Of a stretch of DNA of 64,000 nucleotides, positions 1 through 64,000 are shown piece after piece. Each line of letters starts with the position of its first letter. The stretch's first letter is position 1. Position numbers and translations under genes: made by a program. The notes under the pieces are model-generated. The model saw only the letters and a list, made by a program, of their open reading frames with translations. It did not search any database and was not told the DNA's origin. This stretch comes from Arthrobacter sp. AQ5-05. Lineage in GTDB: Bacteria; Actinomycetota; Actinomycetes; Actinomycetales; Micrococcaceae. The stretch is from positions 1 to 64,000 of the forward strand of contig NZ_QMKQ01000007.1 of NCBI RefSeq assembly GCF_003287975.1, given 5' to 3'.

Positions 1-486
1 TCAGTGCCCGCCGGCCAGGGCACCGGGTGTGGTCGTCATGCTGGTGCCGCCAACGAACCTTGGTGCACGGCTGCCGTCATCGTCACCCACCCTGACTAAC
101 CATCACCAAACAATGCGACGCTCAACAGTAACCAGTCCCGCAAGGCGAAGGCGAGCGGGCAACGTTGGAGATGTGGCTCATTCCCGATGGGTGGAACGCA
201 GAAGCTCAGGCGTCGGGAAGAAGGCGGCCTACTCCAATTGAGGTACGTCGACGGCTCCCCAGTCGTGCTTCTTCACTTTAGTGCCGTCACGGAATCACGT
301 TACGGACAGATCGGATGGATACGAATTAGTGACGATCTGATAGGGAGAAAGGATCCATGGGCAGCGTCGGTTGCCCACGATCAGGTTGGAGCAGCTGACG
401 ACGTCTGAGTGAGGACTTCCTTGAGGTCTGATCTATGAAGCTGCGTCTGGTCCACGCGGGCCCGCCAGCCCTGTCCTCATGGCCAA
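1..486. other. Left-edge region without a confident gene
   Basis: No reading frame here is convincing. A minus-strand frame ends in TGA exactly at base 1, with its last 12 codons read from an ATG at 39, and could be the tail of something cut by the window edge. A plus-strand open frame at 187-408 has no Shine-Dalgarno sequence and no recognisable motif. Base composition is visibly less GC-rich than the window as a whole, as in the next 1.2 kb. This suggests recently acquired or decayed DNA. Confidence 0.4.
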
Positions 487-921
487 TCAACGGCGCAAGC
501 GTCGAATGGACATGACCAATGCGACGGCGCTGATGATCAAGACGAAACCGCAAACGATGAGAAGCCAACCCGGTACTGGGGCAAAGGTGGCCAGAAGCAA
601 AGGCGTCGCTGCAAGACCCAACCAAATCACAGCGAGCGTCGCGATTACCACCAGGGCGACGCGGTTAGCGCGACTACCCTTCGTCGTAGCTGGCGCCGGG
701 TTCATTTCAAGCTCCTGGCTAACAATCTCCACCGGAGAGCCTAGCTGCCTCAGTGCTATAGAAACAGCTTCCGGTGCAGCAACTTCAGGAAGCAGCGCAG
801 AGATATGGGAAAGTATCTCTGCGCGGAGGGTTACTCGTCGAGATTTAGGAAGAGCCTTGGCTTGCTCATCGAAGAGTGACATGTACTTCTTTACAGACGG
901 GTTGTTTTCGAAGTTGCTCAT
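487..921 (-). CDS. Membrane protein with DUF1700/HAAS-like N-terminus, PadR partner
   Basis: A 144-residue protein. Residues 1-70 are soluble and mostly helical, with the spacing of the short HAAS/DUF1700-type domain (an SVKKYMSLFDEQ helix, then SRRVTLRAEILSHI and a LRQLGSP segment). After a short linker come two hydrophobic segments (about residues 85-108 and 112-135) and a basic tail, RRLRR. Proteins of this family are usually encoded directly behind a PadR repressor and are thought to sit in the membrane as part of the same response unit. Here the ATG overlaps the padR stop by four bases (ATGA), so translation is coupled. The family assignment rests on architecture and context; the substrate or signal is unknown. 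Confidence 0.7.
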   Translation of the reverse strand: MSNFENNPSVKKYMSLFDEQAKALPKSRRVTLRAEILSHISALLPEVAAPEAVSIALRQLGSPVEIVSQELEMNPAPATTKGSRANRVALVVIATLAVIWLGLAATPLLLATFAPVPGWLLIVCGFVLIISAVALVMSIRRLRR

Positions 922-1280
922 TTGGGTTCCTCGTCGGTAGTTTTCGTTGGCAGTGCTTTGAGCAGGGTTGCTACGGATTGGGTGAACTGTCCCCAGTCAC
1001 TTTTGAAGGTTTCTGCTTCTTCCCGTCCGGTTTGGGTGATCTGGTAGTAGCGTTTGGGCCGTTCATCGCTTTCAACTTCCCATTGGCTTGTCACGAATCC
1101 GCTTTCTTGCAGTCGATTTAGCAGCGGGTAGATAGTGCCTTGACTGGTCAGTAGGCCGCCTACCGCATCGAGTTCTCTGACGAGTTGCAGTCCGTAGCGG
1201 GGGCCGCTGCATAGCAATACGAGAATGCATGGTCCGATCACTCCTCGCCGGAGTTGAGTACTTGCAGTGTTATTTGCCAT
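918..1280 (-). CDS. PadR-family transcriptional regulator
   Basis: A 120-residue PadR-type winged-helix repressor. It starts with a short tail and a QLRRGVIGPCILVLL helix, continues with a GPRYGLQLVREL helix, then the TQGTIYPLL-like recognition region (here TSQGTIYPLLNRLQESG) and the wing with the typical RPKRYYQIT and TGREEAE motifs. This is the short subfamily 1 layout, in which a C-terminal helix drives dimerisation. It is first in a two-gene unit with the membrane protein at 487-921. The ATG at 1280 lies 14 bases from a perfect 6+6 palindrome at 1295-1307, which is a natural operator for autorepression. The inducer cannot be deduced. Confidence 0.9.
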   Translation of the reverse strand: MANNTASTQLRRGVIGPCILVLLCSGPRYGLQLVRELDAVGGLLTSQGTIYPLLNRLQESGFVTSQWEVESDERPKRYYQITQTGREEAETFKSDWGQFTQSVATLLKALPTKTTDEEPK

Positions 1281-1294
1281 GCGTTAAAAGATAC

Positions 1295-1307
1295 CTTGCG
1301 TCGCAAG
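1295..1307. promoter_or_regulatory. Perfect palindrome, likely PadR operator
   Basis: CTTGCG-T-CGCAAG is a perfect inverted repeat with a one-base centre, 14 bases upstream of the padR ATG and embedded in an AT-rich stretch that would hold the promoter. PadR repressors commonly bind inverted repeats overlapping their own promoter. No other regulator gene is adjacent. Function is inferred from position and symmetry. Confidence 0.55.
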
Positions 1308-1700
1308 ACTATGGCAATCGCCAAGGAGGGGTGATCATTGTTTTCACTAGTGACCTGCCCGTGGTTGTGCCAGCTCAAGGTGTACGGACTTCTGATCTCG
1401 GCCAGTGACTGATGCTGACTTGCGCATAGTCAGGGACGATCGTTGATGCAGTCCCGAATAACGGTTGGTCGACGGGGCCGTCAGAACCAATGTGATGGAT
1501 TTGAGATCGCGCATTGATGGCGTTCCACAAGTGAACCGAACACACACTACGCTCGGACGTAGCAAGACCTATACCTGGCATAGATAGCAGAATGAATGAT
1601 TTCGATGCGCAAAAGGCTCCAGTGATTCTTGTACGAATCTGGGAGCGAGGATCCTGAGGGCGAGGAGTGCTAACCGGGACACACCGCGGCCGGACATAGC
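1308..1700. other. Intergenic region, no gene recognised
   Basis: About 390 bases between the padR promoter and the recombinase unit. Open frames on both strands lack ribosome binding sites and recognisable domains. Composition is AT-richer than average. It is best read as island filler or decayed coding sequence. Confidence 0.35.
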
Positions 1701-1701
1701 A

Positions 1702-1823
1702 TGTCGAGAAACGGTCATTTGGCGACATCCCGAACCTATCGGCGACACGCCGCGGAAACCCTGTCGGAAACCCGTGCCGGACCTCAACGTCGTCAAACCA
1801 TGCAGCACCGGTATTACCGACAC
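1702..1823 (+). promoter_or_regulatory. Candidate res recombination site
   Basis: Directly upstream of the recombinase start, several copies of TGTCG and its complement CGACA occur in paired orientations: TGTCG at 1702 with CGACA at 1723 (a 26-bp inverted unit), CGACA at 1743 with TGTCG at 1762, and GTCG near 1789 with CGACA at 1818 (about 34 bp, running up to the ATG). Three subsites of roughly 25-35 bp beside the resolvase gene are the layout of a Tn3-type res site, which also carries the resolvase promoter. The exact subsite limits are a reading by eye. Confidence 0.45.
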
Positions 1824-2432
1824 ATGTTGATCGGATACGCGCGGGTCTCCACCGCGGACCAAAACCCTGACCACCAAACGGATGACCTGGCCCGCGCCGG
1901 TGTCGAACCGGCAAACATCTACCTCGACCAGGCCAGCGGTGCCAAGGCCAGCAGGCCCGAGCTCGACAAGGCCCTCGCCTCGGCCAACCGCGCCGGCGAC
2001 CAGCTGCTCATCACCCGTCTGGACAGGCTCGGACGCTCGGTGCTCCACCTGGTGACCCTCGGTGCGGCCCTCCGGGAGCGTGGTGTGGGATTACGTGTCC
2101 TTGAGCAGGGCATCGACACCACGACCGCGGAAGGACGTGCGATGTTCGGAATGCTCTCCGTCCTGGCCGAACTCCAACGAGAACTCATCGTCGCCAACAC
2201 CCGCGACGGACTCGCCGCCGCCCGCGCCCACGCCCGCGGGCGAACAGGAGGAAGACGCCCGAAGCTCTCCCCCGACCAAGCCCAGCACGCCCAGCAGCTC
2301 TACGACGCGGGGACCCATACGGTCCAACGCATCGCCGACCTCCTCCAGGTCCCGCGCTCCACCATCTACGGGCACCTCAACAAGGCAAGCATCGGACGGC
2401 GCCCCACCGCCAAAGCGACCCTGGAGGCTTAG
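1824..2432 (+). CDS. Serine recombinase (resolvase/invertase family)
   Basis: A 202-residue small serine recombinase. It opens with IGYARVSTADQN, whose serine in the RVST motif is the catalytic nucleophile. Next come the conserved YLDQASGAKASRPEL block, the RLDRLGRS motif with active-site arginines, and the ELQRELI region at the start of the long E helix. A C-terminal helix-turn-helix follows (about residues 150-190, with the recognition segment VPRSTIYGHL). The ATG at 1824 was chosen because the family begins two residues before IGYAR; the open frame upstream overlaps the proposed res site. No transposase gene accompanies it, so it is either the remnant of a Tn3-like element or a stand-alone resolvase or invertase. 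Confidence 0.9.
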   Translation: MLIGYARVSTADQNPDHQTDDLARAGVEPANIYLDQASGAKASRPELDKALASANRAGDQLLITRLDRLGRSVLHLVTLGAALRERGVGLRVLEQGIDTTTAEGRAMFGMLSVLAELQRELIVANTRDGLAAARAHARGRTGGRRPKLSPDQAQHAQQLYDAGTHTVQRIADLLQVPRSTIYGHLNKASIGRRPTAKATLEA

Positions 2433-2464
2433 CCCTCAATCCGTCCCCATTACTACCAAGACCC

Positions 2465-2608
2465 CGGAACCTGGACGCATTGGTTCGCAGGGTGGTGGCG
2501 CGGGGCGTGCCCTTGCGCATGGATGCGCTAGTTGGCGTCGGCGGAAGCCAGGCCCTGGTGGAAGACCCCTCCGGTAACCGTGTCGGGCTCTTTGAAGCGC
2601 TTGGCTGA
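2465..2608 (+). pseudogene. VOC/glyoxalase-fold protein remnant (C-terminal piece)
   Basis: About 48 codons in one frame end at the TGA at 2606-2608. They read NLDALVRRVVARG, then a short region, then QALVEDPSGNRVGLFEALG. The last block is the typical closing beta-alpha unit of VOC-superfamily proteins, including the glutamate-bearing VEDPSGNRVGLFE strand. No start codon, ribosome site or N-terminal half is present; the frame loses similarity within about 30 bases of the recombinase stop. It looks like a gene truncated when the recombinase-bearing DNA arrived. Confidence 0.6.
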
Positions 2609-2820
2609 GGCTGGCTGGACGCCGTTCCCGGGGCGCCGGAGGGGCACCTGAACCGCGCCCAGGGACGGCACCGCCGGCCGCGCGGTACATGGAAGCCGGT
2701 TCGCGGGCGCTCCCCCGGGGTTGTCACGGGCGGCAAACGCGCCACGGCAACCGGAACGGCCCGCGGCCACCGCGGGATCTCCCGGTTGCGGCCGCCCAGC
2801 GCCCCGTAGGCGCCCTGGAA

Positions 2821-3654
2821 CTACCTCAGGGTGGTGTAGCGCGGGCTGCGGCTTCCCTGCCGCTCCAACGGCACGAAGAGCTTGTAGCGGTCCGAGCGGT
2901 AGAGCGAGACCGAATAGTCCACCAGCCCCTCCCCCACGAAGGCATACCGGGTGATGCGCAACAGCGGGAACCCGACATCAACCTGCAGCAGCCCGGCCTG
3001 CTCGCTGGTGGCCGCGGTGCTTTCGATCTGGTCCTCGCCCCACTCCAGGATCAGGTTGTAGCGTTCGTGCAGCGACTGGTAGAGGGAAATCGGCGGCGGG
3101 TCGTTCAGGAAACCGGGCACCAGCTCGCTGGGCATGAAATTCTCATCCAGGCTCATCGGCTTGCCATCAGCCAGCAGCAGGCGGCTGAAGCGGATCACCG
3201 GGGCGCCCTCGTCGATCTCCATGTGTCGCGACAGCGTGCCGGAGGCGGGAACCTCCTCGAAGCGCAGCACGTGCGCATCGGGCACCATGCCGCGGCGCAC
3301 CATTTCCTCGCTGTAGGAGTTGAGCCGAACCTGCAGGTCGACCTTGGGGTGCGCGACGAAGGTCCCAACCCCGACGACGCGCTTGAGGACCTGGTCCTCG
3401 ACCAGGGAGTCGATGGCCTGGCGCAGGGTCTTGCGCGCAACCTTGAATCCCTCGGCCAGCTCGCGTTCGGGCGGGAGCCGGTAGCCGGGTTGGCAGACGG
3501 TCTTGGCATGGTTGCGAAGGATCTCTCGGATCTGCCGGTACTTGCCGAGCGGAGAATCCGGGTCCAAGGCGCCCTGGACCTTTGGCTGCGGCGCGTAGGG
3601 TTTCACTTTTGCTCCATCGTCCTCGGGCCGTCTCCCGGCCCGTTCTGATTCCAT
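2821..3654 (-). CDS. GntR-family regulator, HutC/UTRA type
   Basis: A 277-residue transcription factor. After about 35 variable residues comes the GntR winged helix (GKYRQIREILRN, then GYRLPPERELAE, VARKTLRQAIDSL and VGVGTFVAHPKVD). A C-terminal UTRA effector domain follows, with SEEMVRRGM, the VIRFSRLLLADGKPMSLDENFMP stretch (quoted in part) and the closing YSVSLYRSDRYKLFVPLER strand. HutC-type regulators bind small metabolites such as amino-sugars, trehalose phosphate or histidine derivatives. No transporter or metabolic gene stands beside it, so the ligand cannot be inferred. The gene follows the strong terminator of the oxidase operon and is probably transcribed separately. Confidence 0.88.
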   Translation of the reverse strand: MESERAGRRPEDDGAKVKPYAPQPKVQGALDPDSPLGKYRQIREILRNHAKTVCQPGYRLPPERELAEGFKVARKTLRQAIDSLVEDQVLKRVVGVGTFVAHPKVDLQVRLNSYSEEMVRRGMVPDAHVLRFEEVPASGTLSRHMEIDEGAPVIRFSRLLLADGKPMSLDENFMPSELVPGFLNDPPPISLYQSLHERYNLILEWGEDQIESTAATSEQAGLLQVDVGFPLLRITRYAFVGEGLVDYSVSLYRSDRYKLFVPLERQGSRSPRYTTLR

Positions 3655-3685
3655 TCTCGCGCATCCGGGCCCTGGGCTTAAACGC

Positions 3686-3735
3686 CGGAAGCGGTGTTCC
3701 GATTCCCCTCACGGGGAATCGGAACACCGCTTCCG
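3686..3735 (-). terminator. Very strong perfect hairpin behind ctaF
   Basis: Bases 3686-3708 are perfectly complementary to 3713-3735, giving a 23-bp stem with a four-base loop. It lies 30 bases downstream of the ctaF stop and 31 bases upstream of the GntR start. It has no long T-tract but would isolate the ctaC-ctaD-ctaF transcript from the regulator gene. It could also act as a bidirectional barrier or an RNA-stabilising 3' end. Confidence 0.8.
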
Positions 3736-3765
3736 ATGATTTGGCGTGCGTGCGCCAGGCCCGTG

Positions 3766-4167
3766 TTAGTGGGCGTGGTTGCCGCGGCTGAACTCGTAGA
3801 CCCAGCCAACGAGGCCGATGACCGTGAAGCCGACCCCGATGAACAGGACCCAGAAGCCCACGGCCAGGCCGAGGAAGCCGACTGCGGCACCGGTGCCGAG
3901 GATCAACGGCCACCAGCTCCACGGAGCGAACAGGCCAATGGCTCCCGCGTTCTCGTGGATGTCGCCGTCAACGCGGTCCTCGGGACGAGCACCGACCCGA
4001 CGCGATGTGTGCAGCAGGTACCAACCGACCATGAGCGTCATGCCCACGAGCATGAACGTTGCCAGTACGCCGACCGGCTCCTTCCACTCGGTCATGATCC
4101 CGTAGACGATTCCCACCGGCAGGAAGAAGAAGACGCCGCCGAGGAAGAGCCAAGATTCTACTTTCAT
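3766..4167 (-). CDS. ctaF: Cytochrome c oxidase subunit IV, actinobacterial type
   Basis: A 133-residue integral membrane protein. It has two N-terminal hydrophobic segments (ESWLFLGGVFFFLPVGIVYG and ATFMLVGMTLMVGWYLL), a polar stretch with PEDRVDGDIHENAGAIGLFAP, and two more hydrophobic segments near the C-terminus. This is the pattern of the small actinobacterial subunit of the aa3 oxidase, part of the respiratory bc1-aa3 supercomplex in related bacteria. It starts three bases after the ctaD stop and is the last gene of ctaC-ctaD-ctaF. Confidence 0.9.
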   Translation of the reverse strand: MKVESWLFLGGVFFFLPVGIVYGIMTEWKEPVGVLATFMLVGMTLMVGWYLLHTSRRVGARPEDRVDGDIHENAGAIGLFAPWSWWPLILGTGAAVGFLGLAVGFWVLFIGVGFTVIGLVGWVYEFSRGNHAH

Positions 4168-4169
4168 CT

Positions 4170-5888
4170 CTACTTGTCCTTCTGGTCTGCCGGGCCGAAG
4201 ATCTTGGCCACCGAGGAATCCGGGGTCGAGCGTGCGCTCAGTTCCGGGTGGTGGAGGTCAAGAGCCGGGCGCTCGGAACGGATGCGCGGAATCGAGTGGA
4301 AGTTGTGGCGCGGCGGCGGGCAGGAGGTTGCCCACTCCAGCGATGCACCGAAGCCCCATGGATCGTCCACGGTGACCTTCTTCGCGTGGCGGTGCGTGGT
4401 CCAAACGTTCCAGAAGAACGGGATCATTGACATGCCCAGGATGAAGGCGAACACGGTGGAGAACTGGTTCATGGTGGTGAACCCGTCTTCGGGCATGTAG
4501 TCCGCGTAGCGACGCGGCATGCCGATGACGCCCAGCCAGTGCTGGATCAGGAAGGTGCCGTGGAAGCCCACGAACAGCATCCAGAAGTGGATCTTGCCCA
4601 GGCGCTCGTTGAGCATCTTGCCGGTCCACTTGGGCCACCAGAAGTAGAATCCGGCGAACATGGCGAACACGACGGTTCCGAAGACCACGTAGTGGAAGTG
4701 CGCCACCACGAAGTAGGTGTCCGAGACGTGGAAGTCCAGCGGCGGGGCCGCCAGGATGACGCCGGTCAGGCCGCCGAAGAGGAAGGTCACCATGAAACCG
4801 ATGCTCCAGAGCATCGGGGTCTCGAAGGTGATCGATCCCCGCCAAAGGGTGCCGATCCAGTTGAAGAACTTCACGCCGGTGGGCACCGCGATCAGCATCG
4901 TCATGAAGCCGAAGAACGGTAGCATGACCTGGCCGGTGGCGTACATGTGGTGCGCCCACACCGATACGGACAGTGCCGCAATCGAGATGGTCGCGAAGAT
5001 CAGTCCCTTGTAGCCGAAGATCGGCTTGCGGGAGAACACCGGGAAGATCTCCGAAACGATGCCGAAGAACGGCAGCGCAATGATGTAGACCTCGGGGTGT
5101 CCGAAGAACCAGAACAGGTGCTGCCACAGCATCGGGCCGCCGGCTTCGGGATCGAAGACGTGTGCGCCGAAGCGGCGGTCCGCACCCAGTGCGAACAGCG
5201 CGGCTGCCAGCGGCGGGAAGGCCATCAGGATCAGGATCGCGGTGATCAGCGTGTTCCAGGTGAAGATCGACATGCGCCACATGGTCATGCCAGGGGCACG
5301 CAGGCAGATGATCGTGGTGATGAAGTTGACTGCGCCCAGGATGGTGCCGAAGCCCGACAGTGCCAGGCCGAAGACCCAGAGGTCACCACCGACGCCGGGG
5401 CTGAAGGTGGTGTTCGACAGCGGAGCGTAGGCGAACCAGCCGAAGGAGGCTGCGCCCTGCGGGGTGAGGTAACCGGCCAACGCGATGGTCGAGCCGAAGG
5501 AGAAGAACCAGAAGGCCAGGGCATTCAGTCGCGGGAAGGCCACGTCCGGTGCGCCGATCTGCAGCGGCATCATCACGTTGGCGAACCCGGCGAAGAGCGG
5601 GGTTGCGAACATCAACAGCATGATGGTGCCGTGCATGGTGAACAGCTGGTTGTACTGCTCCTTGGTCTGCAGGATCTGCATGCCCGGTTCAAACAGCTCG
5701 GCGCGGATGACCAAGGCCATCACACCGCCGATGCAGAAGAACACGAAGGAGGAAATCAGGTACATGTACCCGATGGTCTTGTGGTCCGTGGAGGTGATCC
5801 AGTTGACGAAGATCCGTCCCTTGGAGATCGGAACCACGCGAGGCGCAAGTGTTTTGGCCTCGTCTGTAGCGTATTCATAGGTAGTCAC
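4170..5888 (-). CDS. ctaD: Cytochrome c oxidase subunit I
   Basis: A 572-residue polytopic haem-copper oxidase subunit that reduces oxygen to water and pumps protons. Visible ligands are the histidine in [12 protein letters not shown] (low-spin haem a), [10 protein letters not shown] (CuB histidine cross-linked to tyrosine, K-channel side), [10 protein letters not shown] (two CuB histidines) and [10 protein letters not shown] (the haem a3 and haem a ligands). About twelve membrane segments can be counted. The C-terminal 60 residues form a hydrophilic tail starting at the [20 protein letters not shown] region, normal for actinobacteria. It is the second gene of the operon, six bases after ctaC. 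Confidence 0.97.
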
Positions 5889-5894
5889 GACGGA

Positions 5895-6770
5895 TTACTT
5901 TCCTTCCGAGGTGTGGGCCGAAACCTGGTTGACCTCGCCCGGCTTGCGGTCTTGGTCTTCACCGATGTGGCCATCCTTCAGGGTGGCCAGGTGGTTCAGG
6001 AATTCGCCCTCGGACACTACCTTCACGTTGAAGAGCATCTCGGAGTGGTATTCGCCGCAGAGCTCAGCGCACTTGCCGTCGAACTGTCCTTCGACCTGTG
6101 GGGTGAGGTAGATGTAGTTGGTGTGGCCCGGGAACATGTCCATCTTCTGCAGGAATGCAGGAACCCAGAACGAGTGGATGACATCACGGCTGTTCAGCTC
6201 TAGCGTGACGGTCTTGCCCACGGGTAGGACCAAGGTCGGAAGCTCGGCCTTGCGGCCTTCTGCGCCGGTCAGGTGGGCCTGAACGGTCGCGTCGTACTTT
6301 TCCTGGCCCTTGTAGCTGTAGTTGTAGTCCCATGCCCACTGCTTGGCACGGACATCGACCACGAGCTCGGAATCCACGGGGGCGTTGATGGCCTTTTCGG
6401 TGTGGTCGGAGAACGTAAAGAACGTCAAGACCATTACGAGAGGCACAGCCGTGTAGAAAATTTCGATGGGCAAGTTATAGCTGAGCTGGCGCGGGTAGCC
6501 AGTGTCATTCTTGCGACGGCGGTAGGCAATGATGCACCAAAGCATCAGGCCCCACGTCAGGATACCGATCAGAAGTACGGTAATCCACGTGTTGACCCAG
6601 AGATCCTGGATCATACCGGTGTGGTTGGTGGTGTCACGTTCGACGTTTGGGAGCCAACCTCGCTGGACTTCCGCTGAACATCCCGTCAACAACAACGCGC
6701 CGGAGCCGGCAATAGCCAAGACTTTGGCTACGCCTTTCCGGCGGCTGCTGGTTCGGTCTTGCGAACTCAC
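5895..6770 (-). CDS. ctaC: Cytochrome c oxidase subunit II (CuA subunit)
   Basis: A 291-residue lipoprotein. The N-terminus has a basic stretch and a hydrophobic core ending in the lipobox LLTGC, so the mature protein starts at cysteine 31. Two transmembrane helices (about residues 55-80 and 95-120) precede the periplasmic-side cupredoxin domain. That domain carries the CuA site: an upstream histidine in DVIHSFWVP and the CAELCGEYHSEM cluster, which supplies two cysteines, a histidine, a methionine and a glutamate. It receives electrons from cytochrome c and passes them to CtaD. It is the first gene of the operon, with the promoter expected in 6771-6915. Confidence 0.97.
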   Translation of the reverse strand: MSSQDRTSSRRKGVAKVLAIAGSGALLLTGCSAEVQRGWLPNVERDTTNHTGMIQDLWVNTWITVLLIGILTWGLMLWCIIAYRRRKNDTGYPRQLSYNLPIEIFYTAVPLVMVLTFFTFSDHTEKAINAPVDSELVVDVRAKQWAWDYNYSYKGQEKYDATVQAHLTGAEGRKAELPTLVLPVGKTVTLELNSRDVIHSFWVPAFLQKMDMFPGHTNYIYLTPQVEGQFDGKCAELCGEYHSEMLFNVKVVSEGEFLNHLATLKDGHIGEDQDRKPGEVNQVSAHTSEGK

Positions 6771-6914
6771 AGACGGCCCTTCCTCTTTGTTGGTGCTGAA
6801 TGAGTCTTCGACGCCCAGCGGCCGGACTCAAGTGAATCAACGCTGATGAGGTCGAAGAAAACCATAGTTTTACTACTTATCGTAGAGCTTACCCTCTCGG
6901 GCACGCGAATGCCG

Positions 6915-6969
6915 ACCAAAACACCGCCCAGGGACGAAGATGTCTCAACGTTTGGGCGGTGCATTTGGT
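6915..6969 (-). terminator. Candidate hairpin behind erpA
   Basis: The arm ACCAAAACACCGCCCA (from 6915) pairs with TGGGCGGTGCATTTGGT (6953-6969) with a small bulge. It lies just past the erpA stop in the transcription direction and before the ctaC promoter region. There is no clear T-tract, so it is moderately supported. Confidence 0.45.
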
Positions 6970-6975
6970 TCCGAC

Positions 6976-7350
6976 TTAGTGGAAGGAATCTCCACAGGCG
7001 CAAGAGCCTCCGGCGGCCGGATTGTCGATGGTGAAGCCCTGCTTGGAAATCGTGTCTTCGAAGTCGATCGAAGCCCCGTCCAGGTAGGGAACGCTCATCT
7101 TGTCCACGACAACTTCAACGCCGTCGTAGTCCTTCACCGCGTCGCCTTCAAGCAGGCGCTCGTCGAAGTAGAGCTGGTAAATCAGGCCCGAGCATCCCCC
7201 TGGCTGAACGGCGACGCGCAACCGAAGATCGGTGCGGCCTTCCTGTTCAAGCAGTGAACGGACCTTTTCTGCTGCGACCTCCGAAAGCTTGACCTCGTGG
7301 CTCGGAAGCTCGGTCGGGTCTGCGGTGGTCTCATTGGCTGCAGTTGTCAT
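6976..7350 (-). CDS. erpA: A-type iron-sulfur carrier (HesB/IscA family)
   Basis: A 124-residue protein of the HesB/IscA/ErpA fold, which carries [4Fe-4S] clusters to apo-enzymes. The three ligand cysteines are visible in QPGGCSGLIYQ and in the C-terminal SCACGDSFH. A 20-residue hydrophilic extension precedes the HEVKLSEVAAEKVRSLL start of the domain. In actinobacteria this gene is commonly found just upstream of the cytochrome oxidase genes, as here, which fits a role in respiratory maturation. It is transcribed alone, with its own promoter in the gap after the peptidase gene. Confidence 0.92.
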   Translation of the reverse strand: MTTAANETTADPTELPSHEVKLSEVAAEKVRSLLEQEGRTDLRLRVAVQPGGCSGLIYQLYFDERLLEGDAVKDYDGVEVVVDKMSVPYLDGASIDFEDTISKQGFTIDNPAAGGSCACGDSFH

Positions 7351-7459
7351 GCGTGATCCTCCATATACTGCTCACTTGGGCTACGCCTCAAGCGCGGCCC
7401 CTCACCTTCCAATGATACGGCGTTGCCGCAAATGCTGTCGCGGCACCACCGGTCGGGCC

Positions 7460-8869
7460 TCAGAGCCCGTGGTTGTTCAAGCGTGCCAAGAGCAACGCCT
7501 CAGCCAAAATTGCATGACGGAAATCGCCCAGGTGCAGCGACTCATTGGCCGAGTGCGCCCGCGAGTCGGGGTCTTCCACGCCGGTGACCAGGATCTGTGC
7601 GGCCGGGAAGACCTCCAGCAGGTCCGAGATGAACGGGATGGAGCCGCCGATGCCGGTTTCCACGGCGGGGACGCCCCAGGCCTCCCCCAGTGCCCACAGG
7701 CTCGCCTGCGCCGCCGGGGCCGAGGTGTCGGTGGCAAAGGACTGCCCGGCCTCGTCCGACTCGAAGGTGACCTGCGCCCCGCCCAGGTCCTGGGACATGA
7801 TGTGCGCGCGCACCGCCTCGGTGGCGGCCTCCGGGTCCTGGCCCGGTGCCACGCGCAGGCTCAGCTTGAAGCGCGTGGAGGGCAGCAGGGTGTTGGAGGA
7901 AACCGCAACGGAGGGGATGTCCATGCCGATGATGGAAAGTGCCGGCTTGTTCCACAGGCGGTCGGCGATGTTCCCGCTGCCGGCCAGCCTCACCGAATCC
8001 AGCACCGAGGAGTCCGCGCGGAACGAGTCTTCGGGGTAGTCGACGACGGCGTTGTCGTTGGCGACCAGCCCCTCGATCGCGACATTTCCCTGGGCGTCGT
8101 GGAAGGTGGAGATCAGGCGTGCCGCAACGGTCGGCGCATCGAGCACCGGGCCGCCGAACATGCCCGAGTGCACGGCGTGGCCCAGGGTGCGGACCTCGAC
8201 CACTCCCCCGACCATGCCGCGCAGCGAGGTGGTCAGTGCCGGGACCCCGACCTTCCAGTTCGAGGAGTCGGCCACGACGATGACATCCGCCTCGAGTCGG
8301 TCGCGGTGGGTCTCGAGGAAGCGGCGGAAGCTCGGTGACCCTGCTTCCTCCTCCCCCTCCAGGAAGAACGTCACGCCCAGGCCGAAGTCGGCGACGGTGT
8401 CCAGCACCGCGCGCAGTGCGGCAACGTGCACCATGATGCCGGCCTTGTCGTCGGCGGCGCCGCGCCCATAGAGCCTCCCGTCGATCTCGGTCGCTTCGAA
8501 GGGCTTGGTGTTCCACAGCTCCTCGTCGCCCGGGGGCTGCACGTCGTGGTGCGCGTAGAGAAGGATGGTGGGTTTGCCGTCGACGGCCGGGCGGTTGGCC
8601 ACGATGGCCGGGCCGCCCATCGCGCCGGTGGCGGTGGGCACGCGCAGGATGTCGACCTGCTCCATGCCGGCAGCGCGAACCAACTGCGCCACGGCCTCGG
8701 CGCTGCGGTCAAGCTGGTTCGGGTCAAACGATTCCCAGGCAATGCCGGGGATCGCCACCAGGCTGCCCAGTTCGGTGACAATTCGGTCGAAGTCTTTCTC
8801 GACGTGGGTGCTCAATGCATCGCGGTCCACGCCGAAGGACGCCGGGTCGGCGGTGTTCTTGGTAGTCAT
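7460..8869 (-). CDS. M20-family dipeptidase/metallopeptidase
   Basis: A 469-residue cytosolic di-zinc peptidase of the M20A/CNDP type. Metal and catalytic residues are seen in order: LLYAHHDVQPPGD (histidine ligand and catalytic aspartate), YGRGAADDKAGI (bridging aspartate), LEGEEEAGSPSF (general-base and ligand glutamates), VVADSSNW (aspartate ligand) and SRAHSANES (histidine ligand). A dimerisation domain is inserted at about residues 210-320, with the LGHAVHSGMFGGPV segment. Length matches the family. Such enzymes hydrolyse dipeptides, but the substrate cannot be predicted. It is a monocistronic gene divergent from the DUF3043 gene. Confidence 0.92.
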   Translation of the reverse strand: MTTKNTADPASFGVDRDALSTHVEKDFDRIVTELGSLVAIPGIAWESFDPNQLDRSAEAVAQLVRAAGMEQVDILRVPTATGAMGGPAIVANRPAVDGKPTILLYAHHDVQPPGDEELWNTKPFEATEIDGRLYGRGAADDKAGIMVHVAALRAVLDTVADFGLGVTFFLEGEEEAGSPSFRRFLETHRDRLEADVIVVADSSNWKVGVPALTTSLRGMVGGVVEVRTLGHAVHSGMFGGPVLDAPTVAARLISTFHDAQGNVAIEGLVANDNAVVDYPEDSFRADSSVLDSVRLAGSGNIADRLWNKPALSIIGMDIPSVAVSSNTLLPSTRFKLSLRVAPGQDPEAATEAVRAHIMSQDLGGAQVTFESDEAGQSFATDTSAPAAQASLWALGEAWGVPAVETGIGGSIPFISDLLEVFPAAQILVTGVEDPDSRAHSANESLHLGDFRHAILAEALLLARLNNHGL

Positions 8870-8939
8870 AGGAGAAAGCGTACAACCGCACCGTGTGGCC
8901 GATGCCGGCGGCTTGCCGGTCGCAAGCTAGACTGGCAAG

Positions 8940-9521
8940 GTGTTTGGACGCAAGAAAGATACGGCAGCTTCCGCGGAAGCGCCCACAGATGAGACCACAA
9001 AGCCCGCAGGCAAGAATGCCCCTACCCCGAAGCGCAGCGTGCAGCAGGCGCAGAACCAGCGACCGCTGGTTCCCACCGACCGCAAGCTTGCGCGCGCGGC
9101 CGAGCGCGCCCAGCGCCTCGAGGCGCAGAACCGCATGCGGTTGGCCAACGAGACCGGCGACGAACGCTTCATGGCCGCCCGCGACCAGGGCCCGCAGAAG
9201 CGCTTTGCCCGCGACTTCGTGGACCGCCGCTTCATGGTCGGCGAATACCTGATGTTCGCGGTGTTCGCCTTCCTGATCGTTTCGCTGAGCCTCTCGAAGT
9301 TCCCGCAGGTGACGGTCTACGTGACCTTTGCCCTGTGGATCCTGGTCGGTCTGGTTGCCATCGATTCGTTCATCATGTCCCGGATGCTGAAGAAGGCGCT
9401 GGTTGCGCGCTTCGGTTCGGTCGAGCGCGGCGTGATGTACTACGCCATCATGCGCGGCATGCAGTTCCGCAAGATGCGCCTGCCCAAGCCGCAGGTCCGC
9501 CGTGGCGAGGCCCCGCGCTAA
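8940..9521 (+). CDS. DUF3043 membrane protein
   Basis: A 193-residue protein starting at GTG 8940. The first 95 residues are charged and rich in lysine, alanine and arginine. Then come two hydrophobic segments (GEYLMFAVFAFLIVSLSL and VTVYVTFALWILVGLVAI) and a basic C-terminal tail with MLKKALVARFG and RGMQFRKMRLPKPQVRRG. This is the actinobacterial DUF3043 layout; the function is unknown. The gene is divergent from the M20 peptidase and closed by a good intrinsic terminator. Confidence 0.85.
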   Translation: MFGRKKDTAASAEAPTDETTKPAGKNAPTPKRSVQQAQNQRPLVPTDRKLARAAERAQRLEAQNRMRLANETGDERFMAARDQGPQKRFARDFVDRRFMVGEYLMFAVFAFLIVSLSLSKFPQVTVYVTFALWILVGLVAIDSFIMSRMLKKALVARFGSVERGVMYYAIMRGMQFRKMRLPKPQVRRGEAPR

Positions 9522-9554
9522 AGATACGCACCAGCGTTCAGGAAACCACACCCC

Positions 9555-9610
9555 GGCGTGTGGCGCCCGGCCAGGAACCCCGTTTCCGGCCCGGCGCCAC
9601 ACGCCTTTTT
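9555..9610 (+). terminator. Rho-independent terminator of the DUF3043 gene
   Basis: GGCGTGTGGCGCC (9555-9567) pairs with GGCGCCACACGCC (9593-9605), followed at once by five T residues. The position is 34 bases past the stop codon. Confidence 0.85.
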
Positions 9611-9813
9611 GCTGCCCCGGATTGGCACCCGGCTTCCCTGTTGCGGCGAATGAGCCGCACATTCCAACCGGCCCTCCACGGTTGACGGCCTAATCGCTGG
9701 CCGGATGTTGGCCGGCGCGTCCGTCCCGGGGCGGCGATGCGCAAACCCAGCCGCAGGCCCTGTTCCGGTCTCACCGTTCGCGGTGGACCTCTTCGCGCAC
9801 CCGCCCGGATCGG

Positions 9814-10317
9814 TCAGCGGCGCACCCGAAAGCGCAGGTGAAGGACCCGGTTGCCGTGGATCGCCAGGTCGGGATCCTCCAACAGGTGCTGTGCGTGGAA
9901 AGACCCCACGTAGCGCTTGCCGGACCCGAACACGACGGGTGCGACGTCCATGCGCACCTCGTCGAGCAGGCCCGCGGCAAGCACCTGGCCGTCGACGAAG
10001 TGAAACGGCGCCTCGGGGTCCCAGCCCGCAGGTCTGGGCCGGTGCGTGGCCACAACCACGTTCTCGACCCCGCCCGGAGGCGTCCCGTCCCAGCCCTCCG
10101 TCGTGTCAAAGACGTGCCGGACGACAATTGTCGCCCCGATCCGGTCCCAGTACGCCCGGGTGTAGTCGGAGGACGCCCGGGACACCTTCAACACGCCGCT
10201 CTGGTCCAACGGGACCTCACCGCCGGCCAACCAGTCGAACAGCACTCCGGGCTGGTCCGCATTGTCCATAATGAAGCCGTCCACCGACACCGAGCCGTAC
10301 CTGACCACGTTGCCCAC
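9814..10317 (-). CDS. RibD C-terminal/DHFR-fold protein with internal deletion
   Basis: About 167 residues of the dihydrofolate-reductase-like family (RYGSVSVDGFIMD start, HVFDTTEGWDG, VVVATHRPRPAGWDPEAPF, and an end with DVAPVVFGSGKRYVGSF). GTG 10317 was preferred over the ATG at 10347 because AAGGAG lies six bases before it and the family begins here. The sequence passes directly from FHFVDG to QVLAAGLLDEV. As I know the family, about 25 residues, including a helix and the glycine-containing strand near the cofactor site, normally lie between these blocks, so the protein looks internally deleted and may not bind NADPH. The remaining frame is open. Folate or riboflavin function should not be assumed. 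Confidence 0.75.
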   Translation of the reverse strand: MGNVVRYGSVSVDGFIMDNADQPGVLFDWLAGGEVPLDQSGVLKVSRASSDYTRAYWDRIGATIVVRHVFDTTEGWDGTPPGGVENVVVATHRPRPAGWDPEAPFHFVDGQVLAAGLLDEVRMDVAPVVFGSGKRYVGSFHAQHLLEDPDLAIHGNRVLHLRFRVRR

Positions 10318-10464
10318 GGTGCGCTCCTTGGCTTTGGGGTGCACCATTTCAGCAGCCGTTCATGGTTGGGGATGTGGCGGGTGGGCGATGCCGGGGCGTT
10401 GACGCCGCGGCCCGTTGCACCGATGGTTCGGTGCCACGGGCCCGCGGGGATGTTGTGTTGGGTG

Positions 10465-11556
10465 CTACTTCCTGGCCAGCGACCTGCCGCGTGCCTGTGC
10501 CTCGGCGAGGGCCTTGTTGATGCCGCGGACCCAGAACGGGCCCTCGTAGAGGAACGCGGTGTAGCCCTGGACCAGGTCGGCACCGGCCTCGAGCCTCTCC
10601 ATCACGTCTTCCGCGGTGCTTACCCCGCCCACCGAGATGACCGCCATGTCAGCGGGGAGCTTCTCGCGCAGCACCTTGAGCACCGCGAGCGAGCGGGCCT
10701 TCAGCGGGGCCCCGCTCAGTCCCCCGGCACCCATCTCGGCGACCTTGAACGCGTCGCTGGTCAGCGGTTCGCGGGCAATGGTGGTGTTGGTGGCGATGAT
10801 GCCGTCCAGCGAGAGCTCGGTGGCCAGGGTGGCGACGTCCTCGATGTCCGCGTCATTCAGGTCCGGGGCGATCTTCACCAGCAGCGGCACGTGGCGGCCG
10901 GCAACCCGGTCGGCCTCGGCACCCACGGCCTGCAGCAGCGGCCGCAGCGTCTCCACGCCCTGGAGCAGGCGCAGCCCCGGGGTGTTGGGCGAAGACACGT
11001 TGACCACCAGGTAGTCGGCGTGGACGGCCAGTTCGCGGGTGGAGACGAGGTAGTCCTCGACGGCGTCATCGAGCTCGACGACCTTGGTCTTGCCGATGTT
11101 CACGCCGATCACCGGACGTTGCGCGCCGTAGCGGCCGGCCAGGGCCAGGCGTGCGGCGCGGATGCGCGGGGCCACCGCGTGCGCCCCGTCGTTGTTGAAT
11201 CCCATGCGGTTGATGACGGCCTTGTCCTCGACCAGGCGGAAGAGCCGCGGTTTCTCGTTGCCGCTCTGTGCGGCGCCGGTGATGGTACCGACCTCCACGT
11301 GGCCGAAGCCCAAATCCGCCAGGGCCGGGATGCCGGCGCCTTCCTTGTCGAATCCTGCGGCCAGGCCGAAGGGCGAGGGAAAGTCGATGCCCATCACGGT
11401 GCGGCGCAGCGACGGGTCGGGGGCACACGGTTTCCGGTAGATGCCCGAGACCCCGAGCTTCTCTGCCAGCCGCAGTGCGTCGAAGGAAAAGTGGTGGGCT
11501 TTTTCCGGGTCCATCTTCGTGAAAACGAGCCGGAAAATCGTGGGGTAGATGCGCAT
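10465..11556 (-). CDS. pyrD: Dihydroorotate dehydrogenase (quinone), class 2
   Basis: A 363-residue flavoprotein that oxidises dihydroorotate to orotate in pyrimidine synthesis and passes electrons to quinone. The N-terminal helix region [20 protein letters not shown] is the membrane-associated segment of class 2 enzymes. The barrel shows [41 protein letters not shown] (with the catalytic serine region), [23 protein letters not shown] and the FMN-phosphate motifs ISVGGV and [11 protein letters not shown]. The start at 11556 matches the family; the longer open frame upstream runs antisense to the hydrolase gene. It stands alone, far from the pyr operon near 58-64 kb. Confidence 0.96.
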
Positions 11557-11616
11557 GGTTCCCAGTCTTCCCGGTGTCAGGGCCGCAAACAACTTCAAGT
11601 TCGTTATGCTCGACAC

Positions 11617-12837
11617 ATGTCCCATGCCTCCTCGCCCGGTACCGGCCGGGCACTTGGTCCGGAGAACGATCCCACCGCGACCTGGCCCGAGTACAGCGTG
11701 ACGACCGCACCCGGCACCTGGCAACCGGACATCCTCGGTGCGGGGTACAGCTACACCACGCTGCCGCTTGGCTCCGACGCCGAGGGCGAGTTGTGCGCCA
11801 CGCTGGTGCGCCACATCCCCGACTCCAGGGGCCCGGCACACGCAAGATCTGCATCCCGGGCACCGCTGGGTTTCCGGCTGGGCAACGTGCTGCGCCGGCT
11901 GTTCGGGCAAGACCCCGCGTCTACGGTGCGGGCACGCACCGCGGGGCCCGCGGGCCGGAACCCGGTCGGGTTCGTGCTGGCGCTGCACGGTTGGAGCGAC
12001 TACTTCTACAACACCGAGCTGGCCGGCTACTGGAGCGATCGCGGGTACGCGTTCTACGCCCTGGATTTCCGCCGCTACGGGCGCAGCCTCCGGGCCCACC
12101 ACCTGAACCCCGGCTTCACCGCAAACCTCGGCGAATACGACCAGGACCTTGCCGCGGCCCTGGAAATGATCCGGTCGCTGGAGGGACCGGAGCTGCCGGG
12201 TATCTGCGTGGCCCACTCCACCGGCGGCCTGGTGGCCAGCCTCTGGGCCAACCGCCACCCCGGGGAGTTCACCGCCCTGGTGCTCAACAGCCCGTGGCTG
12301 GAGATGCAGGGCAGCTACCTGGTCCGCTACGCCGCCCAGGGCGTCGTCGAACCGATCGCCAGGCTGCGCCCGCGGGCCAAGCTGCACCTGCCGGAGCTGG
12401 ACAACTACTGGCGCTCGCTGTCCAGGCTGGCGAGTGGCTCCTGGGACCTGCACCCGGTGTGGCGCCCGGCGATCTCGTTCCCGGTGACCGCCGGTTGGAT
12501 CACCGCGGTGATGGCCGGGCACCGGGAGGTGGCCCGCGGGCTGGACATCGGGATCCCGGTGCTGGTGCTGACGTCCAAGTCGACGCACCTGTCCACGGGC
12601 TTTGACGAGTCGATGCTGCACCACGACACCGTCATCGAGGTCCAGGTGGTGCGGGAGCGTTCGGTGCGGCTGGGGCCGCAGGTCTCCAACGCGGTCATCG
12701 ACGGGGCCATGCACGACGTGTTTTCCTCGCTGCCCGGCCCGCGGGCCGCCGCCTATGCGGCGATCGACCGCTGGGGAAGCGGGTACATGCCGGGGCACGG
12801 CGTGCGCGCCGTGTCGGAGGAACGCCCGGCGGGCTAG
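11617..12837 (+). CDS. Alpha/beta hydrolase, lysophospholipase-like
   Basis: A 406-residue serine hydrolase. The oxyanion-hole motif [13 protein letters not shown], the LDFRRYGRS turn and the nucleophile elbow [11 protein letters not shown] (serine in H-S-T-G-G) are clear. A cap region follows, and the likely catalytic histidine is in [10 protein letters not shown]. Residues 1-105 contain an extra domain or insertion before the canonical fold, which makes the protein longer than usual. There is no signal peptide, so it is probably cytosolic. It is divergent from pyrD, with only 60 bases for both promoters, and its 3' end overlaps the uppS end by four bases, tail to tail. The substrate is unknown. 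Confidence 0.85.
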
Positions 12838-13652
12838 GTGACGGCCGGGGCCGCGGGCTTGTCCACCGCTGCGCCGTAGCGGCGGTCGCGGCTGGCGTAT
12901 TCGCGCACCGCCTCCCACAGCGTGGTGCGGTCCACGTCGGGCCACAGCTCGTCGATGAACACCATCTCGGCGTAGGCGGACTGCCAGAGCAGGAAGTTGG
13001 AGGTGCGTTGCTCGCCGCTGGTGCGCAGGAACAGGTCGACATCCGGCATCTCGGGTTCGTCAAGGTGCCTGGCCACGGTCTTCTCGGTGATCTGCGAAGG
13101 CCTCAGGGTTCCGGCGGCGACCTGTTCGGCGATGGCCTTCACGGCATCGGCGATTTCCGCCCGGCCCCCGTAGTTCACGCACATGGTCAGCTGGCAGGTC
13201 TGGTTTGAGGCGGTGAGTTCCTCGGCGGCCTTGAGCTCGTTGACCACCGAGCGCCAGAGCCGCGGTTCGCGCCCGGCCCAGCGGATCCGCACGCCCCAGC
13301 CGTCCAGGGTGTTGCGTTGGCGGCGCAGCACATCGCGGGAGAAGCCCATCAGGAAGCGGACTTCCTCGGGGCTGCGCTTCCAGTTTTCGGTGGAGAACGC
13401 GTAGACCGAGACATACTTGATGCCCATCTGCACGGCCCCGGCCATCACGTCCAGCAGTGCGGCCTCACCGGCACGGTGGCCCTCGGTGCGGGGCAGCCCG
13501 CGCGCGTTGGCCCAGCGGCCGTTGCCGTCCATCACGATCGCCACGTGCTGCGGGATGAGCTCGGGCCTGATGTCCGGCATCGGGGCGTCGCCCGGGCGGG
13601 AGGCCGGGACTCCGGGTCCGGGCTTGCCGGTGATCTTGGGGGGTTTGCTCAT
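12834..13652 (-). CDS. uppS: Isoprenyl transferase (cis-prenyl diphosphate synthase)
   Basis: A 272-residue enzyme that chains isopentenyl units in cis to make the polyprenyl diphosphate carrier for cell-wall synthesis. Family signatures are [12 protein letters not shown] (pyrophosphate-binding aspartate, asparagine and arginine), [30 protein letters not shown] and the C-terminal [17 protein letters not shown] block. A proline-rich tail of about 28 residues precedes the domain. The ATG overlaps the recO stop by four bases, giving a recO-uppS unit. Confidence 0.95.
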
Positions 13653-14401
13653 TGTCGCTCCACGAGTTTGAGGGATTTGACGGCTCGTTCAAGGTGCCAT
13701 TGGAGGTAGTTGGCCGTGATGGCCCCGGCCTGGCCGCGGGTGGGTGCGTCGGCGGCGTCCACGGTTTCCCAAGCGCCCTCCAGCAGCGCGGCGAGCAGCG
13801 TGATGGTGGCCGGGGACGGGGACATCGATCCGGCGGGCCGGCAGTCGTGGCAGACCACCCCGCCCAGCGGCACGTTGATGGCCTGGTGCGGGCCCACCGC
13901 CCCGCAGCGCACGCAATGGGTGAAGCTCGGCGCCCAGCCCGCCGCGGCCAGGGCACGCAGCAGGTAGGAGTCCAGCACGGTGCCCGGTTCGTGCCCGCCG
14001 CGGGCCAGGGTGGCCAGGGCGCCGTGCAGCAGCCGGTACTGCGCGCCGATGGAATCGGCCTCGGAGTCGGTCAGCCGCTCGGCGGTCTCCAGCATCGCCG
14101 CGCCGGCGGTGTAGGCGGAGTAGTCGGCCACGAGCGCCTGGCCGTAGGGATGGCGCAGCTGCGCCTGGAGGATGGTGTGCAGCGAGCGGCCTGCAACGAT
14201 CTGCGCCTCGACCTCCATGAAGGGCTCAAGGGTGGCCCCCAGCTTGGAGCTGGTGCGCCGCACGCCCTTGGCCACCGCGCGCACCACCCCGAGCTCGGGG
14301 CTCAGCAGCGTGATGATCCGGTCCGCCTCGCCCAGTTTGTGGGTGCGCAGGACAATGCCGCGGGTGCGGTAGCTCTTGGCTGCGAAAGATGAACGTGACA
14401 C
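13649..14401 (-). CDS. recO: DNA repair protein RecO
   Basis: A 250-residue RecFOR-pathway protein. The N-terminal OB fold carries [19 protein letters not shown] and [18 protein letters not shown]. The helical domain follows, and a zinc site is visible as CVRCG and CHDC (four cysteines at about residues 165-190). GTG 14401 was chosen because the family starts a few residues before SFAAKSYRT. The open frame extends further upstream, but that part lies over the leuA terminator. It is translationally coupled to uppS. Confidence 0.93.
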
Positions 14402-14422
14402 ATATACATGATCCCAGACAAA

Positions 14423-14474
14423 GCCGGCCCCGGGCGCGCACGACGGTGTGTCCGTGTGCACGCCCGGGGCCGGC
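14423..14474 (-). terminator. Hairpin terminator of leuA
   Basis: GCCGGCCCCGGGCG (14423-14436) pairs perfectly with CGCCCGGGGCCGGC (14461-14474), with additional pairing in the loop. It sits between the leuA stop at 14489 and the recO start. Confidence 0.65.
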
Positions 14475-14488
14475 GTGGCCGATGGCGC

Positions 14489-16312
<1,824 letters not shown>

Positions 16313-16344
16313 TTAGAGTCCTGTTTGGGTCTCGCCGCGGCGGC

Positions 16345-16380
16345 TTAGTAGAAGTAGTCCGAAATGCACAAGATCACCAT
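16345..16380 (-). CDS. Candidate leuA leader peptide (11 residues)
   Basis: The ORF reads MVILCISDYFY and stops with TAA. GGAGG stands eight bases before its ATG, better than the leuA ribosome site itself. It ends 116 bases before leuA in the same direction. Actinobacterial leuA genes are reported to be controlled by leader-peptide elements, so a regulatory uORF is plausible. It has only one leucine codon, so simple leucine-codon stalling is not the obvious mechanism; the SDYFY end or an RNA structure over the stop may matter. Confidence 0.55.
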   Translation of the reverse strand: MVILCISDYFY

Positions 16381-16442
16381 AACATCGACCTCCACCCCTC
16401 CATGAAGCAGGTCACCTAATTGTTGCAGGTGCGTGTCACATA

Positions 16443-16479
16443 GCAATGGGTGCCCCGTAAAAACCGGGACACCCATTGC
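16443..16479 (-). terminator. Hairpin terminator behind era
   Basis: GCAATGGGTGCCCC pairs with GGGACACCCATTGC with one mismatch and a nine-base loop containing five A residues, which are T residues on the era strand. It lies 20 bases after the era stop. Confidence 0.7.
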
Positions 16480-16498
16480 GGCCAGGTCGCCGGTGCGG

Positions 16499-17470
16499 CT
16501 AGAAGCCGAGCTTGCCCAGCTGCTTGGGGTCGCGCTGCCACTCCTTGGCGATCTTCACGTGCAGGTCAAGGTAGACCCGCGTGCCCAGCAGCGCCTCGAT
16601 GCCCTTGCGCGAGCGGGTTCCCACGTCGCGCAGGCGTGCCCCGCCCTTGCCGATGATGATGGCCTTCTGGCTGGGGCGCTCCACATAGAGGTTTACCCGA
16701 ACATCCAGCAGCGGGCTGTCCTCGGGGCGCCCCTCGCGCGGCACCATCTCCTCCACGACCACGGCCAGGGAGTGCGGAAGCTCGTCGCGCACGCCCTCCA
16801 GGGCCGCCTCGCGGATCAGCTCGGAGACCATCTTCGCCTCCGGCTCGTCGGTCAGTTCCCCGTCCGGGTACAGCGGCGGGGACAGCGGCATCTGCTTGAC
16901 CAGCACGTCGGCGACCTCGGAGACCTGGAAGTCCTTGGTGGCCGAAACCGGGACGACGGCGGCCCAGCCGCCTTCGCCCAGGGTGTCGACCCCGAGCTGG
17001 GTGACCGCGAGCAGCTGGGCCATCAGCGCGGCCCGGTCCACGGTGTCGGCCTTGGTCACGATCGCGACGATGGGCTTCTTCTGCAGCTGCGCTAGCTGGG
17101 TGGCGATGAACCTGTCGCCCGGGCCGATCTTTTCGTTGGCCGGCAGGCAGAAGCCGATGGCGTCGACCTCGGAGAGCGTGTCGGCGACCAGGTCGTTGAG
17201 GCGCTGGCCCAGCAGGGTGCGCGGGCGGTGCAGGCCCGGGGTGTCGACCAGGATCAGCTGGGCGTCCTCGCGGTGCACGATGCCGCGGATGGTGTGCCTG
17301 GTGGTCTGCGGCTTCGCCGAGGTGATGGCGACCTTCTGGCCGACCAGCGCGTTGGTCAGCGTCGATTTGCCCGCGTTCGGGCGGCCCACGAAGGAGGTGA
17401 ACCCGGCGCGGAAGTCCTCGGGCCAGCCTCCGGTGGGCAGCATCTGTGGCTTCTTGATGTTCCGGCTCAT
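16499..17470 (-). CDS. era: GTPase Era, 30S subunit assembly factor
   Basis: A 323-residue GTPase. G motifs are GRPNAGKST (P-loop), the TTRHTI switch I threonine, LVDTPGLHRP (G3) and VTKADT, which replaces the usual NKxD. The C-terminal KH domain that binds the 3' end of 16S rRNA shows IIGKGGARLRDVG and ends HVKIAKEWQRDPKQLGKLGF, the normal family terminus. It overlaps the corC-like stop by four bases and is last in phoH-ybeY-corC-era, a ribosome-maturation operon. Confidence 0.96.
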   Translation of the reverse strand: MSRNIKKPQMLPTGGWPEDFRAGFTSFVGRPNAGKSTLTNALVGQKVAITSAKPQTTRHTIRGIVHREDAQLILVDTPGLHRPRTLLGQRLNDLVADTLSEVDAIGFCLPANEKIGPGDRFIATQLAQLQKKPIVAIVTKADTVDRAALMAQLLAVTQLGVDTLGEGGWAAVVPVSATKDFQVSEVADVLVKQMPLSPPLYPDGELTDEPEAKMVSELIREAALEGVRDELPHSLAVVVEEMVPREGRPEDSPLLDVRVNLYVERPSQKAIIIGKGGARLRDVGTRSRKGIEALLGTRVYLDLHVKIAKEWQRDPKQLGKLGF

Positions 17471-18777
17471 GATTGCTCCTTGTGATGCCCTGCATCCTTG
17501 TCGGCGACGTGTTCGCCGGTCTTGGTTTGTTCTTCTGCCTTGCGCACCAGGATCTTGCCGATCCGGTTGCGCCGTCCGCTCAATGAGAGGACCTTCATCT
17601 CGATGCCCTCGAAGCTGGCGTGCGATCCGAGCACCGGCACCGATTCCAGCACCTTGCCCAGCAGCCCGCCCACCGAGTCGACCTCGTCTTCCTCGATGTC
17701 GATGTCGAAGAGCTCGCCGAGTTCGTCGATGGAGGTGTGGGCGCGCACCACGAAGCTGCCGTCGCCCAGGTCCTCGATCTCGATCTTGGCCCGGTCGTAC
17801 TCGTCGTCGATCTCCCCGACGATTTCCTCGATGAGGTCCTCGAGGGTGACCAGTCCGGCGGTGCCGCCGTACTCGTCGATGACGATGGCCATGTGGGTGG
17901 ATTCCTGTTGCAGCTCGGGCAGCAGCTCGGCCACGGACTTGGATTCCGGGACGTAGCGGGTCTTGCGGGCCAGGTCCTCGACCTTGTCGGTCGAGTCCGG
18001 GCTCAGGTGCAGCCTGTAGGCCACGTCCTTGAGGTAGACGATGCCGAAGATGTCATCGGCGTCCTCCCCGATCACCGGGACACGCGAGCAGCCCGAGGCC
18101 AGGAACAGGTCCATGGCCGCGTTCAGGTCCGAGCCCTTGTCGATGGTCTTCATCTCGGTGCGCGGCACCATCACCGAGCGGACGTAGGTGTCTTCCAGAT
18201 CGAAGACGGAGTTGATGATTTCCGCCGCCTCGTCCTCCAGCTCGTCGCCTTCGGTGGCCCGGTCCACCAGGTCGCGCAGTCGTTCCTTGGACAGGAAGCC
18301 CTCGTCCTCGGCGACCGAGCGCGGGCTCATGGCCTTGCCGATGCCCACCAGCCAGGCCGGGATCGGGCCCAGGACCACGCGCAGGAAACGGACCAGCGGC
18401 GCGGTGTGGCGCACCACCGATTCGGCGTGGGAGCGTCCGTAGCGCCGCGGGGATACCCCGACCAGCACGAAGCTCACCGCGGCCATGCTGACGGTGGCCA
18501 GCAGGCCGACGACCCAGATGTTCTCCAGCAGGTCGTGGTAGAAAAGTGCGACCGCGACGGCGGAAGCGGTCTCGAACCAGATGCGCCAGAAGCGCACGGC
18601 GTGGGTGTGGCTCAGCGATTCGGCGAGGATGTTGCTCAGGTGCTTCTGGGCGAACTCGCTGCGCAGCGCCTCGGCCTGCTGGCGCGAGAGGTAGAGGTAG
18701 GCCGACTCGGCGGCGGTGAGCATGGCGGCACTGAGGATGAACACCAATGCACAGATCGCGAGAATGATCGCGGTCAC
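17467..18777 (-). CDS. HlyC/CorC-family membrane protein with CBS domains
   Basis: A 436-residue protein. It has an N-terminal DUF21/CNNM membrane domain (helices around residues 1-25, 55-80, 90-110 and 130-150, with [13 protein letters not shown]). Next is a CBS pair ([25 protein letters not shown] and a second repeat with [21 protein letters not shown]), then a CorC_HlyC C-terminal domain ([19 protein letters not shown]). Such proteins are linked to magnesium or cobalt efflux and ion homeostasis. GTG 18777 overlaps the ybeY stop by one base. It is third gene of the ribosome-maturation operon; the placement is conserved among actinobacteria. Confidence 0.92.
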
Positions 18778-19246
18778 TAGTCCATCGTCTCCCGGGGTGC
18801 GGGGCGGCCCAGGAATCCTTCGAGCAGTGCCCGCTGCAGGGAGAACATGACTTCTTTTTCATCGGGCTCGGCGTGGTCGAAGCCCAAGAGGTGCAGCATG
18901 CCGTGGGTGGCCAGCAGCAGGATCTCGTCCTCCACCGAATGTCCCCCGGTGTTGGCCTGGACGGTGGCGACCTGCGGGCAGATCACGATGTCCCCGAGCA
19001 TCCCGGCCGCGGCGGGCGAGCCGGGGGCGCCGGGGCGCAGCTCGTCCATGGGGAAGCTCATCACGTCGGTGGGGCCCTCGAGGTCCATCCATTCCACGTG
19101 CAGCGCGCTCATCGGCTCCTCGTCGAGCAGGATGATCGACACGTCGGTTTCCGGATGCACGTACAGTTCGGCGAGGATGTGGCGTCCCAGCGAGCTGATG
19201 CGCTCCAGGTCCGCGGCAATCGCGGACTCGTTGTTGACCTCTACGC

Positions 19247-19250
<4 letters not shown>
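18777..19250 (-). CDS. ybeY: Endoribonuclease YbeY, rRNA maturation factor
   Basis: A 157-residue zinc-dependent RNase. The metal-binding motif is HGMLHLLGFDH, preceded by the conserved PTDVMSFPMDE and LGDIVIC segments. It acts in 16S rRNA 3' processing and ribosome quality control. ATG 19250 overlaps the phoH stop by four bases (ATGA); the longer open frame upstream is in the phoH shadow. Confidence 0.95.
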
Positions 19251-20362
<1,112 letters not shown>

Positions 20363-20758
20363 ACGACTGTTGCAGCCTCCGCATTCCGTGCCGGCGAATG
20401 GCGTCCGCGGTCCTTCCGCTGCCATGGTTCCCTGCACTGGCTCAATCCTATCGTGGATGGCCACTCCCCGATCGGTGGCCGGTGCGCCCTCAAAACCGGG
20501 CAGGGACGCCGGAACCCGTGGCGGCGGGACGGAAACCCTAGCCCGAAAGGTATCTGAAGCAAATGTGCAACGATTCGGGCACAACTTCGGTTGGCAGATA
20601 TCAATCACGCAACAGTCCTGCGGATCGACGGGTTTTCCTCCCTACCGTTCATCAAGTTATGCCAAGCTGGGTTGGAACCGGCAGCGAGTCTCCCCCTCGC
20701 GAATCCGGCTTCACCGGTTCCCCCGCCCAGCGACTTTCCAGAGAGCTTTCCCATCAAG

Positions 20759-21688
20759 ATGTCCTGTTCACGTAGATCCTCCCGGACCCGCCTTGCGGTG
20801 CTGGGCCTCACTGTGGTGCTTGGCACCCTGGCGGCCTGCGGTCTGGGTTCGGCGACCGACCAGTACTCCATGCCGAAGGCCGCGACCAGCGTGCAGACCC
20901 CCGCCCCGCTCTCGAGCGTGGAAATGGAATCGTTGAACACCAACCCCCACGTCCCGGTGTACTGGTTGGCGGAGAACGTCGGGACAGTGTCCCTGTACCG
21001 CGAGTTTGTCCGGGTCAAGGACGCCGCCGACCCGATCGCCGACTCGGTCCGCTACATGCTCACCCAGAAGCCCGCAGACCCGCGCTACTTCAGCGCCTGG
21101 CGTCCCAGTGCCGCGGTGGGGGCCTCCGTCAGTCCCGACAACGTGATCACCGTGGACCTTTCGGCCAAGGCCTTCAGCTCGGAAGTCGACCAGGGCCTGG
21201 CCGAGCGTTCCATCGCCCAGCTGGTGTACACCGCCACCGCCGCCGCCTCGAATGCCGGGATCCTCGCCGAGGGCCTGGAACCGAGCGTGCGGATCCTGGT
21301 CGACGGGGAATCCGGCTACGAGGCCTTCGGCCAGATCCCCCTGGACCACAACTTCGTGCGCGACGCCCGCCTGGCCGCCCCGCTGTGGATCATCGATCCG
21401 CAGTTCGGCGGCACCGAGAAGGCCGGACAGGTCACCTTCCACGGGGTCAGCGCGTCGTTCTCCGGCGGGGAGTCCTGGGAGATCACCCGCCGCGGGGAAT
21501 CCCCCGAGGATACGCAGGTCGTGGCCTCCGGCGCCCTGCACACCGGCGGCGATTCGCTGGGCCACAACGAGTTCTCCTTCACCTACGTGCTGGCACCGGG
21601 CAACTACACCTTCTCCGCCTGGGGCATCGATGCCGCCACCGGCCGCCACGCCGGCACCGAGTCCAAGGACTTCACCGTCACCAAGTAG
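20759..21688 (+). CDS. GerMN-domain lipoprotein
   Basis: A 309-residue exported lipoprotein. The start at ATG 20759 gives a classic signal peptide: SRRSSRTR, a hydrophobic core and the lipobox LAAC, with the mature cysteine at about residue 28. A GerMN domain spans about 65-185 (VPVYWLAENVGTVSLYREF, ITVDLSAKAFSS, IAQLVYTATAA and VRILVDGES). A C-terminal immunoglobulin-like Gmad2 domain (about 210-305) ends LAPGNYTFSAWG. The same two-domain pairing occurs in cell-envelope lipoproteins; the function is unknown. Monocistronic, with a 16-bp terminator. Confidence 0.85.
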   Translation: MSCSRRSSRTRLAVLGLTVVLGTLAACGLGSATDQYSMPKAATSVQTPAPLSSVEMESLNTNPHVPVYWLAENVGTVSLYREFVRVKDAADPIADSVRYMLTQKPADPRYFSAWRPSAAVGASVSPDNVITVDLSAKAFSSEVDQGLAERSIAQLVYTATAAASNAGILAEGLEPSVRILVDGESGYEAFGQIPLDHNFVRDARLAAPLWIIDPQFGGTEKAGQVTFHGVSASFSGGESWEITRRGESPEDTQVVASGALHTGGDSLGHNEFSFTYVLAPGNYTFSAWGIDAATGRHAGTESKDFTVTK

Positions 21689-21736
21689 CCGCACCGCGGG
21701 CCGCTGCGCCAAAGCACTGCCGGCACCCACCACATA

Positions 21737-21772
21737 CACAGAGGGATCCCCCGCCCGGGGGATCCCTCTGTG
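21737..21772. terminator. Perfect 16-bp hairpin between convergent genes
   Basis: CACAGAGGGATCCCCC (21737-21752) pairs exactly with 21757-21772 around a four-base loop. It lies between the ends of the lipoprotein gene and rsmE and can serve both. Confidence 0.75.
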
Positions 21773-21812
21773 CATGGTGCTTTTTGATTGGAGTGGGCCG
21801 GCAAGCGGCTTC

Positions 21813-24806
<2,994 letters not shown>

Positions 24807-24894
24807 TCTCACCTCTCCTGACAAGCCGGTTCACCATGGTCAAGGGATGGCATTGCACACGCCCCGGCCGGAATCCGGGGTTCGGGGGCGCGCA

Positions 24895-24921
24895 TTGGCA
24901 CTCGACACGTTCAACTGCCAA
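24895..24921 (-). promoter_or_regulatory. Degenerate CIRCE operator upstream of hrcA
   Basis: TTGGCACTC, nine bases, then AACTGCCAA. The CIRCE consensus is TTAGCACTC-N9-GAGTGCTAA. The left half matches at eight of nine positions and the spacing is exact; the right half keeps six or so. The place, upstream of hrcA in a short divergent region, is where autoregulation is expected. Confidence 0.75.
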
Positions 24922-25085
24922 GTCTAATACGTTCGGAACCTCTTGTTAGCATGGTTTGGTCCTTGACCGCGATGCCGCGTTCGACACACCCGCCGATTGC
25001 ACCAAACCCGTGGCTCCGGCCCGGGGCCGGGGCCCGTGCGCGCAGCGGCCCAAGGACCTGTGAACCCATAGGTGAAAGTGACACG

Positions 25086-25940
25086 ATGAGCTACCACGGC
25101 TGGGGCGCCCAGGATATCAGCGCCCCCAAGAAACGCGTATTGCGCAAGGTCCCGCTCGCCCTGGGCCTGCTGCTCGAGGACGTCCAGAGCGGCTGGGTCG
25201 GCGAGGTCGTGCGAAGCGAAAAGTCTGGCGGCATGCGCGTGCTGGTTCTCGAGGACCGGCACGGCCGCACCAAGTCCTTCCGCGCCGGCTTCGGCTTCCT
25301 GCTCGAGGGCGAACCGGTGGAGATCATCGAACCGGCCGCGGCTCCCGCCGCACCCCTGGGCACCGCCCGCAGCGCCTCGGGCTCACGCATGGTCACCGAC
25401 CTGAAGGCCCGCACCGCCCGGGCCAGCCGCATCTGGGTCGAAGGCAAGCACGATGCCCAGCTGGTCGAGAAGGTCTGGGGCCACGACCTGCGCGTCGAGG
25501 GCATCGTGGTCGAACCGCTGCACGGCGTCGACGACCTGGCCGGCGCCATCCGCGCCTTCGCCCCCTCCCCGCAGCGCAAGCTCGGCGTCCTGGTCGACCA
25601 CCTCCTCCCGGGCACCAAGGAGGCGAAGATCGCCGCCGAGGCCATGCGGGTTCCGGGGGCCGCGGGCAACGTGCTGATCGTCGGACACCCGTACGTCGAT
25701 GTGTGGCAGGCCATCCGGCCCTCTGTGCTGAAGATCCGCGCCTGGCCGGTGGTTCCGCGCGGAACCGACTGGAAGACCGGCATCCTCAAGGGACTGGGCT
25801 GGCCGCACGCCGAGCAGGTCGATGTGGCCCAGGGCTGGGAACGCATCCTGGGACAGGTGCGCTCCTACGCCGACCTGGAGCCCTCGCTGCTGGGCCGGGT
25901 CGAGGAAGTCATCGACTTCCTCACCGCCGGGGACCACTGA
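25086..25940 (+). CDS. DUF3097 protein with Toprim-like core
   Basis: A 284-residue actinobacterial DUF3097 protein. The N-terminal 100 residues include LGLLLEDVQSGWVGEVVR and a small beta domain. The central part has a Toprim-like signature, RIWVEGKHDAQLVEKVWG, then VEPLHGVDDL, LGVLVDHLLPGTKE and VLIVGHPYVDVW. The EGKHD and VDHL motifs resemble those of RNase M5-like Toprim enzymes, so nucleic-acid cleavage is conceivable but unproven. ATG 25086 starts the family sequence (SYHGWGAQDI). It is divergent from hrcA. Confidence 0.85.
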   Translation: MSYHGWGAQDISAPKKRVLRKVPLALGLLLEDVQSGWVGEVVRSEKSGGMRVLVLEDRHGRTKSFRAGFGFLLEGEPVEIIEPAAAPAAPLGTARSASGSRMVTDLKARTARASRIWVEGKHDAQLVEKVWGHDLRVEGIVVEPLHGVDDLAGAIRAFAPSPQRKLGVLVDHLLPGTKEAKIAAEAMRVPGAAGNVLIVGHPYVDVWQAIRPSVLKIRAWPVVPRGTDWKTGILKGLGWPHAEQVDVAQGWERILGQVRSYADLEPSLLGRVEEVIDFLTAGDH

Positions 25941-26158
25941 CCGGCTCCCGCAGGGCACCGGCCGGGTCCGCGGGTGAGGTTCCTCACCCGCGGACCCGTG
26001 AACGGGCACGTGGGGCCGCGGGGATGGTTACGAATCCACAACAAAGGCGGCTCGCCACCCCGAATGCGGGCCAAACGGCATTTCGCGTTCATCGGAGATC
26101 CCGGTTTGAGGATAAACTGGCCAACGGTTCAGCCAACGCAACGAAGAGGACATCAGCA

Positions 26159-26572
26159 GTGGTAGACGAGGCACGAGATGCACCCGGTGGCGACAGTCAG
26201 CCGGATCGATTCGAAGGTTCCTCGGCCGCACCCCTGCCCCTGACACCTTCCGAGGACCGGCAATGGGCCATGATCGCCCACTTCGGTGCGATCCTGGGAT
26301 GCATTCCCTCGTTGATCATCTACGCGGTCTTCCGGGCCCGCGGCCCGTTCACCGCCCAGGAATCCAAGGAAGCGCTGAACTTCACCTTCCCGCTGACCGT
26401 CCTGGCGATCGTGCTGCACCTGTTCTCGCTGATCCCGGGCATCGGATGGATCTTCGCGATCCTGGTCGTGGCCATCTGGCTCTTCCTGACCGTCAGCGGC
26501 GTGCGCGCCGGCATCAACGCGAACAAGTCACGTCCCTACCGCTACGGCCTGAACCTGCGGCTCTTCCACTAA
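26159..26572 (+). CDS. DUF4870 membrane protein
   Basis: A 137-residue protein starting at GTG 26159. About 38 acidic, disordered residues are followed by SEDRQWAMIAHFGAILG, the DUF4870 entry motif. Three hydrophobic segments follow, with FTAQESKEALNF and FPLTVLAIVLHLF and the exit RPYRYGLNLRLF. The family is a small Tic20-like membrane protein of unknown role. An excellent terminator follows. Confidence 0.85.
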   Translation: MVDEARDAPGGDSQPDRFEGSSAAPLPLTPSEDRQWAMIAHFGAILGCIPSLIIYAVFRARGPFTAQESKEALNFTFPLTVLAIVLHLFSLIPGIGWIFAILVVAIWLFLTVSGVRAGINANKSRPYRYGLNLRLFH

Positions 26573-26599
26573 ACCGGACCACCACCTACCAGCAGATGC

Positions 26600-26653
26600 A
26601 AAAGACGGTGTCTGCACCGAACCCCATGGGACCCGGTGCAGACACCGTCTTTT
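26600..26653. terminator. Bidirectional terminator, 20-bp stem
   Basis: AAAAGACGGTGTCTGCACCG (26600-26619) pairs perfectly with 26634-26653. A-rich and T-rich flanks on either side let it act for the DUF4870 gene on plus and hemW on minus. Confidence 0.9.
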
Positions 26654-26677
26654 TCCGTTTCCCGGGCCGGGCCGGAG

Positions 26678-27907
26678 CTAGAAGTCCAGCAACCGCCGCA
26701 GCACCGCATCGGCCAGCAGCCGGCCCTGCAGGGTCAGCACGACCTTCTTCGCAAACGCTTCCTCGGGAACGACCAGCCCGTCGGCGATCAACCCGGCGAT
26801 GGCCTTGCGGCCCTCGGGCAGCAGCTCGCCGGTGTCCATCCCATCCACGATGCGGGTGAGCAGCATGGCCTTCTCCAGGTAGCGTGCCTCGGCGTCGGGG
26901 GTTTCCCGCCCGGCCGCCGGCGAGGTCCCCGCGTCGATGCGCTGCTGGTAGGCGGCCGGGTGCTTGACGTTCCACCAGCGCAGCCCGCCCACGTGGGAGT
27001 GGGCCCCGGGGCCGGCTCCCCACCAATCGCCGCCGCGCCAGTAGGCAAGGTTGTGCAGGCAACGGCTTGATTCGTCCTTGGACCAGTTGCTGACCTCGTA
27101 CCAGTTGTAACCGGCGGCAGCGAAGAGCTCGTCGGCGATCAGGTACTTGTCCGCGTGGTCGTCGTCATCGATGTTCGCGACCTCGCCGCGGCGGATCTGC
27201 CCGGCCAGCCGGGTGCCCTCCTCGATGATCAGTGCGTACGCCGAGATGTGGTCCGGATCGTAGCCAAGCGCGGTTTGCACGCTGGTGCGCCAATCCCGGA
27301 TCGACTCCCCCGGGGTGCCGTAGATCAGGTCCACGCTCACCTGCAGGCCGGCGTCCTTGGCCCAGGCAACCGCCAGGCCCACCCGCTCCGGGTTGTGCGT
27401 GCGGTCCAAGGTCTTCAGCACGTGCGGCACGGCGGACTGCATGCCGATCGACACGCGCGTGAAACCGCCGTCTTTCAGCACCTGCAGGGATTCGCGGGTG
27501 ACCGAGTCCGGGTTGGCCTCGGTGGTGATTTCCGCGTCGGGAGCCAAGTCCCATTGCGTGCGGATTTCGGCCAGCACCCGGACCAGGTCCTGCGCGGGCA
27601 ACAACGTCGGAGTGCCGCCGCCGAAGAAGACGGTGGACACCTCGCGGCGGGGAACACCGGATTCCTCCAGGACCTTCGCGCCAAAGGCGATCTCCGCGGA
27701 GACCGCCTCGGCGTAGGTGTCCTGGCTGGATCCGGAACCCAGCTCGTGCGCGGTGTAGGTGTTGAAGTCGCAGTAGCCGCAGCGCACGGCGCAGAACGGG
27801 ATGTGCACGTACACCGAGAAGGTGCGCTCCGCGGCGCCGTCGATGCAGGTTGCCGGAAGCAACCCGTGGGACGGCGCCGGGTCCCCGAGGGGCAAGGCAG
27901 AGGCCAT
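26678..27907 (-). CDS. hemW: HemW, radical-SAM haem chaperone (CPDH-like)
   Basis: A 409-residue radical SAM protein of the coproporphyrinogen-dehydrogenase-like family. The cluster motif is CAVRCGYC, preceded by YVHIPF. FFGGGTPTLL, ITTEANPD and FTRVSIGMQSAVPHVLKTLDR follow, and a winged HemN C-terminal domain ends with LTLQGRLLADAVLRRLL. HemW is considered a haem carrier and not the actual oxidase. ATG 27907 is two bases after the lepA stop, so the pair is co-transcribed. Confidence 0.93.
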   Translation of the reverse strand: MASALPLGDPAPSHGLLPATCIDGAAERTFSVYVHIPFCAVRCGYCDFNTYTAHELGSGSSQDTYAEAVSAEIAFGAKVLEESGVPRREVSTVFFGGGTPTLLPAQDLVRVLAEIRTQWDLAPDAEITTEANPDSVTRESLQVLKDGGFTRVSIGMQSAVPHVLKTLDRTHNPERVGLAVAWAKDAGLQVSVDLIYGTPGESIRDWRTSVQTALGYDPDHISAYALIIEEGTRLAGQIRRGEVANIDDDDHADKYLIADELFAAAGYNWYEVSNWSKDESSRCLHNLAYWRGGDWWGAGPGAHSHVGGLRWWNVKHPAAYQQRIDAGTSPAAGRETPDAEARYLEKAMLLTRIVDGMDTGELLPEGRKAIAGLIADGLVVPEEAFAKKVVLTLQGRLLADAVLRRLLDF

Positions 27908-27909
27908 GA

Positions 27910-29754
27910 CTACTTCTTCTTGGGCTCGTCGGATGACAGGGCGACGATGAAGGCTTCCTGCGGAACCTCCACGCGGCCGACCATCTTCATGCGCTTCTTG
28001 CCGGCCTTCTGCTTTTCCAGCAGCTTGCGCTTGCGGCTGATGTCGCCGCCATAGCACTTGGCCAGCACATCCTTGCGGATGGCACGGATGGACTCGCGGG
28101 CGATGATGCGCGAGCCGATGGCTGCCTGGATCGGCACCTCGAACTGCTGGCGGGGAATCAGTTCGCGCAGCTTCTGGGTCATCATCAGCCCGTAGGCGTA
28201 GGCCTTGTCACGGTGGGTGACGGCGCTGAACGCATCGACCTGTTCGCCCTGGAGCAGGATGTCGACCTTGACCAGGTCCGAGATCTGTTCGCCGTCGGCC
28301 TTCCAGTCCAGCGACGCGTAGCCGCGGGTCTTGGACTTGAGCACGTCGAAGAAGTCGAAAACGATCTCTGCCAGCGGAAGCCAGTAGCGGATCTCCACGC
28401 GCTCCTCGGAGAGGTAGTCCATGCCGCGCATGACGCCGCGGCGCGACTGGCACAGTTCCATGATGGCGCCGACGAATTCGTTCGGTGCCAGGATTGTGGC
28501 GGCCACCATGGGCTCGTGGACCTCGAGGATCTTCCCGTCGGGGAACTCGCTCGGGTTGGTCACGGTGCGCAGCTTCTTGTCATCGGTCATGACCTCGTAC
28601 ACCACGTTCGGTGCGGTGGAGATCAAATCGAGGTTGAATTCGGCCTCGAGGCGCTCGCGGGTGATTTCCAGGTGCAACAGGCCCAGGAAGCCGACGCGGA
28701 AGCCGAAGCCCAGCGCCACCGATGTTTCCGGGACGTAGGTCAGTGCCGCGTCGTTGAGCTGGAGCTTGTCCAGTGCATCGCGCAAGGCCGGGTAGTCGGA
28801 ACCATCGATCGGGTACAGGCCGGAGAAGACCATGGGCTTCGGGTCCTGGTAACCGCCCAGGGACTTCTCGGCCGGCTTGGCGAAGTTGGTGACGGTGTCG
28901 CCGACCTTGGACTGGCGCACATCCTTTACGCCGGTGATCAGGTAGCCGACCTCGCCGACGCCAAGGCCCCTGCTGGGCGTGGGTTCCGGGGAGGAAACCC
29001 CGATTTCCAGCAGCTCGTAGGTGGTGCCGGTGGACATCATCTGCACCTTTTCGCGGGGCGAGATCTTGCCGTCGACCACGCGGACATAGGTGACAACGCC
29101 GCGGTAGGTGTCGTAGACCGAGTCGAAGATCATCGCGCGGGCCGGTGCGTCCGGGTTGCCCACCGGGGCCGGCAGGTCGCGCACGACCTTGTCCAGCAGC
29201 GCCTCGACGCCCATGCCGGTCTTGCCCGAGACCTGAAGGATGTCCTCCGGGTCGCAGCCAATGAGCTTGGAGATCTCAGCGGCGTATTTCTCGGGCTGCG
29301 CGGAGGGAAGGTCGATCTTGTTGAGCACGGGAATGATCGTCATGTCATTCTCCATGGCCAGGTAGAGGTTCGCCAGCGTCTGGGCTTCGATGCCCTGGGC
29401 GGCATCCACCAGCAGGATCGCACCTTCGCAGGCAGCCAGCGAACGCGAAACCTCGTAGGTGAAGTCAACGTGCCCGGGGGTGTCGATCATGTTCAGTGCG
29501 TAGGACTGTCCATCGACCTCCCACGGCATGCGAACGGCCTGGGACTTGATGGTGATGCCGCGTTCGCGCTCAATGTCCATGCGGTCCAGGTACTGGGCCT
29601 TCATGTCGCGTGAGGAGACGATTCCCGTGAGCTGCAACATCCGGTCGGCCAGGGTCGACTTGCCGTGGTCGATGTGGGCGATGATGCAGAAGTTTCTGAT
29701 GATCGCCGGATCAGTCGCGGCAGGCACCGGTGCGGTGCGGGCCATGGGTGACAC
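27910..29754 (-). CDS. lepA: Elongation factor 4 (LepA)
   Basis: A 614-residue translational GTPase that back-translocates or remodels stalled ribosomes. G motifs are [13 protein letters not shown], the RGITIKSQ switch region, DTPGHVDF and NKIDLP. The LepA-specific C-terminal domain ends with [23 protein letters not shown] 29754 has GAGGT about seven bases upstream; the ATG four codons later is an alternative. First gene of lepA-hemW. Confidence 0.96.
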
Positions 29755-29888
29755 GTAAGGGACCTCGCTAAGGGGGACGAAAATGTTAAGTGGGGTGCAA
29801 AATACTTCGCACAGGCCATTCTCCCATGATTGGGGCCACGGTGTCGCACTGCGACTCGGGTGCGGGGCCCAGCTGGTAGTTTGTGCAC

Positions 29889-30476
29889 ATGAAGTTCAAT
29901 TCCAACTCGGTCCTGCGTTTCCTGGGCCGCGTGCTCGAATCCGCCCTGAAGGGTGCCTCAAAGCAGCAACGCGGCACCACCCGTCCGACCGGCAACCGCC
30001 CCGCGGCACCCTCGACCCGCAGGCCCGCCATGAACCGCCCTGCTTCGGATTCCCATGTGACCGGGGAATCCGGAACCTGGGAGTTCGGCGGCTACCCCGG
30101 CGATTTCACGGGAGCCGTGCGGGCCCATTACGCCCCGAAGGCCGACGGGCGCCCGGATCCGGGAGAAATCGTCTGGGCCTGGGTTCCCTACGAGGAAAAC
30201 CACGCCCAGGGCAAGGACCGGCCGGTGCTGCTGGTGGGGCGCGAGAACGGCTACCTGCTGGCGTTGATGCTGACGTCCAAGGACCACAGCAACGAGCAGG
30301 TGCGGGACCGCGACTATGTCGATATCGGCACCGGGCCCTGGGACAGGCATGGCCGACCCAGCGAGGTGAAACTCGACCGGGTCATCCGCCTGCGCGAAGC
30401 CGGGATCCGTCGGGAGGGCGCGATCCTGGACGGCAAGCGCTTCGCCCTGGTCGCCGCGAAGCTCTCCGGCAACTGA
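29889..30476 (+). CDS. Solitary MazF/PemK-like protein
   Basis: A 195-residue protein. The C-terminal 110 residues have the PemK/MazF beta-barrel layout: [26 protein letters not shown] (shown in part), [16 protein letters not shown], and a final [21 protein letters not shown]. This holds the usual G-D/E-I-V...R-P-V-L-V and T-S-K patterns of mRNA interferases. The first 75 residues are a basic, proline-rich extension not found in classic MazF. No antitoxin ORF is adjacent. It may be a housekeeping relative and not a toxin. ATG 29889 was preferred over GTG 29883. Divergent from lepA. Confidence 0.75.
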
Positions 30477-30500
30477 TCCGTCGCAGCGTGCGCGGCACCG

Positions 30501-31554
30501 CTAGGTATCGGTGCCGCGCAACGCCTCTTGGCGCAGCGCCAGCGGGGCAACGCCGAACCGCGCCTTGAAGGCGCGCGTGAAGTAGCCCTGCGAGGCAAAG
30601 CCAAGCTCCCCCGCGATGCGGCCCACCGACCTGGAACCGTGGGCGGGATCGGCAAGCAGATCCCTGGCCGTTTCCAGCCGCCGCTGCCTGATGTAGCCGC
30701 CGGGCGGGTCCCCCGCCTCCGTGAAGATCCGCGACAGCTGGCGCTCGCTGATGCCGATGGCCGCGGAAATCCCGGAGACGTGCAGTTCCGGGTCGTGCAG
30801 GTGTTCCTCGATGTAGTTGCGCGCGGCAAGAAGATGCCCCGGACCGGCGCCGCCGCGGCCCCCGGATGCCAACTGGCCCAGCATGTCCAGGGCGGAGCCT
30901 TCCGGGCACGCGCCGGGGTCCGATTCGCCCCGGGCCCGTCCCGCGAGGCTGTCGCTTACCAGCCGGGCCAACGCCCGCATCTGCTGGTTCCCCGCCGCAC
31001 CCTGGTTGAAATCCACGACCCGCGGACGCACCAGCGGCGTCCCTCCGGAAAGTTCCAGGTAGTCGTCCCGGGGAATCGTCAGAACCAGCTCCTTCAGCCC
31101 CTTGCTGAAACCACGCATGAACGGCAGGTCGGCATCGTAGATGACCGCTTGTCCCGGCTTCAGCGATTCGTGGCCGTCCCGGTGGTAGAAACGCCTCCCC
31201 TTCCAGTGCGAAGAAGATGGCCACCACCCCGGTGGAATGTTGCCGGATGAAGCGCTCACTGCGCTCCACGACCTGCGCGCTGCCCCTGACCCCGGCAAAC
31301 CTCAGCGACCCGTAGCGCAGGCTGATCTCCCTGGCCTGCAATGGGGATTCATCCATGGTGCGGATATCCAGCGGGATCAACGCCTTGGCATTGTGGTGCT
31401 CCCACAGCTCCAGCCGGTTGCCCGAAGGAATCCCGTTCGTGCTGAACTTCACGAGCCTGGCCGTCCTGGCCGGGGGCGGAACAGTGCCCGGAGCGAGTGG
31501 TTCCCGCCCCCTGGCAGCAACCTGCTGCAAGGCATCGTTTTGGTTCTTGTCCAT
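30501..31554 (-). pseudogene. AraC-family regulator, frameshifted
   Basis: Two frames together make one AraC-type activator of about 350 residues. The first frame runs from ATG 31554 through LVKFSTNGIPSGNRLELWEHHN and the ligand-binding domain to FFALEGEAF. The second continues from FYHRDGHESLKPGQAV to the end, with the two-helix-turn-helix DNA-binding domain (SGISAAIGISERQLSRIF and LGFASQGYFTRAFKARFGV). The break is near 31188-31190, where removing one base restores EAFYHRD. This is either a real +1 mutation or an assembly error. It is divergent from the flavin monooxygenase, which it probably activated. Confidence 0.8.
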
Positions 31555-31799
31555 GGCCCCAGCAGTGTAGCGCGAATCACAATGGGCCGAAAGTCCACGC
31601 GCCGCCCCACCTGCCGGTCGCGAGCCCTGCGACCCTATACCGGCGACCTACGCACGGCCCCGAGCGGCACCCCGGCGCGCGGAGCGCGCCCCCGGGCCAC
31701 CGCTTTTGCCCCCACCGGACGACTTTTGGCACTTTCCGGCCATGGCCGCCGGCCGCCGACCCGCGCCGTCCTGTGAGCTGCAACACTCGAGTCATTCCC

Positions 31800-31824
31800 C
31801 GCACTGCCCGCCACGGGCAGTGCG
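31800..31824 (+). promoter_or_regulatory. Perfect hairpin in the monooxygenase leader
   Basis: CGCACTGCCCG and CGGGCAGTGCG form an 11-bp perfect inverted repeat with a three-base loop. It lies 27 bases upstream of the monooxygenase ATG, just before its GGGAGG ribosome site. It could be an operator or an mRNA structure. The rest of the 297-base divergent region (31555-31851) shows no gene. Confidence 0.45.
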
Positions 31825-31851
31825 CAAAAGTCCCAGCAAGGGAGGCACCCA

Positions 31852-33696
31852 ATGCCTGTTTTCAACGATGGAATCACCGAAACCGCTTCGCCCCAGACCC
31901 CGAACATCGTCAAGACCGACGTCCTGATCGTCGGCTCCGGGCCGGCCGGCAGCTCCGCTGCACTCTTCCTGTCCAACCAGGGCATCGAGAACATCATGAT
32001 CACGAAGTACCGCTGGACGGCCAACACCCCGCGCGCCCACATCACCAACCAGCGCACCATGGAGGTGCTGCGAGATGCAGGCATCGAGGACCAGGTCCTG
32101 GCCGAGGCGACGCCGCACGAGCTCATGGGTGACACCGTCTACTGCGAGTCCATGGCCGGCGAGGAAATCGGGCGCCGCCCCACCTGGGGACTGCGCCCCG
32201 ACCGCCGGGCCGACTACGAGCTTGCCTCCCCCTCGATGCCCTGCGACATCCCGCAGACGCTGCTGGAGCCGATCATGCTCAAGAACGCCACCATGCGCGG
32301 AACCCAAACGCAATTCTCCACCGAATACCTCAGCCACACCCAGGACGCCGAGGGCGTGAGCGTGCAGGTACTCAACAGGCTCACCGGACACGAATACACG
32401 ATCCGGGCCAACTACCTCATCGGCGCCGACGGCGCCCGCTCGAAGGTCGCCGCCGACATCGACCTGCCCATGGAGGGCGCCATGGACATCGGCGGCTCCA
32501 TGAACATCACCTTCAAGGCCGACCTCGCCCATCTGGCCGCCCACCGCCCCTCGATCCTCTACTGGGTCTTCAACCCCGGTTCCAACATCGGCGGCCTGGG
32601 CGCCGGGCTGATCCGCATGGTCAGGCCGTGGAACGAGTGGCTGATCTGCTGGGGCTTCGACATCAACGGCGAGCCCCCGGTGCTCGACAACGACGAGGCC
32701 ATCCGCGTCATCCGCAACCTGGTCGGCATCGGGGACCTCGAGGTCGAGATCCTGGGGTACTCGTTGTGGGGCAACAACGAGCAATACGCCACGCACTTGC
32801 AAAAGGGACGTGTCTTTTGTGCGGGAGACGCCATCCACAAGCACCCGCCAAGCCACGGGCTGGGCTCGAACACCTCCATCCAGGACGCCTACAACCTGGC
32901 GTGGAAACTTGCAGCGGTGATCAAGGGGCAGGCCGGCCCCGAGCTATTGGAAACCTACTCGGTCGAGCGGGCCCCGGTCGCCAAGCAGATCGTCACCCGT
33001 GCAAATGATTCCGGGCGCGAATACAAGCCGATCTTCGACGCCCTGGGGGTCACCGACGCCACCACCGACGAGGAATTCGTGCGGAAGCTCAAACTGCGCA
33101 AGGAAAACTCCCCCGAGGGCGCCGCACGCCGCACTGTCCTGCGGGCCGCCCTGGACAACAAGGACTACGAGTTCAACGCCCAGGGCACGGAGATCGGCCA
33201 GTTCTACGAGTCCAGCGCCGTTGTTTCCGACGGAGGCGCACGCCCCGAAGCCACCCAAGACCCGATGCTCCACCACCAGAAATCCACCTACCCGGGGTTG
33301 CGCCTTCCCCATGCCTGGCTCGGCGACAGGGACCGAAAGTTCTCCACCCACGACATCGCCAAGGGCACCGGTTTCACGCTCTTTACCGGCATCACCGGCC
33401 AGGCGTGGGCGGACGCCGCAGCCGAGGTGGCCGCGGGGCTTGGCATCGAACTGGTGGCCGTGGTCGTCGGCGAGGGCCTTGAGGTGCAGGACCTCTACGG
33501 TGATTGGATGCACCAACGCGAGATCGAAGAGGACGGTGTCATCCTGGTCCGCCCGGACAAGCACATCGGGTGGCGGTCCCATCGCATGGTTGCGGATCCG
33601 CAGGCCGCGCTTTTCGAGGTGTTGTCCTCGATACTGGGACGACCCGCCTCGGCTGCAGGCATGTCGATCGACGACCTGATGGAGCTTGCACACTAG
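31852..33696 (+). CDS. FAD-dependent aromatic hydroxylase, TfdB/PheA-like
   Basis: A 614-residue flavoprotein monooxygenase of the phenol/2,4-dichlorophenol hydroxylase group. Motifs are VLIVGSGPAGSSAALFL (FAD dinucleotide fold), IGADGARSKVA (DG motif) and GRVFCAGDAIHKHPPSHGLG (GD motif binding the FAD ribityl chain). A thioredoxin-like C-terminal domain follows from about residue 470. These enzymes hydroxylate phenolic rings with NADPH and oxygen; the actual ring substrate cannot be told. GGGAGG lies six bases before ATG 31852. No ring-cleavage gene is adjacent, so the route is not complete here. Confidence 0.85.
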   Translation: MPVFNDGITETASPQTPNIVKTDVLIVGSGPAGSSAALFLSNQGIENIMITKYRWTANTPRAHITNQRTMEVLRDAGIEDQVLAEATPHELMGDTVYCESMAGEEIGRRPTWGLRPDRRADYELASPSMPCDIPQTLLEPIMLKNATMRGTQTQFSTEYLSHTQDAEGVSVQVLNRLTGHEYTIRANYLIGADGARSKVAADIDLPMEGAMDIGGSMNITFKADLAHLAAHRPSILYWVFNPGSNIGGLGAGLIRMVRPWNEWLICWGFDINGEPPVLDNDEAIRVIRNLVGIGDLEVEILGYSLWGNNEQYATHLQKGRVFCAGDAIHKHPPSHGLGSNTSIQDAYNLAWKLAAVIKGQAGPELLETYSVERAPVAKQIVTRANDSGREYKPIFDALGVTDATTDEEFVRKLKLRKENSPEGAARRTVLRAALDNKDYEFNAQGTEIGQFYESSAVVSDGGARPEATQDPMLHHQKSTYPGLRLPHAWLGDRDRKFSTHDIAKGTGFTLFTGITGQAWADAAAEVAAGLGIELVAVVVGEGLEVQDLYGDWMHQREIEEDGVILVRPDKHIGWRSHRMVADPQAALFEVLSSILGRPASAAGMSIDDLMELAH

Positions 33697-33871
33697 ATTG
33701 CGGGACCTGCCGGCGCATGGACTGCCCCTGTTTTCAGGGCCAGGGAGCGCTCGGTGCCGTTTGTGGCGTGACTTCACGCATGGGCTTGCCGGTGAGGCCC
33801 GCTTCGCCACGGCGGGTGTAGCTCACAATTGTTCGCGGTGCTTTCGTGTCGAGACGGCCACCTGAACCTGC

Positions 33872-33877
33872 TAGTAT
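33872..33877 (+). promoter_or_regulatory. Probable rpsT -10 element
   Basis: TAGTAT lies about 136 bases before the rpsT start, in an AT-rich patch inside the 316-base gap after the monooxygenase. It leaves a leader of about 125 bases. No clear -35 hexamer was seen. Confidence 0.4.
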
Positions 33878-34012
33878 TACTTCTTGTGTGTCCGCGCAGG
33901 TCGACGGGCACTTCTCCCGGGTCGCCATAGGTATCCCCACGCCGCTCAGTCAATGGCCCGGAAGATATCCCTCACCGACCATTACAAGCGATGAGCAAGA
34001 GAGTTTAATACA

Positions 34013-34273
34013 GTGGCTAATATCAAGTCCCAGAAGAAGCGCATTCTCACCAACGAGAAGGCACGCCAGCGTAACGCTGCCGTCAAGTCCGAACTTCGCA
34101 CCGCAATCCGCGCAGTGAACACTGCCGTTGCAGCCGAAGACAAGGACGCAGCAGCAACCGCACTGGTTACAGCTGGCCGCAAGATCGACAAGGCCGCGAC
34201 CAAGGGTGTGCTGCACAAGAACAACGCAGCAAACCACAAGTCGGCCATCTCCAAGAAGGTTAACGCCCTCTAA
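34013..34273 (+). CDS. rpsT: 30S ribosomal protein S20
   Basis: An 86-residue basic, all-helical protein that binds 16S rRNA. The family start [20 protein letters not shown] follows GTG 34013, and [18 protein letters not shown] closes it. Length is typical. It is encoded on its own between holA and lepA, as in many actinobacteria, with a dedicated terminator. Codon use is strikingly biased, as expected for a highly expressed gene. Confidence 0.97.
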
Positions 34274-34290
34274 GGATTGCGTCACTGAAG

Positions 34291-34336
34291 CAAAAGGCTT
34301 CCTTTCCTCCATATCTAGGGGAACGGAAGCCTTTTG
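34291..34336 (+). terminator. Terminator of rpsT
   Basis: CAAAAGGCTTCC (34291-34302) pairs with GGAAGCCTTTTG (34325-34336), followed by TGTTTTAA. It begins 18 bases past the stop codon. Confidence 0.85.
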
Positions 34337-34401
34337 TGTTTTAACACGCTTTCCGTTTCTTTGCCCACGGTCCTTGCAGGAAACACCCCGCCGGCGCCGT
34401 T

Positions 34402-35256
34402 ATGATCGATCGGGCGCCCGGACGGGTGCCGCCTCGAGCAGCAACGGACCCGGACGCGGGTCTCATCCGACCCATGGGCAACCACACCGCACCCCGACGT
34501 GAACCTGCCCATACGGACCCGGCCATGCGACTGGAAACCCTGCCACAGATCCGGCGATGGATCATGGTGCCCGGCAGGCTTGTCGCCGCGGTGCTGACCC
34601 TGGGCTTCGGCGCCCGTTTCATTCCGGGCTATGCGGGTGCGGAATTGGTGGTGGACCAGGAGCTCAGCGGGCACCACGACGGGGTGCTCAACGCGGTGGC
34701 CATGGCCCTGAGCGGAATCTTCAGCCCTGTGGGTGGGACTGTCCTGCCGGCGCTGGCCTGCTTGATCCTGCTGGTCGTGCGCTGCTCCCCGGTCAATGCG
34801 CTGGCGTTCGGGTCGGTCGCGTCCGTGGGCTGGCTTTCCGCCCAGCTCTTCAAGGTCGTCGTGGAACGGCCGCGGCCGAACCCGGCCCTGCTCGCGGACC
34901 CGTTGGCACCCGAAAGCGGCTTCGATTCCTTCCCCTCGGGGCACGTCAGCCTGGCGGTGGGATTGGCCTTCGCCATCTGGTTACTGGCCCGCGGAACCCG
35001 CTGGGAACGGTTCTCGGTGGTTTTCGGCAGCGCGATGGTGGCCGGACTGGCGCTATCGCGCCTCTACGTGGGCGTGCATTATCCGACGGATGTGCTGGCA
35101 GCCATGGTGGGCGCCAGTGCCGAGGTCCTGTTCTTTTGCGGACTGTGGAACCGCTACGCCGTGGCGCTGGTCTCCCGCCTGGGATTCCTGGGCGCTTTCG
35201 GCCCCTTGCCGACGCGCCCGGAAGCCTCCGGTGCGTCGCCGCGGCCCAAGGCCTGA
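34402..35256 (+). CDS. PAP2-family phosphatase
   Basis: Up to 284 residues; an integral membrane lipid or diphosphate phosphatase. The three PAP2 signatures are present: KVVVERPRP, FPSGHVS and SRLYVGVHYPTDV (catalytic histidines in the last two). About five or six hydrophobic segments span residues 57-260. It may dephosphorylate undecaprenyl diphosphate or phosphatidic acid; this is inference. The start is uncertain: ATG 34402, 34474 and 34525 all lack a good ribosome site, and the membrane domain begins after the last. Tail-to-tail with holA. Confidence 0.85.
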   Translation: MIDRAPGRVPPRAATDPDAGLIRPMGNHTAPRREPAHTDPAMRLETLPQIRRWIMVPGRLVAAVLTLGFGARFIPGYAGAELVVDQELSGHHDGVLNAVAMALSGIFSPVGGTVLPALACLILLVVRCSPVNALAFGSVASVGWLSAQLFKVVVERPRPNPALLADPLAPESGFDSFPSGHVSLAVGLAFAIWLLARGTRWERFSVVFGSAMVAGLALSRLYVGVHYPTDVLAAMVGASAEVLFFCGLWNRYAVALVSRLGFLGAFGPLPTRPEASGASPRPKA

Positions 35257-35305
35257 GACCTGAGGCTCGTCCGGCTTCGCGGTTCCGGGCGTAGTCGCGG
35301 TCCGC

Positions 35306-36304
35306 CTAGCGCCGTGCAGCCAACGATATCTGGGTCACGGCACGCTCCACGGCATATTCGGGGTCGCGTGACGCGCCTTTGACCTGGGCATCGGCCTCCG
35401 CGACGAGACGGATGCAGCGGGCAATGTCATCGACGTTCCAATGCCGGGCCTGTTCCTGGGCCTGCTGGACCTGCCACGGCGGCATCCCCAACTCGCTGGC
35501 CAGCTGGCCCGAGGACTTGCGCGCCCCGGCCACCTTGGCGACCTGGCGCAGCTTCATGGCCAGGGTTGCGACGATCGGCACCGGGTCGGTCCCCGTGGCC
35601 AATGCGTGTCTCAGCGTGCTCAGGGCGATGTCTGCCCGGCCGGCCAAGGCCGCATCGGCTACCTTGAACCCGGTGGCCTCCACGCGTCCGCCATAGTACT
35701 TGTCGACCATGTCCTGGTCGATGGCCCCGGTGGTGTCCTTCAAAAGTTGGGAGCAGGCGGCGCCCAGTTCCGAAAGGTCGCTGCCAAGTGCGGCAACCAG
35801 GGCGCGGGCGCCCTCGGCACTGAGCTTGCGCTTGGCCGCCCGGAATTCCTGGGTGACGAAGTCGATCTTTTCGGAGTCCTTCTTCAGCGGTTGGCAGTCA
35901 ACGAGAACCGCTCCGGCGGCCTTGAGTGCATCCAGCAGTTTTTTCCCGCGCACTCCCCCGGAATGGTGCATGACCAAGGTGGCATCGGGCGCCGGGGACT
36001 TCGCGTAGGCCAGGGCGTCGTTGAGGAAGTCCTCGTTCATTGCGGCCATCGAGCGGACCTCGATGAGCTTGGTTTCGCTGAACAGCGAGGGGCTGGAGGC
36101 CAACAGCAGTTCGCCACGTTCGTAGCTGTTGGCTTCGAAGCGGACGAGCTCGATCTCGGCACCGGCACGCAGGGCCGAACGCACGGCATCGAAGGCGCGG
36201 CTGGCCAGCAATTCCTCGGACCCCTGCAACAGGACCAGTGGCGCGGGAGCCACGGACCGCCATGAAATGCCCGCGTTCTTGGATGTGCCTCGTGGCGCTG
36301 CCAT
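35306..36304 (-). CDS. holA: DNA polymerase III subunit delta
   Basis: A 332-residue clamp-loader subunit that opens the beta clamp. The AAA-like N-terminus has LVLLQGSEELLASRAF and LIEVRSMAAMNEDFL; the lid and collar domains show RALVAALGSDLSELGAACSQL, ADAALAGRADIALSTLRHAL and the C-terminal KGASRDPEYAVERAVTQI. It lacks a Walker A motif, as delta normally does. It follows comEC, with a 96-base gap, in the conserved comEA-comEC-holA order. Confidence 0.94.
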   Translation of the reverse strand: MAAPRGTSKNAGISWRSVAPAPLVLLQGSEELLASRAFDAVRSALRAGAEIELVRFEANSYERGELLLASSPSLFSETKLIEVRSMAAMNEDFLNDALAYAKSPAPDATLVMHHSGGVRGKKLLDALKAAGAVLVDCQPLKKDSEKIDFVTQEFRAAKRKLSAEGARALVAALGSDLSELGAACSQLLKDTTGAIDQDMVDKYYGGRVEATGFKVADAALAGRADIALSTLRHALATGTDPVPIVATLAMKLRQVAKVAGARKSSGQLASELGMPPWQVQQAQEQARHWNVDDIARCIRLVAEADAQVKGASRDPEYAVERAVTQISLAARR

Positions 36305-36400
36305 GACCGACCTTTACCTAGTGTTTGAACAACCCCATCGATCCTATCCCCAACGCCGGAAAGCGGCATATCCCCTATGGTTGTCCGGTATTCGTGTCGA

Positions 36401-38932
36401 TTACGGCGCAGGGACCGCGCCCGGGCCGAGGGAGGAAACCGCCAATCCCTTTCCGTCCCAGCCCACGATGATGGTCCCGCGGATATCGGTGCGCAGCGCC
36501 ACCACGTGGTTCTCCTCCAGCGCCCGAAGCGCAGTCTCCGAGGGGTGGCCGTAGGTGTTCTGCGCCCCCACGCTGATCAGCGCCAGCACCGGCCGGACCG
36601 CCGGCGCCGTGCGGATCCCGCCGTTCGCGGCCCCGTGGTGCGCCACCTTCAGGATGTCGGCATGGGTGATGAGCTCCTGGTCGATGAGCTGGCCCATGGC
36701 TTCTTCCTGCATGTCCCCGGTGGCCAGCAGCGATACCGGCCGCGGCGCCCCGGGCACCTGGATCTCGAAGCGGATGACCAGCGATGCGTCGTTCTCGTCG
36801 GTGAACAGCCCCGAGGGGATCGGCCCCAGCACGCGCCACGACAACGGCCCGGCGCTGCCGGTGGCACCCGAACCCAGCTGCTTCGCCTCCGGTTCCCGGC
36901 CGCTGCCATCCGTGATCACCGGAGGGTCATCCGGGTCGTCGGCCGCGGAATAGTACAGTGCATCCACGCTCCTCCGGTCCCCCACGCCCTCCAGCCCGCC
37001 GTCGTGGTCGGCATGCCGGTGGGTGATGAACACCGCGGCGACCTCCTTGACCCGCATCCGATCCAGGCACGCATCGATCTGTCCGGGCTCGCGCCCGGTG
37101 TCCACCACCACGGCGCTTCCGTCTCCGGCGTTCAACAGCATCCCGTCGCCCTGCCCCACGTCGCAGGCGACCACCAGCCAATCGATCGCCGGGGCGGGCA
37201 CCAGCGCGGTGACCGGCAGCACCAGCCCCAGCAACAACCCCGTCACCACCCCCTGCACACCGAGCCGCGCCGCTGACCGCCAGGTGCTTCCAAGCGGGCG
37301 CACCTGGCCCAGGGCAACCAGCATGCCCAGCACGATGCCCCACGCCAACAGGATCCCCGCCGCACCGGCTGGCCAGGGCCGCAGCGCCCCCGGCAGCGAG
37401 GCGATCCACGTTCCGAGGAATCCCACGACCAGCACCGGCATCCCCGCCACCCACACCAGGGCCAGGCCGACCGGCGGAACCAGCATCAGCACCACGACGC
37501 CGAGCGTCCCGGCCACGGTGATCAACGGGATGAACGGTGCCACCAGCAGGTTCGCGGGCACCGAGTACAGCGAGAAGGACGGGTTCAGGACCACCAGCAC
37601 CGGCAGGCAGGCGATCTGTGCGGCCAGCGCGATGGCGGTGCCCTCGGCCAGGACCGCCGGCATCCAGCGGTTCAGCCGTTCGGCCAGGCGCCGCCCGATG
37701 ACAACGATCCCGGCGGTGGCCAGGGCGGAGAGCTGGAAGGCCGGTTCGCCGGCCAGCCACGGGTCGATGGCCAGCAGCAGCACCACCGCCAGCGACAGGG
37801 CGGACATTGCGTTCCGGCCCCGGGAGGCGTGCACCCCCACGGCCGCGATGGTGCCCATGACCGCCGCGCGCAGCACGCTGGGCTCGTATCCGACCAGCAG
37901 CACGAACCCGGCCAGCGCGCCCAGGCCGAGCACCAGCGTGGGCGCCCGTCCCAGGCCCAGCACCCGGCACAGCGCCACCACGAAACCCAGCACCATGGCG
38001 CAATTTGCGCCGCTGACCGCGCTCAGGTGCGAAAGCCCCGCCACCTTCATGGCCTCGCCCAGCGCCTCGTCCGCTCCGCTGCGGTCCCCGAACACCATGC
38101 CCGGGAGCAGGGCGCGGGCCGGTTGCGGCAGCGATGCGCAGGCGGCGACGAAGCGGGCGCGCATCCCCTCGAACACCCCCGGCCGTTTCGGCTCGCCCAC
38201 CGGCAGCAGGTCGGCGGCGGCGTTGAGCCAGAAGCTCAACCGGTCCCCGGGCTCGGCGGCCGAGACCGAGGCGATGACCTCCACGGTGGTGCCGGCGGCC
38301 GGCGGGACGCTGCCGGCACGGGATTCGGGGTAGCTCAGCCGCACCGGGACCCCGGAGACTATCCAGTGCCCGCTCCGGGCCACGGAGAGCACCCGCGCCT
38401 CGACGGTGAACCGGCGGTGCTCCCGGGCGTCCTCGGAAAACCTGTCGATGGCCGTCCCTGGCCTCGGGGCGGCGGTGAAGGCGAGCTGGACGCGCACCGG
38501 CGACCCGCTGGCCGCCGCGTCCTCCAGGGCGGCCGGGTTGCTGCCGGCGCCGGTGAGCACCAATTGCGTGAAGACCAGCCCCGCCGCGGCGCAGGCCAGT
38601 GCCGGTGCGGCAAAGCTCGGGGTCGCGGCCGGCCCGAGGCGCCCGTGCCGGGGGCGCAGCAGCGCCAGCAACCCGGCCCCGGCGGCAAGCCACAGTCCCA
38701 CGGCCCAGTAAACCTGGGGGGCTTCGGCCAGCTGCACCCCGCACAGCGCCGCGGCCCAGGCCCCGGCCAGCGCCCAGCAGCCGCGCAGGTCAACGCGGCC
38801 GGGCTCCCGATCAGGATCCCCCTTCGGACGCCGGGCCAGGGCTGCCGGCATCAGGTCGGCGAGCCCGCCCATGGCGGGGGCCGCCTTCCACTTTCCTCCT
38901 GCGGCTTGATCACGGCGCGTGTAAGAGCCCAT
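36401..38932 (-). CDS. comEC: ComEC/Rec2 DNA-uptake channel protein
   Basis: An 843-residue polytopic protein forming the inner channel for single-stranded DNA in transformation. After about 50 residues come membrane segments. An OB-like extracellular domain follows (GTAIDRFSEDAREHRRF through LNAAADLLPVGEPKR). The competence core has PGMVFGDRSGADEALGEAMK and GLSHLSAVSGANCAMVLG. The C-terminal metallo-beta-lactamase domain has VACDVGQGDG and VFITHRHADHDGG, with intact histidines. ATG 38932 starts MGSYTRRD; the same context starts comEA (MGSHEW). This copy appears intact, while a second decayed copy lies at 40991-41444. Confidence 0.92.
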   Translation of the reverse strand: MGSYTRRDQAAGGKWKAAPAMGGLADLMPAALARRPKGDPDREPGRVDLRGCWALAGAWAAALCGVQLAEAPQVYWAVGLWLAAGAGLLALLRPRHGRLGPAATPSFAAPALACAAAGLVFTQLVLTGAGSNPAALEDAAASGSPVRVQLAFTAAPRPGTAIDRFSEDAREHRRFTVEARVLSVARSGHWIVSGVPVRLSYPESRAGSVPPAAGTTVEVIASVSAAEPGDRLSFWLNAAADLLPVGEPKRPGVFEGMRARFVAACASLPQPARALLPGMVFGDRSGADEALGEAMKVAGLSHLSAVSGANCAMVLGFVVALCRVLGLGRAPTLVLGLGALAGFVLLVGYEPSVLRAAVMGTIAAVGVHASRGRNAMSALSLAVVLLLAIDPWLAGEPAFQLSALATAGIVVIGRRLAERLNRWMPAVLAEGTAIALAAQIACLPVLVVLNPSFSLYSVPANLLVAPFIPLITVAGTLGVVVLMLVPPVGLALVWVAGMPVLVVGFLGTWIASLPGALRPWPAGAAGILLAWGIVLGMLVALGQVRPLGSTWRSAARLGVQGVVTGLLLGLVLPVTALVPAPAIDWLVVACDVGQGDGMLLNAGDGSAVVVDTGREPGQIDACLDRMRVKEVAAVFITHRHADHDGGLEGVGDRRSVDALYYSAADDPDDPPVITDGSGREPEAKQLGSGATGSAGPLSWRVLGPIPSGLFTDENDASLVIRFEIQVPGAPRPVSLLATGDMQEEAMGQLIDQELITHADILKVAHHGAANGGIRTAPAVRPVLALISVGAQNTYGHPSETALRALEENHVVALRTDIRGTIIVGWDGKGLAVSSLGPGAVPAP

Positions 38933-38995
38933 GCCCTCCAGTGCACACGATCCGCCTGCCGTGCGTTCCGGATCAGCGCCCGGCTGTGGAGAAAC
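38924..38995 (-). repeat. Start-region element shared with comEA (copy 1)
   Basis: These 72 bases around the comEC ATG closely match 42221-42292 at comEA. Identical blocks include AGAGCCCATGC, TCCA, TGCAC, CCGC and the end block GCCCGGCTGTGGAGAA (plus strand). Similarity stops on both sides, so it is a discrete element, either regulatory or left by recombination. Confidence 0.6.
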
Positions 38996-39448
38996 ACGCC
39001 CGGTAACCCGGAAATCGACAGCGGGGCGCTTGTCGGTTCCCGGGTTCCCGGGGTTTGCCGGTTCCAGAGGCAATTTTGGTGGTTGTGTCGGGCGCTGCTC
39101 CACCGTGGGGTTCGCCCACACTCTCTTTTGGTGACGTTATCGTCTGCAGCCGCCAACCTCCCCAGGGCAGGACCCATGCCACCAAGGAATTCGTCCGGAC
39201 CGAAATCGTCGCCTGATCAACAACCGGCGCGCCCCCTCGGTACGGTTCCTGGCGAGTGGATGACACCACCAGGGCTTGGGAATTCCACGCATGGCAACCG
39301 ACCACACGCCTGTCGTTGCATGCTCGCGGGGTCGGTGCTGAATGGCGTAAAGCCTTGGTGGCAGGACGACGCACGAATGCCGCTCCATGACTCGATGCAT
39401 TCTCCGAGATAGCAGGCGGAAGCGCTTGCCCAGACCCTTCTGCGTCTC
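38996..39448. other. Gap between comEC and fic, no gene recognised
   Basis: About 450 bases between the start of comEC and the end of fic. Several overlapping open frames exist on both strands, but none has a ribosome site or a recognisable domain. It is probably part of the inserted segment. Confidence 0.35.
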
Positions 39449-40678
39449 TCAGCCGCGGCGACGCCGGGCTCGTGCGCCGAACGCATCAAGTGCGGCGAGG
39501 ATCTCCGGGGCCTGCCAGATGCGGTTCCTGCGGCCGGTGTTGCTCTGGGTGAGCACCTCGGCATCGACCAGCCGGTCGATTGCTTTCTGGGCGGCAACTT
39601 CGCTGATCTGCAACTCACCGGCCAGGGTCTTTGCGTTCACAACGGGCTGGCGGAGCAGGTAGCTCTTCGCCTTGTGCACGGATGAGTCGCTTCGGGCCAC
39701 GACCAGGTCGTCCCAGCGCGCAGCTGCGTCTTGGATGTCCCTCACGAGCACACGGCCGTTCCGGATCGCAGCAAAGGATGCTTCAGCCACGGCGGTGACG
39801 ATGGCGGTTGTGTTCCCTGCCCGATACTCGGTCAGCGCGCGGAAGTAGGCATCGGTGTCGTAGAGGAGCCCAGCCGAGACGGGCACGGTGACATTGCGGG
39901 TCAGACCGCCGTGGCGAAGCATGCCCTGCAGGAGTGCCCGCCCGGTCCGGCCGTTGCCGTCGGGGAAGGGATGGATGGTCTCGAATTGCGCGTGGGCAAT
40001 CGCTGCCTGGATGAGCACCGGCACGTCTGTGCGCCGGGCGAATGCGACAACGTCGGCCATCAGGCTCGCAACGCGGGTGTGGTGGGGCGGCACAAACGCT
40101 GCGGCGTGCGGCGAAATGCTGCCGCCGCCGATCCATACTTGTTCGTTGCGCCAGTGGCCGACATATTCGGGCGCAGTGTCCCGCAGCAACGCATCGTGCA
40201 TCGCGATGATCGAGTGCTCGTCCAGCTGGTCGGACAGCGCGATGGCCGCAGTCATGGCGCGAACGTTTGCAACGACCAGGCGCGCGTTCCCGGACTTCGA
40301 CTCGCCGATCTCCGCGAGGGCCACCTGCTTGGCGCTGGAGGTGAGGTTCTCCACCTCCGAGCTGGAAGCAGACTCGCTGCGCAGCAGGATGGATGCGAAC
40401 GGGGCGGCGATCATTCCGGCCTCGGCGTCGAATCGGGCGAGTTCCTGGCTCGCATCATCGGCCAGGGCGATCGTCTCGGCGGGCAGTGCAACCGGGGTTG
40501 CAGCGATGAGCGGTGGGACGGCGGCCTGGTAGTCGCCGCGGGCCTGGAGCTTGGCCCGACGAGAGGCTACTTCGTTCCCGGCGCGCACCCACGGGCGTGC
40601 TTCGTATCCGGTCGCCGGCCAGACGCCGGGCTGCTGTTTATCTGTGGTCACCACCCAAACATACCAAAGGCTATGCAC
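39449..40678 (-). CDS. Fic-family protein with C-terminal winged helix
   Basis: A 409-residue AMP-transferase-fold protein. An N-terminal Fic_N-type helical region (residues 40-110) precedes the Fic core with an intact active motif, HPFPDGNGRTGR. The inhibitory-type motif SSSEVENLTSS lies upstream (an (S/T)xxxE(G/N)-like helix; SEVEN fits). The last 75 residues form a winged helix (AKTLAGELQISEVAAQKAIDRLVDAEVL). Such class II Fic proteins are self-inhibited and often regulate themselves. The ATG at 40678 lies inside a 13+13 palindrome; GTG 40654 or 40651 are alternative starts. It sits within the disrupted competence locus, in lower-GC surroundings. Confidence 0.9.
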   Translation of the reverse strand: MHSLWYVWVVTTDKQQPGVWPATGYEARPWVRAGNEVASRRAKLQARGDYQAAVPPLIAATPVALPAETIALADDASQELARFDAEAGMIAAPFASILLRSESASSSEVENLTSSAKQVALAEIGESKSGNARLVVANVRAMTAAIALSDQLDEHSIIAMHDALLRDTAPEYVGHWRNEQVWIGGGSISPHAAAFVPPHHTRVASLMADVVAFARRTDVPVLIQAAIAHAQFETIHPFPDGNGRTGRALLQGMLRHGGLTRNVTVPVSAGLLYDTDAYFRALTEYRAGNTTAIVTAVAEASFAAIRNGRVLVRDIQDAAARWDDLVVARSDSSVHKAKSYLLRQPVVNAKTLAGELQISEVAAQKAIDRLVDAEVLTQSNTGRRNRIWQAPEILAALDAFGARARRRRG

Positions 40679-40692
40679 TTAGCCTTTGGTAT
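40661..40692. promoter_or_regulatory. Perfect 13-bp palindrome at the fic start
   Basis: ATACCAAAGGCTA (40661-40673) and TAGCCTTTGGTAT (40680-40692) are exact inverted repeats with a six-base centre. The first ATG of fic lies in it. This is a strong operator candidate, probably for the winged helix of the Fic protein itself. If the promoter overlaps it, the real start is the downstream GTG and the message could be nearly leaderless. Confidence 0.65.
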
Positions 40693-40990
40693 GGACGATG
40701 CTTGATAGCTTTATCAAGGAGCCAGCCCAGTCGTTGGTCGCCGCCTCTGCGCGCGTATCCGCGTCGTTAGTGACTGAATTTCTGTTCTCACCCTGTGACA
40801 ATCCGCCATCGCCAATAAACCTCTGCGGATCTAAGGGGGTGCACGCAGCGGTTTCTCTTTCCCGTCGGGAGCACAGCATGCACACCGTGGTGGTGACATT
40901 GGAAAATCAGAGCTGACCCTGGCGCTCGTGTGCAACTTGTTCAAGCCTGCTTGTTGATCTTCAACCCACCTTTGTAAGCATCAGTATCTA

Positions 40991-41444
40991 CGCCGACCGC
41001 ACTGAGGTGCGAAAGCCCGGCAGTCTTCATGGCCTCGGCCATCGCCTCGAACACCCCCGGCTGTTTCGGCTCGCCCACCGGCAGCAGGTCGGCGGCGGCG
41101 TTGAGCCAGAAGCGCAGCCGGTCCCCGGGCTCGGCGGCCGAGACCTTCGCGATGACTTCCACGGTGGTGCCGGCGGCCGGCGGGACGCTGCCGGCACGGG
41201 ATTCGGGGTAGCTCAGCCACACCGGGACCCCGGAGACGATCCAGTCCCCGCTCCGGGCCACGGAGAGCACGCGCGCCTCGACGGTGAACCGGCGGTGCTC
41301 CCGGGCGTCCTCGGAAAACCTGTCGATGGCCGTCCCTGACCTCGGGGCGCCGGTGAGCACCAACTGCGTGAAGACCAGCCCCGCCGCGGCGCAGGCCAGC
41401 GCCGGTGCGGCAAAGCTCGGGATCGCGGCCCCCGTGCGGGGCGC
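40991..41444 (-). pseudogene. comEC': Decayed partial copy of comEC
   Basis: This segment matches comEC bases 38011-38650 at about 95% identity by eye in its longest block (41045-41340, about a dozen differences). At least two internal deletions have occurred: one between GVFE and the GLSHLSA region, and one of about 80 bases removing the ASGSPVRVQLAFTAAP part. It starts one base after the comEA stop and has neither the comEC N-terminus nor the channel and lactamase parts. It still carries a 140-codon open frame (40941-41363) that ends in unrelated DNA. It cannot encode a working channel. Confidence 0.85.
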
Positions 41445-42227
41445 TCATTCGAACACCACCAGGTCCCGCAGGTTGCCCAGCATCGCCGGACCGATGCCGC
41501 TGACGGCGTCCAGTTCGCCGAGGTTCTTGAAGGGTCCGTTGGCCTGCCTGAAGGACAGGATCCTGCCGGCTAGGGCGGGCCCGATGCCCGGCAGTTCCTC
41601 CAGCGCCGCCTGGTCGGCGGTGTTCACGTTGAGTTTGCCCGGCGCGGCCCCCGGAGGCCCGGTGCCGCCGGACGGTCCGGGATCGGGCACCGGGCCCGGT
41701 GCGGCTTCGCCGCGGCGCGGGATGCGGATCTGTTCGCCGTCGCGGATCTGGGCGGCCAGGTTGATCACCTCGGGGGCAGCGTCCTTGGCCAGGCCTCCGG
41801 CCCGGTTCACCGCATCGAGCACCCTCGAGCCCAGCGGCAGGGCATAGACCCCGGGGTCCTTCACTGCGCCGATCATGTGGACCACGGCGGTGGCACCGGC
41901 AGCAGGCGGGGCCGATCCGTCTCCATCACCGAGGGAAGCGGACACCGGGGGAACCTGTTCCCCGAGGGTTTTTTCGGGCGGGGGTTTCCCGGCCGGCGGG
42001 TCTCCGGTGGCTTGCACCTGCGGGGACTGTGCGACCTGCAGCGGGATGGTTTCGGTGTCGCCCGGGGCTCGCGGGGGCGGGTTGAACAGCAGCGATACCG
42101 AGATCCACGTCAGTGCGCCGAGGATCAGGACGATTGCCGCGGATCTGCCGATGAGCACCCGCAAGTGCCCGGGGGCCGGGCCCAGGCTGGTCCTGGCGGC
42201 ATGATCCGCCCATTCGTGAGAGCCCAT
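41445..42227 (-). CDS. comEA: ComEA-like DNA-binding competence protein
   Basis: A 260-residue membrane-anchored DNA receptor. A single transmembrane helix (about residues 28-48, VLILGALTWISVSLLF) is followed by a proline-rich linker, an SLBB domain (VVHMIGAVKDPGVYALPLGSR) and a C-terminal double helix-hairpin-helix (LNVNTADQAALEELPGIGPALAGRIL and GIGPAMLGNL). It brings DNA to ComEC. ATG 42227 (MGSHEW) was chosen because it matches the comEC start context; ATG 42236 is possible. Its natural partner comEC is now 2.5 kb away, beyond the fic insertion and the comEC remnant. Confidence 0.92.
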   Translation of the reverse strand: MGSHEWADHAARTSLGPAPGHLRVLIGRSAAIVLILGALTWISVSLLFNPPPRAPGDTETIPLQVAQSPQVQATGDPPAGKPPPEKTLGEQVPPVSASLGDGDGSAPPAAGATAVVHMIGAVKDPGVYALPLGSRVLDAVNRAGGLAKDAAPEVINLAAQIRDGEQIRIPRRGEAAPGPVPDPGPSGGTGPPGAAPGKLNVNTADQAALEELPGIGPALAGRILSFRQANGPFKNLGELDAVSGIGPAMLGNLRDLVVFE

Positions 42228-42292
42228 GCAATCCATTGCACCCGAGCCGCGTTGTTGCGCGGGTCGATCGGTGCCCGGCTGTGGAGAACCCC
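42221..42292 (-). repeat. Start-region element shared with comEC (copy 2)
   Basis: This is the partner of 38924-38995. Here it contains TGCAAT-CC-ATTGCA (an inverted repeat with a two-base centre) right at the ATG, which is weaker in copy 1, and ends with GCCCGGCTGTGGAGAA. Confidence 0.6.
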
Positions 42293-42344
42293 TGGTTGCG
42301 GGGACCCATCCTCCGGCTGCGGCCCGGTCAGGCCGGTCCCGGTG

Positions 42345-43532
42345 CTATGGGGTTTCGGGCCGTTCCGGGCCGGGCACCGACGGCGGGGTGTGCGCGCTTG
42401 GTGCACCTTGCGCCTGCGCCGCGGCCGTGCGGCGGCGTGCATCGCGGCGCGGGGCCTCGTTGCGGGTCTTCGGCTCCGGTTTGGGCCTGGGTTCGGGCTT
42501 CGGCTTCGGTGCCGGCTTGGGCTTCGGTTCGGGGCGTGCAGGACCCGGCGCTGCCGGTTCCTTGCCCCCGGCAATCGCGACGGCCAGCACGCCGGCGCCG
42601 GTGTGGGCGCCGAGCACCGCGGGCACCGGGATGGCCAGGACCTCGAATGCGGAGGCTCCGGCCAGTTCCTGCACGATTTCCTCGGCGGCTTCCTGGTTGC
42701 CGAAATAGTGCACCGCCAAGCGGACCTCCGGACCGCGTTCGGCGGCCTCCTGCCGGGCGATGGCCACCAGGCGGGCCAGCGTGCGCGAATGGGTGCGGAC
42801 CTTTTCGTGGGCGATGATGTGGCCGTCGCACACCGACAGGATCGGCTTGACGTTCAGCAGCGTGCCCAGCACCGAGGCCAGGGCCCCGATCCGCCCGCCG
42901 CGGCGCAGCTGCTCCAGCGATGGCACGGCAAAGTACACGTGGTTTTCCGCGGCCCTTTCGGCCACGGCCCGCAATTCCTCCAGGGGCGCGCCGGTCGCGG
43001 CCAGCTCCACCACGTCCATGACGGCAAATCCCTCGGCCAGTGCCACGGTGAGCGAATCGACGACGGTGACGGGAACCGGGGAGGACCCGGCGGCCAGACG
43101 TGCGGCCTCCACCGTCCCGGAAAGCGCGCCGGAGAGGTGGATGGAGATGATTTCCTTCACCCCGGCCGCGGCGAGCTCCTGGTAGGCGCGCAGCATCTGC
43201 CCCGGCGCCGGGCGCGAGGTGCGCACCGCCTTGCCCATGGCCAGGCCCAGGGCGAGCTCGGTGGGCACGTCGTCGGTGCCCTCGGAGAAGATCTGGTCAT
43301 CGACCATCACCGGCATGGGCACCACGCGCAGGAACCGCGAGTGCTGCCCCACCCAGGTCTCGGGCAGCGCGGCGGCCGAATCGGTCACCACGCCCACGGG
43401 CAGCACCACCGCGTGGGGGGCCCTGCCCTGCGCCGGGGCGCCGGTGCGTTGCCTCCGGCCCCGCAGCCGGCCCATCCAACCGCCGGGGCCCGGGGGCCGC
43501 GGCGGTTGGTGGGCGGGCTGCGATTGGTCCAT
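42345..43532 (-). CDS. DegV-family fatty-acid-binding protein, long form
   Basis: A 395-residue protein. The DegV/FakB fold spans about residues 48-325 (VGVVTDSAAALP, RTSRPAPGQMLRAYQELA, SIHLSGALSGTVEAARLAA, VTVVDSLTVALAEGF and VCDGHIIAHEKVRT). It binds a fatty acid for phosphorylation by a FakA-type kinase. Two low-complexity extensions are unusual: a 47-residue basic and proline-rich N-terminus, and a 65-residue C-terminal tail of KPKP and EPKP repeats ending in a basic region. It lies in the conserved leuS-degV-comEA order. Confidence 0.88.
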   Translation of the reverse strand: MDQSQPAHQPPRPPGPGGWMGRLRGRRQRTGAPAQGRAPHAVVLPVGVVTDSAAALPETWVGQHSRFLRVVPMPVMVDDQIFSEGTDDVPTELALGLAMGKAVRTSRPAPGQMLRAYQELAAAGVKEIISIHLSGALSGTVEAARLAAGSSPVPVTVVDSLTVALAEGFAVMDVVELAATGAPLEELRAVAERAAENHVYFAVPSLEQLRRGGRIGALASVLGTLLNVKPILSVCDGHIIAHEKVRTHSRTLARLVAIARQEAAERGPEVRLAVHYFGNQEAAEEIVQELAGASAFEVLAIPVPAVLGAHTGAGVLAVAIAGGKEPAAPGPARPEPKPKPAPKPKPEPRPKPEPKTRNEAPRRDARRRTAAAQAQGAPSAHTPPSVPGPERPETP

Positions 43533-43556
43533 GGAAGAAGGCTACCTTGCGGCGGT

Positions 43557-46073
43557 CTAGGAGGCCGGAACCACGTTGACCAGCTTCGGCGCGCGCACGA
43601 TCACCTTGGCTACCGCCGCACCGTCGAGGTAGCGCACCACGGCTTCGTCGGCCATGGCCAGGGCCTCGAGTTCCTCGGCGGTGATGTCCACCGAAACCTC
43701 CAGCCGGGCCCGGACCTTGCCCTTGATCTGCACCACGGCGGTGATGGTGTCCTCGACCAGCAGCGCCTCGTCCACGGCGGGCCATCCGGCGTTGGCGACC
43801 GAGGGCTCGTGCCCCAGGGCCGCCCACATGTCTTCGGCCGTGTACGGGGCGAAGAGCGAGAGGATGACCGCGACGGCTTCCGCGGCCTCGCGGACCGCCG
43901 GGTCCGACGCGCCGGCACCGGAGTCGATGGCCTTGCGGGTCGCGTTGACCAGCTCCATGGTCTTGGCGATCACGACGTTGAACTTGCCGGTGTCCAGCAT
44001 GCCGGAGGCCTCGTGCACCGCCTTGTGGGTGACCGAGCGCAGCGCCTTGTCACCGGTGGCCGGGTCGGTCCCCGGTGCGCTGGCAACATCCTGGGCCACG
44101 CGCCAGGCACGGGCCAGGAACTTCTGCGAACCCGAAGGGGAGACATCGGCCCAGTCCACGTCGTCCTCCGGCGGGGAGGCAAAGATCATGGTCAGGCGCA
44201 CGGCGTCCACGCCGTACTTGTCCAGCTGCTCGCCCAGGTCCACGCCGTTGCCCAGCGACTTGCTCATGGCCTTGCCGCCGTTGAGCACCTGGCCCTGGTT
44301 CAGCAGCGCGCTGAAGGGTTCGGTCACGTCGATCAGGCCCAGGTCGAAGATGACCTTGGTGAAGAAGCGCGAGTAGAGCAGGTGCAGGATCGCGTGCTCG
44401 ACGCCTCCGACGTACTGCCCGACCGGCATCCAGTCGCGCACCGCCTGCGGGTCGAAGGGACCCTCGGTGTAGTTCGGGGAGACGAAGCGCAGGAAGTACC
44501 AGGAGGAGTCCACGAAGGTGTCCATGGTGTCGGTGTCGCGCTTGGCGTCGGTCCCACACTTCGGGCACGGCACGTTGACCCAGTCCTCGGCGGCGGCCAG
44601 CGGGGAAGTGCCCTTGGGGGCCAGGTCCTCGCCGCGCAGGTCATCGGGCAGCCGCACCGGCAGCTGGTCGTCCGGGACCGGGACCTCGCCGCAGTGCCCG
44701 CAGTGGATGATCGGGATCGGGGTGCCCCAGAAGCGCTGGCGGGAAAGCAGCCAGTCGCGCAGGCGGAAGTTCACGAACTTCTCTCCGGTGCCGGCTGCCT
44801 CGACGATCTCGATGGCGCGGGCAATGCCCTCGGCCTTCGGCAGCCCGTCCAGCTCGCCGGAGTTCACCAGGGTGCCTTCGCCGGCGGTGGCAATGCCGGT
44901 TTCGGCCGGATCCTCGGCGCCGGTGTCAACGACCACGCGCACCGGCAGGTCGAAGGTACGGGCGAAGTCCAGGTCGCGCTGGTCGTGGGCGGGCACGGCC
45001 ATGATCGCGCCGGTGCCGTATTCGGCCAGCACGTAGTCCGCGGCCCAGACCGGCAGTTTTTCCCCGTTGAGCGGGTTGATGGCGTAGCGGCCGGTGAACA
45101 CGCCGGTCTTCTCGCGCTCGGTGGCCTGGCGTTCGATCTCGGAAAGGGCCTTGACCTTGTCCTGGTACTCCTCCAGCGCCTGGCGGTGCTCTTCGGTGAC
45201 CAGCTCGTTGGCCAGTTCCGCATCGGCGGCGACCACGAAGAAGGTGGCGCCGTGCAGGGTGTCCGGGCGCGTGGTGAAGACCGTGGTCTTGTGTGCTTCC
45301 CGGGTGTCGGTGGCCTCGACGATGAAGTCCACGTGCGCGCCCTCGGAGCGGCCGATCCAGTTCTTCTGCATGGCCAGCACGCGCTCGGGCCAGTGCCCGT
45401 GCAGCGCGTCCATGTCATCGAGCAGGCGGTCGGCGTAGTCGGTGATCTTGAAGTACCACTGGTTCAGCGATTTCTTGGTCACCGGGGTGCCGCAGCGTTC
45501 GCAGGCGCCGTTGACCACCTGCTCGTTGGCCAGCACGGTCTGGTCCTTCGGGCACCAGTTCACCGGGTGGTTCTTGCGGTAGGCCAGGCCCTTTTCGTAG
45601 AAACGGGTGAACAGCCACTGGGTCCAGCGATAGTACTCCGGGTCGGAAGTGTGGATGCGGCGTTCCCAGTCGGCGGAGATCGCGTAGCGCTTGAAGCTGG
45701 CGGCCTGGGTGTCGATGTTCGCGTAGGTCCACTCCGAGGGGTGGGCGTTGCGCTTGATCGCGGCGTTCTCGGCCGGCAGCCCGAAGGAGTCCCAGCCGAT
45801 CGGGTGCATGACGTCGTAGCCCAGCTGGCGCCAGTAGCGGGCGACCACGTCTCCCATGGCGAAGGCCTCGGCGTGGCCCATGTGCAGGTCGCCGGAGGGG
45901 TACGGGAACATGTCCAACACGTAGCGGCGCTCGGCACTGCCGTCGTCCTTGGGCGTGAAGACCCCTAGTTCGTCCCACACCGGAGCCCATTTGGCTTCCA
46001 TGTCCTGGAAGCTGTAGGCCGCTGCGGTGGAATCGTTGTCCGCGGTATCGGTGCCGGTGGGCTGAGTGCTCAC
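43557..46073 (-). CDS. leuS: Leucyl-tRNA synthetase
   Basis: An 838-residue class I aminoacyl-tRNA synthetase. The HIGH-type motif is HMGHAEAF (within [12 protein letters not shown]). An editing domain with [14 protein letters not shown] is inserted, a CPKCG zinc segment lies near residue 520, and the KMSKS loop reads AMSKS. The anticodon-binding and C-terminal domains follow. GTG 46073 was chosen because the conserved region begins soon after; the open frame upstream runs over the attenuator. Upstream are a leader peptide with three Leu codons and a hairpin with a T-tract, indicating control by charged tRNA-Leu. Confidence 0.96.
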
Positions 46074-46175
46074 TATCGTGTTTCGCCTTCTTTTGTCGTG
46101 CGCCTGTGGGGGAACGTCTCTTGGCCAGCTGAGCCGAGTGGGTGTGCCTGGCGCAAATGCCCGTGACACACAAAA

Positions 46176-46196
46176 GCCCCTTGGCAATCAAGGGGC
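46176..46196 (-). terminator. leuS attenuator terminator hairpin
   Basis: On the transcript strand, GCCCCTTG-ATTGC-CAAGGGGC is followed directly by TTTTGTGTG. It lies between the leader peptide and leuS and would stop transcription when leucine is plentiful. Confidence 0.7.
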
Positions 46197-46197
46197 G

Positions 46198-46223
46198 GCC
46201 GTACGGGGAGTATCCCGTACGGC
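46198..46223 (-). promoter_or_regulatory. Pause hairpin after the leuS leader peptide
   Basis: GCCGTACGGG and CCCGTACGGC form a perfect 10-bp stem with a six-base loop, beginning within the stop codon of the leader peptide. A ribosome at the stop would melt it, one stalled at the Leu codons may not. An antiterminator fold was not obvious by eye. Confidence 0.5.
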
Positions 46224-46249
46224 TAGGTTAGCAAGAGCGCAACGTTCAT
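46223..46249 (-). CDS. leuS leader peptide with three Leu codons
   Basis: The ORF encodes MNVALLLT and stops with TAG. The codons CTC, TTG and CTA are consecutive, use three different leucine anticodon boxes, and are rare types for this GC-rich genome (TTG and CTA especially). A -10-like TAGAAT lies about eight bases upstream, so the message is probably leaderless. Position and content are those of a leucine attenuator. Confidence 0.65.
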   Translation of the reverse strand: MNVALLLT

Positions 46250-46722
46250 GTGTTCAATTCTACCGCACGAACCGTGCGGGGTGCTGGTTCGTGTCCATCG
46301 CCACGCGTCGCCCGCTTCCCCGCTGCCTCCCGCCGGGTACGTCGCTCGTCGGCAGGTGCGCCCCGGTGCGTTTGGCTCCCGGGTGCCGGACGCCGTCCCA
46401 GCCAGGCGATCGCGCCCAGCACTCCGAGCACGCCGAGCACCGCATGGGTCGCCGCCGATGTCGCCCCGGGCCACAGCACCCGCAGGTGGAACGGCGGATA
46501 GGTCCCGCAGGTGGGATCGGGCCGGACCGATTGGCACACGTCGTTGGTCCCGAAAAGCACGACGCAGGCAGACAGGACCACGGCCGCCACCACCGCACCG
46601 ATCCCCGGATGCGTCGTGGACCGCACATGCCTCACGGCGGCCCAGCCGGCCAGGGCCACGGTCGGCGCGATGGCGGCGCCAAACTCCCGGGCACTGCGTG
46701 GCAATATCACGCTGGCCGGCAT
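46246..46722 (-). CDS. Small hypothetical membrane protein
   Basis: A 158-residue open frame with three hydrophobic stretches (AIAPTVALAGWAAV, IGAVVAAVVLSACVVLFG and AVLGVLGVLGAIAWLG) and a charged C-terminal tail of about 45 residues. Two cysteines (VCQSVRPDPTCG) sit in the loop between helices two and three. No domain is recognised and the ribosome site is weak. Its end overlaps the leuS promoter and leader. It could be a real gene or a by-product of high GC; it lies downstream of glpK on the same strand. Confidence 0.42.
   Translation of the reverse strand: MPASVILPRSAREFGAAIAPTVALAGWAAVRHVRSTTHPGIGAVVAAVVLSACVVLFGTNDVCQSVRPDPTCGTYPPFHLRVLWPGATSAATHAVLGVLGVLGAIAWLGRRPAPGSQTHRGAPADERRTRREAAGKRATRGDGHEPAPRTVRAVELNT
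46257..46262 (-). promoter_or_regulatory. Probable -10 box of the leuS transcript
   Basis: TAGAAT on the minus strand, seven bases before the leader ATG. This spacing places the transcription start at or next to the ATG. No good -35 was identified. Confidence 0.5.
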
Positions 46723-46963
46723 CCCTGCCGGATCCAGCCTGATGCCCGCATGCCTTGCCCGCCTGTCCGCGCGGCTTCCGGCCCCGGAGCGGCGGAAGCG
46801 TGGATGGGCCCGAACGCCGAAGAAAGCGGGCCGAAGTTCCTTCCACCCTGGTCAACGGTGCAGCGCACGGGGCGTTGTGGCCCACATCGTCATGCAGGTG
46901 GGACGTTGTGCAGCTCAGAAGCTGCGGCACAAGCCCGAGTGGTTTCACTGCCCACGAGGGCTC

Positions 46964-48478
<1,515 letters not shown>

Positions 48479-48619
48479 GGCGGTGCCTTTCAGCGGCGGA
48501 TGGGGGCGGTTCGGCGGTGTGCCGGGAGCAGCGGCGGGATCCAGGGGACGGGGTCGGCCCGGCGGGGCCGGGACGGGCGCGGAACCAACGCCGTTGGGCC
48601 GCCGACCCGGCGCGGAATC

Positions 48620-50326
48620 CTACGCGTTGGACAGCGCCGGGCGTGCCCCGTGGTCCTCGGTGAGCACGCGGCGGCACTCGGCGACCTGCGCGGCGGCCTG
48701 GCCCTGGTCCCAGCCAAGCACCGGGGCCAGCGCCTCGGCGACCTGTTCGAGCAATTCTTGGGTGACCAGTCCGCGGAAGGCCAGCGAGGTGCGCCGGATG
48801 AACACGTCGGCCAGCGATCCCAGGTGTTCATGGGTGCCCAGGTAGGCAAGCTCGGCCGCGGAAAGTTCGTCGCTGGCCGGCAGCGTCGGGTCGTCGGGCC
48901 CGATGAATTCCAGGACGGTGTCGGCGCGGGTGCCGTAGCGTTCCAGCAGCATCTCGAGCCGGCGGCGTCCGGCCAGCGCGGAGCGGGCGGCGAACCAGGC
49001 CTCGAGCGCGGCGGGGGTGCCGGGGTAGTTCCGCCCGCCCCCGATGGGCAAATTCCGGGTGGTGGGCCCCGGTGCCACGCCGAGCTCGGCCAGCACCTTC
49101 TTGCCCAGGGTCTCGCCCAGGGCGCGGAACGTCGTCCACTTCCCGCCGACCAGCGAGAGCATCGCGGTGTCGCCGGGCAGCTGTGTGCGTTCGATGCGGT
49201 AGTCGCGGGAGACGAAGCCGGGGGCGGTGTCGTCGTGGCGCGGCAGCGGGCGCACGCCGGAGAACCTGTAGACGATGTCTTCCTCGCGCACCTCGATGGA
49301 CGGGAAGACGTGCCGGACCAGGTCGAAGAAGTATGCCGCCTCCGCGTCGGTGCAGCGTGCCGGGACGTCCATGTCCGCGTCGATGTCGGTGGTGCCCACC
49401 AGCACCCGATCCCCCAGCGGGTAGATCAGCACGATCCGCCCGTCGGAGTGCTCGAAGAAGATCTCCCGGCCGCCGCAGGCCTCGAGCAGGCCCCGGTGGT
49501 CAAGCACGATGTGGCTGCCCTTGGTCCCGCCCATGAAGTGGCTGGGCACCCCGATGGCCTCGTTGGTCAGATCCACCCAGGCACCGGTCGCGTTGACCAG
49601 CACGTCGGCGTCGAAGTCGAATTCCTCACCGGTGAGCTCGTCGCGCAGCCGTGCACCGTCGACACCGAACCCGGCCAGCGAGACGTAGTTGCTGGCCCGC
49701 ACGTGCGGGTTGGCTTCCAGCCCGTCGCGCAGCACGTCCAGGGTGAGGCGCTCGGGGTTGTGCACCGAGGCGTCGAAGTAGGTGGCCGTGTACTTCACGT
49801 CCCCGCGCAGCAGCGGCAGCTGCGCCAGCGAGGCCTTGGCCCCGCGGAACTTGTGCCACGGGGTGTTGCGCCCCACGGCCCCGGCAAAGACGTCGTAGAG
49901 CACCAGCCCGGCCTTGATCAGCACCGCACCGCGCTCGGTGGCGGTGGAGCTGCGGTGGGTGAGGAAGCGCATGGGAGCCGAGAGGATCCCGGAGAAGGTG
50001 GAGAAGATCGGGATGGTGGTGCGCAGCGGCTTGACGTAGTGCGGGGCGATCTCCAGCAGCCGGTTGCGTTCCTGCACGGACTCGTGGACCAGGCGGAACT
50101 CGCCGTTTTCCAGGTAGCGGATGCCGCCGTGGATCATGTGCGAGGAGGCGCCCGAGGCGCCCTGGCAGTAATCTCCATGTTCCACCAGCGCCACGTCGAC
50201 CCCCTGCATGGCCAGGTAGCGGAAGGTCGCCACGCCGTTGATGCCCCCGCCGACAATGAGGACCTTGGCGCCGGGCCGGGCGCGCAGCGCGGCCAATTCG
50301 GATCGGTGGGACGCTGTGGCTGCCAC
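48620..50326 (-). CDS. glpD: Glycerol-3-phosphate dehydrogenase (aerobic)
   Basis: A 568-residue membrane-associated FAD enzyme that oxidises glycerol-3-phosphate to dihydroxyacetone phosphate. It shows VLIVGGGINGVATFRYLAMQ (FAD fold), GASGASSHMIHGGIRYLE, ATYFDASVHNPERLTLDVL, VLVNATGAWVD, RVLVGTTDID and VRPLPRHDD, then a C-terminal helical domain. GTG 50326 has GAAGGA upstream and gives the family length; upstream starts would add a non-conserved tail. First gene of glpD-glpK. No adjacent regulator gene. Confidence 0.96.
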   Translation of the reverse strand: MAATASHRSELAALRARPGAKVLIVGGGINGVATFRYLAMQGVDVALVEHGDYCQGASGASSHMIHGGIRYLENGEFRLVHESVQERNRLLEIAPHYVKPLRTTIPIFSTFSGILSAPMRFLTHRSSTATERGAVLIKAGLVLYDVFAGAVGRNTPWHKFRGAKASLAQLPLLRGDVKYTATYFDASVHNPERLTLDVLRDGLEANPHVRASNYVSLAGFGVDGARLRDELTGEEFDFDADVLVNATGAWVDLTNEAIGVPSHFMGGTKGSHIVLDHRGLLEACGGREIFFEHSDGRIVLIYPLGDRVLVGTTDIDADMDVPARCTDAEAAYFFDLVRHVFPSIEVREEDIVYRFSGVRPLPRHDDTAPGFVSRDYRIERTQLPGDTAMLSLVGGKWTTFRALGETLGKKVLAELGVAPGPTTRNLPIGGGRNYPGTPAALEAWFAARSALAGRRRLEMLLERYGTRADTVLEFIGPDDPTLPASDELSAAELAYLGTHEHLGSLADVFIRRTSLAFRGLVTQELLEQVAEALAPVLGWDQGQAAAQVAECRRVLTEDHGARPALSNA

Positions 50327-50521
50327 GATGGGGCCATCCTTCGGTGTTGCAGTGGGCGTAAAGCGTGCTTCACATGGTCTTCTCGACATTACCGGGGCGC
50401 GGGTGCCGGTGCCTAGTCCACGGGGTGAAGCGTAAGCGAATCGTTGCCGAACCCCGGCCGAACCGCGGTGGAACCCAAGCCGCGCAGCCGCGGGTGCCGC
50501 GGCCCGGGATAGGCTTGGAAC

Positions 50522-51565
50522 ATGCCCCTTTCCCCGCCGCAAACCCCTCGCCGCGCCCTGAAGAGCATCCACCATGTGCATGGTTCGGAGGTGTCGTGCT
50601 GGAGCTACCCGGCACCGGCGTCCTGCCGCGGTGTCATCCTGGCGGTGCACGGCTTCCGCGGCGACCACCACGGTCTGGCGCGGATCATCGAGCAACTGCC
50701 GGACTACACCATCATCGTTCCGGATTTGCCCGGATTCGGCTCTTCGACCCCGTTTTCAGGCGTGTCGGCCCACGGCGCGCCGAACGGTGCCCCGGAGTTC
50801 CCGGCAAGCACCGGGCCGCGCCACGACGTGGCCGGCTACGGCGAGGTCATCGGCGCGCTGCGCGGGGAACTGGGGCTGGGCCCGGCGACCATCTTGCTGG
50901 GCCACTCCTTCGGCACCGTCGTCGCCGCCTCCTACCTGGCCCGGCACCCGGGAAGCTTCGGGCAGCTGGTGCTGGTCAACCCGATCTGCGAACCGGCGCT
51001 CGAGGGCAGCCAGGCACTGATGTCCCGCGCCGCGGGCGCCTACTACGCCGCCGGCGCACGCCTGCCGGCCACTCTCGGAGAAGCGTTGCTGCGCTCGCGG
51101 CTGGTCACCGACGCGATGTCCCTGGCCATGCTCAAGTCCACGGACCGGGCGACGCGGGCCTACGTCCTTGACCAGCACCGGCGCTATTTCTCCGGGTTCA
51201 CCTCGCGCTCCACCCTGCGCGAGGCCTACGCGGCCTCGATCACCGCCACGGTGCGCGAGGTGGCAGCCCGGATCAACGAGCCGACGCTGCTGGTGGTCGG
51301 AGAGCAGGACGAGCTCGGCTCGGTGCCCGCCCAGCGTTCCCTGGCCCGCACCTTCCCGCGCGCAACCATGCGGGTGATCGGGGACGTCGGTCACCTGATC
51401 CACTACGAAAAGGCGCCCGAGGCCGCTGCACTGATCGAGGAGTTTTTGGGCGCCAGGCACCCGTGGGTGCCGCGCGGCATGCCGCGCACGCTCTACCCGG
51501 GCGACGGGCGAAGGAACGGGCCGAGGCAGCCGGATCGGTCAACCGAGAGAACCCGGACGAGCTAA
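50522..51565 (+). CDS. Alpha/beta hydrolase
   Basis: A 347-residue serine hydrolase. The oxyanion motif VILAVHGFRGDHHG, the loop VPDLPGFGSS, the elbow LLGHSFGTVVAA (nucleophilic serine), LLVVGEQDELGSV (acid) and DVGHLIHYEKAPEAA (histidine) are in order. Residues 155-235 form the lid. The last 40 residues are basic and disordered. There is no signal peptide. Divergent from glpD, tail to tail with priA, overlapping by four bases. Substrate unknown. Confidence 0.9.
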   Translation: MPLSPPQTPRRALKSIHHVHGSEVSCWSYPAPASCRGVILAVHGFRGDHHGLARIIEQLPDYTIIVPDLPGFGSSTPFSGVSAHGAPNGAPEFPASTGPRHDVAGYGEVIGALRGELGLGPATILLGHSFGTVVAASYLARHPGSFGQLVLVNPICEPALEGSQALMSRAAGAYYAAGARLPATLGEALLRSRLVTDAMSLAMLKSTDRATRAYVLDQHRRYFSGFTSRSTLREAYAASITATVREVAARINEPTLLVVGEQDELGSVPAQRSLARTFPRATMRVIGDVGHLIHYEKAPEAAALIEEFLGARHPWVPRGMPRTLYPGDGRRNGPRQPDRSTERTRTS

Positions 51566-53673
51566 AGGATCCCGTCCGGGTCGATGCGGATGGCCACGAC
51601 CGGCTCCTTGGCTGCGCTGAAGGTGGCACGCAGCGCACGCAGCGCCGCGGTCACTGCCGGTCCCTGGGCGTAGGAGAAGAACAGCAGCCAGCGGTGCTCG
51701 CCCTCCCCCAGCAGCACCGGCCCGTGCCGGCGCACCTCGTCGCCCAGCACCAGGGCGTCCATGAACTTGTCGGCGGTTCCCGCCGGACCCTTGACCATGG
51801 CGGTGCGAACCGCCGGGGGCAGTCCCAGGGTGCGCCGCTCATCGAGCTCCGCCTGCGCATAGGCAGCCGCGTCAAAGCGCACCAGCGCACGCATGGGCTC
51901 GGTCGGGTCCCCGGCCACCACCACGGTGCCGCCGCCCGGGTGCCCCTCGGTGGCATCCCTGCCGCGGGCCAGGTGCGCGGCGCCCATCCAGCGGTTGAGC
52001 ACCTCCTCCCCGGTGCGCAGCCCCTCGCGGGCCAGCATCCGGTCCCCGTCCAGCAGCAGCACCGCCGCGTACCCGTTGGCGGCCACCGGCTCGGCGCCCG
52101 GGGTCGCGACCACCAGCGCCGGGGCATCGGGCACCGCGTGCAGCGGCTTGGCCCCGGTCGCTGCAACCACCTTGATGCCCGGGAAGGCCCGGCCAAGTTC
52201 CTCGGCGGTGCGGTCCGCCCCGATCGACGCGGCGCGCAGGCGCATGAATCCGCACTCCCCGCAGCTCCAGTCGTGGGCCACCAGGCCGCACCAGCCGCAG
52301 GCCGGGGCCCCGCGGGCATCGCCCAGCGCCAGCGGGCCGTTGCAGGCGGTGCAGCGGGCAGGGGTGCGGCAGCGTTCGCAGCGCAGCGCCGGCATGAACC
52401 CGGTGCGGGCAACCTGCACCAGCACCGGCCCGCGGGCCAGCGCGGCCTTGGCCTCGCGCCAGGCGGCGGCCGGGAGCCGGGCGGCATGCAGCAGCGGGTC
52501 GCGTTCGGCCTCGAACTCGTCCGAGGCGGCAATGACCCGCGGCGCGTGGGCGCGCAAGAGCTTCCGGTCGGCTTCCAGTTCGTGGGCCCAGCCGCTGCGC
52601 ACCAGCCGCTGGGCCTCGGCGCTGCGCCCGGGTGCAGCCAGCAGCAACCCGGCGTTCTCGATGCCGCAGCGCAGCAGCAGCACCTCGCGGGCGTGGTGGT
52701 AGGGGGCGCGCGGCTCGGCGTGCGAATTGTCCGCGTCGTCCCAGATGATCGCCAGGCCCAGGTCCTTCACCGGGGCGAAGGCGGCGTTGCGGGTTCCGAC
52801 GACCAGCCGTGCGGACCCACGGGCCACACGCAGGAAGTTCCGGTAGCGCGGGGTCGCCCCGTCCTCGGCGGTCAGCCGCGCGTACGCCTCGGGGCCCAGT
52901 CGCTCATCGAGTGTGGCGCAGAGCCTGGCCATGTCACGGGCGTCGGGGACGACGATGAGCACCCCGCGCCCGGAGGCCAGCACCAGTTCGGAAGCCTCGA
53001 GCAGCAGTGCGGGCCAGTCCCCGGGGCGGTTGGGCACCGCGGAGAGCACGGCCCGCGGGGATCCTCCGGTGCGCAGCATCCGGGCGTAGTCGGCCCCGCC
53101 GTGGTACTCGGACAACAGCGGGGCCGGCGAGCCACCAGCTGGTTCGCCGGCCGGGCTTTTCCCGGCCGGGTCAATCACGGCGGGAGCATCAACGGCCGGA
53201 CCGGCCGCGGGCGGTTCGTCCGCCCGAATCCCATCCCCGGCATCGGTTTTCTCGGTTTCCGCCCTGGCCATGCGGGCCGGGACGGCCGAGCGCAGCACGT
53301 CCCACACCCCGCCGGCGTACCGTTCGGCCACGGCGCGGGCCGCGGCCAGCACCTCGGCGGAGAGCACCACCTCCGGGGACACGACCGCGCGCAGCGGCTG
53401 CAGCTTGATCCCGGGCTCGGAGTGCTCGAGGCGTTCGACGAGGAATCCGGCAAGTTCCTGCCCGCCGAAGCGCACCTTCACCCTGACCCCGGGCCGCGCG
53501 GCCGCATCGAGTTCGGCCGGGACCAGGTAGTCGAAGGGCCTGTCCAGGTGCGGGAGGGCCGAATCGATCACCACCCGGGCGATCGGAAGCGTGCTTGCCA
53601 TGTGCGGGATCCCGGGCAGCGGCGCGGACAGGTCGAAGCCGGCCAGCAGCGAGGGCTGCAGCGACTGGTCCAC
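51562..53673 (-). CDS. priA: Primosomal protein N' (PriA), actinobacterial helicase-dead form
   Basis: A 703-residue protein. The N-terminal 3'-DNA-binding domain has DRPFDYLVPAEL and GVRVKVRFGGQELAGFLVE. The central zinc region carries CERCR, CTAC, CGWCG and CGEC. The C-terminal part has LLLDGDRMLAREGLR. No Walker A lysine motif (GxGKT) and no DEAH box are found; IWDDADNSH replaces the Walker B region. This is known for actinobacterial PriA, so it probably loads replisomes without unwinding DNA. GTG 53673 was chosen because GGGAGG lies eight bases upstream. It follows metK. Confidence 0.9.
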   Translation of the reverse strand: MDQSLQPSLLAGFDLSAPLPGIPHMASTLPIARVVIDSALPHLDRPFDYLVPAELDAAARPGVRVKVRFGGQELAGFLVERLEHSEPGIKLQPLRAVVSPEVVLSAEVLAAARAVAERYAGGVWDVLRSAVPARMARAETEKTDAGDGIRADEPPAAGPAVDAPAVIDPAGKSPAGEPAGGSPAPLLSEYHGGADYARMLRTGGSPRAVLSAVPNRPGDWPALLLEASELVLASGRGVLIVVPDARDMARLCATLDERLGPEAYARLTAEDGATPRYRNFLRVARGSARLVVGTRNAAFAPVKDLGLAIIWDDADNSHAEPRAPYHHAREVLLLRCGIENAGLLLAAPGRSAEAQRLVRSGWAHELEADRKLLRAHAPRVIAASDEFEAERDPLLHAARLPAAAWREAKAALARGPVLVQVARTGFMPALRCERCRTPARCTACNGPLALGDARGAPACGWCGLVAHDWSCGECGFMRLRAASIGADRTAEELGRAFPGIKVVAATGAKPLHAVPDAPALVVATPGAEPVAANGYAAVLLLDGDRMLAREGLRTGEEVLNRWMGAAHLARGRDATEGHPGGGTVVVAGDPTEPMRALVRFDAAAYAQAELDERRTLGLPPAVRTAMVKGPAGTADKFMDALVLGDEVRRHGPVLLGEGEHRWLLFFSYAQGPAVTAALRALRATFSAAKEPVVAIRIDPDGIL

Positions 53674-53751
53674 GCACCCCACCTCCCGTTCCTAGGCCTT
53701 GAGAATCACACTACCGCCGACACCCCGGCTGACGGGGAGCGGCTTAAGAAC

Positions 53752-53793
53752 GCATCGGGTGCCGCAACGCCTCGCGGGCGCGGCACCCGATGC
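53752..53793 (-). terminator. Hairpin behind metK
   Basis: GCATCGGGTGCCGC (53752-53765) pairs exactly with 53780-53793, 30 bases beyond the metK stop. It separates metK from priA, which has its own ribosome site. Confidence 0.7.
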
Positions 53794-53822
53794 CCGGCGG
53801 ATGTCCCGGCCGGTGAACGGTG

Positions 53823-55028
53823 CTAGGCGTTGAAGTACGCCTTCAGCGCGTCGACGCGGTCCAGGTTCTCCCAGGTGAAGTCCGTATCCTCGCGGCCGAA
53901 GTGGCCGTGCGCGGCGGTCTTCTGGTAGATCGGGCGCAACAGGTCAAGGTCCTCGATGATGCCCAGCGGGCGCAGGTCGAAGACCTCGTTGATGGCAGCG
54001 GTGATCTTCGCCGGGTCCACGGTCTCGGTGCCGAAGGTCTCCACGTACAGGCCCACCGGTCGGGCGACGCCGATGGCGTAGGCGACCTGGACCTCGACGC
54101 GGCGCGCCAGGCCGGCGGCAACCACGTTCTTGGCGACCCAGCGCATGGCGTAGGCGGCCGAGCGGTCGACCTTGGAGGGGTCCTTGCCGGAGAACGCGCC
54201 GCCGCCGTGGCGTGCGAAGCCGCCGTAGGTGTCGACAATGATCTTGCGTCCGGTCAGCCCGGCATCCCCGACCGGTCCGCCGATGATGAACGGTCCCGAC
54301 GGGTTCAGGATGATGCGGGTCTTGGAGGTGTCCAGCCCGGTGCCCTCGAGCACCGGGGTGACGACCTCGGCCAGCAGGCCGTCCTTGAGGTCCTCCAGGG
54401 AGAACTCGGCGGCGTGCTGCGACGAGACCACGATGGTCTCCACGGAGACCGGGGTGTCCCCGTCGTAGCCGACCGTCACCTGGGTCTTGCCGTCCGGGCG
54501 CAACAGCGACAGCGTGCCGTCCTTGCGGACGGCGGTGAGTCGCTCGGAGAGCCGGTGCGCCAGGTGGATCGGGGTGGGCATCAGCGTTGCCGTCTCGTCG
54601 GACGCGTAGCCGAACATCAGCCCCTGGTCGCCGGCGCCCTGCGCGTCGCGCGGGTCCACGGCGGTGCCCTCGCGGACCTCCAGGGAATTGAAGACGCCGT
54701 CGGAGATTTCCTGGGACTGCTGCCCGATGGACACCGAGACGCCGCAGCGTGCCCCGTCGAAGCCGTTGGCCGAGGAGTCGTAGCCGATGTCCAGGATGGT
54801 GCGGCGCACGATCTCCGGGATCTCGACGTACCCGTCGGTGGTGACCTCGCCGGCCACGTGCACCAAACCGGTGGTGGTCAGGGTCTCCACGGCGACCCTG
54901 GAGTTGGGGTCCTGGGCCAACATGGCATCGAGGATGGCATCGGAGATCTGGTCACAGATCTTGTCCGGATGGCCCTCCGTAACCGATTCGGAGGTGAAGA
55001 GGCGTAGCTGCGGGGATTCTAAAGTCAC
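53823..55028 (-). CDS. metK: S-adenosylmethionine synthetase
   Basis: A 401-residue enzyme making SAM from methionine and ATP. Signatures are [19 protein letters not shown] (HPD of the ATP site), [12 protein letters not shown], and [19 protein letters not shown] (the P-loop-like GGGAFSGKD with the catalytic lysines). Length is typical. No SAM riboswitch was recognised in the 169-base gap to coaBC. Third in gmk-rpoZ-coaBC-metK, which is ordered as in other actinobacteria. Confidence 0.97.
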
Positions 55029-55197
55029 CCAGCCACTCTACCGGTAACCGGGCCCCGGGTCGGATTCGCGGTTCCGCCCCGTCACATGCCTGCTTTCGAG
55101 TGCCCGCATGACGGATTGCGGCGCATTGCGACGCAATCCACCGGCACATGACGGGCACCGGGTGCGCGAAGGACCGCAGCCGTCCCCCGGCGACCGG

Positions 55198-56508
55198 CTA
55201 CCGGTCTCCGTTGCCCGCCCCCAGCGCGCCGGCCACGGCCTCGATGACCGAGGAGGCGACCTGGTCCTTGGATCCGGAGGCGTGCACGGGCTCCGCGCCG
55301 TCGGCGAAGAGGATGGTCACGGTGTTTTCGTCGGTCCCGAAGGTCAGGTTCTCCCCCACCTCGTTGACGACCAGCATTTCGCAGCCCTTGCGTGCCAGCT
55401 TGGCGGCACCGTATTCCAGCACGCTGGATTCGGCGTCGCCGGTTTCGGCGGCAAATCCCACGACCAGCGCCGGGAGCTCCCCGGAGTTTCCTTCCGCGGC
55501 GCGCTGCGCAATGAGCATGGCCAGGATGTCGGGATTGCGCACCAGGGTGATCACCGGGTCGGCGTGGTCGTCGGACTTCTTGATCTTCGCTTCCACGTAT
55601 TCGGCGGGCCGGAAGTCGGCGACCGCGGCGCTCATGATCAGCACGTCGGCCCCGCGTGCGGCCTCGGTGACAGCCCCCTGCAGCTGCCGCGCGGTGGAGG
55701 CGGTGCTCAGCTCCACGCCCTCGGGGGCGGGCAGGTCCATGTGGGCGGCGATGAACCGGACGGTGGCCCCCGCCGCGAGTGCGGCCTTGGCCAGGGCGAT
55801 GCCCTGCCGGCCCGAGGACCTGTTGCCGAGGTAGCGCACCGGGTCCAGCGGTTCGCGGGTGCCTCCGGCGGAAATCGCAATGACCCTCCCGGCCAGCGGA
55901 CGGGGCCCGGCGGTTCGCGGGGCGGCGCCTGCCACCGGCGTGTCGGACCCCGACGCGCCCGACGGTGCCGCATCCGCCAGGTAGCGGGCGACGGCGGCGA
56001 AGATCTCCTCGGGGTCCGGAAGCCGCCCGGCGCCGGAGTCCTTGCCGGTGAGCCTGCCCACGGCAGGTTCGATGATGTGCACGCCGCGGGAACGCAGCGT
56101 CGCGACGTTGGCGACCGTGGCGGGGTGCTCCCACATCTCGGTGTGCATCGCCGGGGCCATGACCACCGGGGCACCGGTGGCCAGCAGCGTGCCGGTGAGC
56201 AGGTCGTTGGCCATCCCGGCCGCGGCGCGGGCCAACACGTCGGCGGTGGCAGGGGCGATGACGACCAGGTCGGCCTCCTGGCCCAGCCGCACGTGGTTGA
56301 CGGTGTCCACCGCCTCGAACACCGCGGTGTGCACCGGGTTGCCGCTCAGCGCCTCCCAGGTGGCGGCGCCGACGAACTGAAGCGACGCGACGGTGGGGAT
56401 GACATCGACGTGATGTCCTGCCTCTTTAAACAGCCGTAGCAGCAAAGCTGCCTTGTAGGCGGCGATCCCTGCGGATACACCTAGGACAATGCGCTTCACT
56501 GCTACCAC
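55198..56508 (-). CDS. coaBC: Bifunctional phosphopantothenoylcysteine decarboxylase/synthase
   Basis: A 436-residue two-domain enzyme of coenzyme A synthesis. The CoaC flavoprotein half (1-180) has GVSAGIAAYKAALLLR, NHVRLGQEADLVVIAPATAD and APAMHTEMW with its catalytic histidine and methionine region. The CoaB half (205-420) has ISAGGTREPLDPVRYLGNRSSG (shown in part), IMSAAVADFRP, KIKKSDD and VVGFAAETGD. A linker of about 25 alanine- and proline-rich residues joins them. Start GTG 56508. Confidence 0.95.
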   Translation of the reverse strand: MVAVKRIVLGVSAGIAAYKAALLLRLFKEAGHHVDVIPTVASLQFVGAATWEALSGNPVHTAVFEAVDTVNHVRLGQEADLVVIAPATADVLARAAAGMANDLLTGTLLATGAPVVMAPAMHTEMWEHPATVANVATLRSRGVHIIEPAVGRLTGKDSGAGRLPDPEEIFAAVARYLADAAPSGASGSDTPVAGAAPRTAGPRPLAGRVIAISAGGTREPLDPVRYLGNRSSGRQGIALAKAALAAGATVRFIAAHMDLPAPEGVELSTASTARQLQGAVTEAARGADVLIMSAAVADFRPAEYVEAKIKKSDDHADPVITLVRNPDILAMLIAQRAAEGNSGELPALVVGFAAETGDAESSVLEYGAAKLARKGCEMLVVNEVGENLTFGTDENTVTILFADGAEPVHASGSKDQVASSVIEAVAGALGAGNGDR

Positions 56509-56608
56509 CGATGCCTAGTGCGCGGCGCCGGGCCCGGCCCGCCCGGTGAGGGGTCGGGGGTTGGGTTGCGCCGGCGCCTACGCGTCGTAAATCGTTTGTG
56601 TCCGAGTG

Positions 56609-56872
56609 CTACTCGGCGACTTCCTCGATCTTCGTGACGCTGAGCAGGCCCTCGTTGATTTCACGCAGGGCGATGGACAGCGGCTTCTCGTTCAGGCGGG
56701 TGTCGACCAGCGGGCCGACGTACTCGAACAGGCCCTCGTGCAGCTGGGCGTAGTACGCGTTGATCTGGCGTGCGCGCTTGGCGGAGTTGATCACCAGTGC
56801 GTACTTCGAATCGGTGGTGGTCAGCAGCGAGTCGATGGACGGGCTGATGATGCCTTCAAGGTTCGTGTTCAC
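56609..56872 (-). CDS. rpoZ: RNA polymerase omega subunit
   Basis: An 87-residue subunit that stabilises the beta' subunit. It has [27 protein letters not shown] (motif shown as [17 protein letters not shown]) and the C-terminal [20 protein letters not shown] lies five bases before GTG 56872. It is placed between gmk and coaBC, as usual. Confidence 0.96.
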
Positions 56873-56979
56873 GAAGCCTCCAAATAACTAGTTGGTGGAT
56901 CAAGACAATACGTACTGCACCCGCCGTTCCCCGGGCGCCGGGCGGCGCCAAGGGGTCAACGGGTCTGACACAAAAGTTT

Positions 56980-57558
56980 TTAGCGTGCGTGCGGGGTCAA
57001 CCCCATGAGGGTCACCAGCTCGTCAGCAGCCCGCGAAATCTCGTCGTTGACGATGGTCACGTCAAATTCGGATTCGGCAGCAAGTTCCAGTTTAGCGGTT
57101 TCCAGCCGGCGCTGCTGCTCCTCGGGCGTTTCCGTGCCGCGGCCCACAAGCCGGCGCACCAATTCGTCCCAGCTGGGAGGAGCCAGGAACACGAATTTCG
57201 CCTCCGGCAGGTTGGCCTTCACCTGGCGTGCGCCCTGCAGGTCGATCTCCAGCAGCACCCGCTTCCCCGCGGCCACCGCCTCCTCGACCTTGGTGCGGAT
57301 GGTCCCGTAGCTGTTCTGCCCGTGCACGACGGCCCATTCGAGCATTTCGCCGTTTTCGACCAGTTTGCCGAACTTTTCGGGCCCGACAAAGAAGTAGTGC
57401 ACCCCGTCGACTTCGCCGGGGCGCGGGTTGCGCGTGGTGGCGGACACCGAGAGCCACACCTGGGGGTAGTTGTCGCGAATGTAGGTCGAGATCGTTCCCT
57501 TACCTACGGCCGTGGGACCGGCGAGGACTGTGACCGTTGGGTGGGGGCTAACCGTCAT
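56980..57558 (-). CDS. gmk: Guanylate kinase
   Basis: A 192-residue kinase converting GMP to GDP. P-loop [17 protein letters not shown]-binding [17 protein letters not shown], and [20 protein letters not shown] (lid). It begins 11 bases after the mihF stop, so the two form a unit. The order mihF-gmk-rpoZ is conserved in actinobacteria. Confidence 0.96.
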
Positions 57559-57569
57559 GGTGTGCTTCG

Positions 57570-57905
57570 TTACTCTTTCGATTTGGGGGGCGATTGCTGG
57601 AAATGGTCCACCAATGCGATGCGCTGTTTGCGCCCCAGCCCGCGCAGGCGTCGGCTGGGTGAAATACCTAGTCTATCGATAAGCGTGTGGGCCCGGATCT
57701 CGCCGACACCCGGAACGGACTCCAGCAGGTCCATGACCCGCAGCCGGCCGATGGCCTCGTCGTCGGGTACCAGCTCCAGCAGGTCGGTGATGCTCAGCTT
57801 GCCGGCGCCGAATTGGTTCTTGATCTCGGCCCGTCGCGTGCGTGCCGCCAACGCCTTTGCCCGTGCGCGAATACGGTCCTCGTCTGAGAGTTCTCGCAGT
57901 ACCAT
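57570..57905 (-). CDS. mihF: Actinobacterial integration host factor (mIHF)
   Basis: A 111-residue nucleoid-associated protein of the mIHF family, unrelated to HU/IHF. The N-terminal part is a charged helix ([26 protein letters not shown], partly quoted). The DNA-binding H2TH-like domain includes [44 protein letters not shown] and [21 protein letters not shown] 57905 gives the family start; earlier ATGs at 57932 and 57992 would add a poorly conserved N-terminus. Confidence 0.93.
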
Positions 57906-58294
57906 GCCTCTTGCCGCCAATCCATCCATAGGGTCAAGCACCAGGGCAAACAGCCCTGAACTGAAGATAACCAATCGAGCGCCCCGATGCAATGGTTAAT
58001 CGCGCTGTGGCTACCACAAATGCGTTAACAACGGGAAAATTCGGGTCATTGGGCGCAAAGCGGCGCCAGGGGTGTAACCAAGATCATCCCGGGATTCGCG
58101 CTCCGCGTCCGATCCCGGCCCCACATGCACCGATGCGTGGGGGCCGGAGGCCCGGCACGGATCGCGCACGGCGGGGCCCGACAGGCTCCCGGACGCGGGC
58201 TTTTCCGGGACAACGATGCCCCCGGCGCGGCCCCTTTGGGGACGCGCCGGGGGCATCGAACCAAGCCGGGTGCCGGTCCGTCGGGAAATCGTGC
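57906..58294. other. Gap between mihF and pyrF
   Basis: The right half holds the pyrF terminator (58214-58258). The left half, near mihF, is less GC-rich (TTAACAACGGG and TGGCTACCACAAA) and presumably contains the mihF-gmk promoter. No additional gene was seen. Confidence 0.5.
58214..58258 (-). terminator. Terminator of the pyr operon
   Basis: CGATGCCCCCGGCGCG (58214-58229) and CGCGCCGGGGGCATCG (58243-58258) form a perfect 16-bp stem with a 13-base loop, 36 bases after the pyrF stop. Confidence 0.8.
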
Positions 58295-59150
58295 CTAGAG
58301 CAGCGAATCCCTGGTTGCTGCGGCGGCAGCACGCAGGGCGTCGGCGTCGGGGCCGGCCTTGAGCACGTCGCGGCTCGAGGTGCCCAGCACCTGTGGCCAG
58401 AAGGCACCGAACGACGCCTTCATGTCCGCCCCGGTGGCACCCTGGGCGCCCAGGCCCGGGGCCAGGATGGGTGCGGCGGAGGCGGCCAGGTCGATGCCCA
58501 GCTCCTGAAGCGCGTCGCCCACGGTGGCGCCGATGACCAGGCCGGTGGAACCGAACGGGGTTGCCCCGTCGTTTTCCGCGCCCACGGCACCGATGATGCC
58601 CTTGGCCACCGAAGCGGCGCCACCGACATGCTGCACGGTCTTGCCTTCCGGGTTGGAGGTCAAACCCAGCACGAACACTCCGCGGCCGGTGGCCGCCGCG
58701 AGGTCCAGGGCCGGGCGCAGCGACTCGTAGCCCAGGTACGGGCTCAGCGTCACCGCGTCGGCGGCCAGCGGGCTGCCCTCCCCCAGCCAGGCCTCCGCGT
58801 ACGCGGCCATGGTGGAGCCGATGTCCCCGCGCTTGGCGTCGGCGATCGACAGGACGTGCCCGGCGGCGCACAGCGCCAGGGTTTCCTCCAGCACCGCCAG
58901 TCCGCGCGATCCGTGGCGCTCGTACAGGGCGACCTGCGGCTTCAGGGCCGCGACGTGCCCGGCCAGGGCCTCGACGACCGTGAGGGAGAAGCTGCGCAGC
59001 CCCGCCACGTTGTCGTCCAGGCCCCAGGCGGCAAGCAGGGACGGGTGCGGGTCGATGCCCACGCACAGCGGACCGTGCGCGGCCATGGCTGCGGCCAGAC
59101 GCTGCCCGAAGGCGGTGCGCCCTGCCGCCGCGGCCGCCCGCGCTTCGGGG

Positions 59151-59158
<8 letters not shown>
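58295..59158 (-). CDS. pyrF: Orotidine 5'-phosphate decarboxylase
   Basis: A 287-residue type-2 OMP decarboxylase converting OMP to UMP. It has [37 protein letters not shown], the catalytic [19 protein letters not shown] (lysine and two aspartates), [14 protein letters not shown] and [15 protein letters not shown]. Its start lies inside the carB 3' end with an eight-base overlap, so translation is coupled. Confidence 0.96.
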
Positions 59159-62492
<3,334 letters not shown>

Positions 62493-63692
62493 TTACTTCT
62501 CTCCCTGGGTGGAATCTGCGGTGGTTGCTGCGGCGTTCTTGGCCGCCGCCATGTTGGTGATGAACCTGTCGAACAGGTGGGAGGCGTCGTGCGGACCGGA
62601 GGCGGCCTCGGGGTGGTACTGCACCGAGAAGGCAGGCAGGTCCAGGCAGTTCAGGCCCTCGACGACGGAATCGTTCAGCGAGATGTGGGAGACCTCGACG
62701 CGGCCGAAGCGTTCCAGCGGGGCGTTTGCCGCGCCCTCGCGCGGGGCGTCGACGGCGAAGCCGTGGTTCTGGCTGGTGATCTCCACCTTGCCGGTGGCCT
62801 TGTCCAGCACCGGCTGGTTGATGCCGCGGTGCCCGAAGCGCAGCTTGTAGGTGCCGTAGCCCAGGGCACGGCCCAGGATCTGGTTGCCGAAGCAGATGCC
62901 GAAGTACGGGATCTTCGCTTCGAGCACCTGGCGGACCAGCTCGACCTGCACGTTGGCGGTGGCGGGGTCGCCGGGGCCGTTGGAGAAGAACACGCCGTGG
63001 GCGCCGGTGGCGGTGACGTCCTCGAAGCTGGAGTCGTGCGGGAGCACGTGCACGCGCACCCCGCGCTCGGCGAAGCGCTGCGGGGTCATCATCTTGATGC
63101 CCAGGTCGATGGCCGCCACGGTGTACTTGACCTCGCCGGTGTAGCCGTGGTCCGCGGGCTCGACCGTGTAGGCCTCCTTGGTGGAGACCAGTTCGGAGAG
63201 GTTTGCGCCCTCCATGGACGGCTGCGCGTTGACGGCCGCCACCAGCTCCTCCACGGGGGCCTTTGCGGCCTCGCCGGAGAAGATGCCCGACTTCATGGCG
63301 CCGCGGTCGCGCAGGTGGCGGGTCAGCGCGCGGGTGTCGACCTGCTGGATGCCGACGATGCCGCCGGCAACCAGGTCTTCGTCGAGGGTGCGCTGGGCGC
63401 GCCAGTTCGAGGGGATGCGGGCGGCCTCGCGGACCACGTAGCCTGCGGCCCAGATGCGGGAGGATTCGGCGTCCTCGTCGTTGACCCCGGTGTTGCCGAT
63501 GTGCGGGAAGGTCTGCACGATGATCTGGCGTGCGTAGGAGGGGTCGGTGAGGGTCTCCTGGTAGCCGGACATGCCGGTGGAGAAGACCGCTTCGCCCAAT
63601 GCGGTTCCGATGGTGCCGTAGCTACGGCCGCGGAAAACCCGTCCGTCTTCGAGCACCAAGAGGGCTTGCTCGGTTCCCTGTACTGCTGTCAC
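62493..63692 (-). CDS. carA: Carbamoyl-phosphate synthase small subunit
   Basis: A 399-residue glutamine amidotransferase subunit that supplies ammonia to CarB. The N-terminal domain has [13 protein letters not shown] and [20 protein letters not shown]. The class I amidotransferase domain has [24 protein letters not shown] with the catalytic cysteine, and [19 protein letters not shown] with histidine and glutamate. The ATG overlaps the upstream gene by four bases. Confidence 0.97.
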
Positions 63693-64000
63693 TGGTTTTC
63701 CTTTGTTTCGGCGGGTGGTTCTTCATTGTTGTCTGTTTCGGGACCGCCCGGCGCGGCGATGCGCGCGAGGATCCCGGGGAGTTCGGCGTGGTAGCGCGGG
63801 CGGAACCCGGTGTCCACGGCCTTGGTGCCCAGCATCCAGCTGATGACCAGCAGGCCGTCCTTCTCCACGAACTTCCCGGCCATGCCGCTGGAGCGGGACA
63901 CCCCGGTGATGGAGGCGGCGGGGATGAACACGTCGGGGGCGCCGTGGCGGGCCAGCAGCACGCCCTCGGGGTGGATGGACATATCGGCGTTGGTGCGGAT
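63689..64000 (-). CDS. PH-like domain protein of the pyr operon (5' end outside window)
   Basis: At least 104 residues; the frame is open to the right edge, so the true start is beyond 64000. The visible part has [38 protein letters not shown] and [17 protein letters not shown], a bacterial PH-like beta domain, then an acidic tail of about 18 residues. In related actinobacteria a small membrane protein with such a domain lies between pyrC and carA, so this is probably its C-terminal part. Function unknown; stop overlaps the carA ATG (ATGA). Confidence 0.75.

Follow-up and report, generated by a model that had tools for sequence, protein, structure and literature searches.

The window, by which we mean the whole 64,000-nucleotide stretch of DNA analysed here, carries a leucine--tRNA ligase gene (leuS) on its minus strand, and a short leader adjoins this gene on the same strand (Table 1). 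A sequence-only reading of this DNA had described, with the strand unstated, a TAGAAT box seven bases before the ATG of a mini-ORF that encodes MNVALLLT with consecutive CTC-TTG-CTA codons, followed by a 10-bp hairpin beginning in the stop codon and an 8-bp hairpin with TTTT in front of leuS. Each of these elements is exact in the sequence, on the minus strand; the terminator was also called by an independent scan, and leuS was identified with TIGR00396. Hairpin 1 takes as its first base the G that ends the TAG stop codon of the leader ORF, and a single nucleotide separates it from the terminator hairpin, which together with its TTTT occupies positions 46196-46172. The GTG start of leuS at 46073 was picked by similarity and is a candidate, other in-frame starts being possible.

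Table 1. Elements of the leuS leader and the gene behind it in the window
Feature	Position	Strand	Basis or remark
-10 box TAGAAT, leader promoter	46262-46257	minus	Sequence; 7 nt to ATG
Leader ORF MNVALLLT*, 8 codons, ATG AAC GTT GCG CTC TTG CTA ACC TAG	46249-46223	minus	
Leu codons CTC, TTG and CTA	46237-46235, 46234-46232 and 46231-46229	minus	CTA is the fixed-position control codon
Hairpin 1, 10 bp, GCCGTACGGG-atactc-CCCGTACGGC	46223-46198	minus	Sequence and fold
Intrinsic terminator, 8-bp stem, GCCCCTTG-attgc-CAAGGGGC	46196-46176	minus	Independent terminator scan
T-tract TTTT and conserved GTGTGTC 3' of it	46160-46175	minus	Family form TTTT-nnn-TGTCCGG
leuS, leucine--tRNA ligase, GTG start 46073	43557-46073	minus	TIGR00396, E 5.2e-291, 967.7 bits (cut-off 548.4)

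RNA spanning the leader ATG to the leuS start has a fold 3.3 standard deviations better (z = -3.3) than that of 200 shuffled versions. Searching both strands for a leader-type pattern (TANNNT, 6-7 nt, a start codon, at least three consecutive Leu codons and a 7-bp terminator) gave one occurrence in the 64 kb, which is the leuS leader, and none in 30 Markov-1 random windows. Rfam, with the T-box among its curated models, returned no gathering-score match in the window, and its only two matches in the leader region were at chance level (E 1.2 and 4.4).

That leucine leaders had been proposed in actinobacteria, as the sequence-only reading noted, is borne out by Seliverstov et al., who in 2005 predicted leuS attenuators in S. 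avermitilis and S. coelicolor (PMC1262725). A leaderless leuS leader of S. lividans, LeuL2 (MRAVRLLLSEPR), with a hairpin and a U stretch, was mapped from RNA-seq in 2021 (PMC8079986). Since the Streptomyces attenuators had been predicted and LeuL2 had been mapped, the kind is already known, and the window leader is another member of the known actinobacterial leuS attenuators. It resembles the Streptomyces elements in the gene, the Leu-run leader ORF, the leaderless start (predicted here) and the hairpin followed by a U stretch. By sequence, the window has the Streptomyces-type Leu-run mini-ORF with a -10 box 6-7 nt before its start, and likewise the hairpin followed by an intrinsic terminator with a U tract. 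The LeuL2 peptide is that of four leaders that we fetched (L132, L133, L165 and L166), in which a Leu codon, 6 nt and CCG follow one another. The two groups differ in three respects: the TAG that ends the window ORF immediately precedes the hairpin-1 CCG, but Streptomyces-type ORFs continue into this hairpin to a TGA stop; the control codon is CTA in the window and CTT in the Streptomyces type; and the LeuS proteins behind Streptomyces-type leaders are only 40-43% identical to that of the window over the compared part.

The leader was surveyed in related genomes. Among 80 leuS loci from named genomes, picked by protein alone, a strict finder (TANNNT, a start codon and at least two consecutive Leu codons) recovered a leader at 45, and a finder that required a terminator and scored the Leu count recovered one at 54; L048, with only 12 nt of upstream sequence, stood outside the test. 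Neither of these Leu-using finders detected a leader at the leuS loci of Kocuria, Rothia, Micrococcus, Yaniella and Auritidibacter. Four Glutamicibacter-type loci (L003-L006) retain a single CTA codon, and L007 is without a Leu codon. Of 156 loci, some of them picked by the covariance model R1, a Leu-blind finder accepted 126; when the accepted regions were replaced by Markov-1 versions, it accepted 1 of 378.

R1 was built from the window and protein-picked leuS loci only. It has one match in the window's own genome (E 6.1e-14) and finds both the window's group and the Streptomyces group, LeuL2-type leaders included. Matches were obtained in 114 of 197 family genomes, leaving 83 without one; all 12 genus genomes among those listed match, and 63 unmatched family genomes lie outside those listed. 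Across the class, R1 matches 160 of 393 genomes and 58 of 123 genera. A leuS homologue follows 46 of 55 fetched match regions, which were picked for spread over families and to include second matches, and all 29 loci returned with the class-wide search; two genomes (G415 and G407) occur in both sets. Conservation of the Leu codons and hairpins in relatives was the check that the sequence-only reading had proposed for a leucine attenuator, and the alignments uphold it: Leu codons and stems are kept, and in each of the 11 relatives fetched from the genus the leader has 8 codons, the fifth to seventh of which encode LLL. LeuS identity to the window protein, over the compared part, is 37-43% at 30 of 75 loci and 58-86% at the other 45. 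Two leuS genes of different types, L137 and L138, occur in genome G383; over the part compared, their products are 62% and 41% identical to the window LeuS, and a leucine leader precedes each gene.

For measurements at fixed positions, 115 leaders drawn from the 126 Leu-blind matches were brought into register by the hairpin-1 CCG. The set excludes L003-L006 (single CTA, another hairpin), L007 (no Leu), L012 (CTA) and L031 (CTG), as well as L013, L019, L021 and L024, which are CTT leaders for which the script chose another hairpin; two genomes are counted twice (L107/L158 and L111/L159).

A sigma-70 promoter scan, in which both hexamers are required, found none at the leader, so that only the -10 box is seen. 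TANNNT lies 6 nt before the start codon in 92 of the 115 leaders, 7 nt in 22 and 5 nt in one, the finder having demanded a gap of 5, 6 or 7 nt. Inside the genus the box is conserved, and the DNA 5' of it diverges. As TAGAAT stands 7 nt before the ATG, the leuS leader transcript should begin at or beside that codon, and on this sequence evidence we predict it to be leaderless. A start downstream of the hairpins would speak against a leader of this kind; in the window, the interval from terminator to leuS lacks any -10-like TANNNT, and 10 of the 115 loci have one, in stretches that for some loci reach up to 60 nt into the gene. Two inverted repeats, CCGCAC-GGTTC-GTGCGG and CACGAACC..GGTTCGTG, lie at 46263-46295 on the minus strand, just 5' of the -10 box. 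Neither repeat is conserved genus-wide; the palindrome CCGCAC..GTGCGG occurs in the nearest relatives and was rejected as a part of the leader.

Hairpin 1 shows compensatory change. Hairpin 1 and the terminator are paired in 95.2% of the cells of a 45-sequence alignment, and 46 cells are changed on both sides; shuffles gave 9.1 such cells and slid controls no more than 15. Six of the eight scored pairs of hairpin 1 changed on both sides with pairing kept, and the terminator stem is paired in 98.1% of cells. Genus stems of hairpin 1 include CCGTAC/GTACGG, CCGCAT/ATGCGG and CCGTAT/ATACGG, with a mismatch in one relative (L167). RNAalifold on a MAFFT alignment did not recover hairpin 1. Its distance to the CCCC is identical in 83 of the 115 leaders.

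Sequence 3' of the terminator is conserved as well. Counted from the last G of the stem, T stands at +9 in 106 and G at +10 in 98 of the 115 leaders, with TCCGG frequently next; this TGTC(CGG), at 46160-46171 of the window's minus strand, is conserved even though the transcript would be released there or before it. The TG step near the expected release site may fit the elemental-pause consensus, which makes it a lead. The motif GGGNTTTTNNNTGTC has four matches in the whole of the window's own genome against one for a backward control, and three matches in two of five other genomes; its absence from the remaining three means that it is too strict for the family. Pyrimidine-G steps near hairpin 1, scored as a sign of programmed pausing, fall at offsets 8-14 without a single peak.

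The most constrained part of the leader ORF is one codon. In 101 of 115 leaders the codon that starts 9 nt 5' of the hairpin-1 CCG, with 6 nt intervening, is CTT; 6 leaders have CTC there, 3 have CTA, 1 has TTA and 4 have a codon other than Leu. The lone TTA (L056) reflects a CTT one base further away; three of the four non-Leu cases (L131, L134 and L150) are mis-registered and have CTT by eye, and L032 is truly without Leu at this position. Among 5234 Leu codons of the leuS genes next to these leaders, CTT accounts for only 2.4% and CTA for 0.3%. At the control position CTT stands in 38 of 46 protein-selected leaders and in 63 of 69 model-selected ones, so the covariance model is not the source of the bias. 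Pairing probabilities in the free fold are 0.40 for the first base of the control codon and 0.11 and 0.12 for the last two; these are thus mostly unpaired, and this makes selection on the codon itself more likely than selection on RNA structure. Spacing from Leu codon to CCG is the same whether the ORF ends at a TAG before hairpin 1 or reads into it.

Leu codons 5' of the control codon vary more, the preceding one being V, Q, P, E or R in some leaders. Within the genus the run is CTC-TTG-CTA in 10 of the 11 fetched relatives and CTT-TTG-CTA in one. ARAGORN, applied to 11 tRNA genes out of 57 matches, identified five as tRNA-Leu genes (anticodons CAA, TAA, TAG, CAG and GAG). The suggestion that three different codons let the leader sense several tRNA-Leu species stands in part: CTC, TTG and CTA would use different tRNAs, but only the last Leu codon is near-invariant, and sensing of three tRNAs by three codons, though possible, is not what conservation favours.

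Rare control codons have a precedent. The leu operon attenuator of Salmonella and E. coli is not known to be related in sequence to the leuS leader. It likewise uses rare Leu codons for control, and replacing its three CUA codons by CUG lowered sensitivity (PMC1183508); it serves another gene and, as described in that source, has three control codons where the leuS leaders have one near-invariant codon.

We folded the 115 leaders with and without a ribosome, masking everything up to 11 nt past the first base of the A-site codon. This edge of the footprint comes from E. coli toeprints. The mean pairing of the CCGC base of hairpin 1 was 0.956 with no ribosome, 0.951 with a ribosome one codon early and 0.137 with a ribosome at the control codon. 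In this masked folding, which had been proposed with the sequence-only reading, a waiting ribosome thus first opens hairpin 1 when it stands at the control codon. As judged by folding only, the leaders have control codons where a stalled ribosome opens the first hairpin, as in a classical attenuator.

A competing antiterminator is the defining part of classical attenuation. At equilibrium the terminator had a mean probability of 0.96-0.98 at every ribosome position, single leaders being near 0; it is formed wherever the ribosome sits, and the fold alone therefore predicts no switch. A classical three-hairpin scheme would add a deciding antiterminator, weak and short-lived, in which the 3' arm released from hairpin 1 pairs with the base of the terminator, as in the "fast attenuator" model of C. 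glutamicum ilvBNC, for which competition for a shared GCC trinucleotide was proposed as the decider (PMC11857589); for leuS of Streptomyces, Seliverstov et al. name an antiterminator hairpin as well as a terminator hairpin (PMC1262725). We looked at pre-occupation of the terminator 5' arm at the point where the 3' arm is not yet made. With hairpin 1 blocked this was 0.297, below the 0.473 of shuffled spacers, and 18 of 112 loci exceeded their own shuffled mean; for the first 3 nt of the arm the values were 0.316 and 0.575, and for the window the pre-occupation was 0.15. Pre-occupation is 0.14-0.15 with the ribosome at the two earlier Leu codons and 0.29-0.39 once it stands at the control codon or further on, a rise in the direction of a three-hairpin switch, but the ribosome-free state, which is expected to terminate, is equally high (0.287), so that the measure separates the states poorly. 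Values this low against shuffles leave a thermodynamically competing antiterminator unsupported, and these thermodynamic tests on the leaders found no structure mutually exclusive with the terminator. We consider the three-hairpin scheme unlikely. The leader thus agrees with an attenuator of the type named in the sequence-only reading as far as leader ORF, control codons and hairpins go, and the competing antiterminator which that type implies was not found.

Other branched-chain leaders of actinobacteria share much of this architecture, with a short ORF, branched-chain control codons, a hairpin and an intrinsic terminator. They include C. glutamicum ilvBNC, for which an antiterminator was proposed and CUU is among the control codons (PMC11857589), the ilvB uORF in Corynebacterium or ilvB-II motif (PMC10272879), and M. 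tuberculosis ilvB1, where attenuation was reported (PMC13236596). Their target gene differs, and an antiterminator is proposed in the ilvBNC and ilvB-II papers and left open in that on M. tuberculosis ilvB1, whereas none was found for the leuS leader. We infer that hairpin 1 gates the terminator either directly or by way of a short-lived switch such as the one proposed for C. glutamicum ilvBNC (PMC11857589).

Control could also act on leuS translation, through pairing of the leader codons with the ribosome-binding region of leuS, as proposed for the LEU element of leuA. That element is likewise a Leu-rich leader ORF of Actinobacteria, and it is described with a pseudoknot and with pairing of Leu codons to the Shine-Dalgarno sequence (PMC1262725); the pairing test fails for the leuS leader. 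The window's minimum free energy structure does join the leader's CUCUUG and GAACGU to CAAGAG and ACGUUC upstream of leuS, but this striking long-range pairing was rejected by shuffles, the energy of the leader-downstream duplex being that of shuffled sequence (z +0.37 in the window; mean z 0.02 over 112 loci, 7 of them at p <= 0.05). The distance from the terminator to the extrapolated LeuS start, moreover, ranges from 8 to 209 nt over 54 loci, and we regard this route as highly improbable.

A further possibility is that the leader is a constitutive brake, its ORF only setting basal readthrough with no sensing of leucine. This would agree with a terminator predicted in all ribosome states, and codon mutations in the S. 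coelicolor ilvB leader are reported to have had no effect (PMC1262725). A brake, however, needs no Leu codons, no near-fixed 6-nt spacing and no class-wide rare codon, and it leaves the Ile codons found before cimA (below) unneeded; it seems improbable to us.

Matches to R1 were also found in front of two other kinds of gene. Acetolactate synthase genes follow at L125, L127, L142, L147 and L148, of which L127 is incomplete and below the cut-off, and citramalate synthase genes follow at L123, L143 and L145. The leader at L142, MRFGILVLH, ends CTT-CAC-TAG before its hairpin, with similar spacing. Citramalate synthase is the entry to an isoleucine route. We examined cimA loci of another family, that of G458, taking the best 30 (L252-L281) of 35 matching genomes among 41, and asked for an in-frame start, Ile at no fewer than two of the three codons that lie 9, 12 and 15 nt ahead of the hairpin, and an abutting terminator, the -10 box being optional. 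An isoleucine leader with hairpin and abutting terminator precedes cimA at 23 of these 30 loci and occurs in 0 of 300 random controls. One such leader reads ATC ATT ATC AGC TAG and then enters its hairpin. ATT accounts for 22 of the 55 Ile codons at these leader positions, as against 4 of 330 Ile codons in the cimA genes. By analogy, this suggests that citramalate synthase may be controlled similarly to leuS, through an isoleucine leader. Full-text literature searches found no report of an isoleucine leader before cimA.

Taken with conservation of the Leu codons and both hairpins in related species, which supports the leucine attenuator first read from the sequence, we predict that the leader is very probably a leucine-responsive, ribosome-mediated transcription attenuator of leuS. 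Transcription would begin at or beside the leader ATG, and a ribosome would load on the 5' end of the transcript and translate the leader. When Leu-tRNA is ample, the ribosome would reach the stop codon and depart, hairpin 1 and the abutting terminator would form, and RNA polymerase would halt before leuS. When Leu-tRNA is scarce, the ribosome would stall once the last Leu codon, a rare one (CTA in the window and CTT in most relatives), occupies the A site. The front of the ribosome would then cover the CCG base of hairpin 1 and hold this hairpin open while the polymerase passes the terminator. An open hairpin 1, we propose, would let more transcripts run into leuS.

A broader proposal is more tentative, and as a whole we put it forward as possible rather than probable. 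It holds that the class shares an antiterminator-free design, in which a leaderless mini-ORF has one rare codon (CTT or CTA for leuS, often ATT for cimA) placed so that a waiting ribosome is just far enough along to open hairpin 1 at its base, and in which hairpin 1, by abutting the terminator, makes termination efficient. The same leader stands before two LeuS proteins about 40% identical, which would mean that the control element was kept or re-acquired across replacement of the enzyme.

A literature search for a leuS leader peptide in Micrococc- returned a match on histidine in C. glutamicum, and we found no description, in the portions of the papers available, of the spread through the class, of the rule on codon and spacing, or of the lack of an antiterminator. 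The prediction of leuS attenuators made for Streptomyces now reaches much of the class. The leaders offer testable rules, namely one control codon at near-fixed spacing, a rare CTT and abutting hairpins, and the rare-codon bias (CTT in 101 of 115 leaders against 2.4%) fits control codons chosen for sensitivity. That no competing antiterminator is detectable challenges the textbook scheme for actinobacterial leuS leaders.
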